DNA of 42,035 nucleotides from assembly GCF_022669155.1 (NCBI RefSeq), contig NZ_JALBVB010000059.1, forward strand, positions 14,449 through 56,483, in the 5' to 3' direction. A model generated the notes under the pieces. That model was not told the DNA's origin. It saw only the letters and a program-made list of their open reading frames with translations, and did no database searches. Position 1 is the stretch's first letter. Each line of letters opens with the position of its first letter. This DNA comes from Kineococcus sp. TRM81007. GTDB taxonomy: Bacteria; Actinomycetota; Actinomycetes; Actinomycetales; Kineococcaceae. Below, piece by piece: positions 1 to 42,035 of the stretch. A program made the translations under genes and the position numbers.

Positions 1-15
1 CACCGCCTCGCGGTG
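1..15 (-). terminator. Possible terminator hairpin after prfC
   Basis: A 6-bp perfect stem (CACCGC/GCGGTG) with a 3-base loop lies 27 bases beyond the prfC stop. It is cut by the window edge and has no T tract, so this is only a candidate. Confidence 0.3.
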
Positions 16-42
16 CCGGGGCCCGCTGCGTCCGCGCGGTGC

Positions 43-1662
43 TCAGCCGGTCGCCACGAGCTCGACCAGCTCGGCGCCCGGGTGGGTGCGCGCGAAGCTG
101 CTCAGGAGCCAGCGGTCGGTGAACAACGCCCACCGCGTGCCGTCGCGCAGCTGCGCGACCTCCGCCCCGCGGAAGCCCTGCACCAGCGGTTCGGTGGCGG
201 CGTCCACGACCCGGACCACCGTGTACGGCAGGTCCTCGAAGAGCAGCGGGGCGTGGAAGTCGTGCGTCATGCGGTGCTGGACGACGTCGAACTGCAGGTC
301 GCCGACGGCCGCCAGGACCGGTTCGCCGTCCCCGCGCAGCGCGGAGGTGAGCACGTGCACGACACCCTCGGCGTCCAGCTCGGCCAGGCCCTGCCGGAAC
401 TGCTTGCCGCGGCCCAGGTCCTGCGGGCGCACCACGCGGAACCGCTCGGGCGCGAAGACGGGCAGCGGCGGGAAGGCCACCGGCGCCCCCTCGTGCAGGG
501 TGTCGCCGACGTGGACGTGCTTGGCGTTGACCAGGCCGATCACGTCGCCGGGCCACGCCTCGTCGACCGTGCTGCGGTCCGCGCCGAAGACCGTCTGCAC
601 GTGCTTGAGGACGAGGGGGCGGCCGGTGCGCTCGTCGTGCACGGTCATGCCCCGCTCGAAGCGGCCGGAGCGCACGCGGGCGAAGGCGAGCCGGTCGCGG
701 TGGGCGGGGTTCATGCCGGTCTGCGTCTTGAAGACCTGGGCGGTGAAACCCGCCGTGACGGGCAGGGCGCGCCCGTCGCGCAGCGGGTGCTCGTGCGGGG
801 CGGGGGCGAGGTCGACGAGGGCGTCGAGGACCTGCCGCACCCCGGTGTTCGCCACGGCGGCGGTGAAGAAGACGGGGGTGGTGCGCCCGGCGAGGAAGGA
901 GGCCTGGTCGTGCTCGGCCCCGGTGGCGCGCAACAGCTCGTCCTCCTCCAGCGCCTGCGGCCAGGCGTCGGGTTCGACCTCGGCAGCGGCCGCGGCCGGG
1001 TGGCGCTCCTCCTCGGCGAGCGTCGCGCCACCGGGTGCGCGGGTGTAGCGCACGTACTCGCCGGTGCGCCGCTCCAGCAGGCCGCGGAAGTCGCCGGCGA
1101 TGCCCACCGGCCAGGTCACCGGCGTCGGCTGCATCCCGGTGACCTGCTCGACCTCGTCGAGCAGCTCCAGCGCCTCGCGGCCGGGGCGGTCCCACTTGTT
1201 GACCACCGTGATGACCGGCAGGCCGCGGTGGCGGCAGACGCCGAAGAGCTTGCGGGTCTGCGCCTCCATCCCGCGCCCGGCGTCGATCAGCATGATGACG
1301 GCGTCGACCGCGGTCAGCGCCCGGTAGGTGTCCTCCGAGAAGTCGGCGTGCCCGGGGGTGTCCACGACGTTGACGACGTGGCCGCGGTGGTGCAGCGGCA
1401 GCACGGCAGAGGAGATGGAGATGCCGCGGTCCTTCTCCATGCCCTGCCAGTCGCTGACGACCCCCGCGCGGCCGGCCTTGCCGTGCACGTGCCCAGCCGT
1501 GCGCACCGCGTTGGCGTGCAGGGCCAGGGCCTCGGTCAGCGTCGACTTGCCGGCGTCCGGGTGGCTGATGACCGCGGTGGTGCGCCGGCGCGCGGCCTCG
1601 CGGGTCACCTCGTCGGCCCGGGCGGTGCCGCCGGCTTCTGGACCGGCTGCCACGGTGCTCAC
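43..1662 (-). CDS. prfC: Peptide chain release factor 3 (RF3)
   Basis: A translational GTPase that removes RF1/RF2 from the ribosome after peptide release. The N-terminal GTPase domain shows the P-loop HPDAGKST, switch II DTPGHADF and the guanine-specificity motif NKWD, and domains II and III follow. Features such as WQGMEKDRGISISSA and the C-terminal FRGAEVAQL region fit RF3 rather than EF-G or the TypA group. I chose the GTG at 1662 (539 aa) because GAGGAGGT precedes it by 4 bases; an in-frame start at 1722 would add 20 residues but has no clear ribosome binding site. It is the outermost gene of the left arm and is read away from oriC. Confidence 0.93.
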   Translation of the reverse strand: MSTVAAGPEAGGTARADEVTREAARRRTTAVISHPDAGKSTLTEALALHANAVRTAGHVHGKAGRAGVVSDWQGMEKDRGISISSAVLPLHHRGHVVNVVDTPGHADFSEDTYRALTAVDAVIMLIDAGRGMEAQTRKLFGVCRHRGLPVITVVNKWDRPGREALELLDEVEQVTGMQPTPVTWPVGIAGDFRGLLERRTGEYVRYTRAPGGATLAEEERHPAAAAAEVEPDAWPQALEEDELLRATGAEHDQASFLAGRTTPVFFTAAVANTGVRQVLDALVDLAPAPHEHPLRDGRALPVTAGFTAQVFKTQTGMNPAHRDRLAFARVRSGRFERGMTVHDERTGRPLVLKHVQTVFGADRSTVDEAWPGDVIGLVNAKHVHVGDTLHEGAPVAFPPLPVFAPERFRVVRPQDLGRGKQFRQGLAELDAEGVVHVLTSALRGDGEPVLAAVGDLQFDVVQHRMTHDFHAPLLFEDLPYTVVRVVDAATEPLVQGFRGAEVAQLRDGTRWALFTDRWLLSSFARTHPGAELVELVATG

Positions 1663-1820
1663 GGTGACCTCCTCGACCTCCTCGCGGGACGGGGCCCCAC
1701 GGGACGGGGAACCTCCGGGCACCGACCTTAACGCCGCGCCGGGGCCCGCTCCGCCGCGCGCAGCGTCCGCCGCCCCGTCCCCGGGGTGCCGACCGCGGCG
1801 GCGTCCCCCACGATGAGCGG

Positions 1821-2204
1821 ATGTGCGACGTCACACCCGCCGTCCAGCGGACCCTCGCCCCGCACGCGGAGTCCGCGCGCCAGGCGCGTCGCTTCCTGGA
1901 GGAGAACGACTGCCCGGTGCACCACTCCCGGGTCCTCGACGAGGCGGAGCTGCTGACCACCGAGCTCGTCACCAACGCCGTGGCCCACGGCGGTCCACCC
2001 ATCACCCTGCGCGTGACCTGCGACGGGACACCGGGGATGGCCGTGGCGGTCAGCGACGGCAGCTCCGAGCCCCCGGTCGCGCGCGAGGCCTCCCCGGAGG
2101 CCACCTCGGGGCGCGGGGTCGCCCTGGTGGACCTGCTCAGCGACGCGTGGGGCGTGGAGACCGCGGACACCGGCAAGGAGGTCTGGTTCCGCCTGTCGCC
2201 GTGA
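1821..2204 (+). CDS. Small GHKL ATP-binding protein, anti-sigma-factor (RsbW-like) type
   Basis: A 127-aa single-domain HATPase_c_2 protein. The N box ELVTNAVAHG, the aspartate-bearing VSDGSSEPP segment and the glycine-rich GRGVALVDLLSDAWGV form the ATP pocket of the RsbW/SpoIIAB-like family. In this family such stand-alone domains are serine kinases or anti-sigma factors, or stress and development regulators that are abundant in actinobacteria. No sigma factor, anti-anti-sigma factor or PP2C phosphatase lies beside it, so its partner cannot be named. The start is the ATG at 1821; no strong Shine-Dalgarno sequence is visible. It is a single gene, divergent from prfC and convergent with the acetyltransferase. 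Confidence 0.8.
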   Translation: MCDVTPAVQRTLAPHAESARQARRFLEENDCPVHHSRVLDEAELLTTELVTNAVAHGGPPITLRVTCDGTPGMAVAVSDGSSEPPVAREASPEATSGRGVALVDLLSDAWGVETADTGKEVWFRLSP

Positions 2205-2207
2205 ACG

Positions 2208-2220
2208 CCCCGCCGCGGGG
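2208..2220. terminator. Small hairpin between convergent genes
   Basis: CCCCG and CGGGG pair across CCG, 3 bases after the stop of the ATPase gene and 23 bases from the acetyltransferase stop. It could serve both convergent genes, but the stem is only 5 bp. Confidence 0.25.
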
Positions 2221-2243
2221 TGCAGCACCGGCGCCCGGGGTCG

Positions 2244-2894
2244 TCAACCGGGCGCGACGCCGCTGAGCACCGGCACCCGCACGCTGCCCAGCAACCGCTC
2301 CAGCGCCGCCTCGACGTCCTCGCGCCAGCTGATGGCGCTCTTCAGCTCCAGCCGCAGCCGCGGGTAGCGGTGGTGCGGGCGCACGACCGTGAACCCCACG
2401 GACTCCAGCAGGTGCGCGGGCAGCACGCACGGCTCGGACGTGTCGTGCGCGCAGCCGTCGTCGCCGTCGCCGCCGGGCACCAGGTGGGTGCCGCCGAACG
2501 CCTCCACCGCCTTCGCGCCGCGCTGGGTGAGGTCCTTCGCCGCGCCCTGCAGCAGCATCCGGGCCAGCCCTTGCCCGCGGAACGCCGGGTCGATCCAGCC
2601 GGTCATCAGCAGCACCGCGTCCGCGCTCACCGGTGACGTGGCGAACCCCGTCTGCCGCGGCACGTACGACGGCGGAGCGTACGTGACGAACCCTGCCGCC
2701 TGGTCGTCGACGTAGACGAGCCGCCCGCACGGGCCCCACTCCAGCAGCACCGTGGAGATCCAGACCTCCTTCTCGAAGTCCGGGTACCCGGCCTCCGCGG
2801 CGCGCTGGGCGGCCACGGTGTCCAGTTCCCAGAACACGCACCGGCGCGACGCCTTCGGCAGGTCGGCGACCGTGTCGAGCATCAACGGCGCCAT
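2244..2894 (-). CDS. GNAT-family N-acetyltransferase
   Basis: A 216-aa protein with the GNAT acetyl-CoA motif A at WIDPAFRGQGLARMLLQGAA, where the FRGQGLA loop binds the cofactor pyrophosphate. The substrate cannot be read from the sequence. A GNAT gene next to parB on the same strand recurs in other actinobacterial origin regions (from memory), so the neighbourhood is expected even though the role is not known. The start is taken as the ATG at 2894; a GTG at 2906 with GGAGGG about 10 bases upstream and an ATG at 2882 are alternatives. A terminator-like hairpin separates it from parB, so it probably has its own promoter. Confidence 0.78.
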   Translation of the reverse strand: MAPLMLDTVADLPKASRRCVFWELDTVAAQRAAEAGYPDFEKEVWISTVLLEWGPCGRLVYVDDQAAGFVTYAPPSYVPRQTGFATSPVSADAVLLMTGWIDPAFRGQGLARMLLQGAAKDLTQRGAKAVEAFGGTHLVPGGDGDDGCAHDTSEPCVLPAHLLESVGFTVVRPHHRYPRLRLELKSAISWREDVEAALERLLGSVRVPVLSGVAPG

Positions 2895-3021
2895 GCGACG
2901 ACCCACCGGAGCCGCTCCCTCCGTCTTCCCCGCCCGTCCCGGGCATCCTAGGTGGCAGTGCGGCCGGGGCGCGACGAGCGGGCAGGCTCGAGCGCAGGGA
3001 ACCGCCGCACCGCCGGCACAG

Positions 3022-3060
3022 CGGTGTCCTCCGCTCCCGGCCGGTTGCCGGAGGACACCG
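3022..3060 (-). terminator. Terminator-like hairpin after parB
   Basis: A 12-bp perfect stem (CGGTGTCCTCCG at 3022-3033 with CGGAGGACACCG at 3049-3060) has a 15-base loop and lies 36 bases past the parB stop. There is no U tract, which is common for GC-rich actinobacterial terminators. Confidence 0.6.
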
Positions 3061-3096
3061 CCCGGCAGGTGCCCGCAGCGGCGCGCGCCGCGCGGG

Positions 3097-4437
3097 TCAG
3101 GACGCCGGGGAGCGGCCGGAGGAGTCGAGGAGCCGCAGGATGCGGTCCAGGTCCTCCACGCCGGCGAAGTCCACCGTGAGCCGGCCCCGGGTGCGTCCCA
3201 TGCTGATGCGCACGCGGGTGTCGAGACGATCGGCGAGCCGGGAGGCGCGCGACTCCAGCTCCGGCTGCGGCTCGGCGGGGTTCCGGCGGCGTGGCGCGGT
3301 GGTGGCGTCGCCGACCGCGATGATCTCCTCGACGGCCCGCACGGACAGCCCCTCGGCGACGATGCGCTGCGCCAGCCGCTCCATCGCCCCACCGTCCTCC
3401 AGGGCCAGCAGCGCCCGGGCGTGGCCGGCGCTGAGGACGCCGGCGGCCACGCGCCGCTGCACGAGCGGCGGCAGCTTCATCAGCCGCAGGGTGTTGCTGA
3501 TCTGCGGCCGCGAGCGGCCGATGCGGGAGGCGAGCTCCTCGTGGGTGCAGCCGAAGTCGTCGAGGAGCTGCTGGTACGCGGCGGCCTCCTCCAGCGGGTT
3601 GAGCTGGCTGCGGTGCAGGTTCTCCAGCAGCGCGTCGCGCAGCAGGTCGTCGTCGGCGGTCTCGCGGACGATGGCGGGGACCGTGCCGAGGCCCGCCTCG
3701 GTGGCCGCCCGCCAGCGCCGCTCGCCCATGACGAGCTCGAAGCGCGGTGCTCCGTCGTCGTCCGTGCCCACCGGGCGCACGACGATCGGCTGCAGCACGC
3801 CGATCTCGCTGACGGAGTGGACGAGCTCCGCCAGCTCGTCCTCGTCGAAGACGCTGCGCGGCTGCCGCGGGTTCGGCACGATCGCCGTGATCGGCACCTC
3901 GGCGAAGCGGGCCCCGGGCACCGGCACCAGTCCGTCGTCGTGCTCGTCGGCCGGGGCGCTCGCCGGCTCCTGCGCGGGGGGTTCGGCGGGAGGGTCGACG
4001 GGTGCGCCGGAGGGGTCCTGGTCGGGTCCCACGACCTCGTCCGGCTCCGGCGCGGGCGGCGACTGCTCAGCACCACCCTCGGGGGCCTCGCCGACCGTCC
4101 CGGGAACCGGCGTCGCGGCGGGTTCCCCGGCCACGGCCGGTTCGTCCACGTCGGCGGGCGTGTCGGCTGTCCGCGCCGCGGGGTGCTCCTCCACCGTCTC
4201 GACCGGCTCCGCCGTCTCCGCCGGCACGTCGGTGGGGGCGGTGAGCTCCCCCGGCTCCTCCAGCGGCCGGGGCGCCCGTGCGGTCGACTGGTCGAAGAAC
4301 AGGTCCACCGGGCGCGCACCGGGCCGCATCACGGGCGGTGGTGCAGCAGCCCCGCCGCGAGCTGCGGCCGGAGCTGTCGCACCGTTGGGGATCAGCGCAC
4401 CCAGACCACGTCCGAGTCCACGCCGCTTCTCGCTCAC
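3097..4437 (-). CDS. parB: Chromosome-partitioning protein ParB
   Basis: A CTP-dependent DNA clamp that loads at parS, spreads and is moved by ParA to segregate the origins. The order is a basic N-terminal ParA-stimulating segment ([16 protein letters not shown]), the N domain (about 168-260) with the CTP motif GERRWRA at 238-244, a helix-turn-helix parS reader (about 270-345) and a C-terminal dimer domain to residue 446. Between about residues 51 and 168 is an unusually long Pro/Glu/Ala-rich acidic linker that makes it longer than the usual 300-370 aa. The GTG start at 4437 overlaps the parA stop as GTGA, so translation is probably coupled. Its parS targets lie inside parA and rsmG. Confidence 0.96.
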
Positions 4438-5768
4438 GCTCCACCCTCCTTCGACGCGACACCGCGCCGGTTCCCCGTTCCATCACTCCACCGCGACCAC
4501 GGGTCGACCCGTGGCGGCGCGACGGTCGCCGTCACCTGCCCGGCCGCGGGTTCGCCCTCCACCAGCAGTTCCCCGCGGTGGGCGATCTCCCGGGCGGCCT
4601 CCAGGTAGGCCAGTGCCCCGGACGAGAGCGGGTCGTACGTCATCACCGTCTGCCCGTGGCTCGGCGCCTCCGAGATGCGCACCGATCGGGGCACCAGGGC
4701 CCGCAAGACCTGGCCGCCGAAGTGCTGGCGCACCTCCTCGACCACCTGTGCTGCCAGCCGAGTCCGGCCGTCGTACATGGTGAGCAGGATCGTGGACACG
4801 GTGAGGTCGGGGTTGAGGTGCTCCTGGATGAGCTCGATGTTCGCCAGGAGCTGGCTCAGGCCCTCCAGCGCGTAGTACTCGCACTGGATGGGGATGAGCA
4901 CCTCGGGAGCCGCCACGAAGGCGTTGATGGTCAGCAGCCCCAGGCTCGGCGGGCAGTCGATGAGGACGTAGTCCACGCGCCCCTGACCGCTGCGCTCGAC
5001 GTCCTTCAGGTACTTGGCCAGCGCCCGTTGCAACCGGGACTCACGCGCCACCATGGAGACCAGCTCGATCTCGGCACCCGCGAGGTCCACGGTCGCCGGG
5101 GCGCACCAGAGGTCCGGCGCCTCCTCGCAGCGCTGCACCACCTCGGCCAGGGCCTTCCCCTCCACGAGCACCTCGTAGACGCCGGGGACCTCGGAGTGGT
5201 GCTCGATCCCGAGCGCCGTCGAGGCGTTGCCCTGCGGGTCCAGGTCCAGCACGAGCACCTTCAAGCCCGCGGCGGACAGGGCGGAGGCGAGGTTGACGGC
5301 CGTCGTCGTCTTCCCCACGCCCCCCTTCTGGTTGGCGATGGTCAGGACGCGAGTCTCCGCCGGTCGGGGGAAGCGCTCCGCAACCAGGGCGCGCTGCGTT
5401 TCACGTGGAACGAGTTGGTCGCCGTCGCCGAGGTCCTGCACCCTTCCGACGATTTCCAGAGCCGGCGCATCAGGCTCGGTTTCACGTGAAACGCCGGTAG
5501 CGGCGTCCTCCGCCCCCTCATCGGGGGTGACCGGAGATGCGGCGGAATCACTCTCCGCGTCGCCGGGAGCAGTCGCAGGAGCCGCGGCCGCGGCTGCGGC
5601 TGCGGCTGCGGGAGCCTGCTCGCCGGGGAGCTCGCTCGTCGTCTCCGAGGTGGCCGCGGGCGTTTCACGTGAAACCTCCGAGGGGCTGGGGTCGGCCTCT
5701 CGGCCCAACCACCCCAGTCCCCGCGAGGAGGCCGTTCGAAGAGTGCCGAACCAACCCAAGTGCGTCAC
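4434..5768 (-). CDS. parA: Chromosome-partitioning ATPase ParA (Soj)
   Basis: A deviant Walker ATPase that forms a DNA-bound gradient pulling ParB-parS complexes. The catalytic core starts near residue 138; the deviant Walker A is KGGVGKTT at 148-155, and DLDPQGN and [10 protein letters not shown] follow. The 137-residue N-terminal extension is low in complexity, with an 11-Ala run at 53-63. It contains VSRET at 32-36 and 93-97 and VPRET at 120-124, which are parS sites read in frame. The GTG start at 5768 overlaps the rsmG stop by 4 bases (GTGA), and the parB start overlaps this stop. A shorter protein starting nearer the core cannot be excluded, but the overlap supports the long form. Confidence 0.95.
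5398..5411. promoter_or_regulatory. parS variant inside parA
   Basis: GTTTCACGTGGAAC differs from the 14-bp parS core GTTTCACGTGAAAC at one position. In the parA frame it encodes Val-Pro-Arg-Glu-Thr. It is probably a weaker ParB site. Confidence 0.75.
5479..5492. promoter_or_regulatory. parS site inside parA
   Basis: A perfect GTTTCACGTGAAAC palindrome, identical to the conserved core of bacterial parS. It is read by parA as Val-Ser-Arg-Glu-Thr (residues 93-97). Confidence 0.93.
5662..5675. promoter_or_regulatory. parS site inside parA
   Basis: A second perfect GTTTCACGTGAAAC core, read by parA as Val-Ser-Arg-Glu-Thr at residues 32-36 in the non-conserved N-terminal extension. Confidence 0.93.
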
Positions 5769-6535
5769 GCCTTCTTCCTTCCCGTGGTTCGCGACGTCCG
5801 CGGACGGCGATGACCAGTGCCAGTCGGTGTGGAGCGCGAGGGGCGCCGACGCAGCGGCTGGCTGCCGCGCGCCACCCGGACGACCGTCGTGCCGTCCTCC
5901 CCGGGGGGACCGCAGTGGACGACCTCCGGCGTGCTCGTGATGCCGAGCCCCGCGAGCACGTCGGCTGCGGCGGCGATCTCCTCAGTGGCAGTGCGGCCCT
6001 TGATGGCCAGCAGGTGCCCGCCGGGGCGGCACAAGGGGAGCGTCCAGGTGTAGAGGCTCGTGAGGGGAGCGACCGCCCGGGCGGTGACGACACCGCCGGA
6101 GAACTCCCCCGCGACGTCCTGCGCCTTCCCGCGGGCCACCGCCACCTGATCGCCCAGGCCGGTCAGGGCGATGGCCTCACGCAGGAAGGTGTAGCGCCGC
6201 TCGAGCGGTTCGATGAGCTGAACCCGCAGGTCGGGCCGCGCCAGAGCCAGGGGGATGCCCGGGAGCCCGGCGCCGGACCCGATGTCCACCACGGTCTCAT
6301 CGGCGTCGATGAGTTCCCCGAGGTGGGCGCAGTTCAGGACGTGCCGCTCCCAGAGGCGAGGCACCTCCCGCGGCCCGATGAGCCCTCGCTCCACCCCGGC
6401 CGTGGCCAGGAAGTCGCGGTACGCGGTGGCGGCGCTCAGGCGCTCACCGAAGACGTCCGCTGCGGCCGGGGGAACGACAGAGGGCGATGGCGTTTCACGT
6501 GAAACGCCATCGCCCTCGGGAACCTCGTCAAGCAC
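5765..6535 (-). CDS. rsmG: 16S rRNA (guanine-N7) methyltransferase RsmG (GidB)
   Basis: Methylates N7 of 16S rRNA G527 (E. coli numbering) using S-adenosylmethionine; loss of this enzyme gives low-level streptomycin resistance in several bacteria. The SAM pocket is VVDIGSGAGLPGIPLALARP, and ARAVAPL and LLAIKGR further along are typical of RsmG. The protein is 256 aa, with about 25 basic, low-complexity residues at the C-terminus beyond the usual end. Residues 11-15 are VSRET, encoded by a parS site. It lies 35 bases after khpB and overlaps the parA start by 4 bases, placing it in the khpB-rsmG-parA-parB run. Confidence 0.94.
   Translation of the reverse strand: MLDEVPEGDGVSRETPSPSVVPPAAADVFGERLSAATAYRDFLATAGVERGLIGPREVPRLWERHVLNCAHLGELIDADETVVDIGSGAGLPGIPLALARPDLRVQLIEPLERRYTFLREAIALTGLGDQVAVARGKAQDVAGEFSGGVVTARAVAPLTSLYTWTLPLCRPGGHLLAIKGRTATEEIAAAADVLAGLGITSTPEVVHCGPPGEDGTTVVRVARGSQPLRRRPSRSTPTGTGHRRPRTSRTTGRKKA
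6480..6517. promoter_or_regulatory. parS site centred in a 38-bp perfect palindrome
   Basis: The parS core GTTTCACGTGAAAC (6492-6505) is extended by matching 12-base arms, giving a palindrome perfect over all 38 bases. It covers codons 7-19 of rsmG. As DNA it is a ParB site; as rsmG mRNA it could fold into a long hairpin just after the start codon, which may affect translation or mRNA processing (inference). Confidence 0.93.
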
Positions 6536-6570
6536 GCGGCCACCCTATCCGGCGGCCGGTGCTCCACCGG

Positions 6571-7185
6571 TCAGTCTGCGGTGCTCTCCGCCGTGTCGGT
6601 CTCCGGCGCCAGGACCACGACGTGCCGCTGCGGCTCTTGACCCTCCGACTCGCTCGTCAGGCCCTCGTCCGCGACCGCGTCGTGGACCACCTTGCGCTCG
6701 AAGGCGGACATCGGCTCCAGGTGTTCCGCCTCACCGTTCGCCCGGACCCGGGCGCACACCTCCTTCGCGAGCGCCACGAGCGCGGTGCGCTTGCCGGCGC
6801 GGTGTCCCGCGACGTCGAGCAGCAGCCGCGTGCGGTCACCGGTCTGCGCCTGCACGGCGAGGCGCGTGAGCTCCTGGAGCGCCTCCAAGACCTCACCGTC
6901 CGCCCCTACCAGGCGGGTCAACGCCGGGGTGCCCGCCTGGTCGGCCACGACGGCCACCGAGGCCCGGCCGTTCTCGATGTCGATGTCGATGTCGCCGTCC
7001 AGGTCGGCGATGTCGAGCAGCTCCTCGAGGTAGTCGGCGGCGATGTCGCCCTCCTCCTCGAGCCGCTTCGCCGCGCTGCCGGCCCGCTGCGCGGGGCGCT
7101 CGCTCGCCGTGGTCGTCGAGTCCTCGGTACCCGCGTCCGCAGCCGTCTGCGGGTCCGTCTCCACCGCGCCGGTCGTGCCGTCCAC
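6571..7185 (-). CDS. khpB: RNA-binding protein KhpB (Jag), KH and R3H domains
   Basis: A single-strand RNA-binding protein of the KhpB/Jag/EloR family, which in other bacteria influences small RNAs, cell elongation and division. The first 45 residues are acidic and low in complexity, with no clear Jag_N domain. A KH fold follows (about 75-130, with LVGADGEVLEALQELTRL), then an R3H domain near 150-180 (MSAFERKVVHDAVADE). The protein has 204 aa, with a GTG start at 7185 and GAGGAGG upstream. It sits in its usual place between yidC and rsmG. The symbol jag is equally used. Confidence 0.9.
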   Translation of the reverse strand: MDGTTGAVETDPQTAADAGTEDSTTTASERPAQRAGSAAKRLEEEGDIAADYLEELLDIADLDGDIDIDIENGRASVAVVADQAGTPALTRLVGADGEVLEALQELTRLAVQAQTGDRTRLLLDVAGHRAGKRTALVALAKEVCARVRANGEAEHLEPMSAFERKVVHDAVADEGLTSESEGQEPQRHVVVLAPETDTAESTAD

Positions 7186-7224
7186 TCGTGGTCCTCCTCG
7201 GTCGTTCGTGCTCGGTCTGTCGGC

Positions 7225-8241
7225 TCAGCGGTTGCCGGGGCGCTGCGTGCTGCGCGAGCCGCTGGGGCGGCGCTTCTCGCGGCTCCCGCCCCGCTTGGGC
7301 TGCTGGCGCTGGCGGCGCACCGGTGCGGCTGCGGTGGTGGGGTGGTCCGCAGCGGGAGTGCCGGCCTCGGTGGCGGGCAGGACCTGCCCGCGGCGGGCGG
7401 CCCGGCGCGCGCGACGCTCCTGCAGCTGCTTCTCGGCCACGGAGCCGGGGTTCGGCATGCGGCGGATCACGAAGAACTGCTGGCCCATGGACCACACGTT
7501 CGTCGTCAGCCAGTACAGGAGGACACCGATGGGGAAGTTGACGCCGGAGACGGCGAAGATGATCGGCAGGATGTAGAGCATCAGCTTCTGCTGCTGCGCG
7601 AACGGGTTGCCCTCCATCGACGCCGAGGAGGTGTTCTTCGCCATCAGCTGCTTCTGCGTGACGAACTGCGACAGCGACATCAGGACGATCATCACCGCGG
7701 TGAGGATGATCGTGCTCCACTCGCCGTCCTGCCCCCAGGACTGCAGGAAGATGTCGGACAGCTGCGAGCCGAAGATCGTCGCGTTGTCGGCCTGCTCCAC
7801 GAGCTCGGCGTTGAGCGGGCCGACGGCCTCGCCCTTGCCGATGCCGTTGAGGGTGTGGAACAGCGCGAAGAAGATCGGCGACTGCAGCAGGATCGGCAGG
7901 CAGCTCGCCATCGGGTTGGTGCCCGAGGTGCGGTACAGGGCCATCATCTCCTGCTGCATCGCCTGGCGGCTGGCAGGATCGGTCTTGCCCTTGTACTTCT
8001 GCTGGATCTTGCGCATCTCCGGCTGGATGACCTGCATCCCGCGCATCGCCTTGATCTGCTTGACGAACAGCGGGATCAGCAGGACGCGGATGACGACGAC
8101 CAGGCCCACGATGGACAGCGACCACGCTGCGCCGCCGGCCGGATCGAGCCCGATCGCGGTGAGCAGGTCGTGGAAGCGCACCATGATCCAGGCGACGACC
8201 CACTGGATGGGGTACAAGAGGTCGTAGAAGAACTCGATCAT
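7225..8241 (-). CDS. yidC: Membrane protein insertase YidC (Oxa1 family)
   Basis: Inserts membrane proteins alone or with Sec. The core has the usual Oxa1 layout: a first membrane segment near the N-terminus, a second around [19 protein letters not shown] followed by a charged cytoplasmic hairpin ([14 protein letters not shown]), then three more segments ([29 protein letters not shown] and [20 protein letters not shown]). The positive Arg in the groove (VIRVLLIP) is kept. There is no lipoprotein signal, and the C-terminal tail is long, basic and probably ribosome-binding. The start is the ATG at 8241 (338 aa), 34 bases after yidD; an in-frame ATG/GTG further upstream lies inside yidD and was not used. 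Confidence 0.94.
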
Positions 8242-8275
8242 GCTGCGGCTTGTCCTCTCGAGACGGGCTGGGCCC

Positions 8276-8572
8276 TCATCGGTGCTGTCCCCGCCCGGAG
8301 GGGCCCCTGGGCGGAACGGGATCGACGCCACCAGGGTTCCACGGGTGGCAGCGCAGGAGCCTGCGTACGGTCAACCAGGTGCCGACGAGCGCCCCGCGGG
8401 TGCGCAGCGCCTCGACGGCGTAGGAGGAGCAGGACGGGTAGAACCGGCACGTCGGCCCCAGCGCGGGGGAGAGCGTGACCTGGTAGACCCGCACGACGGC
8501 GACCAGCAGCAGCGCCGGCCAGCGCACGGGGTGCCACCAGGGCCGCGGCACGGGATCGCCCACGGCGGTCAC
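8276..8572 (-). CDS. yidD: Membrane protein insertion efficiency factor YidD
   Basis: A small (98 aa) membrane-associated helper of YidC. It carries the family core [19 protein letters not shown] with three cysteines, then [18 protein letters not shown]. Its GTG start at 8572 overlaps the rnpA stop (GTGA), the usual rnpA-yidD-yidC order. Confidence 0.93.
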
Positions 8573-8916
8573 CGGCCGGTCAGCCCGAGGCGACGCAGCC
8601 CCCGGTCGACGTCCGCGGCGAGGTCGGCCGAGGAGGAGCCCGCGGCTGCGGGCAGCGCCCGGACGACGAGGAGCCCCCCCTCGGCGGGCAGGAGGGGGAG
8701 CCGGTCGGCGGCGAGGTGCCGCAGCCGACGCTGGGTGCGGTGGCGCACCACCGAGTTGCCCACGGCTTTGGACACGACGAAGCCCACCCTCGTGGGGTGG
8801 GCTTCGTCGGTCTGCACCCAGTGCAGCACCAGGCGACGAGTGCCGGTGCGCGCACCCTGGCGCAGGGCGGCGGTGAAGTCGCCCTTGGACCTCAGGCGGC
8901 GCGCTGTGGGCAGCAC
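8569..8916 (-). CDS. rnpA: Ribonuclease P protein component
   Basis: The protein subunit that helps the RNase P RNA remove 5' leaders from pre-tRNAs. At 115 aa it has normal length. The RNA-binding segment [24 protein letters not shown]-type region (about residues 43-66) contains the conserved basic RNR-like motif. The start is a GTG at 8916 with no strong ribosome binding site, so it probably relies on read-through from rpmH 25 bases upstream. The stop overlaps the yidD start by 4 bases. Confidence 0.93.
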
Positions 8917-8941
8917 CGGGTGCCGCGAGCGGGTGAGCTGC

Positions 8942-9079
8942 TCAGGCGGACAGCTGCGCGCGGCCCTTGGCGCGGCGCGCGGAGAGGATGGCGCGACCGG
9001 CGCGGGTGCGCATGCGCAGGCGGAAGCCGTGCGTCTTGGCCCGCCGACGGTTGTTCGGCTGGAAGGTGCGCTTGCTCAC
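8942..9079 (-). CDS. rpmH: 50S ribosomal protein L34
   Basis: A 45-aa basic protein, (M)[18 protein letters not shown] at its start, which is diagnostic of L34. The true start is the GTG at 9079, preceded by GGAGAA; the longer open frame upstream to 9172 is non-coding leader. It is first in the rpmH-rnpA-yidD-yidC-khpB run and is transcribed divergently from dnaA. Confidence 0.96.
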
Positions 9080-9182
9080 GTCAGTTCTCCATGCTCGGAA
9101 GGGCCGGGGCTCCGCCGTCGGCCTCGACCGGTGGCGGCCGAGGTTCGGCGCACCGGAGGTGCCGCGGAGCACAATCCCCAGC

Positions 9183-9212
9183 AGGGTACGGTGACGGCCC
9201 CACCCCGGTCAA
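9183..9212 (-). promoter_or_regulatory. rpmH promoter
   Basis: On the minus strand TTGACC (9212-9207) and TACCCT (9188-9183) are separated by 18 bases, a strong match to a housekeeping sigma-70-type promoter. It is 104 bases upstream of the rpmH start. Confidence 0.72.
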
Positions 9213-9278
9213 AGCGCGCCCGCCGCAGGGGGCCGGGCGGCGCACCACCCGTGCAGGTGACCGCCGGGGGACCGCCAC

Positions 9279-9308
9279 TTGAACGGCGGCCACCCGCGTT
9301 GTTACGGT
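9279..9308 (+). promoter_or_regulatory. Candidate dnaA promoter
   Basis: TTGAAC (9279-9284) and TACGGT (9303-9308) are 18 bases apart. Transcription would start about 125 bases before the dnaA ATG. Confidence 0.55.
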
Positions 9309-9439
9309 CCCGTCCGACTGCCGACGACCCCGCCCGTGCCGGCGCTGAGATGGGGTGCTTCGTCCTACCCGGCCGTCGTGCACAGTGTGTGGACGAAGGT
9401 GTGGACGAAGCCCGTCGAACCGACCGGGCACGACGGGAG

Positions 9440-11020
9440 ATGGCTCGAGTGGAGACCGACCGGGGCAACTTCCCCGACGTCTGGGAGCGCGCGGTCGCGC
9501 AGCTCGACGAGGGCGGCGTCACCCCGCACCAGCGCGCGTTCGTGCGGCTGACCCGGCCCCTGGGGCTGCTGGACGGCACGGCCCTGCTGGCGGTGCCCAA
9601 CGACCTCACCAAGGAGGTCATCGAGCAGAAGGTCCGCGAGCCGCTGACGCGCGCGCTGAGCGAGCAGCTGGGCTTCCCGGTGCGCCTGGCCGTCACGGTC
9701 GACGCCTCCATCGGTCAGACCCTCGCCCCGGAGCTGACCGGTGAGCACCGGGGCAGCGCCTCGGGGGAGGGCGTGAGCAGCCTGGAGCGCGAGCGGGGCG
9801 CGTCCGCGACCGCCCTGGAGGTCGAGCTGGACGGCGGGCCACCCGTGCCGGGCCCGGCGGGGCCGGCGGACGAGGTGTCGCTGGACGACTCCGACCCGGA
9901 CCTGCTGTTCACCGGCTTCAAGGTGGACCGGGCAGCGGGCACGGGCCGGCAGGCCTCGCGGGCCCGCCCGGGCGCGAGGACCGAGAACTCCCGGCTGAAC
10001 CCGAAGTACATCTTCGAGACCTTCGTCATCGGGGCCAGCAACCGCTTCGCGCACGCCGCGGCGGTGGCGGTGGCCGAGGCACCGGCGAAGGCGTACAACC
10101 CGCTGTTCATCTACGGCGAGTCGGGGCTGGGCAAGACCCACCTGCTGCACGCGATCGGGCACTACGCGCAGAACCTGTACCCGGGCGTGCAGGTGCGGTA
10201 CGTGAACTCCGAGGAGTTCACCAACGACTTCATCAACTCCATCCGCGACGACAAGGCCCAGGCGTTCCAGCGCCGGTACCGCGACGTCGACGTGCTCCTG
10301 ATCGACGACATCCAGTTCCTGTCGAACAAGGTGCAGACGCAGGAGGAGTTCTTCCACACCTTCAACACGCTGCACAACGCGAGCAAGCAGGTCGTGATCA
10401 CCTCCGACCTGCCGCCGAAGCAGCTGTCGGGCTTCGAGGAGCGCATGCGCAGCCGCTTCGAGTGGGGCCTGATCACGGACGTGCAGCCCCCGGACCTCGA
10501 GACGCGCATCGCGATCCTGCGCAAGAAGGCGATCGGGGAGCGGCTGGAGGTCCCCGACGACGTCAACGAGTACATCGCCTCGAAGATCTCCTCGAACATC
10601 CGGGAGCTGGAGGGCGCGCTCATCCGGGTGACGGCGTTCGCGAGCCTGAACCGGCAGCCGGTGGACATGCAGCTGGCGGAGATCGTGCTGCGCGACCTGA
10701 TCCCGAACGACGAGACGCCGGAGATCACGGCGGCGGCGATCATGGGGCAGACGGCGTCGTACTTCAACGTGACGCTGGAGGACCTCTGCGGCACGTCGCG
10801 CTCGCGCACGCTGGTGACGGCCCGGCAGATCGCGATGTACCTGTGCCGGGAGCTCACCGAGCTGTCGCTGCCGAAGATCGGCCAGCACTTCGGCGGCCGC
10901 GACCACACGACGGTCATGCACGCCGAGCGCAAGATCAAGCAGCAGATGGCCGAGCGGCGCAGCACGTTCAACCAGGTCACCGAGCTGACCAACCGGATCA
11001 AGAAGCAGGCCGGCGCCTGA
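9440..11020 (+). CDS. dnaA: Chromosomal replication initiator DnaA
   Basis: Binds DnaA boxes at oriC, opens the duplex and loads the helicase. Domain I (about 1-90) is followed by an acidic, poorly conserved domain II linker (about 95-185). The AAA+ domain III has Walker A GESGLGKT at 225-232, Walker [11 protein letters not shown] and sensor VITSDLPP, and domain IV has the DNA-reading helix [14 protein letters not shown] and [15 protein letters not shown] took the ATG at 9440 (526 aa); the GTG at 9449 has better spacing from GGGAG and is an alternative. The frame stays open far upstream, but that part is antisense to rpmH, rnpA and yidD and has no family similarity. Confidence 0.97.
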
Positions 11021-11712
11021 CCCGTCGCACGGACGCCCCCGCGCGGGGCTGACCGGCCGCCGTCCCCAGTAAGGCCCGACTCGTCCACAGGTCGTCCCCA
11101 CCCTTGTGCACCCCCGTGGAGCCCCCGCACCGTCCGGTGCGGGGGCTCTCTGCGTCCGGAGTCGTGCAGAACGTCCGGAAATCGGTTTCTCCCCAGGCGC
11201 CTCCACACTCGCCCACCGGTGCGAGGTGGTTGTCCACCGCTGTCCACACGCTGGGGACATCCCTGTGGACAGCGATGTCCCCAGTCGTGGACAACCCGGT
11301 GGACAGCCCGTGGACGCCGCAGCGGAGGGCTGGGGACGCCTGGGGACGCCGCCCCGGCCGTCCACCGCCCTGTGGATGACCGAGGCCCGTCGTCCGCAGG
11401 TGCTCCACACGCCTGGAAGGGGTGTGGAAGCCCGCTGACCTGCGCAGACGTCTCGTCGTCCACAGCCTGCACAAGGGCGACGACTACGGCGGATCCCTCT
11501 CCAGATGGATCCGTCAACCCACGAGAGGTGTGGACACGGGCTGGGGACGGTCTCCTCCGGAGGACCTGGAGGAGACCGGGAAGACCTGTGGGTGGCGGTG
11601 GACGGGCGGTGGACACCGCCTGCACCGGCTCCGGGCGTCTCCACTACTGTCGGGAACCGCCCGCGGTGCGGGCTGGTTCGGACGAGGTGGACTCGGCGGG
11701 AGGCGGTGCCTG
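11021..11712. other. oriC: Replication origin oriC, DnaA-box cluster
   Basis: The 692-base dnaA-dnaN gap. Compared with TTGTCCACA, single-mismatch boxes lie at 11081-11089, 11230-11238, 11240-11248 and 11456-11464 (plus) and 11264-11272, 11286-11294 and 11529-11537 (minus). 11371-11379 is one mismatch from the TTATCCACA form. Weaker copies lie at 11298, 11401 and 11608. Box density and position between dnaA and dnaN mark the origin. No perfect box and no clear AT-rich unwinding element is visible by eye; unwinding may start at a modestly AT-richer stretch near 11160-11190. The first 130 bases hold the dnaA terminator. Confidence 0.9.
11119..11148 (+). terminator. dnaA terminator hairpin
   Basis: A perfect 13-bp stem (11119-11131 with 11136-11148) closes a 4-base GTCC loop and lies 98 bases after the dnaA stop, at the left border of the DnaA-box cluster. 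It would keep dnaA transcription out of oriC. Confidence 0.7.
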
Positions 11713-12840
11713 GTGGAGCTGCAGGTCGAACGCGACGTGCTGGCCGACGCCGTCGCCTGGGCGGCCCGGGCCCTGCCCTCGCGCCCGCCCGTGCCGGTGC
11801 TGGCCGGCGTCCTCCTGGAGGCGGGTGACGACGGCTCGCTGCAGCTGTCGACCTTCGACTACGAGGTGTCCGCCCGCGTCGAGGTGCCCGCGGAGGTGCG
11901 CACGGCCGGCAAGGTCCTCGTCTCCGGGCGCCTGCTGGCGGACATCTCGCGCAGCCTGCCGAACCGCCCCGTGACCCTGACGACGGAGGGTTCCAAGGTC
12001 GTCGTCACGTGCGGCGCCAGCCGCTTCACGCTGCTGACGATGTCCGTCGACGAGTACCCCTCGCTGCCCGCGATGCCCGCGGAGTCGGGCACCGTCCCGG
12101 GCTCGGAGTTCACCGAGGCCGTCGCGCAGGTGACGATCGCCGCCAGCCGCGACGAGACGCTGCCGATCCTCACGGGCGTGCGCCTGGAGATCGAGGGCGG
12201 CCGGCTGACGCTGCTGGCCACCGACCGCTACCGGCTGGCGGTGCGCGAGCTGCGCTGGAACCCCAGCACCCCCGACTTCTCCACGGCCGCGCTGGTGCGG
12301 GCCCGCACCCTCTCCGACGTCGCGCGGTCGCTGGGCAGCACGAGCACCCTGCGCGTGGCCCTGGCGGACGGCGGCAGCGACCTCATCGGCTTCTCCGCGG
12401 AGGGCCGGCAGTCCACGTCGCTGCTGGTGGACGGCGAGTACCCGAAGGTGCGGGCGCTGTTCCCCGCCGAGTCGCCCACGCACGCGGTGGTGTCCACCTC
12501 CGCTCTCGTGGAGGCCGTCAAGCGCGTGGCCCTCGTCGCCGAGCGCAACACGCCCGTGCGCTTGCGCTTCGAGGACGGCGTGCTGTCCTTGGAGGCGGGA
12601 CAGGGTGAGGACGCGCAGGCGACGGAGGCCCTCGAGGCCTCGCTCGTGGGCGAGTCCATCTCGATCGCCTTCAACCCGCAGTTCCTCCTGGACGGGCTGG
12701 GGGCCCTGTCGGCGCCCTACGCCCGCCTGTCGTTCACCCAGTCCACCCGCCCGGCCGTGATCACCGGCCAGGCGGAGGCGGACGGGGAGGACGACGACAG
12801 CTACCGGTACCTGCTGATGCCGGTCCGCCTCGCCGGCTGA
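11713..12840 (+). CDS. dnaN: DNA polymerase III sliding clamp (beta subunit)
   Basis: A ring-shaped processivity clamp of 375 aa, normal for the family, with three similar domains. Typical segments are PVLAGVLLEA near the start, VDEYPSLP, LPILTGVRLEIEGGRLTLLATDRYRLAVRE in the middle and FNPQFLLDGL near the end (the third domain). The GTG at 11713 is chosen because GGGAGG precedes it by 9 bases and the protein then starts at the usual place (VELQVERDVLADAV). It is the first gene clockwise of oriC, followed by gnd after a small hairpin. Confidence 0.96.
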   Translation: MELQVERDVLADAVAWAARALPSRPPVPVLAGVLLEAGDDGSLQLSTFDYEVSARVEVPAEVRTAGKVLVSGRLLADISRSLPNRPVTLTTEGSKVVVTCGASRFTLLTMSVDEYPSLPAMPAESGTVPGSEFTEAVAQVTIAASRDETLPILTGVRLEIEGGRLTLLATDRYRLAVRELRWNPSTPDFSTAALVRARTLSDVARSLGSTSTLRVALADGGSDLIGFSAEGRQSTSLLVDGEYPKVRALFPAESPTHAVVSTSALVEAVKRVALVAERNTPVRLRFEDGVLSLEAGQGEDAQATEALEASLVGESISIAFNPQFLLDGLGALSAPYARLSFTQSTRPAVITGQAEADGEDDDSYRYLLMPVRLAG

Positions 12841-12856
12841 GCCGGCACGCACTCAG

Positions 12857-12874
12857 GCCCCGGACAGCCGGGGC
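12857..12874 (+). terminator. Hairpin between dnaN and gnd
   Basis: GCCCCGG (12857-12863) pairs with CCGGGGC (12868-12874) across ACAG. It ends 15 bases before the gnd ATG, so it could be a partial terminator or could expose or hide the gnd ribosome binding site (GGGAAGG). Confidence 0.4.
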
Positions 12875-12889
12875 GGGAAGGGTCGCCAG

Positions 12890-13801
12890 ATGCACATCGG
12901 ACTCGTCGGTCTCGGGAAGATGGGCGGCAACATGCGCGCCCGCCTGCGCGAGAAGGGCATCGAGGTCACGGGGTACGACCCCAACCCGGACGTCACCGAC
13001 GTCGCGTCGCTGGCCGCGCTGGTGGATGCCCTGCCCTCGCCGAAGGTCGTGTGGGTGATGGTCCCCTCGGGCAAGATCACGCGCGACACGGTCGCGAGCC
13101 TCGCGCCCCTGCTGGGCGACGGAGACCTCGTCATCGACGGCGGCAACTCCAAGTGGACCGACGACACGGTCAACTCCGAACTGCTCGCCGAGCGCGGCAC
13201 CGGGTACGTGGACTGCGGCGTCTCCGGCGGCGTGTGGGGCCGGGAGAACGGCTACGGCCTCATGGCCGGCGGCGCGAAGAAGCACGTGGAGATCGCCATG
13301 CCGGTCTTCGACGCGCTGCGCCCGGAGGGCCCCCGCGAGGAGGGCTTCGTGCACGCCGGCGGCGTCGGCGCGGGCCACTACGCGAAGATGGTCCACAACG
13401 GCATCGAGTACGGCCTCATGCACGCCTACGCCGAGGGCTACGAGCTGCTCGAGGCGAAGGGGATCATCAGCGACGTCCCCGCGGTCTTCAAGGCGTGGAC
13501 GCGCGGCACCGTGGTGCGCTCCTGGCTGCTGGACCTGATGGTCAAGGCCCTGGAGGAGGACCCGAAGCTGGACAAGCTGCGCGGCTACGCGCAGGACTCC
13601 GGCGAGGGCCGCTGGACCCTGGAGCAGGCCATCGAGAACGCCGTGCCGATGCCGGTGCTGGCCGGGGCGCTCTTCGCGCGCTTCGCCTCCCGCCAGGAGG
13701 ACTCCCCGTCGATCAAGGCGGTGGCCGCGCTGCGCAACCAGTTCGGCGGGCACGCGGTGACCGACGCCGGACCCACCTCGGGTTCCGGTTCGACGCACTG
13801 A
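12890..13801 (+). CDS. gnd: 6-phosphogluconate dehydrogenase, decarboxylating (short form)
   Basis: Oxidises 6-phosphogluconate to ribulose 5-phosphate plus CO2 in the pentose phosphate pathway. The Rossmann motif [12 protein letters not shown] opens the protein; [31 protein letters not shown] and the active-site [20 protein letters not shown] follow. At 303 aa it is the short GntZ/GndA-type enzyme rather than the 470-aa form. Its place between dnaN and recF is a known actinobacterial arrangement. GAAGGG lies 8-13 bases upstream of the ATG. Cofactor choice (NAD or NADP) cannot be decided by eye. Confidence 0.94.
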
Positions 13802-13811
13802 CGCCGCGCGC

Positions 13812-14990
13812 GTGCACGTCGCGCACCTCTCCCTCGCGGACTTCCGGTCCTACCCGGCCCTGGAGCTGGACCTGCGGCCGGGCACGACCACGTTCGTGGG
13901 CCTGAACGGCCAGGGCAAGACGAACCTCGTCGAGGCGGTCGGGTACGTCGCCACGCTCGGCAGCCACCGGGTGGCCGGGGACGCGCCGCTGGTGCGGCAG
14001 GGGGCGGAGCGTGCGGTCGTGCGCGCGCAGCTGGTGCGCGGGGAGCGCCGGGCGCTGGTCGAGCTGGAGATCACGCCCGGCCGCGCCAACCGGGCGCGCC
14101 TGAACGGCGCCCCGGTGCGCCGACCGCGCGAAGTGCTCGGGGTGCTGCGCACGGTGCTGTTCGCGCCGGAGGACCTCGCCCTCGTCAAGGGCGACCCGGA
14201 CGGGCGGCGCCGCTACCTGGACGACCTGCTGGTCACCCGCTGGCCCCGGCTGGCGGGGGTGCGGGCCGACTACGAGCGGGTGGTGCGCCAGCGCACGGCG
14301 CTGCTGAAGTCCGCCGGCGCCGCGCTGCGCTCGGGGCGGGCGGACACCTCCACGCTCGACGTGTGGGACGAGCACCTGGCGAGCGTCGGCGCGGAGCTGC
14401 TGGCGGCGCGCCTGGCGCTGCTGGGCGACCTCCGCGACCCGGCGGGTGAGGCGTACCGCACCGTCAGCCGCGGGCAGGGGGAGCTGGAGCTGGGGTACCG
14501 CTCGGCCCTGCCGGTGCTGGCGGACCTCGCCACCGGAGCCGTGGACGTGGCGGCCGGGCCCTCGCGCGAGGACCTGCGCCTCGCGCTGCTGGCCGCGACG
14601 GGCGAGCAGCGCAAGGCGGAGCTGGACCGCGGGGTGTGCCTGGTGGGCCCGCACCGCGACGACCTGGTGCTCACCCTGGGCGGCATGCCCGCCAAGGGGT
14701 ACGCCAGCCACGGCGAGAGCTGGTCGGTGGCCCTCGGGCTGCGGCTGGCGAGCTACGGGCTGCTGCGCCGCGACGACGAGCACACCGACCCGGGCGGGCC
14801 GGTGCTGGTGCTGGACGACGTGTTCGCGGAGCTGGACGCGGGGCGCCGCGAGCGGCTGGCGGAGGTGGTGGCCGGCGCCGAGCAGGTGCTGGTGACGGCC
14901 GCTGTGCCCGAGGACGTGCCGGACGCGCTGCGCGGCTCGGGCGCGGACCGGGTGCTGGTGACGACGGGCAGCGCCGTCCGTGGCGACTGA
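13812..14990 (+). CDS. recF: DNA replication and repair protein RecF
   Basis: An SMC-like ABC ATPase that helps load RecA at single-strand gaps. Walker A is GLNGQGKT at residues 30-37, the signature region is [15 protein letters not shown], and Walker B is [12 protein letters not shown]. The length of 392 aa is normal. The GTG at 13812 is 10 bases after the gnd stop, without a convincing ribosome binding site, so translation may depend on gnd. The end overlaps the start of dciA by 11 bases. Confidence 0.95.
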
Positions 14991-15672
14991 GCCGCCGCGG
15001 CCGCCGGGCGGCGACCCGGGCGACGCGGGTGACGCCGGCACCGGTGCGGAGCGCGCCGGTGGCGCGGACGCCGCCGGCGCCGACGGGGCGGTGGTGCTGC
15101 CGGAGCCGTCGGCGAGCGGTCAGGGCGGGGACGACCCCACCGGCGCGGACCTGGCGCGCACGGCGCTGGGGCGGGCGCGGGCGGCGGCCGCGGCCAAGGG
15201 CCTGCGCCCCGGGCGCGCGGGGCAGCAGCCCGGCGGGCGCGGGCGGGGCGGCGACCGGGCCGGCGGCCCGCGGCGCGGGGACCCGTCGGCGCGCTCGGGC
15301 GCGTGGCCGGACGCCCGTGACCCGCAGGCCCTGGGCTCGACCCTGGACCGGCTGGTGGGGGAGCGCGGCTGGGAGCAGCCGGTGGCGGTGGGCGGCGCCT
15401 TCGGGCGCTGGGACGCCGTGGTGGGCCCGGAGCTGGCGGGGCACTGCGCCCCGGAGAGCCTGAAGGACGGGACCCTGGTGGTGCGGGCGGAGTCCACGGC
15501 GTGGGCGACGCAGGTGCGGCTGCTGACGAGCGTGCTGGTGCGCCGGCTCGACGAGGAGCTGGGGCACGGTGTCGTCGTGAAGGTGGTGGTGCGCGGGCCG
15601 CAGGGGCCGTCGTGGCGGCGCGGCAACCGGTCGGCGCCGGGTGGGCGCGGGCCCCGCGACACCTACGGCTGA
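14980..15672 (+). CDS. dciA: DciA-type helicase-loading protein (DUF721)
   Basis: DciA is the ancestral bacterial partner that helps load the replicative helicase DnaB. The DUF721 domain is C-terminal (about 110-215, from [20 protein letters not shown] through [17 protein letters not shown]). The first 100 residues are Gly/Ala/Arg-rich and probably disordered, as in other actinobacterial members. The GTG start at 14980 lies inside the end of recF, and the recF-dciA-gyrB order matches Streptomyces and Mycobacterium. The assignment of helicase loading rests on family knowledge. Confidence 0.88.
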
Positions 15673-15752
15673 GCCGCTGCCGGAGCCCGGCCCGTGGACG
15701 CGCGCGAGCCGCGGAACGGCCGCTGCGCCGCCGGGGGTGTCGGCGCGTAGGT

Positions 15753-15800
15753 CCCCCCGCACCCGGGGGGCTCGAGCGCGAGAGGCGCCCCTGGCGCCTC
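15753..15800 (+). terminator. Two GC hairpins after dciA
   Basis: CCCCCC/GGGGGG (15753-15770, 6-base loop) and GAGGCGCC/GGCGCCTC (15782-15800, 3-base loop) lie 81 and 110 bases after dciA and just before the gyrB promoter. One or both probably end the dnaN-dciA transcript. Confidence 0.45.
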
Positions 15801-15829
15801 GCTGAGGTGATCGCCGGCCCCGGGAGGGG

Positions 15830-15835
15830 TAGAAT
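15830..15835 (+). promoter_or_regulatory. Candidate gyrB -10 element
   Basis: TAGAAT, 102 bases before the gyrB start, stands out as the best -10 hexamer in this GC-rich gap. No good -35 box is seen at 17-18 bases, so the promoter may depend on other contacts, or supercoiling may control it as for other gyr genes. Confidence 0.45.
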
Positions 15836-15937
15836 GGCGGCGAACCTGGCGGTCGTGAGGGCCTCTGGCGGAACGGGCCCCCGCGCCCGCCCGCCCGCGG
15901 GCCCGCGCCGCTCGACGCGGAGGGAGAGCACGCGCCC

Positions 15938-18004
15938 GTGCCAGACGAAGAGACGACCGACCCCGACCAGCAGCCCGCGCCGGAGGAGGCCCCCTCGCTC
16001 GCGGACGCGGTCACGCCGGACGGCACCCCGTCCTCGGACTACGGCGCCGACGCGATCACCGTGCTAGAGGGCCTGGAGGCGGTCCGCAAGCGCCCCGGCA
16101 TGTACATCGGCTCCACTGGGGAGCGCGGCCTGCACCACCTGGTGTACGAGGTGGTCGACAACTCCGTGGACGAGGCCCTGGCGGGGCACTGCGACACCAT
16201 CGGCGTGACGATGACCGCCGACGGCGGCGTGCGCGTGTCCGACAACGGCCGCGGCATCCCGGTGGACGTCATGCCGGGTGAGGGCCGCCCGGCCGTGGAG
16301 GTCGTGCTGACCGTGCTGCACGCCGGCGGCAAGTTCGGCGGCGGCGGGTACTCCGTCTCCGGCGGCCTGCACGGCGTGGGCATCTCCGTCGTCAACGCGC
16401 TGTCGTCGCGGCTGGACGTGGAGGTGCGCCGGCAGGGGCACGTGTGGCGGCAGTCGTACCGCGGCGGCGTGCCGGTCGCGCCGCTGGTCAAGGGCGAGGA
16501 GACCGACGTCACCGGCACCACGGTGACGTTCTGGCCCAGCGCGGAGACGTTCGAGACGACGACGTTCGACTTCGAGACGCTGCGCACCCGCTTCCAGCAG
16601 ATGGCCTTCCTCAACAAGGGCCTGACCATCTCGCTGCGCGACGAGCGCGCCACGGCGGACGACGACGCGGAGGCGGAGGCGGAGGCCACCGATGCCGCGC
16701 CGCTGCGGGAGGTGACGTACCGCTACGACGGCGGCCTGGTCGACTACGTGAAGCACGTCAACTCGCAGAAGAAGAACGACGCGCTGCACGACTCGGTCAT
16801 CTCCATCGAGGCGGAGGACCCGGCGCAGGGCATCTCCGTGGAGATCGCCATGCAGTGGACGACGTCCTACTCGGAGGCGGTGTTCACCTACGCGAACACC
16901 ATCAACACCACCGAGGGCGGCACCCACGAGACGGGCTTCCGCACCGCGCTGAGCAACCTCGTGCCGGACTACGCGCGCGAGCAGAAGCTCATCAAGGAGA
17001 AGGACACCATCGAGGGCTCGGACATCCGCGAGGGCCTGACGGCCGTCATCTCGGTGAAGCTGTCCGAGCCGCAGTTCGAGGGGCAGACGAAGACGAAGCT
17101 GGGCAACACGTTCGCCCGCACCTTCGTGCAGGCGCAGGTGCGCGAGCACCTGGGCCACTGGTTCGCCTCCAACCCGGCCGAGGCGAAGGCGATCGTGCGC
17201 AAGGCGCACTCGGCGTCGGTGGCGCGGCTGGCGGCGCGCAAGGCCCGCGAGGCCAGCCGCAAGTCCCTGCTGGAGCGCAACTCGCTGCCCGGCAAGCTGA
17301 AGGACTGCCAGTCCAACAACCCCGCCGAGTGCGAGGTGTTCATCGTCGAGGGCGACTCCGCGGGCGGTTCGGCCACCCGCGGGCGCAACCCGCGCACCCA
17401 GGCCATCCTGCCGATCCGCGGCAAGATCCTGAACGTCGAGAAGGCGCGGCTGGACCGGGCGATGGGCAACCAGGAGGTCCAGGCCCTCATCACCGCGTTC
17501 GGCACGGGCATCGGCGACGAGATCAACCTCGACAAGCTCCGCTACCACAAGATCATCATCATGGCGGACGCCGACGTCGACGGGCAGCACATCCGCACGC
17601 TGCTGCTGACGCTGCTGTTCCGGTACATGAGCCCGCTGGTGGAGAACGGCCACGTCTACCTGGCGCAGCCGCCGCTGTACCGCATCAAGTGGCAGGGCGG
17701 GGCGGCGCACGAGTTCGCCTACTCCGACCGCGAGCGCGACGCACTCATCGCGGCCGGCCGCGCCGCGGGCAAGAAGCTGCCCAAGGAGAACGCCACCCAG
17801 CGCTACAAGGGGCTGGGCGAGATGAACTGGGACGAGCTGTCGGAGACGACGATGGACCCGGCCCACCGCACGCTGCTGCAGGTGACGCTCGAGGACGCCG
17901 CCGCGGCCGACGCGATGTTCTCGGTCCTCATGGGCGAGGACGTGGAGTCCCGCCGCACCTTCATCCAGCGCAACGCCCGCGACGTCCGGTTCCTCGACGT
18001 CTGA
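15938..18004 (+). CDS. gyrB: DNA gyrase subunit B
   Basis: The ATPase subunit of gyrase. The GHKL ATP site includes [30 protein letters not shown] and [15 protein letters not shown]; the transducer follows; the TOPRIM metal-binding motifs are [12 protein letters not shown] and [19 protein letters not shown]; the tail has [14 protein letters not shown]. At 688 aa it is the normal actinobacterial form. A short acidic insert ([16 protein letters not shown]) interrupts the transducer region. The start is a GTG at 15938 with GGAGGGAGAG upstream. It forms an operon-like pair with gyrA, 88 bases apart. Confidence 0.97.
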
Positions 18005-18011
18005 GGCGGTG

Positions 18012-18025
18012 GTTCCACGTGGAAC
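18012..18025. promoter_or_regulatory. parS-like palindrome between gyrB and gyrA
   Basis: GTTCCACGTGGAAC is a perfect 14-bp palindrome that differs from parS by one symmetric change per half. The central CACGTG and outer GTT/AAC are kept. It is the only such site outside a coding region here and the only one to the right of dnaA. Confidence 0.55.
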
Positions 18026-18092
18026 GGGCCGGCCCGGCCCCACGTGCACGCACCGCCGCCCGGCGCCGACGACCTGAGAGGAAGACCCCTTC

Positions 18093-20813
18093 GTGAGCGA
18101 GAGCACCATCGAGCCGCCCACCGGCGACCGCGTGGAGCAGGTGGACCTGCAGCTGGAGATGCAGCGGTCCTACCTGGACTACGCGATGAGCGTCATCGTC
18201 TCGCGCGCCCTGCCGGACGTGCGCGACGGCCTGAAGCCGGTGCACCGGCGCGTGCTGTACGCGATGTTCGACGGCGGGTACCGCCCGGACCGCGGCTACT
18301 CCAAGTGCGCCCGCGTCGTCGGGGACGTCATGGGCCACTACCACCCGCACGGCGACGTCTCCATCTACGACGCCCTCGTGCGCCTGGCGCAGGACTGGTC
18401 GCTGCGCTACCCGCTGGTGGACGGGCAGGGCAACTTCGGCTCGCCCGGCAACGACCCGGCCGCCGCGCCCCGCTACACCGAGTGCCGCATGGCGCCGCTG
18501 GCCATGGAGATGGTCCGCGACATCGACGAGGAGACCGTCGACTTCTCGCCGAACTACGACGGGCACACCGACGAGCCGGACGTCCTGCCCAGCCGGTTCC
18601 CGAACCTGCTGGTCAACGGCTCCGCCGGCATCGCGGTCGGCATGGCGACGAACATCCCCCCGCACAACCTGCGCGAGGTCGCCGACGGCGTCTCCTGGCT
18701 GCTGGAGCACCCGGAAGCCTCCGACGAGGAGCAGCTCGCCGCGGTGCTGCAGCGGGTCAAGGGCCCCGACTTCCCCACCGGCGCGCAGATCCTCGGCCAC
18801 CGCGGCATCGGCGACGCCTACCGCACCGGCCGCGGCTCGATCACGATGCGCGCCGTCGTGGAGGTCGAGGAGATCCAGGGCCGCACCTGCCTGGTGATCA
18901 CCGAGCTGCCCTACCAGGTCAACCCGGACAACCTGGCCGAGAACATCGCCAACCTCGTGCGCGACGGCCGGCTGACCGGCATCGCGGACGTGCGCGACGA
19001 GACGTCCGGCAAGACGGGCCAGCGCCTCGTGGTCGTGCTGCGCCGCGACGCCGTGGCGAAGGTGGTGCTGAACAACCTCTACAAGCACACCCAGCTGCAG
19101 CAGAACTTCGGCGCGAACATGCTCGCGCTGGTGGACGGGGTGCCGCGCACCCTGCCGATCCACGCGTTCCTCAAGCACTGGATCACCCACCAGCTCGACG
19201 TCATCGTCCGCCGCACCCGCTTCCGGCTGCGCAAGGCGGAGGAGCGCGCGCACATCCTGCGGGCGCTGCTGAAGGCGCTCGACGCCCTCGACGAGGTCAT
19301 CGCCCTGATCCGCGCCTCCGCCACGGTGGAGGCCGCGCGCGACGGGCTGATGCAGCTGCTCGACATCGACGAGGTGCAGGCGCGCGCCATCCTGGAGATG
19401 CAGCTGCGCCGGCTCGCCGCGCTGGAGCGCCAGCGCATCACCGACGAGCACGACGAGCTCATGCGCCAGATCGAGGACTACAACGACATCCTCGCCCGCC
19501 CCGAGCGGCAGCGGCGCATCGTCGGCGACGAGCTCGGCGAGCTGGTCGAGAAGTACGGCGACGAGCGCAAGACGCAGGTGCTGCCCTTCGAGGGCGACAT
19601 GAGCGTCGAGGACCTCATCCCCGTCGAGGACGTCGTGGTCACCGTCACCCGCGGCGGCTACGCCAAGCGCACCCGCACGGACCTCTACCGCGCGCAGCGC
19701 CGCGGCGGTCGCGGCGTGCGCGGGGCGTCCCTGCGCGAGGACGACGTGGTGGAGCACTTCTTCACCACCACGACCCACCACTGGCTGCTGTTCTTCACGA
19801 ACCTGGGGCGGGTGTACCGCGCCAAGGGCTACGAGCTGCCCGAGGGCGGCCGCGACGGGCGCGGTCAGCACGTGGCGAACCTGCTGGCCTTCCAGCCGGG
19901 TGAGCGCATCGTCGCGGTCCTGGACGTCGAGGACTACGAGCAGGCGCCGTACCTGGTGCTCGCCACCCGCGGCGGCATCGTCAAGAAGACGCGGCTGAGC
20001 GAGTACGACTCCAACCGCTCCGGCGGCCTCATCGCCATCAACCTGCGCCAGCGGCCCGGTGCCGAGGGCGAGGAGGTCGACGACGAGCTGTTCGGCGCCG
20101 CCCTGGTGGGGGAGGGGGAGGACCTCTTCCTCGTCTCCCGCAAGGGGATGAGCGTGCGCTTCGGCGCCGACGACGACACGCTGCGGCCGATGGGCCGGGC
20201 CACCTCGGGCGTGACCGGCATGAAGTTCCGCGGCGACGACGAGCTGCTGGCGATGGCGGTCGCGCGCGACGACCTCGACGTGTTCGTGGTCACGGAGCTC
20301 GGCTACGCCAAGCGCACGGCGATCGCCGAGTACCGCCGGCAGGGTCGCGGCGGGCTGGGCATCAAGGTCGCCAAGCTCGCCGAGGCGCGCGGTGACCTCG
20401 TGGGGGCGCTGACCGTCTCCGAGGACGACGAGGTGCTCGTCGTCATGGCCGGCGGGCGCGTGGTGCGCTCGCGGGTGGACGAGGTGCCCGCGAAGGGCCG
20501 CGACACCATGGGCGTGACGTTCGCGCGGCCGGAGACGGGGGACCGGATCATCGCGGTGGCCCGCAACGCCGAGCGCGTCCTCGACGAGGAGGTCGCCGAC
20601 GAGGAGGCCGCGGACGCGACCGTCGAGGGCCTGGACGACCCGCTGCAGGACGCCGCGGGAGCCGGGGACGACCAGTCCGCGGCGCTCGGTGCGGACGAGG
20701 CTCCGTCGCCCGCAGACACTGCGGTGCACCCGGGTCATGACGTACGGTCTGACGGATCGGCCGACGGGGGCACCGCGGTCGACACCGACACCGATCCCGG
20801 AGGTGCTTCGTGA
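18093..20813 (+). CDS. gyrA: DNA gyrase subunit A
   Basis: The DNA-cutting and rejoining subunit. The active-site tyrosine is Y128 in AAPRYTE, the helix-turn-helix region is [14 protein letters not shown], and the beta-pinwheel carries the GyrA box QRRGGRG at 535-541, which confirms gyrase rather than topoisomerase IV. The quinolone-binding position (Ser83 in E. coli, Ala90 in M. tuberculosis) is Val89 here (codon GTC at 18357-18359), while Ser90 and Asp93 are kept. At 906 aa it has an acidic, low-complexity C-terminal tail of about 70 residues. The GTG start has GAGAGGAAG upstream; the stop overlaps the next gene as GTGA. Confidence 0.97.
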
Positions 20814-21310
20814 GTCCCGCCGAACGCACGGCCTCCTCGCCCGGCACCACGGGGGCGGGGACGCCGAAGGCCAGCCCAGCGGCGAAGGCGGGTGGGGCGG
20901 CGCAGACCCGTCCGGCCGCGCGCACGGGCCCGGCCCAGGCGGTCGAGGTGCCGCGCCGGGTGCGGTTGACGCTGGCGCGGGTGGACCCGTGGTCGGTGAC
21001 GAAGCTGTCGTTCCTGCTGTCGGTGGCGGTGGGCATCGCGCTCGTGGTCGCCACGGCCGTGGTGTGGAGCGTCCTGGACGGCATGGGGGTGTTCACCGAC
21101 GTCAACGGCCTGCTGCGCGACGTCGTCGGCGGTGAGGTGGACGTGGACCTGCTGGACTACCTGGGCTTCGGCAAGGTGCTCTCGCTGGCCACGGTCATCG
21201 CGGTCGTGGACGTGGTGCTGCTGACGGCGCTGTCCACGATCGTGGCTTTCCTCTACAACGTGTCGGCCGCCCTGGTGGGCGGTCTGCACGTGACGCTGTC
21301 GGACGACTGA
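20810..21310 (+). CDS. DUF3566 membrane protein
   Basis: A 166-aa protein found after gyrA in most actinobacteria. A 45-residue Ala/Pro/Thr-rich cytoplasmic head precedes [21 protein letters not shown], the conserved DUF3566 entry. There are two membrane segments, about 70-92 and 123-150. The GTG start overlaps the gyrA stop by 4 bases, so it is translated from the gyr message. Its function is not established; position suggests an accessory role but does not prove one. Confidence 0.88.
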
Positions 21311-21396
21311 CCGGCCGGCTGCCGGCGCGGCGGCCGTGGTCGGTGGCACTCCCGGCGATCCGGTAGAGTGGGGTCCGCCGCGTCCGCTGCGGCTCC

Positions 21397-21470
21397 GGGC
21401 CTATAGCTCAGTCGGTTAGAGCGCTTCCCTGATAAGGAAGAGGTCGGAGGTTCAAGTCCTCCTAGGCCCA
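21397..21470 (+). tRNA. tRNA-Ile (GAT)
   Basis: A 74-base cloverleaf: acceptor GGGCCTA pairs with TAGGCCC, the anticodon arm is CTTCC-CTGATAA-GGAAG with GAT at 21431-21433, and the T loop is TTCAAGT. CCA is not encoded after the discriminator A. TAGAGT at 21364-21369 is a possible -10. tRNA-Ile after gyrA-DUF3566 is standard in actinobacteria. Confidence 0.97.
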
Positions 21471-21474
21471 CCTC

Positions 21475-21511
21475 CGGAGAACCCCGCACCGATCTGGTGC
21501 GGGGTTCTCCG
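21475..21511 (+). terminator. tRNA-Ile terminator
   Basis: A 16-bp perfect stem (21475-21490 with 21496-21511) around a GATCT loop starts 4 bases after the tRNA. This is the strongest hairpin of the right arm and separates the core block from the accessory block. Confidence 0.85.
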
Positions 21512-21586
21512 CGTCCCGGGGCGGCCCATCGACACGCTGGGCTTCACATCACTCGCTGTAGGCTCCTGGTGACTTCAGGGAGGGTC

Positions 21587-22588
21587 ATGGCGACGGCGGC
21601 ACAGGTCAAGGCGCTGGTGGAGAGCCACAGCCTGGGCGACGACGCCCGGTTCCGCTCCGTGGTGCTGCAGATCGCCGAGGCCGCCACCCGCACCGGGCGC
21701 ACCCGCCACGCCGAGGAGGTGCGCGCCCTCCTGGACGCCGGCCGCACCGGTGCGCACCGGTCTGCCGGCGCACCGGGCGCCGTCGCAGCCCGCCCCGTCC
21801 CCGTCGCCCAGCCCCGCGGGGAGCTCGCCCAGGTCCTGACCGTCCAGCAGCCCCCCACCCGGCTGGCCGACGTGGCGCTGGGCGGGGAGGTCATGGGCCG
21901 CCTGCACCGCGTCCTGGCCGAGCAGCGCCGCGCCGAGGCGCTGCTCGCTCGCGGCTTCGACCCCGTGCGCAGGCTCCTGCTCACCGGCCCGCCCGGCACC
22001 GGCAAGTCCCTCACCGCCGAGGCGCTCGCCGGGGAGCTGCTGCTGCCCCTGTTCTCCGTCCGCCTCGACGCCCTCGCCGATGCGCCCGCCGACGACTCGG
22101 CCGCCCGGCTGCGCCTGGTCTTCGACCTGGTCGCCCAGACCCGCGGCGTGTACCTCTTCGACGACCTCGACGCCCTGGCCGAGCCGACCGCTCCGGAGCG
22201 CGGCGCCGGGCTGCGCGACGTGCTGCGGGCCTTCACCGCCCTGCTCGAGCAGGACACCTCCACGAGCGTGCTCGTCGCCACGACCTGCCGCCCGCAGCTC
22301 CTGGAGCGCTGGGTGCTGCGCCGCTTCGACGCCCTGCTGGACTACCCGCTGCCCACCACCGGGGTCGTGCACGAGGTGGTGCTGCGGCGCCTGCGCGGTT
22401 TCGACCTGAGCGCCGTGGAGTGGCCCCGGGTGGCGTCCACGGCCAGCGGGATGAGCCACGAGGAGGTCTCCGCCGCCGCTGAGTCCGCCGCCAAGCAGTC
22501 GATCCTGCAGGGCGACCGGCACGTCGAGACGACCGCCCTGCTGGCCGCCCTGCGCGAGCGCAGGCAGATGCTGAAGATGGCCCCGTGA
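21587..22588 (+). CDS. AAA-family ATPase, divergent IetA-like type
   Basis: A 333-aa ATPase. The N-terminal motif AAQVKALVESHSLGDDARF and the layout resemble, from memory, the AAA ATPases paired with subtilisin-like proteases (IetA of the IetAS phage-defence pair); no subtilase is adjacent here. Walker A GPPGTGKS is intact (134-141) and Arg fingers may be R245/R246. Three key spots differ from the usual form: Walker B ends LFDD (D193 for Glu), the pore-loop aromatic stretch is replaced by ADAPADD (164-170), and sensor 1 is ATTCRP (T233 for Asn). The ATG at 21587 has GGGAGGG upstream. The stop overlaps the phosphatase start (GTGA), so the two are probably made together. Its role is unknown; the family match is an inference. 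Confidence 0.75.
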   Translation: MATAAQVKALVESHSLGDDARFRSVVLQIAEAATRTGRTRHAEEVRALLDAGRTGAHRSAGAPGAVAARPVPVAQPRGELAQVLTVQQPPTRLADVALGGEVMGRLHRVLAEQRRAEALLARGFDPVRRLLLTGPPGTGKSLTAEALAGELLLPLFSVRLDALADAPADDSAARLRLVFDLVAQTRGVYLFDDLDALAEPTAPERGAGLRDVLRAFTALLEQDTSTSVLVATTCRPQLLERWVLRRFDALLDYPLPTTGVVHEVVLRRLRGFDLSAVEWPRVASTASGMSHEEVSAAAESAAKQSILQGDRHVETTALLAALRERRQMLKMAP

Positions 22589-23244
22589 GCGCTGCGGCGT
22601 TCACCGTCCTGGTCGTGTGCACCGCCAACGTCCACCGCTCCCCGATGGCCGCCGCGCTGCTGCGCCACCGCCTCGACGAGCGCTTCGGCGCGCGCGCGGC
22701 GCGCGTGCGGGTGGTCAGCGCCGGCACGCGCGCCCTGACCGGGCACGGCGTGGACCCCACCACCGCGCGGGTCCTGGCGGAGGTCACCGGCACCGCGCCG
22801 GCCGGGACCACCGCCCGTCAGCTCGACGAGCACCTGGTGCACGAGGCCGACGCGGTGCTGGTGATGACCCGTGAGCACCGCGCCGCCGTGGTGGACCTGC
22901 TGCCGGCGGCCCAGCGCCGCACGTTCACCCTGCCCGAGCTCGCCCGCATCGCCGCCGCCCTGCCGCGCTGCGGGCCCGGCCGCGCCGATGCCGACCCCGC
23001 CGCCGGCTGGCGCGCCCTGCTGGCCGCGGCCCCCGCGCTGCGCGGGCCCACCGCTCCCGCCGACCCCGGCGCCGACGACGTCGCCGACGTGCACCTGCGC
23101 CCCGAGGCCGAGCACCGCAGCACCGCTCAGCGCCTGGCCGCGGCCGTCGAGGACGTGCTCGACGCCGTCGCCGCCCCGCCGCGCGCGGCGGCTCAGCGCT
23201 CCGTGAGCAGCGGCTCCGCGTCGGTCGCGGTCTCCGGCTGGTAG
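22585..23244 (+). CDS. Low-molecular-weight protein-tyrosine phosphatase
   Basis: The catalytic P-loop VCTANVHRSP has the C-X5-R-S signature (C12, R18, S19) near the N-terminus, as the family requires. The acid-loop region is probably DDVADVHLRP, replacing the usual DP motif. At 219 aa it is longer than the 150-aa family norm because of Ala-rich inserts around 120-170 and a tail. In exopolysaccharide loci such enzymes (Wzb type) dephosphorylate the BY-kinase, and one is encoded next door, convergently. The last 52 bases overlap the 3' end of that kinase gene on the opposite strand. The GTG start overlaps the AAA ATPase stop. Confidence 0.85.
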   Translation: MSAAAFTVLVVCTANVHRSPMAAALLRHRLDERFGARAARVRVVSAGTRALTGHGVDPTTARVLAEVTGTAPAGTTARQLDEHLVHEADAVLVMTREHRAAVVDLLPAAQRRTFTLPELARIAAALPRCGPGRADADPAAGWRALLAAAPALRGPTAPADPGADDVADVHLRPEAEHRSTAQRLAAAVEDVLDAVAAPPRAAAQRSVSSGSASVAVSGW

Positions 23245-24584
23245 CCGTACCCGTAGTCGTACGGGTAGGCGTACTCCGAGCGCCGCGCCGGCACCATCGA
23301 CAGGACGGCCCCGAGCACCCGCGCGTCGACCGCCCGCAGCCGCTCCAGGGCCCGGGTCATGTGGTCGCGCGTCGTGCGACCGTGCCGGACGACGACGATC
23401 GCCCCGTCCGACTGCCGGGCCAGCACCGCCGCGTCGGCCACCGGCAGCAGCGGCGGGCTGTCCACGATCACCAGGTCCGCGCGCTCGCGCAGCCGCTCCA
23501 GCAGGTCGGCCATGTGCCGCGAGCCCAGGAGCGCGGAGGGGTTCATCGGGATCGGCCCGCTGGCCAGCACCGACAGGCCCGAGTCGCCGTAGGGCTGCAG
23601 CACGTCGTCCACGTCGGCGCGGCCGGCGAGCACGGTCGTCAGGCCCGCGCTGCGGTCCACGCCCAGGTACTCCGCCACCTTCGGCAGCCGCAGGTCGGCC
23701 TCGACGAGGATCGTGCGCACCCCCGCCAGCGCCGTCGTCAGCGCCAGGTTCACCGCCAGGGTGCTCTTGCCCTCCCCGGGCAGCGCTGAGGTGACCACCA
23801 CGACCCGCGGGGGGTGGTCCACGTCGGCGAACTGCAGGTTCGTGCGGATCTGCCGCAGCGCCTCCGACTGGGGCGTGCGCGCGTGCTCCACGACCAGCTC
23901 CGGCTTCTCGCCGGACTCCCCGAGCAGGGTGGTGCCCAGCACCGGGGTGCCCATGCCGGTGATGACGGCCGTCGTCTTCACGGTGGTGTCCAGCACCTCC
24001 CGCAGCACCGCCAGGCCCGTCCCCGCGCTCACCCCGAACAGCAGGCCCAGCGCGAGGTTGCGCGACAAGCTGGGGGCGATCGGCTCCTCGCGGACCTCCG
24101 CGGGACGCAGCACGCTGACGCGCACGGGGCTGACCACGTCCGGGGAGGGCCGCTCCAGCTCCGCGACGGCCGTGCCGAAGTGCTTCGCGACCGAATCGGC
24201 GATCCGCGCGGCACGTTCCGCGGAGGGGTCCTCCACGGTGACCTCGATGAGGACGGTGCCCAGCGGGGCGTCGGAGCCGATGCGCGTGGCGAGGGCGCGG
24301 GCCGTGGTGTCCAGGTCCAGCTCAGCGATCACGGGCTGCAGCACCTTCGGGCTGGTGAGCACGCCCGTGTAGGACTGCACCCGCTGCTGGGTGAACATGC
24401 CGCCCTGCATGAGGGCCACGGCGCCGCCGCCGTCGTGCATGGAGACGAACAGCAGGGAGTCCGCCCGGTACAGCGGGGTGCTCAGCGCCGTCGACCCGCC
24501 TCCCGCCCCCAGTCCGACCAGCACCGCGAGCGCCAGCAGCACCCAGTGCTTGCGCAGCGCGCGCAGGTAGTCGACCAGCTCCAT
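23193..24584 (-). CDS. Wzz-type polysaccharide co-polymerase fused to BY-kinase
   Basis: A 463-aa fusion. Residues 1-200 are a Wzz chain-length regulator with membrane segments near 14-35 and 176-196 flanking an extracytoplasmic loop. Residues 230-430 are a bacterial tyrosine kinase: Walker A ALPGEGKST (268-275 region), Walker A' ILVEADLRLP with Glu in place of the first Asp, and Walker B LVIVDSPP. The C-terminus has six tyrosines in alternation (438-448), the usual autophosphorylation cluster. It would control chain length and export of the polysaccharide made by neighbouring genes. The ATG at 24584 has GAGGAG upstream. The gene faces replication and overlaps the phosphatase tail to tail. 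Confidence 0.92.
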   Translation of the reverse strand: MELVDYLRALRKHWVLLALAVLVGLGAGGGSTALSTPLYRADSLLFVSMHDGGGAVALMQGGMFTQQRVQSYTGVLTSPKVLQPVIAELDLDTTARALATRIGSDAPLGTVLIEVTVEDPSAERAARIADSVAKHFGTAVAELERPSPDVVSPVRVSVLRPAEVREEPIAPSLSRNLALGLLFGVSAGTGLAVLREVLDTTVKTTAVITGMGTPVLGTTLLGESGEKPELVVEHARTPQSEALRQIRTNLQFADVDHPPRVVVVTSALPGEGKSTLAVNLALTTALAGVRTILVEADLRLPKVAEYLGVDRSAGLTTVLAGRADVDDVLQPYGDSGLSVLASGPIPMNPSALLGSRHMADLLERLRERADLVIVDSPPLLPVADAAVLARQSDGAIVVVRHGRTTRDHMTRALERLRAVDARVLGAVLSMVPARRSEYAYPYDYGYGYQPETATDAEPLLTER

Positions 24585-24700
24585 CGGGCGGTGCTCCTCG
24601 GTGCTCCTGGGGCTCGGGTGGTGGTTCGGGGCGCCCGCAGGGGCGGACGAGCACCCATCGGCCGCGCGGCGGGCCACCTGAACCGGGCTCCGTCCCGGGT

Positions 24701-24714
24701 TCGACTCAAGTCGA
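24701..24714. promoter_or_regulatory. Inverted repeat between divergent polysaccharide genes
   Basis: TCGACT-CA-AGTCGA lies in the 204-base gap between the kinase and the priming transferase. It is placed where an operator controlling both would sit, but no regulator is encoded nearby and I see no clear promoter pair around it. Confidence 0.3.
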
Positions 24715-24788
24715 CACGCCGTCCGGCCGACGGAAACGGAGGGAACCCCCAGCCTGTGGTAACGGCCCGATGCACCAGGAGCAACGAC

Positions 24789-26213
24789 GTGACGCTGACC
24801 GGAGAGCCGACGGCGGGAGCCCGCCCACCGGTCCCGGGACAGTCGTGCCCGGTGCCGGGCGCCGCCCGCCGCCCGCGCTCGCGGCTGACCGCGCTGCTGG
24901 TGGCCGTGGACGCCGGCTGCGTGCTGGTCGTCCTGCTCGCGGACCTGTTCCTGCCCGGCCTCGCCGACGGGCTGCGGCACCCGGGTCTGGCCGTGTTCGG
25001 CGTGTCCCTACTGGCCGTGCACGGCTTCACCGGCCTGTACCGGCCCCGGCTGGAACCCAGTGCCCTGGACGACCTGCCGCTGCTGCTGGCCGCGGCCGTC
25101 GCCGCGCTGGGGGCGACCTCCCTCGCCGACGTGGTGCTGGGGGCCGGGTCCGTGGACGAGCCGCTGCTGTGGTTCGCGGCCGCCCAGACCGCGCTCGTCG
25201 TCGCTGCCCGCGCCGGCGCGTACGTGCTCGTGCAGGCGGTGCGCCGCAGCGGACGGGTGCAGCGGCGCACCCTCGTCGTCGGCTGCGGCGGGCTGGGGGC
25301 GCAGCTGGCGGGTGTCCTGGCGCGCCGCGAGCACGGCCTGCTGCCCGTCGGCTTCGTGGACGACGAACCGCGCCTGCCCCCGTGCTCCCGGCCGCTGCCG
25401 GTGTTCGGCCGGATCGCCGACCTGCCGCGCCTGGTCCACGAGCACGAGGCCTCCGTCGTGATCATCGGGTACTCCAACGTGCCCGAGCCCGTCGTCGTCG
25501 ACGTCCTGCGCGCCTGCCACGGACTCGACGTGGAGATCTTCGCCGTGCCCCGCTTCTGGCAGGTCACCAGCACCTCCCGCACGATGCAGCTGCTGCGGGG
25601 GGTCCCGCTGGTGCGGCTGCGGCGTCCGGCGTTCCGGGCGCCGTCGTGGCGGTTCAAGCGGGTCGTGGACGTGGTGGCGTCCGCCGCGGGCCTGGTCCTG
25701 CTGAGCCCGTTGCTGGGGCTGTGCGCCCTCGCGGTGCGCCTGGACGGCGGGCCGGGCGTGCTGTTCCGCCAGGAGCGGGTGGGCCTGGCCGGGCGCCGCT
25801 TCGAGCTGCTGAAGTTCCGCAGCGTGCGCGCCACGGCGGAGGAGAGCGCCACCCGGTGGAGCGTCGCGGACGACGGCCTGCCCCCGCTGGGCCGCTGGAT
25901 GCGCCGGCTGTCCCTGGACGAGCTGCCGCAGCTGTGGAACGTGCTGCGCGGCGACATGTCCCTGGTGGGCCCGAGGCCGGAGCGGCCGTACTTCGTGGAG
26001 CGCTTCGGCGCCGAGCACGACGAGTACCTGTGGCGCCACCGGGTGCCGTGCGGCATCACCGGCTGGGCCCAGGTCAACGGCCTGCGCGGGGACACCTCCA
26101 TCGCCGACCGGGCCCGCTACGACAACCACTACGTCGAGAACTGGTCGCTGTGGCTGGACGTGAAGATCCTGCTGCGCACGGTCGTGCAGGTCGTCGCGGC
26201 CGCCGGCCGGTGA
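24789..26213 (+). CDS. Undecaprenyl-phosphate sugar phosphotransferase (priming transferase)
   Basis: Starts repeat-unit assembly by moving a sugar 1-phosphate to undecaprenyl phosphate. The WbaP/CpsE layout is visible: about four N-terminal membrane helices (about 30-150), a Rossmann-like central domain (TLVVGCGGLGAQLAGVLAR), a re-entrant helix (VVDVVASAAGLVLLSPLLGL) and the catalytic bacterial sugar transferase domain with LLKFRSVR, LSLDELPQLWNVLRGDMS, GPRPERP and GITGWAQVNGLRGDT. At 474 aa it has normal length. The GTG at 24789 has AGGAG 7 bases upstream; the frame is open further left but that part is antisense to the kinase. It overlaps the next gene by GTGA. The sugar is not known. Confidence 0.93.
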   Translation: MTLTGEPTAGARPPVPGQSCPVPGAARRPRSRLTALLVAVDAGCVLVVLLADLFLPGLADGLRHPGLAVFGVSLLAVHGFTGLYRPRLEPSALDDLPLLLAAAVAALGATSLADVVLGAGSVDEPLLWFAAAQTALVVAARAGAYVLVQAVRRSGRVQRRTLVVGCGGLGAQLAGVLARREHGLLPVGFVDDEPRLPPCSRPLPVFGRIADLPRLVHEHEASVVIIGYSNVPEPVVVDVLRACHGLDVEIFAVPRFWQVTSTSRTMQLLRGVPLVRLRRPAFRAPSWRFKRVVDVVASAAGLVLLSPLLGLCALAVRLDGGPGVLFRQERVGLAGRRFELLKFRSVRATAEESATRWSVADDGLPPLGRWMRRLSLDELPQLWNVLRGDMSLVGPRPERPYFVERFGAEHDEYLWRHRVPCGITGWAQVNGLRGDTSIADRARYDNHYVENWSLWLDVKILLRTVVQVVAAAGR

Positions 26214-27379
26214 GCGCGTCCGGCCCTCTCGTCCTGGTGCTGGGCACCGCGGACTGGGACGCGGCCGTCGCCACCAACCAGCACCGGGCCGTGGCGGCGC
26301 TCGCACGCCGCTGGCCGGTCGTGTTCGCCGAGGGCACCGGCACGCGCCGGCTGCGCCCCGGCGACGCCCGCCGGGTGCTGCGGCGGCTGCTGCCGGGAGC
26401 GCTGCGCCCCGCCTCGTCCCGCGCGGCCCGGCCCGTCCCGCCCGGCGCGGCGGTCGTCGCGCCGCGGCTCGTCCCGCACCACGGGCCGGCGACCCGGGCG
26501 CTGAACGCCCACCTGCTGCACCGGCAGGTGCGGCGGTGGGCCGAGCACCCCGGCCCGCGGGTGCTGTGGACGTACACCCCGTTCGCGTACGACCTGCCCG
26601 GCCTCGCCGACGCGACCGTCTACCATCTGGTGGACCTGCTGCACGAGAACCCCGGCGTGCCCCGCGCGCGCCTCCTGGCCGCCGAGCGGGAGCTGGCCGG
26701 CGCGGCCGACCTGGCGATCGCCACGAGCGGCGCCGTGCGCGAGCACCTGCACCGGCAGGGCTTCTCCCCGCTGCGGCACCTGCCCAACGTCGCCGACGTG
26801 GAGCTGTTCGCGGCCGCCGCGGCGCAGCGGCGGGCACCGCGCGAACCGGTGGCCGTGTTCGCCGGGACGCTCGCCGCGCACAAGGTGGACCTGGAGCTGC
26901 TGGCGGCGCTGGCACGACGCCTGCGGGGCACCGCTCGCGTGCGCCTGGTCGGCCCCGTGGCGCCGGGCACGACGGCGCACCCGGCGTGGCGCGCGCTGCT
27001 GGCCGAGGGCGCCGAGGTGGTGGGACCGCTCGGCCCCCGGGAACTGGCGGCGGAGCTGGCCGCGGCCGTCGTCGGCCTGGTGCCGTACCGGCTGACCCCG
27101 CTCACGGAGGGCATCAGCCCGCTGAAGACGTACGAGTACCTCGCCGCCGGCTTGCCGGTGGTGAGCACGGCGCTGCCCGCGGTGCCCGAGGTGCCCGGTG
27201 CGGTGTGGACCGAGCGGGCCGCCGAGCCGTTCACCGGCCGGGTCCTGGACCTGCTGACGGCGCCCGCGGCCGAGCGGGCCGAGCGCGTGCTGCGCTGCGG
27301 GCGGGCGGCGGCCGGGCACGACTGGGCCTCGCGCGGTGAGGAGCTGCGCGGGCTGGTGGAAGTCCTGCTCACCCGCTGA
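26210..27379 (+). CDS. Glycosyltransferase, GT-B fold (group 1-like)
   Basis: A 389-aa glycosyltransferase of the two-Rossmann GT-B type. Visible features are a donor-domain start PVAVFAGTLAAHKVDLELLAAL and the acidic/Pro-rich donor motif near GISPLKTYEYLAAGLPVVST, as in TuaH/GumK-like family 1 enzymes. LPNVADVELFA marks the linker between domains. The donor and acceptor sugars cannot be read. Its GTG start overlaps the stop of the priming transferase, so it probably adds the second sugar (inference). It ends 13 bases before the convergent flippase gene. Confidence 0.85.
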   Translation: MSASGPLVLVLGTADWDAAVATNQHRAVAALARRWPVVFAEGTGTRRLRPGDARRVLRRLLPGALRPASSRAARPVPPGAAVVAPRLVPHHGPATRALNAHLLHRQVRRWAEHPGPRVLWTYTPFAYDLPGLADATVYHLVDLLHENPGVPRARLLAAERELAGAADLAIATSGAVREHLHRQGFSPLRHLPNVADVELFAAAAAQRRAPREPVAVFAGTLAAHKVDLELLAALARRLRGTARVRLVGPVAPGTTAHPAWRALLAEGAEVVGPLGPRELAAELAAAVVGLVPYRLTPLTEGISPLKTYEYLAAGLPVVSTALPAVPEVPGAVWTERAAEPFTGRVLDLLTAPAAERAERVLRCGRAAAGHDWASRGEELRGLVEVLLTR

Positions 27380-27392
27380 CACCCCGCGGCCG

Positions 27393-28865
27393 TCAGGAGC
27401 GCCGCAGCACCTGCGCGAGCGCGCGGCGCAGCGCCGGCACGCACGCCACGTGCAGCCCCCACACCACCAGGGCCGCCGCCGAGCCGAGCGCCAGGCCCGC
27501 CCACGTCCCCGGCACCACCGCCCCCACCAGCGCCGCCGCGAGCGCCACCAGCAGCGCCCCCGGCGCGCACAGCGCCGCGCACCGCACCAGCACCGCCCCC
27601 ACCCCCAGCGTCCGGGCCGCCAGCGCGGTGGTGACCACGGCACCCGCCGACACCGCCAGGCCCAGCGCCACCGGCCCCAGCACCGTCGGCAGGGTCAGGT
27701 CCACGGCCAGCGTCACCGCCAGCCCGGCGGCGAGGGCGGTGACGGCCGCGCGGTTGCGATCGCGCGCGTTCAGCGCCTTCACCAGCACGTACGACAGCGC
27801 CTGCGCCCAGAACCCGACGGCGAAGCCGGTGAGCACCTGCCCGGAGGTCGCCACCGCCGCCGCGTCGAACGCGCCGCGCCCGTACAGCACGTGCACGACC
27901 CCGGCGGCGTCCACCGCCAGCACCGCCGACAGCGGCACCACCACGACGAGCACCGCCGGCACCAGCCGTTCCAGGCGCTCGCGGGCGTCCGGCGCGCTCA
28001 GCTCCGGCAGCACCGCCAGGCCCGCCAGGCCGAGCGGCACCGCCAGCAGGTTCACCCCGGTGGTGGCGACGAAGCGGGCGTAGTCGACGGCGGCGACGAC
28101 CCCGTCGCCCAGCAGGGACGCGACCACCCGCTCGACCACCACCGACGACTGCAGCACCAGCGGCAGCAGCAGCAGGGGACGCACCCGCCGCCACAGCTGC
28201 ACCAGCGCGTCCCGGGCTGCGCGGCGCTCCCACCGGGGCGGGGGCAGCAGCCCGCGGCGGTGCAGCGAGAAGTGCGCCCAGGCGTGCAGGGCGACGTACG
28301 CGGCGGGGAACCCCCACGCCAGCGCCACGGGCGTCGACAGCCACCACGCCACCGCCAGCCCCGCGACCATCCCCGTGTTCTGGGCGGTGGGCCGGGCGCT
28401 GGAGAGCCGGAACGAGCCGTGCGAGGCCTCCAGGTAGCTGAGCAGCGCGAACTGCAGGTAGCTGGGCAGGCCCAGGGCCATCACCCGCAGGAACGTCGCC
28501 GCGGTGGCGGCCGTGCCGTCGTCCAGCCCGGGTGCCAGCAGGTCCACGACCGGGCCGGCGAGCAGCAGCAGGGCGGCGGTGACGGCGAGCGCCAGCACCA
28601 GCAGCACCGCGCGCAGCGCGTGGAACAGCGCGGCGGCCCGCGCGGGGTCGTGCCGGCGCAGACGGGCGTGCACCGGCAGGAACCCGGCGCTGAGGGCGTC
28701 GGCGGTGACGAGGTCGACGGGCACCAGGGTGGCGGTCTGGGCGACGCGGGCGGCCACGGCGGGCGCGCCGGTGCCGTAGGCGGCCGCCAGCAGCACCTCC
28801 CGCACGAGGCCGAGGAGCTTGCCGGCCAGGCCGCCCCAGAAGAGGCGCTGCACGGCGGAGCGCAT
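27393..28865 (-). CDS. Lipid-linked oligosaccharide flippase, MurJ/MviN-like
   Basis: A 490-aa MOP-superfamily membrane protein with about 12-14 hydrophobic segments. The N-terminal GLAGKLLGLVREVLLAAAYG and the following DALSAGFLPVHARL resemble MurJ/MviN more than Wzx, but the location in a polysaccharide operon argues for flipping the polymer repeat unit (Wzx role, inference). It is the last gene of a five-gene minus-strand operon. The ATG at 28865 shares one base with the upstream stop (TGATG). It could also be a second MurJ for peptidoglycan precursors. Confidence 0.85.
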   Translation of the reverse strand: MRSAVQRLFWGGLAGKLLGLVREVLLAAAYGTGAPAVAARVAQTATLVPVDLVTADALSAGFLPVHARLRRHDPARAAALFHALRAVLLVLALAVTAALLLLAGPVVDLLAPGLDDGTAATAATFLRVMALGLPSYLQFALLSYLEASHGSFRLSSARPTAQNTGMVAGLAVAWWLSTPVALAWGFPAAYVALHAWAHFSLHRRGLLPPPRWERRAARDALVQLWRRVRPLLLLPLVLQSSVVVERVVASLLGDGVVAAVDYARFVATTGVNLLAVPLGLAGLAVLPELSAPDARERLERLVPAVLVVVVPLSAVLAVDAAGVVHVLYGRGAFDAAAVATSGQVLTGFAVGFWAQALSYVLVKALNARDRNRAAVTALAAGLAVTLAVDLTLPTVLGPVALGLAVSAGAVVTTALAARTLGVGAVLVRCAALCAPGALLVALAAALVGAVVPGTWAGLALGSAAALVVWGLHVACVPALRRALAQVLRRS

Positions 28866-30049
28866 CACTCGCCCCGCAGCGCCCGCTCGTACTCGCGCGC
28901 CACCCGCCGCAGCTCGCAACGGGCCGGCAGCAGGCTCCCCCCGGTGCGGCCGCGGTCGAGGACGTCCCCGGCCGCCGCCGCCAACGCCCGCTCGTCGGCC
29001 ACGTCGACGCGCGTCACGGCGCCGCCGGCGTCCTCCGTGCCGGCGGTGCCCAGGGGGACCAGCGCCGGGGTGCCGCAGGCCAGGGACTCCAGCACCGTCA
29101 TCGTCAGGCCCACCTCGCGCCAGGCGGAGGTCAGCAGGGAGGCGTCGGCCGCGGCGCACAGCGACGCCAGCCGCTCCCGCGGCACGGAGCCGGTGAAGCG
29201 GACCCGCCCGCCCACGCCGAGGTCCGCGGCCAGCGCGCGCAACCGCCCCTCGTCGCCGCCGCCGCCGGCGACGAGCAGGTGCGGGTCCAGGTCGGGGCGG
29301 GTGCGCGTCAGCGACCGCAACCCCCGCAGCGCCCGGTCCACCCGCTTCTGCGGGTGCAGCCGGCCCGCGACGATCAGCAGGCGCGCCGGGGCGGGAACGC
29401 CCAGCTCGCGCCGGACCGCGGCCGCGGCCGCCGGGTCGGGGCGGAAGACCGCCGTGTCGACGCCGTTGGCGACGGTGCGCACCGGCGGCATCCGCACCAG
29501 CCGCCCCAGCGGCGGGGAGGTCAGCGACGCCGCCACGGCCGGACCGACCGCCACCACCGCGTCGAAGCGGCGGTAGGTGCGGGCGTCGCGCAGCAGCGCC
29601 CGCGCGTTGCGGACGGCGGACAGCGCGGTGAGCGCGGACCCGCTGCGCAGCTTGGAGGTCAGCTCCGCCGCGGACGTGCCGTGGGCCTGCAGGACGAACC
29701 GGGGGCGGACCGCCCCGGCGGGGGCGGCCACGTCCACGCAGGAGAACGCCCCCGCGCTGACGGACAGGACGCCGGCGACGGGACCGGTGCGCAGCAGCTC
29801 CTCCAGCGCTCGGCGGGAGGCGGACCACCAGGTGCGCGAGTAGCGCCCCGGCGCCGTGCCCGGCAGCGCCCGCACGTCCACGCCGTCCAGCGTCCACGCC
29901 GCCGGACGGCCGGGCACCGCCGTGGTGAGCACGGTGACGGCGGAACCGCCGGCGGCCAGGGCTCGTGAGACGTCCCAGGCGACGGACTCCATGCCGCCGG
30001 CGCCGTGCAGCGGCAGCCCACGGGTCAGCACGACGAGGCGCCCGCTCAC
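28865..30049 (-). CDS. Glycosyltransferase family 4-like
   Basis: A 394-aa GT-B enzyme. The N-terminal acceptor domain starts LVVLTRGLPLHGAGGMESVAWD, a typical GT4 nucleotide-loop region. ANGVDTAVFRPD begins the donor half, followed by LLIVAGRLHPQKRVDRALRG and the EX7E pair in REVGLTMTVLESLACGTPALV. The GTG start at 30049 overlaps the previous gene's stop (GTGA), and the stop overlaps the flippase start by one base. Sugar specificity is unknown. Confidence 0.88.
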   Translation of the reverse strand: MSGRLVVLTRGLPLHGAGGMESVAWDVSRALAAGGSAVTVLTTAVPGRPAAWTLDGVDVRALPGTAPGRYSRTWWSASRRALEELLRTGPVAGVLSVSAGAFSCVDVAAPAGAVRPRFVLQAHGTSAAELTSKLRSGSALTALSAVRNARALLRDARTYRRFDAVVAVGPAVAASLTSPPLGRLVRMPPVRTVANGVDTAVFRPDPAAAAAVRRELGVPAPARLLIVAGRLHPQKRVDRALRGLRSLTRTRPDLDPHLLVAGGGGDEGRLRALAADLGVGGRVRFTGSVPRERLASLCAAADASLLTSAWREVGLTMTVLESLACGTPALVPLGTAGTEDAGGAVTRVDVADERALAAAAGDVLDRGRTGGSLLPARCELRRVAREYERALRGE

Positions 30050-31194
30050 CGCGCACCCCCCGCGCGGGTGCGCAGGGCACCGTCCAGCAGGTCCTCCAGC
30101 AGGCGCGTCTGCCGGGCGACGTCGAAGGACCGCTCGACGTGGCGTCGCGCCGCCTCGCCGGTGCGGCGGGCCAGCGCCGAGTCGTCCAGCAACCGGGCCA
30201 GCGCTCCGGCGAGCGCGGACGGGTCGGCCTCGGGCACCAGCAGGCCGGTGACGCCGTCGACGACGGCGGAGGGGATGCCACCGTGCGCGGTGGCGACGAC
30301 GGGCCTGCCCAGGGCTGCGGCCTCCAGCAGCACCTGCCCCAGGCCCTCCTGGTCGCCGGAGCGCGCCGTGACGCTCGGCAGGCACAGCACGCTCGCGGCG
30401 GCGACGTGCGCGAGGACGTCCGGGTTGCCCAGCACCCCGGTGAAGACGACGCGGCCGTCGACCCCCAGCTCGCGGGCGAGGCGTTCCAGCGACCCGCGCA
30501 GCGGGCCGTCGCCCACGCACACCAGCCGCACGTCGACGCCGCGCGCGGTCAGCAGGGCCACGGCGCGCAGGAGGTGCTCGGTGCCCTTCTTCTCCACCAG
30601 CCGGGCGACGTGCACGACGGTGCGGCCGTCCCCGGTGGGTGCCGCCGCGGGGACCTTGTCCAGGTCCAGGCCGAGGTGGTGCGTGACGGTGCGGTCGGCG
30701 GGGAAGCCGCGCGCCAGGAGCCGTGCGCGCAGGTGACCGGACACGGGCAGGAACAGGTCGCCGTGCCGCGCCAGCCGCGGCAGCCGGCGCACGTACGTCA
30801 CCCAGGAGGCGCGTCGCGCGCGCAGCAGCGCCGTGCGGGTGCAGGTGGCGTCGAAGCCGTGGAACACGGTGGCCAACGGCAGCCCGGCGCGCTGCGCGCT
30901 GGGCAGCGCGTGCGCGCCCTCCACGCCGAAGTGCGCCAGGACCACGTCCGCGCGCACCTCGCGCAGCACCCGGGTCAGCGGCCAGGACAGCGCACCCGCG
31001 GCGTACCCGGCGGCGGCGGCGGGTCCCCACCGCTGCGCCAGGGTGACGACCGGCAAGCCGGGGTCGGCGTGCGCGGGCAGCGGGTCCCGGCCCACGAGGA
31101 CCGGCTCGTAGCGGGTGAAGCGACGCGCCTGCTCCAGCACGAACGGCTCGGACGCCACCCCCAGCTGGTGGCGCAGCACCGCTACGCGGGGCAC
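30046..31194 (-). CDS. Glycosyltransferase family 4-like (colanic-acid WcaL-like)
   Basis: A 382-aa GT-B enzyme that begins at once with its fold (VAVLRHQLGVASEPFVLEQA). The donor half has VVHVARLVEKKGTEHLLRAV and the EX7E region DQEGLGQVLLEAAALGRPVVA, followed by GGIPSAVVDGVTGLLV. The SEPFV-EQ start and the HGFD segment resemble WcaL/AmsK-type exopolysaccharide transferases (from memory). The GTG start at 31194 lies 13 bases inside the end of the upstream ligase gene. The donor is not known. Confidence 0.88.
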   Translation of the reverse strand: MPRVAVLRHQLGVASEPFVLEQARRFTRYEPVLVGRDPLPAHADPGLPVVTLAQRWGPAAAAGYAAGALSWPLTRVLREVRADVVLAHFGVEGAHALPSAQRAGLPLATVFHGFDATCTRTALLRARRASWVTYVRRLPRLARHGDLFLPVSGHLRARLLARGFPADRTVTHHLGLDLDKVPAAAPTGDGRTVVHVARLVEKKGTEHLLRAVALLTARGVDVRLVCVGDGPLRGSLERLARELGVDGRVVFTGVLGNPDVLAHVAAASVLCLPSVTARSGDQEGLGQVLLEAAALGRPVVATAHGGIPSAVVDGVTGLLVPEADPSALAGALARLLDDSALARRTGEAARRHVERSFDVARQTRLLEDLLDGALRTRAGGAR

Positions 31195-32564
31195 GCCGCC
31201 CCCAGCGCCGGCTTGCGCGCGGTCACGTCTGCGGCGGCGACGGCAGCGGGCGCCGCCGGGGTGGCGCCCTGCCGGACCGTGACGACGCCCAGCAGCAGCG
31301 CCAGCAGGACCATCGACTTGGCCTCCCCGTAGACCGCGGTGTTGTCACCCATGCCGTGCACCAGCACCCACGCCCACGCACCCAGCGCGAAGCCCGCGGT
31401 GCGCGCCAGGGGGGAGCCCGCGCGGCGCACGACCACGGCCAGCAACCGGTGCAGGACGGTGCCGGCCAGCAGCACCAGCACCAGCACACCGGCCAGCCCG
31501 GTGGACGCCCACGCGGCGATCAGCAGGTTGTGCGGCGGCAGCGCGTCCACGCCGAGGTGCGCGTACAGCTCCATCGTGCGCGCCCACCCGCCGTGCCCCA
31601 GCCCCAGCAGGAGGTGGTCCTGGAACATCCGCAGGGCCGCGTCCCAGATGGGGGCGCGGCTGGCGAGGCTCTCGGAGGACGCGTCCGCGTAGCCGGGCAC
31701 GTACCGCTCCAGCAGGCGCGGCAGCAGCCAGGCGCCGCCGGCGACGACCACGGCGGCCTGCGGCAGGAACCAGCGCGCCGAGGGGCGGCCCAGCACGTGC
31801 ACGGCCCGCACCCCCACCGGCAGCAGCAGCGCCAGCGCGGCGGCGGTCTTCGAGCCGGTCGCGAAGGTGGCCGACCAGGTCACCAGCGCGCCGAGCAGGT
31901 ACCGGCGCCGGTGGCCGTCCACGCCCAGGGCCAGGAACGCGAACGTCGCGACCCCCAGGAACATGGAGGCCACGTTGGCGTTGATGAAGAACCCGCCGGC
32001 CTTGGCGGGGTCCATCACGTTGTTGGCGCCCTCGCCCCAGAACGCCGTCATGGCGTCCGGGCCGGCGACGGCGACGGCCAGCGGGGAGCGCAGGAACGCG
32101 GTCTCCAGCCCGGGCGACAGCCGGAAGACCCACACCAGCGCCGCCGCCACCAGCGCCCACGCGAGGACGACCTGCAACGACCCGCGCACGCCCCGGGGGT
32201 CCTCGCGCTCCACCCGCACGACGTGCAGGTACAGGAACGCGAAGGACGCCAGCCGTGCGGCCTCCAGCACGCCGACGAGCGGCTCGGGCGACCAGACGAC
32301 GGCGGCGACCTGCACGACGGCCAGCGCCAGCACCGCCCGGACCACCGGGTCGCCCAGCGGCACGCCCTTGCGCTCCAGCAGCCAGCACAGCGCCGCGAGG
32401 ACCACCCAGCACTGGCTCAGCGGCAGGGACAGCGCCCCCAGCGGACCGGCGAACACCTGGGGCACGGCGAGGAACGCGGCCACCAGCAGGCGGGTGCGGT
32501 CGCCGGCGGTGACGCACACGAGGCCGCCCGTGAGGGCGAGGGCGGCGCCCAGGAGGAGTTCCAC
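31182..32564 (-). CDS. O-antigen ligase/polymerase-like membrane protein (Wzy/WaaL family)
   Basis: A 460-aa polytopic membrane protein with about 11-12 hydrophobic segments. It has the family's large loop (about 280-340) holding SRAPIWDAALRMFQDHLLLGLGHGGW and PPHNLLIAAWASTGL, the PHN motif typical of the O-antigen ligase (Wzy_C/WaaL) superfamily. In this setting it probably polymerises lipid-linked repeat units (Wzy), with the Wzz-kinase setting chain length. The GTG at 32564 follows the previous stop by one base, with CAGCC and no strong ribosome binding site, so it is translated by coupling. It ends inside the next glycosyltransferase. Confidence 0.88.
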   Translation of the reverse strand: MELLLGAALALTGGLVCVTAGDRTRLLVAAFLAVPQVFAGPLGALSLPLSQCWVVLAALCWLLERKGVPLGDPVVRAVLALAVVQVAAVVWSPEPLVGVLEAARLASFAFLYLHVVRVEREDPRGVRGSLQVVLAWALVAAALVWVFRLSPGLETAFLRSPLAVAVAGPDAMTAFWGEGANNVMDPAKAGGFFINANVASMFLGVATFAFLALGVDGHRRRYLLGALVTWSATFATGSKTAAALALLLPVGVRAVHVLGRPSARWFLPQAAVVVAGGAWLLPRLLERYVPGYADASSESLASRAPIWDAALRMFQDHLLLGLGHGGWARTMELYAHLGVDALPPHNLLIAAWASTGLAGVLVLVLLAGTVLHRLLAVVVRRAGSPLARTAGFALGAWAWVLVHGMGDNTAVYGEAKSMVLLALLLGVVTVRQGATPAAPAAVAAADVTARKPALGAACPA

Positions 32565-32565
32565 G

Positions 32566-33729
32566 TCAGCGGCTCCCGACCGTCGCGCCGGTGTGGGCCG
32601 CGGCCCACGCGCGGACCTCCTCGCGGAAGCGCTGCAGCCCGAAGGCCGCCGCCCGCTCCCGGCACGCGTGCGGGGAGCACGCCTCGGCGCGCGCGAGCGC
32701 CTCGGCGTACGCGGCGGGGTGGTGCTCGGCCACGAGGGCGCCGGTGACGCCGTCCACGACGGTCTCGGCGGCGCCACCGCGGGCCAGGGCCACGACGGGC
32801 GTGCCGGAGGCCATGGCCTCCACCGGCACGATCCCGAAGTCCTCGAACGTGGGGAACACCAGGGCGCTCGCGCGCCGCAGCAGCTCGCGCACCTGCGCGT
32901 CGCCGGGCCGTTCCAGCACGACGACGGGCACGGACGCCGCGGCGGCCCGCTCGCGCAGGGCACCGGCCAGCGGGCCCGCGCCGGCGAGGACGGCGGGCCG
33001 CCCGAGCCGCTCGGCGACCTGCACCACCACCGCGTGGTTCTTGTAGGGCACCCAGCGGCCCAGGCCCAGCAGGTAGCCGGCGGGCAGGTCCAGCTCGTCG
33101 CGCTCGCCGGGGGCGTCGGCGAAGCGCTGCACGTCCACCGGGGGGTGGATGACGACGGCTTCGCGGCCCCAGCACCGCTCCACGCGGCGGGCCACCTCGG
33201 CGCTGTTGGCGGCCACGGCCGTCAGGCGCGCGGCCGAGCGGCGGTCCACGCCCGCCAGCAGCCGGCGCGCCGGCGCCAGCAGCGGCGAGGTGCCCCGCCC
33301 GTCCAGCTCGGGGTTCCACACGTACCGGGCGGGGGTGTGCACGTACGCCAGGTGCACGCCGCCGGGCGCGGTGAGGCGGTGGGCGGTGGCGAAGGCGTGG
33401 TGGGAGGTGACGACGAGGTCGTAGTCGCCGCGGCCGAGGGCCCGCCACGCCAGCGGCATCAGCGGCAGGGTGAGGGCGCGCCGTTCGCGGGTGGCGGCGC
33501 GGTCCAGCGCGGTGGTGCGCACGGGGCGGCCCTGCACGTCGAGGTGGGTCCCGGGCGCGCGGCTGAGGGCGTAGAGGTCGGCGTCGGGCCAGGTGCCGGC
33601 CAGCGCCTCGAACACCTGCTCGGCGCCGGCGCGCGCGGCGACCCACTCGTGCACGACGGCGGTGCGCGGGCCCGCGCCGGGGCGCGGTGCGCCTCGGGGG
33701 GCTCGGGGTGCCTGCTGCGGTGCCTTCAT
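32566..33729 (-). CDS. Glycosyltransferase family 4, mannosyltransferase-like (WbaZ type)
   Basis: A 387-aa GT-B enzyme and the first gene of the minus-strand polysaccharide operon. TAVVHEWVAARAGAEQVFE opens the acceptor domain, YVHTPARYVWNPELDG follows, and the donor half has YLLGLGRWVPYKNHAVVVQ and FPTFEDFGIVPVEAMASGTP. This combination resembles GDP-mannose-using WbaZ-like enzymes (family knowledge; donor not proven). The ATG at 33729 is preferred (AGAGGA just upstream); an in-frame start at 33774 would add 15 residues of poor quality. The first 22 residues are Pro/Ala-rich. Confidence 0.87.
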   Translation of the reverse strand: MKAPQQAPRAPRGAPRPGAGPRTAVVHEWVAARAGAEQVFEALAGTWPDADLYALSRAPGTHLDVQGRPVRTTALDRAATRERRALTLPLMPLAWRALGRGDYDLVVTSHHAFATAHRLTAPGGVHLAYVHTPARYVWNPELDGRGTSPLLAPARRLLAGVDRRSAARLTAVAANSAEVARRVERCWGREAVVIHPPVDVQRFADAPGERDELDLPAGYLLGLGRWVPYKNHAVVVQVAERLGRPAVLAGAGPLAGALRERAAAASVPVVVLERPGDAQVRELLRRASALVFPTFEDFGIVPVEAMASGTPVVALARGGAAETVVDGVTGALVAEHHPAAYAEALARAEACSPHACRERAAAFGLQRFREEVRAWAAAHTGATVGSR

Positions 33730-33831
33730 GGTCCTCTGCGTCGCCTCGGGTGGTCCGGCCCTCCCCGTCGGCACCGGCGGGGCGGACCTGAGCGGAACGC
33801 CACGACCGGGGGTGTGGGAGGGGGCCCGTGC

Positions 33832-33837
33832 TAGCCT
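33832..33837 (+). promoter_or_regulatory. Candidate -10 for DLW-39 and tRNA-Ala
   Basis: TAGCCT lies 34 bases before the DLW-39 start codon in a G-rich gap. No clear -35 hexamer accompanies it. Confidence 0.3.
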
Positions 33838-33871
33838 TCGAGGCCGTTCGGCACGTCGTGGAGGTCATCCG

Positions 33872-33988
33872 TTGAAGAAGTTGCTGCTGGTGGCCGCCGT
33901 GGCGGGTGCGGCCCTCGCGTGGCGCCGCAAGGCGTCGGCGAAGGCCGAGCGGGACCTGTGGGCGGAAGCCACCGACACCGTGCGCTGA
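33872..33988 (+). CDS. DLW-39 family small protein
   Basis: A 38-aa protein starting with TTG (33872), with GGAGGT 6 bases upstream. It has a short hydrophobic N-terminus (KKLLLVAAVAGAALAWRRK) and the family's end ERDLWAEATDTVR. This tiny family, named after the Asp-Leu-Trp motif and 39-residue length, is found beside tRNA-Ala near the origin of many actinobacteria. Its function is unknown. It probably shares a transcript with tRNA-Ala 13 bases downstream. Confidence 0.88.
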   Translation: MKKLLLVAAVAGAALAWRRKASAKAERDLWAEATDTVR

Positions 33989-34001
33989 ACGCGGTGCCCC
34001 C

Positions 34002-34074
34002 GGGGGCGTGGCGCAATTGGTAGCGCACCTGCTTTGCAAGCAGGGGGTTAGGGGTTCGAGTCCCCTCGCCTCCA
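34002..34074 (+). tRNA. tRNA-Ala (TGC)
   Basis: A 73-base cloverleaf: acceptor GGGGGCG with CGCCTCC (one G-U pair), anticodon arm CCTGC-TTTGCAA-GCAGG with TGC at 34035-34037, T loop TTCGAGT. CCA is not encoded. It marks the right border of the accessory block. Confidence 0.97.
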
Positions 34075-34085
34075 CCCGGGAAGCA

Positions 34086-34118
34086 CGAAGGCCCCCACCC
34101 GCAGGGTGGGGGCCTTCG
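34086..34118. terminator. Bidirectional terminator of tRNA-Ala and the repeat protein gene
   Basis: A 15-bp perfect stem (34086-34100 with 34104-34118) closes a 3-base loop. It starts 11 bases after tRNA-Ala and 15 bases after the stop of the minus-strand gene, so it can end both. Confidence 0.8.
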
Positions 34119-34133
34119 TCGTGCTCGGGACGC

Positions 34134-35174
34134 TCAGTCCTTCTTCTCGTCGTCCTCGACGGGCGCGGTGGCCTCCTCGAAGTTCCGCACGGCGTTCGAG
34201 GGCGGCTCGTCGGGGAGCTCCTCGGCGACCAGACCGGACGTGTCGCCCTGGCCGCCGGGGGCGCTGCCGGCGGCTGCGGTGCTCCCGGCCGCGGCGGGCT
34301 CGGGGCTGCTCGGGGAGCCGGGCACGGGGGCCGGGGTGGCGGTGGGGTTGTTCGTGGGTGCGGCGGGCGTCCACGCGGCACCCGGCGTGGCCCACGGGTC
34401 CTCCTGCTTGCGGCTGCGCACCGCGGAGAACACGGCTGCGCCGGCGCCGGTGAGCGCCAGCACCAGCAGCAGCTTGCGGCCCTTGCGGCCCTTCTTCGCC
34501 TTCTTCGCCGTGGCCTCGCCCTTGAGCACCGCCAGGGCGCCGGCGCCGCGCTCGCGGGCCACCTTGGTGGTGTTGAGGGCGCTGCCCGCGCCCTTGGCGG
34601 CGGCCGCGGTGGCCGCGCCCTTGGCCGCGGTGGTCGCGCCCTTCGCGGCGGTGGTCGCGCCCTTGGCGGCGGTGGTCGCGGCCGTGGTCGCCGCTGCGCC
34701 CTTGGCGGCGGCGCTGGTCGCGGCGGTGGTGGCGGCCGCGACGGCCGGCGTGGCGGCCGTCCTCGCGGTGTCGGCCGCCTCGTGCACGGCCTCCGCCAGG
34801 CGGGGCAGCAGCTCGGTGGTGAGCTTGTCGAGGGCGGTGTCCACGGCGGGGCCGACGCGCTGCGCGGCGCCCTCGACGTGCGGGGTGGCCCAGGTGCGGG
34901 CGGTCTCGACGTGGGGGGTGGCCCAGGTGCGGGCGCTGTCCACGTGGGGGGTGGCCCAGGTGCGGGCGACCTCGACGTGGGGGGTGGCCCAGGTGCGGGC
35001 GGTCTCGACGTGCGGGGTGGCCCAGGTGCGGGCGGTCTCGACGTGCGGGGTGGCCCACGTCCTGGCGCTGTCCACTGCGGGGGCGACCTTCTCGGTCAGG
35101 GCCTTCTCCGCGAGGGCCGTGCCCTGCTCGCGCACCTGCACCAGCTTGCCGGGCCGGTTCTTGGTCAGGGACAT
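34134..35174 (-). CDS. DUF5324-like membrane-anchored repeat protein
   Basis: A 346-aa protein. Residues 34-100 hold six tandem 11-residue repeats (V-E/D-x-A-R-T-W-A-T-P-H), then an Ala/Thr/Lys-rich stretch with TTAAKGA heptads (about 168-197), a basic patch ([12 protein letters not shown], 223-234), one membrane segment (234-252) and a Pro/Ala-rich acidic tail. Amphipathic repeat, basic patch, single helix and Trp-containing tail ([10 protein letters not shown]) match what I recall of DUF5324 proteins near the cyclophilin gene in Streptomyces; this is from memory and the match is tentative. Basic patch before the helix suggests the repeats are cytoplasmic. The ATG at 35174 has GGAGGAGG upstream. 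Function unknown. Confidence 0.72.
34875..35072 (-). repeat. Six tandem 33-bp coding repeats
   Basis: Units start at 34875, 34908, 34941, 34974, 35007 and 35040. They are nearly identical, with variation limited to the Thr/Ser/Val and Glu/Asp codons and a degenerate sixth unit. They keep frame and encode 11-residue repeats, so copy number may change without a frameshift. Confidence 0.92.
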
Positions 35175-35325
35175 CCGTTCCTCCTCCGTCTGCGGTCGTC
35201 TCGCCGGGGCAACGCCTCGGGGCGCGGGTGGGTGCCCGGCCGGCGATCAGGACCCCCATCCCACCGCAGCGGCGCCGACCGCGCCACCGTGCGGTGGCTC
35301 GGGGACCCCGTGCGACGATGACCGC

Positions 35326-35847
35326 ATGCGCGCGACCCTGCACACGAACCACGGCGACATCCGCATCGAGCTGTTCGAGAACCACGCTCCGAAGACGGTG
35401 GCGAACTTCGTCGGCCTCGCCGAGGGCACCAAGGAGTGGAAGGACCCGTCGACGGGGGAGACGAAGACGGAGCCGTTCTACGACGGGCTGACCTTCCACC
35501 GGATCATCGACGGCTTCATGATCCAGGGTGGGGACCCGCGCGGTGACGGCCGCGGCGGCCCCGGCTACCAGTTCGACGACGAGATCCACCCGGACCTGCG
35601 CTTCGACAAGAAGTACCTGCTGGCCATGGCGAACGCCGGGAAGGTCGCCGGCCACGGCACCAACGGCTCGCAGTTCTTCATCACGGTGGCGACCACCCCG
35701 CACCTCAACGGCCGGCACACGATCTTCGGCGAGGTCGCCGACGAGGAGAGCCGCCAGGTCGTGGAGGCCATCGCGAACGTGCCCACCGGGCCGGCCGACG
35801 CGCCCCGCGAGGCGGTCGTCATCACCGGTGTCGACGTCGAGCGCTGA
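35326..35847 (+). CDS. ppiA: Peptidyl-prolyl cis-trans isomerase, cyclophilin type
   Basis: A 173-aa cytoplasmic cyclophilin that speeds proline isomerisation during folding. [19 protein letters not shown] and [10 protein letters not shown] carry the catalytic Arg and the substrate-pocket residues; HTIFGEV follows. No signal peptide. The ATG at 35326 gives the standard N-terminus ([17 protein letters not shown]). In mycobacteria and Streptomyces a cyclophilin lies at the same place near the origin; the symbol is assigned on that basis. Confidence 0.93.
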
Positions 35848-35863
35848 CGGGACCGCCCCGCGT

Positions 35864-35886
35864 GCGTTCCGCCGATCGCGGAACGC
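35864..35886 (+). terminator. Terminator-like hairpin after ppiA
   Basis: GCGTTCCGC (35864-35872) pairs perfectly with GCGGAACGC (35878-35886) across CGATC, 16 bases after the stop. Confidence 0.55.
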
Positions 35887-35922
35887 GCGAACGGCGACGG
35901 CCCCCGGTGCGTTGAGCGCAGC

Positions 35923-36777
35923 GTGAGCGACGCCGCGAACGAGACCTCCACCGGGCAGCCCGTCTGCCCCCGGCACCCCGACCGCGAGTCGTGGGTGCGC
36001 TGCCAGCGCTGCGAGCGGCCCGCGTGCCCCCAGTGCCAGCGCCCCGCCGCGGTCGGGGTGCAGTGCGTGGACTGCGTCGCCGAGGGCAACCGCGGCGTGC
36101 GGCAGGGCCGCACCGCGCTCGGCGGCTCGGTGCGGGTGCGCGACAGCCTGGTGACGAAGGTCGTCGTCGTCGTGTGCGTGGCGATGTTCGCCGCGCGCTA
36201 CGTGCTGCCGGCGGACCTCTACTACTACCTGCCGCTCGTCAACGAGATCGGCTACGCGAACAGCTTCGACGCGGACACGTGGTGGCAGCCGCTGACGTCG
36301 GCGTTCCTGCACGCCTCGCTGCTGCACCTGCTGTTCAACACGTACGCGCTGTGGCTGACGGGGCACTACCTGGAGCCCCTGCTGGGGCGGGCGCGCTTCG
36401 CGGCCCTCTACCTGCTCTCCGCCCTGGGCGGGGCGGTGGGTGCGCTGCTGCTGCCGCTGACGGCCCACACGAGCCTGGTGGGCGCCTCGGGCGCCGTCTT
36501 CGGCCTGTTCGGGGCCCTGGTGGTCGTCAACCGGGACCTGGGCCGGCAGACCGGTCAGGTCGTGGCGCTGGTGGCGATCAACTTCGCGCTGGGGTTGTTC
36601 ATCAGCGGCGTCTCGTGGCAGGCGCACCTGGGCGGCCTGGTGACGGGCCTGGTGGTGGCCACCCTGCTGGTGCGGTTGCGGCGGCGGGCGCGGGCCGTGC
36701 AGTGGGCGGCGGTGGCCGCGGTGGCGATCGCGGTGCTGGCCCTGCTGGTGCACGCGGGCAGCCGCTCCGTCCTCTGA
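35923..36777 (+). CDS. Rhomboid-family intramembrane serine protease
   Basis: A 284-aa integral membrane protease. The catalytic pair is S189 in GASGAVFG and H235 in AHLGG; the conserved HLLFN (N139) supports the oxyanion site. Six or seven membrane segments span about 75-265. The first 60 residues form a cysteine-rich head (Cys 15, 27, 30, 35, 38, 48, 51 with His18) that looks like a zinc-ribbon or B-box-like knuckle, seen in many actinobacterial rhomboids. The GTG at 35923 starts the only reading that includes the head. Substrates are unknown. Confidence 0.92.
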   Translation: MSDAANETSTGQPVCPRHPDRESWVRCQRCERPACPQCQRPAAVGVQCVDCVAEGNRGVRQGRTALGGSVRVRDSLVTKVVVVVCVAMFAARYVLPADLYYYLPLVNEIGYANSFDADTWWQPLTSAFLHASLLHLLFNTYALWLTGHYLEPLLGRARFAALYLLSALGGAVGALLLPLTAHTSLVGASGAVFGLFGALVVVNRDLGRQTGQVVALVAINFALGLFISGVSWQAHLGGLVTGLVVATLLVRLRRRARAVQWAAVAAVAIAVLALLVHAGSRSVL

Positions 36778-37082
36778 GGAGTTGTCCACAGGGCGTCCGC
36801 ACAGGTGTGCGAACAGGCGGTGATTGTCCACGCGCTGTGGGTGGGGGTGTGGACAGTCGTCCGCCCCCACCCACAGTCGTCCACAGCCTGTGGATGGAAC
36901 GGTGGACAGGAACTGTGGACAGGAAGGGGCTCGTCCCCCGGCGATCCACAGCTCGTCCCCAGGTGGGTCGGGGATGAACGGTCCGCCAGCCGCACGGAGT
37001 GTTCACGACAGCACGGAGCGTCGATGCAGCGAGGACCCCGGAGTGCCGATCAGCGCTCCGGGGCCCTCGCGGTGAACGGCGG
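36778..37082. other. Second DnaA-box cluster, rhomboid-crgA gap
   Basis: 305 bases without a gene. Within 36782-36950 are a perfect TTGTCCACA (36782-36790) and single-mismatch boxes at 36824-36832 and 36877-36885 (plus) and 36848-36856 and 36914-36922 (minus). Two-mismatch copies lie at 36889-36897, 36901-36909 and 36942-36950. A 13-bp perfect hairpin (36835-36847 with 36864-36876, 16-base loop) carries one box in its loop. Both orientations occur. The rest holds the crgA terminator. Possible roles are DnaA titration, replication timing control or DnaA regulation of a neighbour. Confidence 0.85.
37030..37069 (-). terminator. crgA terminator
   Basis: A 14-pair stem with one A-C mismatch (37030-37043 with 37056-37069) and a 12-base loop lies 13 bases after the crgA stop. 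Confidence 0.6.
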
Positions 37083-37412
37083 TCAGCGCCAGCGCGTCGT
37101 CATGGCGAAGCCCACGAGGACGAGCCCGAAGCCGGCCACCAGGTTCCAGTTGTCCCAGCCGGGCACCGGGTACTGCGCGCTCGAGAGGTAGAAGACGACG
37201 ATCCACAGCAGCCCCAGGACCATGAGGGCGACCATGAGGAAGATCCACCAGCGCGGGGTGAGCCGGTTGCGGGCCTTGATCGCGCGGTCCGTGTCGTCGG
37301 CGGTGCTCCCACCGCGCCGGCGGCGGCGCCGGCCCGGTTCCGCCGCGCCCTCCGCGCCGGTGCCCTCCGCGGTCTCCTCGTCGCGCTTCCGCTCGTCGCG
37401 GGGCTCGGGCAC
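37083..37412 (-). CDS. crgA: Cell division protein CrgA
   Basis: A 109-aa actinobacterial divisome protein that interacts with FtsZ and with peptidoglycan synthases at the septum. A charged, Arg/Glu-rich cytoplasmic head (1-45) precedes two membrane helices: the first in RWWIFLMVALMVLGLLWIVV, the second in LVAGFGLVLVGFAM, joined by YLSSAQYPVPGWDNWN. These are the conserved CrgA features. The GTG at 37412 has GGAGGT 5 bases upstream. It is divergent from the DUF881 gene, with 127 bases between. Confidence 0.93.
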   Translation of the reverse strand: MPEPRDERKRDEETAEGTGAEGAAEPGRRRRRRGGSTADDTDRAIKARNRLTPRWWIFLMVALMVLGLLWIVVFYLSSAQYPVPGWDNWNLVAGFGLVLVGFAMTTRWR

Positions 37413-37539
37413 GTCAACCTCCGGGTCGGGACGGGGCGTGCAGGAGCACGCTGATCGCCTGGTTAGCGTAGTAGGAGCAGACCTCGCGGACGGTCGCGCC
37501 ACGGGTGCACCGCGTGAACGGGGTCGAGGAGGAGGGGAC

Positions 37540-38271
37540 GTGCGCGCACCTCGGACGCGCACGGCGGTCCGTCGCACCGCCGTCGCCGGCGTCTTCGCGC
37601 TCGCCGGCCTGCTGTTCACCACCAGCGCCCTCACCTCCCGCGGCACCGACCTGCGCTCGGACACCGCCGACCTCGGCGCCCTCGTCGCCGAGCGGTCCCG
37701 GCTCAACGAGCAGCGCGCCGCGCGCGTGGGCGACCTGCGCGCCGAGGTCGCCGAGCTCACCCGGACCGCCGCGCCCGCCGTCGCCGCCGACCCGCTCGAC
37801 GAGCCCGCCCTGGGCATCGCCTCCGGGGCGCTGGCCGCCACCGGACCCGGTGTCACGGTCGTCCTCGACGACGCCCCCGACACCGTCCGGCCCGCCGGCG
37901 CCTCGCCCGACGACCTGGTGGTGCACCAGCAGGACGTCGAGGCCGTCGTCAACGCGCTGTGGGCCGGCGGCGCGGAAGCGATGTCGATCATGGACCAGCG
38001 CGTCGTGTCCACCTCCGCCGTGCGCTGCGTGGGCAACGTGCTCGTCCTGCAGGGCCGCACCTACTCCCCGCCCTACCGCGTGTCCGCGATCGGCGACCCC
38101 GAGGCGCTGCGCGCCGCCCTCGGCGCCAGCGCGCAGGTCGCCGTCTACCGCCAGTACGTCGACGCCTACGGGCTGGGCTGGTCCGTCGAGGCGCACGACG
38201 AGGCCGACGGGCTGCTGCTGCCCGCCTTCGACGGCTCCACCGCCCTCGACGCCGCCCGGGTCCCCGCGTGA
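37540..38271 (+). CDS. DUF881 family membrane-anchored protein
   Basis: A 243-aa protein with one N-terminal membrane segment (about 10-30), a short coiled region (LVAERSRLNEQRAARVGDLRAEV) and a DUF881 domain (about 90-225; GVTVVLDDAPDT, LVVHQQDVEAVVNALW, GNVLVLQGRTYSPPY). DUF881 proteins occur near division and sortase genes in actinobacteria and near division-septum genes in Bacillus (YlxW/YlxX); the exact role is not known. The GTG at 37540 follows a purine-rich GAGGAGGAGGGG. Its stop overlaps the sortase start (GTGA). Confidence 0.88.
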   Translation: MRAPRTRTAVRRTAVAGVFALAGLLFTTSALTSRGTDLRSDTADLGALVAERSRLNEQRAARVGDLRAEVAELTRTAAPAVAADPLDEPALGIASGALAATGPGVTVVLDDAPDTVRPAGASPDDLVVHQQDVEAVVNALWAGGAEAMSIMDQRVVSTSAVRCVGNVLVLQGRTYSPPYRVSAIGDPEALRAALGASAQVAVYRQYVDAYGLGWSVEAHDEADGLLLPAFDGSTALDAARVPA

Positions 38272-38975
38272 TCCGCCGCGCCGTCGGCGTCACCGGCGAG
38301 CTGCTCGTCACCGCCGGGGTGCTCGTCCTGCTGTTCGTGGTGTGGCAGCTGCACTGGACGGACCTGACCAGCGAGCGCGCCCAGGCCGCCGCCGTCGACG
38401 CCCTGCAGGAGCGCTGGGACACCGCCCCCGCGCCCACCGCGAGGGCGGCGGCACCGACCGCGCCGGCGGCGCCCGCGGTCCCGGACGTGGACCAGACCCC
38501 GCCCACCGGTGACGCCTTCGCGATCACGTACGTGCCCCGCTTCGGCAGCGACTACGCCGTGCCCGTCGTGGAGGGCATCGGCGCCGAGGAGCTGGAGGAC
38601 GGCATCGGCCACTACCCGGGCACCGCGATGCCCGGCGGGGTGGGCAACTTCGCGATCGCCGGGCACCGCGTCACCTACGGCAAGCCCTTCCACCGCGTCG
38701 CGGAGCTGCAGGAGGGGGACGCGGTCGTCGTCGCCACCGCCGACCGCTGGTACACGTACCGGGTGCGGCGCCACCGCATCGTCACCCCGCAGCAGGTGGA
38801 GATCATCGCGCCGGTGCCGGACCGGCCGGGTGAGCAGCCCACCGAGGCGTGGCTGACGATGACGGCCTGCCACCCGATGTACTCCGCGCGCGAGCGGTAC
38901 ATCGTGTACGCGCAGCTGGAGTCGTCGCAGGACCGCGCCGACGGGCCGCCGGCCTCGCTGGCCGCGGTCGGCTGA
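38268..38975 (+). CDS. srtE: Class E sortase
   Basis: A membrane-anchored transpeptidase that attaches surface proteins to the cell wall. A single N-terminal helix (about 8-28) and a Pro/Ala-rich spacer lead to the sortase barrel. The catalytic residues are H133 (AGHRVTYGKPF) and C201 in TMTACHPMYSARERYIV, with R208 or R210 as the arginine. Class E enzymes prefer LAxTG-type signals in high-GC Gram-positives. At 235 aa it has normal length. It is co-translated with the DUF881 gene. Confidence 0.92.
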   Translation: MIRRAVGVTGELLVTAGVLVLLFVVWQLHWTDLTSERAQAAAVDALQERWDTAPAPTARAAAPTAPAAPAVPDVDQTPPTGDAFAITYVPRFGSDYAVPVVEGIGAEELEDGIGHYPGTAMPGGVGNFAIAGHRVTYGKPFHRVAELQEGDAVVVATADRWYTYRVRRHRIVTPQQVEIIAPVPDRPGEQPTEAWLTMTACHPMYSARERYIVYAQLESSQDRADGPPASLAAVG

Positions 38976-38989
38976 GGGGAGGGGACGTC

Positions 38990-39148
38990 GTGTACGCGTG
39001 GTGGTGGCGCACCCTGCCGGGCCCGTGGTGGGTGCGGCTGCTGCTGAGCCTGCTCGTGGCGGCGGCCGTGGTGCTGCTCTGCTTCACCGTCGTCTTCCCC
39101 GCCGTCGCCGACCACCTGGCCGTCAACGACGCCACCGTCGGCGGCTGA
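38990..39148 (+). CDS. Small conserved actinobacterial membrane protein
   Basis: A 52-aa protein: a Trp-rich start (YAWWWRTLPGPWWVR), one membrane segment (about 16-40) and a short extracytoplasmic end (NDATVGG). A similar Trp-rich start and ND-TV end occur in the small protein next to the class E sortase in Streptomyces (from memory). The GTG at 38990 has GGGGAGGGG upstream, 14 bases after the sortase stop. Likely part of the DUF881-sortase operon; function unknown. Confidence 0.82.
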   Translation: MYAWWWRTLPGPWWVRLLLSLLVAAAVVLLCFTVVFPAVADHLAVNDATVGG

Positions 39149-39257
39149 GCGCCCCGCCCGGCGGCGGTGGTGCGGCGCTGTGAAGACGTCGCGCACGCGC
39201 TGCGCGCACCCGGGGATCAGGACCACGCCGGTCCGGTGCGCGACGTACCGTGGTCGG

Positions 39258-40808
39258 ATGCCCACGACCGACGGCTCCGTCCCGCCGCGCGCCGACGTGC
39301 CCGGTGCGGGCCGGCGCGCCCGGGGGCAGCACGCCAGCCACGCGCACACCGCGGCGCTGCGCGCCCTGCGGGTGGCCGTGGTGGCGCTCGTCGCGCTCGC
39401 GCTGACCGCGGGCGCCGGCGGCGTCTACGCCTACCAGCGCCTGCAGGGCAACATCACCGCCGAGGACGTCTCCGGCCTGCTGGGCACGCGCCCCGGCAAG
39501 GACGAGGACACCACCGCCGGCACATCGCCGGTGAACATCCTCGTCATGGGCAGCGACACCCGGGCCCTCGCCGACGGCACCGGGGGCGCCTACGGCGGCG
39601 AGGCCGCCGACCCGGGCGCCCGCTCCGACACCACCGTGCTGGTGCACCTCGCCGGCGACCGCGAGAGCGCCACCCTGGTGAGCATCCCGCGCGACTCGAT
39701 GGTGGAGATCCCCGCCTGCACGGCCCCGGACGGCAGCACGATCGAGGCGCACGTGGGCATGTTCAACTCGGCGTTCACCGAGGGGGGACCGGCCTGCACG
39801 ATCACCACGGTGGAGGCCCTCACCGGCGTGTACGTCGACCACTACGCCGTGGTGGACTTCAGCGGCTTCCGCTCCATGATCGACGCCCTCGGCGGGGTGA
39901 CGATCTGCACGCCGGAGGACATCGACGACCGCAGGGCGAACCTGCACCTGGAGGCCGGCACCCACGAGGACGTGGACGGGGAGACGGCCCTGGCCTACGC
40001 GCGCGTGCGGTACATCGGCGACGGCTCCGACCTGTCCCGCATCGAGCGCCAGCAGGCCCTGATGTCCTCGATCGTGCAGGAGGTCACCAGCTCGCAGATC
40101 CTGCTGCGCCCGGACCGGCTGTACTCGTTCCTCGACGCGGCGACGAAGTCGGTGACCACCGACCCGGACCTGGCCAGCATCAGCGAGCTGGTGGACCTGG
40201 CGCAGAGCGTGCAGGGCATGCCCGCCGACGCGGTGCGCTTCGTGACCGTGCCCACCGAGCCGTACCCGCCGAACGACGCGCGCGTGCAGTGGACGGCGGC
40301 CGCGGAGGAGCTGTGGCAGCGCATCCGCACCGACACCGCCGGGCAGCCGTCGGCCGCACCCACCGCGACGGCGAGCACTGACCCGTCGGCGAGCTCGCAG
40401 CTGGTCGTCGCCCCGGGCGACGTGTCGGTGCGCGTGGTGAACACCGGTGCCCCGGCCGGCACGGCCGCGGCGGTCGCCGACGCGCTCGCGGAGGTGGGGT
40501 TCGCGGTCGCCGGGGTCGGTGACGGCGAGGCCAGCGACTCCTCGGTGCCGGTCCTGGTGCGCTACGGCCCGGACCGCGCGGACAGCGCGCAGACCGTGGC
40601 GGCCGCGTTCGGCGGGGCGGCGGCGCGCCCGGACGGCAGCCTGGGGCGCACCGTCGTGGTGGAGGTGTCCTCCGCGGACCACTCGGTCACCGACGTGCGG
40701 GCCCGCGTCACCGGCGCCACCGCCCCGCCGAGCGCCACCGCGGGCGCCGCGGCCTCCCCGGAGCCCACGATCACCGCCCGCGTCGCCACCGACGACATCT
40801 GCGCCTGA
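39258..40808 (+). CDS. LytR-CpsA-Psr (LCP) family glycopolymer transferase with LytR_C domain
   Basis: LCP proteins attach undecaprenyl-linked glycopolymers to peptidoglycan. One membrane helix (about 34-56) leads to the extracytoplasmic LCP domain (about 88-260): NILVMGSDTR, ARSDTTVLVHL, VSIPRDSMVEIP, DFSGFRSMIDALGGV and ALAYARVRYIGDGSDLSRIERQQ carry the acidic and Arg residues of the pyrophosphate pocket. A LytR_C domain follows (about 395-480, starting VSVRVVNTGAPAGTAAAVADAL), then a low-complexity tail. The 516-aa protein starts at an ATG with no Shine-Dalgarno sequence; TACCGT 6 bases upstream suggests a leaderless transcript. It could link the nearby polysaccharide to the wall (inference). 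Confidence 0.92.
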   Translation: MPTTDGSVPPRADVPGAGRRARGQHASHAHTAALRALRVAVVALVALALTAGAGGVYAYQRLQGNITAEDVSGLLGTRPGKDEDTTAGTSPVNILVMGSDTRALADGTGGAYGGEAADPGARSDTTVLVHLAGDRESATLVSIPRDSMVEIPACTAPDGSTIEAHVGMFNSAFTEGGPACTITTVEALTGVYVDHYAVVDFSGFRSMIDALGGVTICTPEDIDDRRANLHLEAGTHEDVDGETALAYARVRYIGDGSDLSRIERQQALMSSIVQEVTSSQILLRPDRLYSFLDAATKSVTTDPDLASISELVDLAQSVQGMPADAVRFVTVPTEPYPPNDARVQWTAAAEELWQRIRTDTAGQPSAAPTATASTDPSASSQLVVAPGDVSVRVVNTGAPAGTAAAVADALAEVGFAVAGVGDGEASDSSVPVLVRYGPDRADSAQTVAAAFGGAAARPDGSLGRTVVVEVSSADHSVTDVRARVTGATAPPSATAGAAASPEPTITARVATDDICA

Positions 40809-40949
40809 CCCGATCGGGTGGTTCCCGGTCCACGTCCCCCTTCCGGGTGCCGATGTCCCTGGTGCGGTCGGGGTGGTTGAGCATGCAGCCACCCGACGCG
40901 GTCGGGCGCCGCAGTGGCGTGGCGGCGCGTTCGAGCGGGGGGCAGTGTC

Positions 40950-42035
40950 GTGGGTCGTGTGCGGGACATGAAGGTGGGGGCGAAGCTGTTCGCCGGTTTC
41001 GGGGTGGTCAGCCTGCTGCTGCTCGCCGTCGGCGTGGTCGGCGTGGTGCAGCTGCGCAGCGCGCAGGAGCGCCTGGAGGCGATGTACGCCGAGGGCGTGG
41101 TCTCCGTGCACGCCCTGGACATGACGCAGAACGAGTTCAACCTCGCCGCCAAGGACCTCTTGGACCTGGCCCTGCAGGTCGACGACGCCGGCCGCGCCAG
41201 GATCACCGAGAAGGCGGCGGAGCACGACGCCGCGCTGGACGAGGCGTGGAGCGAGTACCTGGGCACCAGCCCCTCGCAGCCGCGGGAGCAGCTGCGCGCC
41301 TTCGAGGCCCACCTGGCCGACTGGCGCGCCGCGCGTGAAGAGCTCGTCCCCCTGGCGGTGGCCGGGGACCTGGCCGCGTTCGCCGCCGCCCGCGCGGCGA
41401 CGACGACGCCGGTGAACCGGGAGATCAACGTGGCCCTGGAGGCGATGGAGGAGCGCGAGGAGGCCGCGGCCGCCGACCGCTCCGCGCAGGGCCGGGAGGC
41501 GTACGCGGTGGCGCTGACCGAGATCACCGCCACGATCGCGCTGGCGCTGGTGCTCGCGGTCACCGTCGCCGTCCTGATCGCCCGCGGCATCTCCCGCCCG
41601 CTGGCGCGGGTGGTCGCGGTGGTGGAGGGCCTGGCCGAGGGCCGGCTGGACCAGCGCGTGGGCATCGACAGCCACGACGAGGTCGGCGTGATGGCGCAGG
41701 CGCTGGACCGCTCCACCGAGCGGCTGGGCGAGGTGATGGGCCAGGTGGTGGCCAACGCCGGCACCCTGGCCTCCTCCTCGGAGGAGCTCAACACGGTGGC
41801 CACGCAGCTGTCCTCCGGGGCGGAGGAGTCCGCGCAGCAGTCGCAGGTCGTCTCCGCCGCCACCGAGGAGATCAGCACGTCCATCGCCACCGTCGCCGCC
41901 GCGGGCGAGGAGATGAGCGCAGCCATCCGGGAGATCTCCTCCTCCACCGCCGAGGCCTCCCAGGTCGCCTCCGCGGCCGTGGCCTCCGCCGCCGACGCCT
42001 CCGCCATCCTGGAGCGCCTGAGCGCGTCCTCCCGC
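40950..42035 (+). CDS. Methyl-accepting chemotaxis protein (partial, cut by window)
   Basis: The 5' part (362 codons) of a chemoreceptor. A first membrane helix (about 12-32), a four-helix-bundle sensor (about 35-190), a second helix (about 193-213) and a HAMP linker (ARGISRPLARVVAVVEGL) lead to the start of the signalling coiled coil (ELNTVATQLSSGAEESAQQSQ and EEISTSIATVAAAGEEM). The kinase-control tip lies beyond the window. Start: GTG at 40950 after a G-rich tract, or the ATG at 40968 six codons later. The ligand is unknown. A 141-base gap without a clear promoter lies upstream. Confidence 0.93.
   Translation, partial: MGRVRDMKVGAKLFAGFGVVSLLLLAVGVVGVVQLRSAQERLEAMYAEGVVSVHALDMTQNEFNLAAKDLLDLALQVDDAGRARITEKAAEHDAALDEAWSEYLGTSPSQPREQLRAFEAHLADWRAAREELVPLAVAGDLAAFAAARAATTTPVNREINVALEAMEEREEAAAADRSAQGREAYAVALTEITATIALALVLAVTVAVLIARGISRPLARVVAVVEGLAEGRLDQRVGIDSHDEVGVMAQALDRSTERLGEVMGQVVANAGTLASSSEELNTVATQLSSGAEESAQQSQVVSAATEEISTSIATVAAAGEEMSAAIREISSSTAEASQVASAAVASAADASAILERLSASSR

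What the first reader, a model, noticed from the sequence alone, without database searches (positions are those of the whole stretch)
36782..36950. A second DnaA-box cluster, denser than oriC, 25 kb away in the rhomboid-crgA gap
Eight DnaA-box-like 9-mers fall within 170 bases, in both orientations, including one perfect TTGTCCACA. The dnaA-dnaN origin has about eight one-mismatch boxes over some 460 bases and no perfect one. Clusters outside oriC titrate or reset DnaA in other bacteria (datA and DARS in E. coli, DnaA-box clusters in Bacillus). The site sits directly beside crgA, a division gene, which could link initiation to septation. The titration role is an inference.
Basis: partly seen in the sequence, partly recalled or inferred. 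Interest (0 to 1): 0.7.

Follow-up and report, generated by a model that had tools for sequence, protein, structure and literature searches.

The report
DnaA control site beside crgA
The gap between a rhomboid gene and crgA holds a cluster of binding sites for the replication starter DnaA that many actinobacterial families keep at the same place, often fused to the binding motif of a cell-division regulator, so it is probably a shared switch that ties DNA replication to cell division.

Summary
The cluster is real. It has five DnaA boxes within one mismatch of TTGTCCACA, one perfect, in 141 bp. It is the densest cluster outside oriC and about as dense as oriC, depending on the measure. The gap is convergent (3' ends of rhomboid and crgA), so it is not the crgA promoter.

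The site is conserved. All 12 family genomes and 81 of 98 chosen class genomes have boxes there, at 38 times the density of the surroundings. 72 of 98 hold a rigid triad, one box facing two tandem boxes; shuffles give none. E. coli DARS cores have that topology with a wider inner spacing. In 55 of 98 a 20-bp palindrome stands there, often overlapping a box; it equals the published operator of McdR/ResR (PMC9040748). The mycobacterial counterpart, Rv0010c-Rv0011c (crgA), is bound by DnaA in vitro and in vivo (PMC7738170).

It is therefore most likely a widely conserved DnaA-control element. Sink or DARS-like reactivation remains open. The window's copy keeps the boxes but lacks a recognisable McdR operator. 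Regulation of crgA in cis is not supported.

The parts
35923..36777 (+). rhomboid-family gene, 3' end towards the cluster
   Evidence: PF01694 hit; coordinates
36778..37082 (.). convergent rhomboid-crgA gap that holds the element
36782..36790 (+). DnaA box, perfect TTGTCCACA
36796..36813 (.). genus-level palindrome TCCGCACAGGTGTGCGAA, binder unknown
36824..36832 (+). DnaA box TTGTCCACG
36848..36856 (-). DnaA box CTGTCCACA
36877..36885 (+). DnaA box TCGTCCACA, opposed member of the triad
36889..36897 (-). weak DnaA box CCATCCACA, triad member
   Evidence: sequence
36901..36909 (-). DnaA box CTGTCCACC (2 mismatches), triad member
36914..36922 (-). DnaA box CTGTCCACA, extra tandem member
36953..36961 (+). 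weak DnaA box TCGTCCCCA (2 mismatches)
37083..37412 (-). crgA, 3' end towards the cluster (start codon chosen by me)
   Evidence: PF06781 hit
11021..11421 (.). dnaA-dnaN gap (oriC) used for comparison

Best explanation
The gap holds a dedicated, non-promoter DnaA-binding control element, the positional counterpart of the DnaA site mapped next to Rv0011c (crgA) in mycobacteria and found at the same place in most sampled families of the class. DnaA is taken to assemble on a rigid triad (one box facing two tandem boxes) plus extra boxes and so to change how much active DnaA reaches oriC. The site lies 26 kb from dnaA and doubles early after initiation; the likeliest single mechanism is a DnaA buffer (sink) that damps re-initiation. 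In many families the regulator McdR would bind the operator that overlaps one box, set DnaA occupancy and so couple initiation to the division programme; in this window's species no such operator is recognisable and the boxes act alone. Shown here: boxes, conservation, geometry, operator match, convergent context. Shown by others in mycobacteria: DnaA binding at the counterpart, and McdR binding to its motif at other promoters. Inferred: DnaA binding in this species, the effect on DnaA, McdR binding at this site, any McdR-DnaA interplay. My split: a DnaA-control element of some kind 0.85; as a sink about 0.45; DARS-like reactivation about 0.25; another DnaA role about 0.15.
For: Boxes beyond chance. 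226 boxes in 45.5 kb of gap against 139 in 1071.6 kb outside, in 98 loci. Triad in 72 of 98 gaps and 36 of 42 families, mean 0.0 in shuffles, 5 outside. Box columns hold 32 of 42 invariant columns in an alignment of 11 of 12 family genomes. Convergent context. crgA within 60 kb of dnaA in 36 of 43 genomes, median 23 kb. DnaA binds the mycobacterial counterpart in vitro and in M. smegmatis in vivo (PMC7738170, passages; Rv0011c = crgA, PMC3989709, passage). DnaA-box clusters near oriC repress untimely initiation in B. subtilis and S. coelicolor, as cited in PMC4585315 and PMC5742627 (passages).
Against: No DnaA binding was measured in this species. In PMC7738170 site mutants resemble low-activity dnaA mutants, with initiation rate reported as unchanged; loss of a sink should instead raise initiation. 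Two genomes with crgA 168 and 177 kb from dnaA keep two boxes each, so closeness to oriC is not needed for keeping it. 17 of 98 loci have no one-mismatch box in the preset target, two of them (G026, G029) because the site has moved with rhomboid. The window's own triad is weak (5 mismatches, over my cut of 4), and triads also occur in 8 of 20 dnaA-dnaN regions and twice in the window's oriC. The operator is missing in f32, f34 and 9 of 12 f1 loci at 18 bits.
Confidence: 0.5

Rival explanations
1. A DARS-like reactivation site: the triad holds ADP-DnaA so that ADP is released and ATP-DnaA regenerated, with McdR in place of IHF/Fis as the timing factor in many families.
For: Triad topology equals that of E. 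coli DARS cores: one such triad in each of the two E. coli loci examined, and the review's description of box I opposite to boxes II and III (PMC5742627, passage). Mycobacterial site mutants resemble low-activity dnaA. McdR overproduction raised ori-proximal copy number in M. smegmatis (PMC9040748, passages).
Against: Inner spacing is 10-12 bp here against 14 in DARS. The site is usually near oriC. Initiation rate was unchanged in the mycobacterial mutants. Triads occur in some oriC regions too.
Confidence: 0.25
2. DnaA acts there on transcription: it regulates or insulates the converging rhomboid and crgA transcripts (or Rv0010c in mycobacteria).
For: In mycobacteria the site lies upstream of Rv0010c (PMC7738170, passage). 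The single-strand fold of the region is strong (not compared with shuffles).
Against: Here both genes end in the gap, so no promoter of either lies in it. Neither Rv0010c nor Rv0011c expression changed in dnaA mutants (PMC7738170). In G029 the boxes lie away from crgA.
Confidence: 0.12
3. A second or auxiliary replication origin.
For: Box density similar to oriC. The gap is less GC-rich than the dnaA-dnaN gap (0.685 against 0.728). The same triad geometry occurs in the window's oriC.
Against: The gap is not among the ten most AT-rich stretches of the window at 50, 100 or 200 bp, although oriC is not clearly either. oriC is usually flanked by dnaA and often dnaN (PMC4285127, passage), and the dnaA-dnaN box array is present here. 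GC skew is too noisy to tell.
Confidence: 0.03
4. Chance or base composition of intergenic DNA.
For: Gaps are less GC-rich, and the reversed motif is also commoner in them (35 hits, 0.77 per kb, against 0.083 outside).
Against: 226 true against 35 reversed hits; 0 of 2000 shuffles reach the window's count; triad in 72 of 98 against 0.0 in shuffles.
Confidence: 0.01

Closest known systems
Rv0010c-Rv0011c DnaA-binding site of mycobacteria (PMC7738170: abstract, passages, one results section, discussion)
   Same: Same place next to crgA, DnaA boxes in the same triad topology, near oriC; 78 of 79 mycobacterial loci examined have the triad and 77 a one-mismatch box.
   Different: In mycobacteria Rv0010c lies beyond the site, so it is not purely convergent; the McdR operator is intact there (78 of 79) and not recognisable in this window.
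DARS1/DARS2 of E. coli (PMC5742627, passages)
   Same: Core of three boxes, one opposed to two tandem ones, tandem spacing 12 bp; a regulator site beside the core (IHF/Fis there, McdR motif here in many families).
   Different: Inner spacing 14 bp in DARS, 10-12 bp here; oriC-proximal here; no biochemical test.
datA of E. coli (PMC5742627, passages)
   Same: Box cluster near oriC that is copied early.
   Different: Essential datA boxes all point one way and an IHF site is needed; here the core has an opposed box.
DnaA-box clusters of S. coelicolor (D78, H69, H24; names recalled) and B. subtilis
   Same: Clusters outside but near oriC, reported to repress untimely initiation (cited in PMC4585315 and PMC5742627).
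   Different: The 2006 Streptomyces paper is not held, so I could not check whether its H69 cluster is this very gap; I suspect so from recall.
McdR/ResR (Rv1830) operator (PMC9040748, abstract and passages)
   Same: The motif found here without prior knowledge, AATNACANNNNTGTNATT, is the published one letter for letter.
   Different: Published targets are promoters; here it sits in a crgA 3' gap, overlapping a DnaA box. McdR binding at this site is not shown.

Membership tests
DnaA-box cluster outside oriC | more boxes than chance, outside the dnaA-dnaN gap | tested here: met
DnaA-box cluster outside oriC | bound by DnaA in the cell | not testable with these tools
   shown by others only for the mycobacterial counterpart (PMC7738170)
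DnaA-box cluster outside oriC | its loss changes initiation | not testable with these tools
   none here; mycobacterial site mutants: longer cells, initiation rate unchanged
counterpart of the mycobacterial Rv0010c-Rv0011c site | DnaA boxes next to the crgA 3' end | tested here: met
   window; 77 of 79 mycobacterial loci; 81 of 98 class loci
counterpart of the mycobacterial Rv0010c-Rv0011c site | same triad topology | tested here: inconclusive
   window triad has the geometry but 5 mismatches (cut 4); 11 of 11 other family genomes pass
DARS | three boxes, one opposed to two tandem ones | tested here: inconclusive
   72 of 98 loci pass, the window's own copy does not pass the cut
DARS | the box spacing shared by DARS1 and DARS2 (14 and 12 bp) | tested here: not met
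   12 and 12 in the window, inner spacing 10-12 elsewhere
DARS | promotes ADP release from DnaA | not testable with these tools
   needs biochemistry
datA | essential boxes all in one direction | tested here: not met
   both orientations in the cluster
datA | IHF site between the boxes | not tested
   no motif for an actinobacterial IHF was searched
McdR/ResR operator site | AATNACANNNNTGTNATT in the gap | tested here: not met
   window best score -9.9 bits; met in G010, G002, G007 of the family and 55 of 98 loci
Replication origin | AT-rich unwinding element beside the boxes | tested here: inconclusive
   gap not among the most AT-rich stretches, yet less GC-rich than the dnaA-dnaN gap

The most novel reading that the evidence does not exclude
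Much of the class Actinomycetes carries one ancestral, mostly oriC-proximal DnaA-McdR composite: a DARS-like DnaA triad whose end box overlaps the operator of the division repressor McdR. McdR binding would switch the DnaA state at this locus (reactivation, or release from a sink), so one protein represses division through whiB2 and permits initiation at the same time. This would explain why McdR overproduction gives filaments with raised ori copy number, and what the cryptic mycobacterial DnaA site is for. Some lineages (this window, f34, f32) lost the operator and run the DnaA part alone.
Probability: 0.3. Interest if true: 0.9.

Novelty: new variant of a known kind. Interest (0 to 1): 0.74.

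Why it matters
The authors who mapped the mycobacterial DnaA site left its role open and saw no counterpart in other species. Here it proves to be an element of fixed geometry found in most sampled families of the class, often fused to the operator of a known division regulator. That gives a concrete, testable link between replication initiation and division, and it can be studied in harmless actinobacteria.

Tried and rejected
Genome-wide positions: one search listed only the first 100 of 205 one-mismatch sites and only the first 100 pairs; I replaced them by three narrower searches, which leave out some one-mismatch classes (for example TTGTCCTCA, TTGACCACA). The gapped pattern hits coding repeats too often to be useful.

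One search used a wrong reading frame for crgA; corrected. misread the orientation of genome-search loci (they are not turned); superseded.

MtrA was considered as binder of the palindrome and rejected: its published motif is a direct repeat (PMC6265350, passages). BldD was considered from recall only. The genus palindrome TTCGCACANNTGTGCGAA was not identified.

GC skew across the window is too noisy to place an origin. The fold of the gap was not compared with shuffles.

Motif control: the same iterative procedure on five other segment sets started from 5, 1, 1, 0 and 3 seed sites (54 in the true gaps) but still converged on weak motifs of 12-13 bits in 35-68 segments in four of the five sets. 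So the 8-bit cut (60 loci, 36 families) is not strict; I use 18 bits (55 loci, 33 of 42 families). The column values sum to about 21 bits for the true motif.

Naming McdR: I took the MerR-type gene next to the BFN gene as McdR from gene order, which I recall; searches confirm a MerR domain only, and no model names McdR.

In my notes 2 and 4 I wrote that G260's crgA is 403 kb from dnaA; the two lie on different contigs, so that distance is unknown and is not used. Whether this gap is the Streptomyces H69 cluster could not be checked: the paper is not held, and searches did not show its coordinates.

Full report
What was checked. The finding names eight DnaA-box-like 9-mers in 36782-36950. Within 1 mismatch of TTGTCCACA there are five, one perfect; two more have 2 mismatches, and a weaker box at 36889 is read from the sequence. 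Shuffles of the gap never reached five (0 of 2000). Of 155 genome-wide sites in three strong box classes, this is the densest cluster outside oriC; a cluster of three at C28:66554-66632 follows. Against oriC the result depends on the measure: equal in 100 and 300 bp, ahead in 170 bp, behind in 460 bp, and behind when two-mismatch boxes count.

Setting. The gap 36778-37082 lies between the 3' ends of rhomboid (PF01694) and crgA (PF06781). It holds no start of either gene; crgA's own promoter should lie beyond its start, near 37412 (inference). dnaA lies 26 kb away.

Conservation. CrgA was found in 38 of 39 relatives and 245 of 246 class genomes. I took 98 loci: the 38 relatives with a match, and 60 more from the class list. 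They were picked by hand from the listed coordinates (the list stops at the better CrgA scores) to spread over families; this is not a random sample, and 9 of the 51 families seen (one without a CrgA match) are not in it. The target was the convergent gap, or 400 bp below crgA where rhomboid was not within 2.5 kb. 81 of 98 have at least one box, 56 at least two, 36 at least three; 226 boxes in 45.5 kb (4.97 per kb) against 139 in 1071.6 kb outside (0.13 per kb). The reversed motif gave 35 inside and 89 outside. All 12 family genomes have 3-7 boxes. In an alignment of 11 of these 12 (G005 left out), 32 of the 42 invariant columns of 36782-36922 fall in box columns, which are 63 of 141; 2 of 141 circular shifts of the box mask, the true one included, do as well. 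In G026 and G029, where genes are rearranged, boxes stand at the rhomboid 3' end; both count as misses in the 81 of 98.

Geometry. Pairs of boxes cluster at 12-13 bp in tandem and at 10-12 and 22-24 bp facing each other. Together they make a triad: one box opposed to two tandem boxes. With boxes of up to 2 mismatches from TTRTCCMCA and a total of at most 4, the triad is in 72 of 98 gaps and 36 of 42 families, on average in 0.0 loci after shuffling (20 shuffles per gap), and 5 times outside. The window's own triad (36877, 36889, 36901; spacings 12 and 12) has total 5 and fails this cut; the 11 other family genomes pass with the same spacings. The same script found one triad, with spacings 14 and 12, in each of the two E. 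coli loci fetched as DARS1 and DARS2; their positions are recalled, not checked. In the 1.1 kb below dnaA the triad is in 8 of 20 genomes, and the window's oriC has two. So the geometry is frequent at this site but not unique to it.

A second element. Reading one gap per family showed a palindrome next to the boxes. An iterative motif search gave GAATNACANNNNTGTNATTC (limits of its control are told under tried and rejected). At 18 bits or more it is in 55 of 98 loci, 33 of 42 families, with 7 hits outside the preset region. The coordinates place all seven at this same site: G013 (two), G016 and G030 inside long gaps, G081 just beyond the assigned rhomboid end, G026 and G029 at the rearranged sites. 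Of 54 loci listed, 44 have a box just to the left; in 37 of these the box starts 6-8 bases before the palindrome, an overlap of 1-3 bases. Whole-genome searches in 36 genomes found 0-13 copies at up to 2 mismatches, against 0-3 for the reversed control. Of 20 stretches fetched around copies elsewhere I scanned 20 chosen open frames from 16: two gave whiB, four DUF3263, two LytR_C beside DUF3263, one dnaB; the rest gave CofD, cell-wall or sugar enzymes, an AMP-binding fragment, or no family. The motif is letter for letter the published operator of McdR/ResR, a MerR-family regulator that represses whiB2 and whose overproduction causes filaments and raised ori-proximal copy number in M. smegmatis (PMC9040748: abstract and passages; PMC10336103: passages). 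In the main texts, PMC9040748 holds none of Rv0010c, Rv0011c, crgA or dnaA, PMC10336103 none of Rv0011c, crgA or dnaA (Rv0010c also 0 in the listing), and PMC7738170 none of Rv1830, McdR, ResR or whiB2. Supplementary tables were not searched and may hold the site.

Mycobacteria. DnaA binding was mapped with M. tuberculosis DNA in vitro and in M. smegmatis in vivo; one of five sites is Rv0010c-Rv0011c (PMC7738170: abstract, passages, one results section, discussion). Rv0011c is crgA (PMC3989709, passage). The paper says the site has no obvious counterpart in other species; site mutants had longer cells like dnaA mutants, with initiation rate given as unchanged. Of 80 named loci fetched with a mycobacterial CrgA, one was too short; of 79, 77 have a one-mismatch box, 78 the operator, 76 both, 78 the triad, and in 77 the operator stands at one fixed distance from it. 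M. tuberculosis and M. smegmatis are not among the 80.

The window's own lineage. The McdR operator passes 18 bits in G010, G002 and G007 of the 12 family loci; the window's best score is -9.9. A MerR-type gene beside the BFN gene, which I take as McdR from recalled gene order, is found in 21 of 24 stretches, the query's own included, and in the window's genome at 63% identity over 181 residues. Another palindrome, TTCGCACANNTGTGCGAA, stands in 9 of 12 family gaps. So the window shows the DnaA half of the element without a recognisable McdR half.

Position. crgA and dnaA coordinates on one contig were at hand for 43 of the 46 genomes; 36 lie within 60 kb, median 23 kb. Two genomes with crgA 168 and 177 kb away keep two boxes each; the farthest, G022 at 569 kb, has none in the target.

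Mechanism. The element is not a promoter of its neighbours here, and an origin is unlikely but not excluded (the gap is less GC-rich than the dnaA-dnaN gap). The main choice is between a sink and a reactivation site. For a sink: closeness to oriC, many boxes, and the reported repression of initiation by clusters in B. subtilis and S. coelicolor (cited in PMC4585315 and PMC5742627, passages). For reactivation: the DARS-like triad, and mutants that resemble low-activity dnaA. Both predict that McdR could raise initiation, by displacing DnaA from the sink or by activating the site; removal of the element tells them apart. I rate sink 0.45 and reactivation 0.25.

Novelty. DnaA-box clusters near oriC are known, and the mycobacterial site is known. 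I found no paper that joins them, or reports the conservation over the class, the triad, or the McdR operator at this site; the searches were made, in open-licence papers only, mostly seen as listings. The 2006 Streptomyces paper was not available and may already describe the Streptomyces copy.

Noticed in passing
L072 2928-2980 (G000:C13:81927-81979): Three DnaA boxes of at most one mismatch upstream of a dnaB gene that carries an intein; DnaA is reported to bind upstream of dnaB in mycobacteria (PMC7738170).
   Followed up: partly
L071 2535-2633 (G000:C28:66534-66632): The second-densest box cluster outside oriC, between ABC-transporter and CbiQ-like frames; role unknown.
   Followed up: partly
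window 36796-36813: Palindrome TTCGCACANNTGTGCGAA, kept in 9 of 12 family gaps; in the 8 family genomes among the 11 searched, exact copies of its 16-base core occur only at this site (5 genomes). Binder unknown.
   Followed up: partly
L175 3033-3052; L159 2980-2999; L163 3026-3045; L165, L170, L172, L174: McdR-type operators upstream of or near dnaB, whiB and DUF3263 genes outside mycobacteria: the McdR regulon seems widely shared.
   Followed up: partly
dnaA-dnaN regions of G115 (L285), G151 (L293), G106 (L288): Operator-like palindromes of 18.7-19.2 bits near oriC in 3 of 20 genomes; McdR might act at oriC in some lineages.
   Followed up: no
window 9376-9408: Two TCGTCCACA boxes 12 bp apart, and a triad, inside the long frame listed for dnaA.
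   Followed up: no
L238: A record titled Acidobacteria carries a crgA 82% identical to a mycobacterial one, probably a misbinned contig.
   Followed up: no
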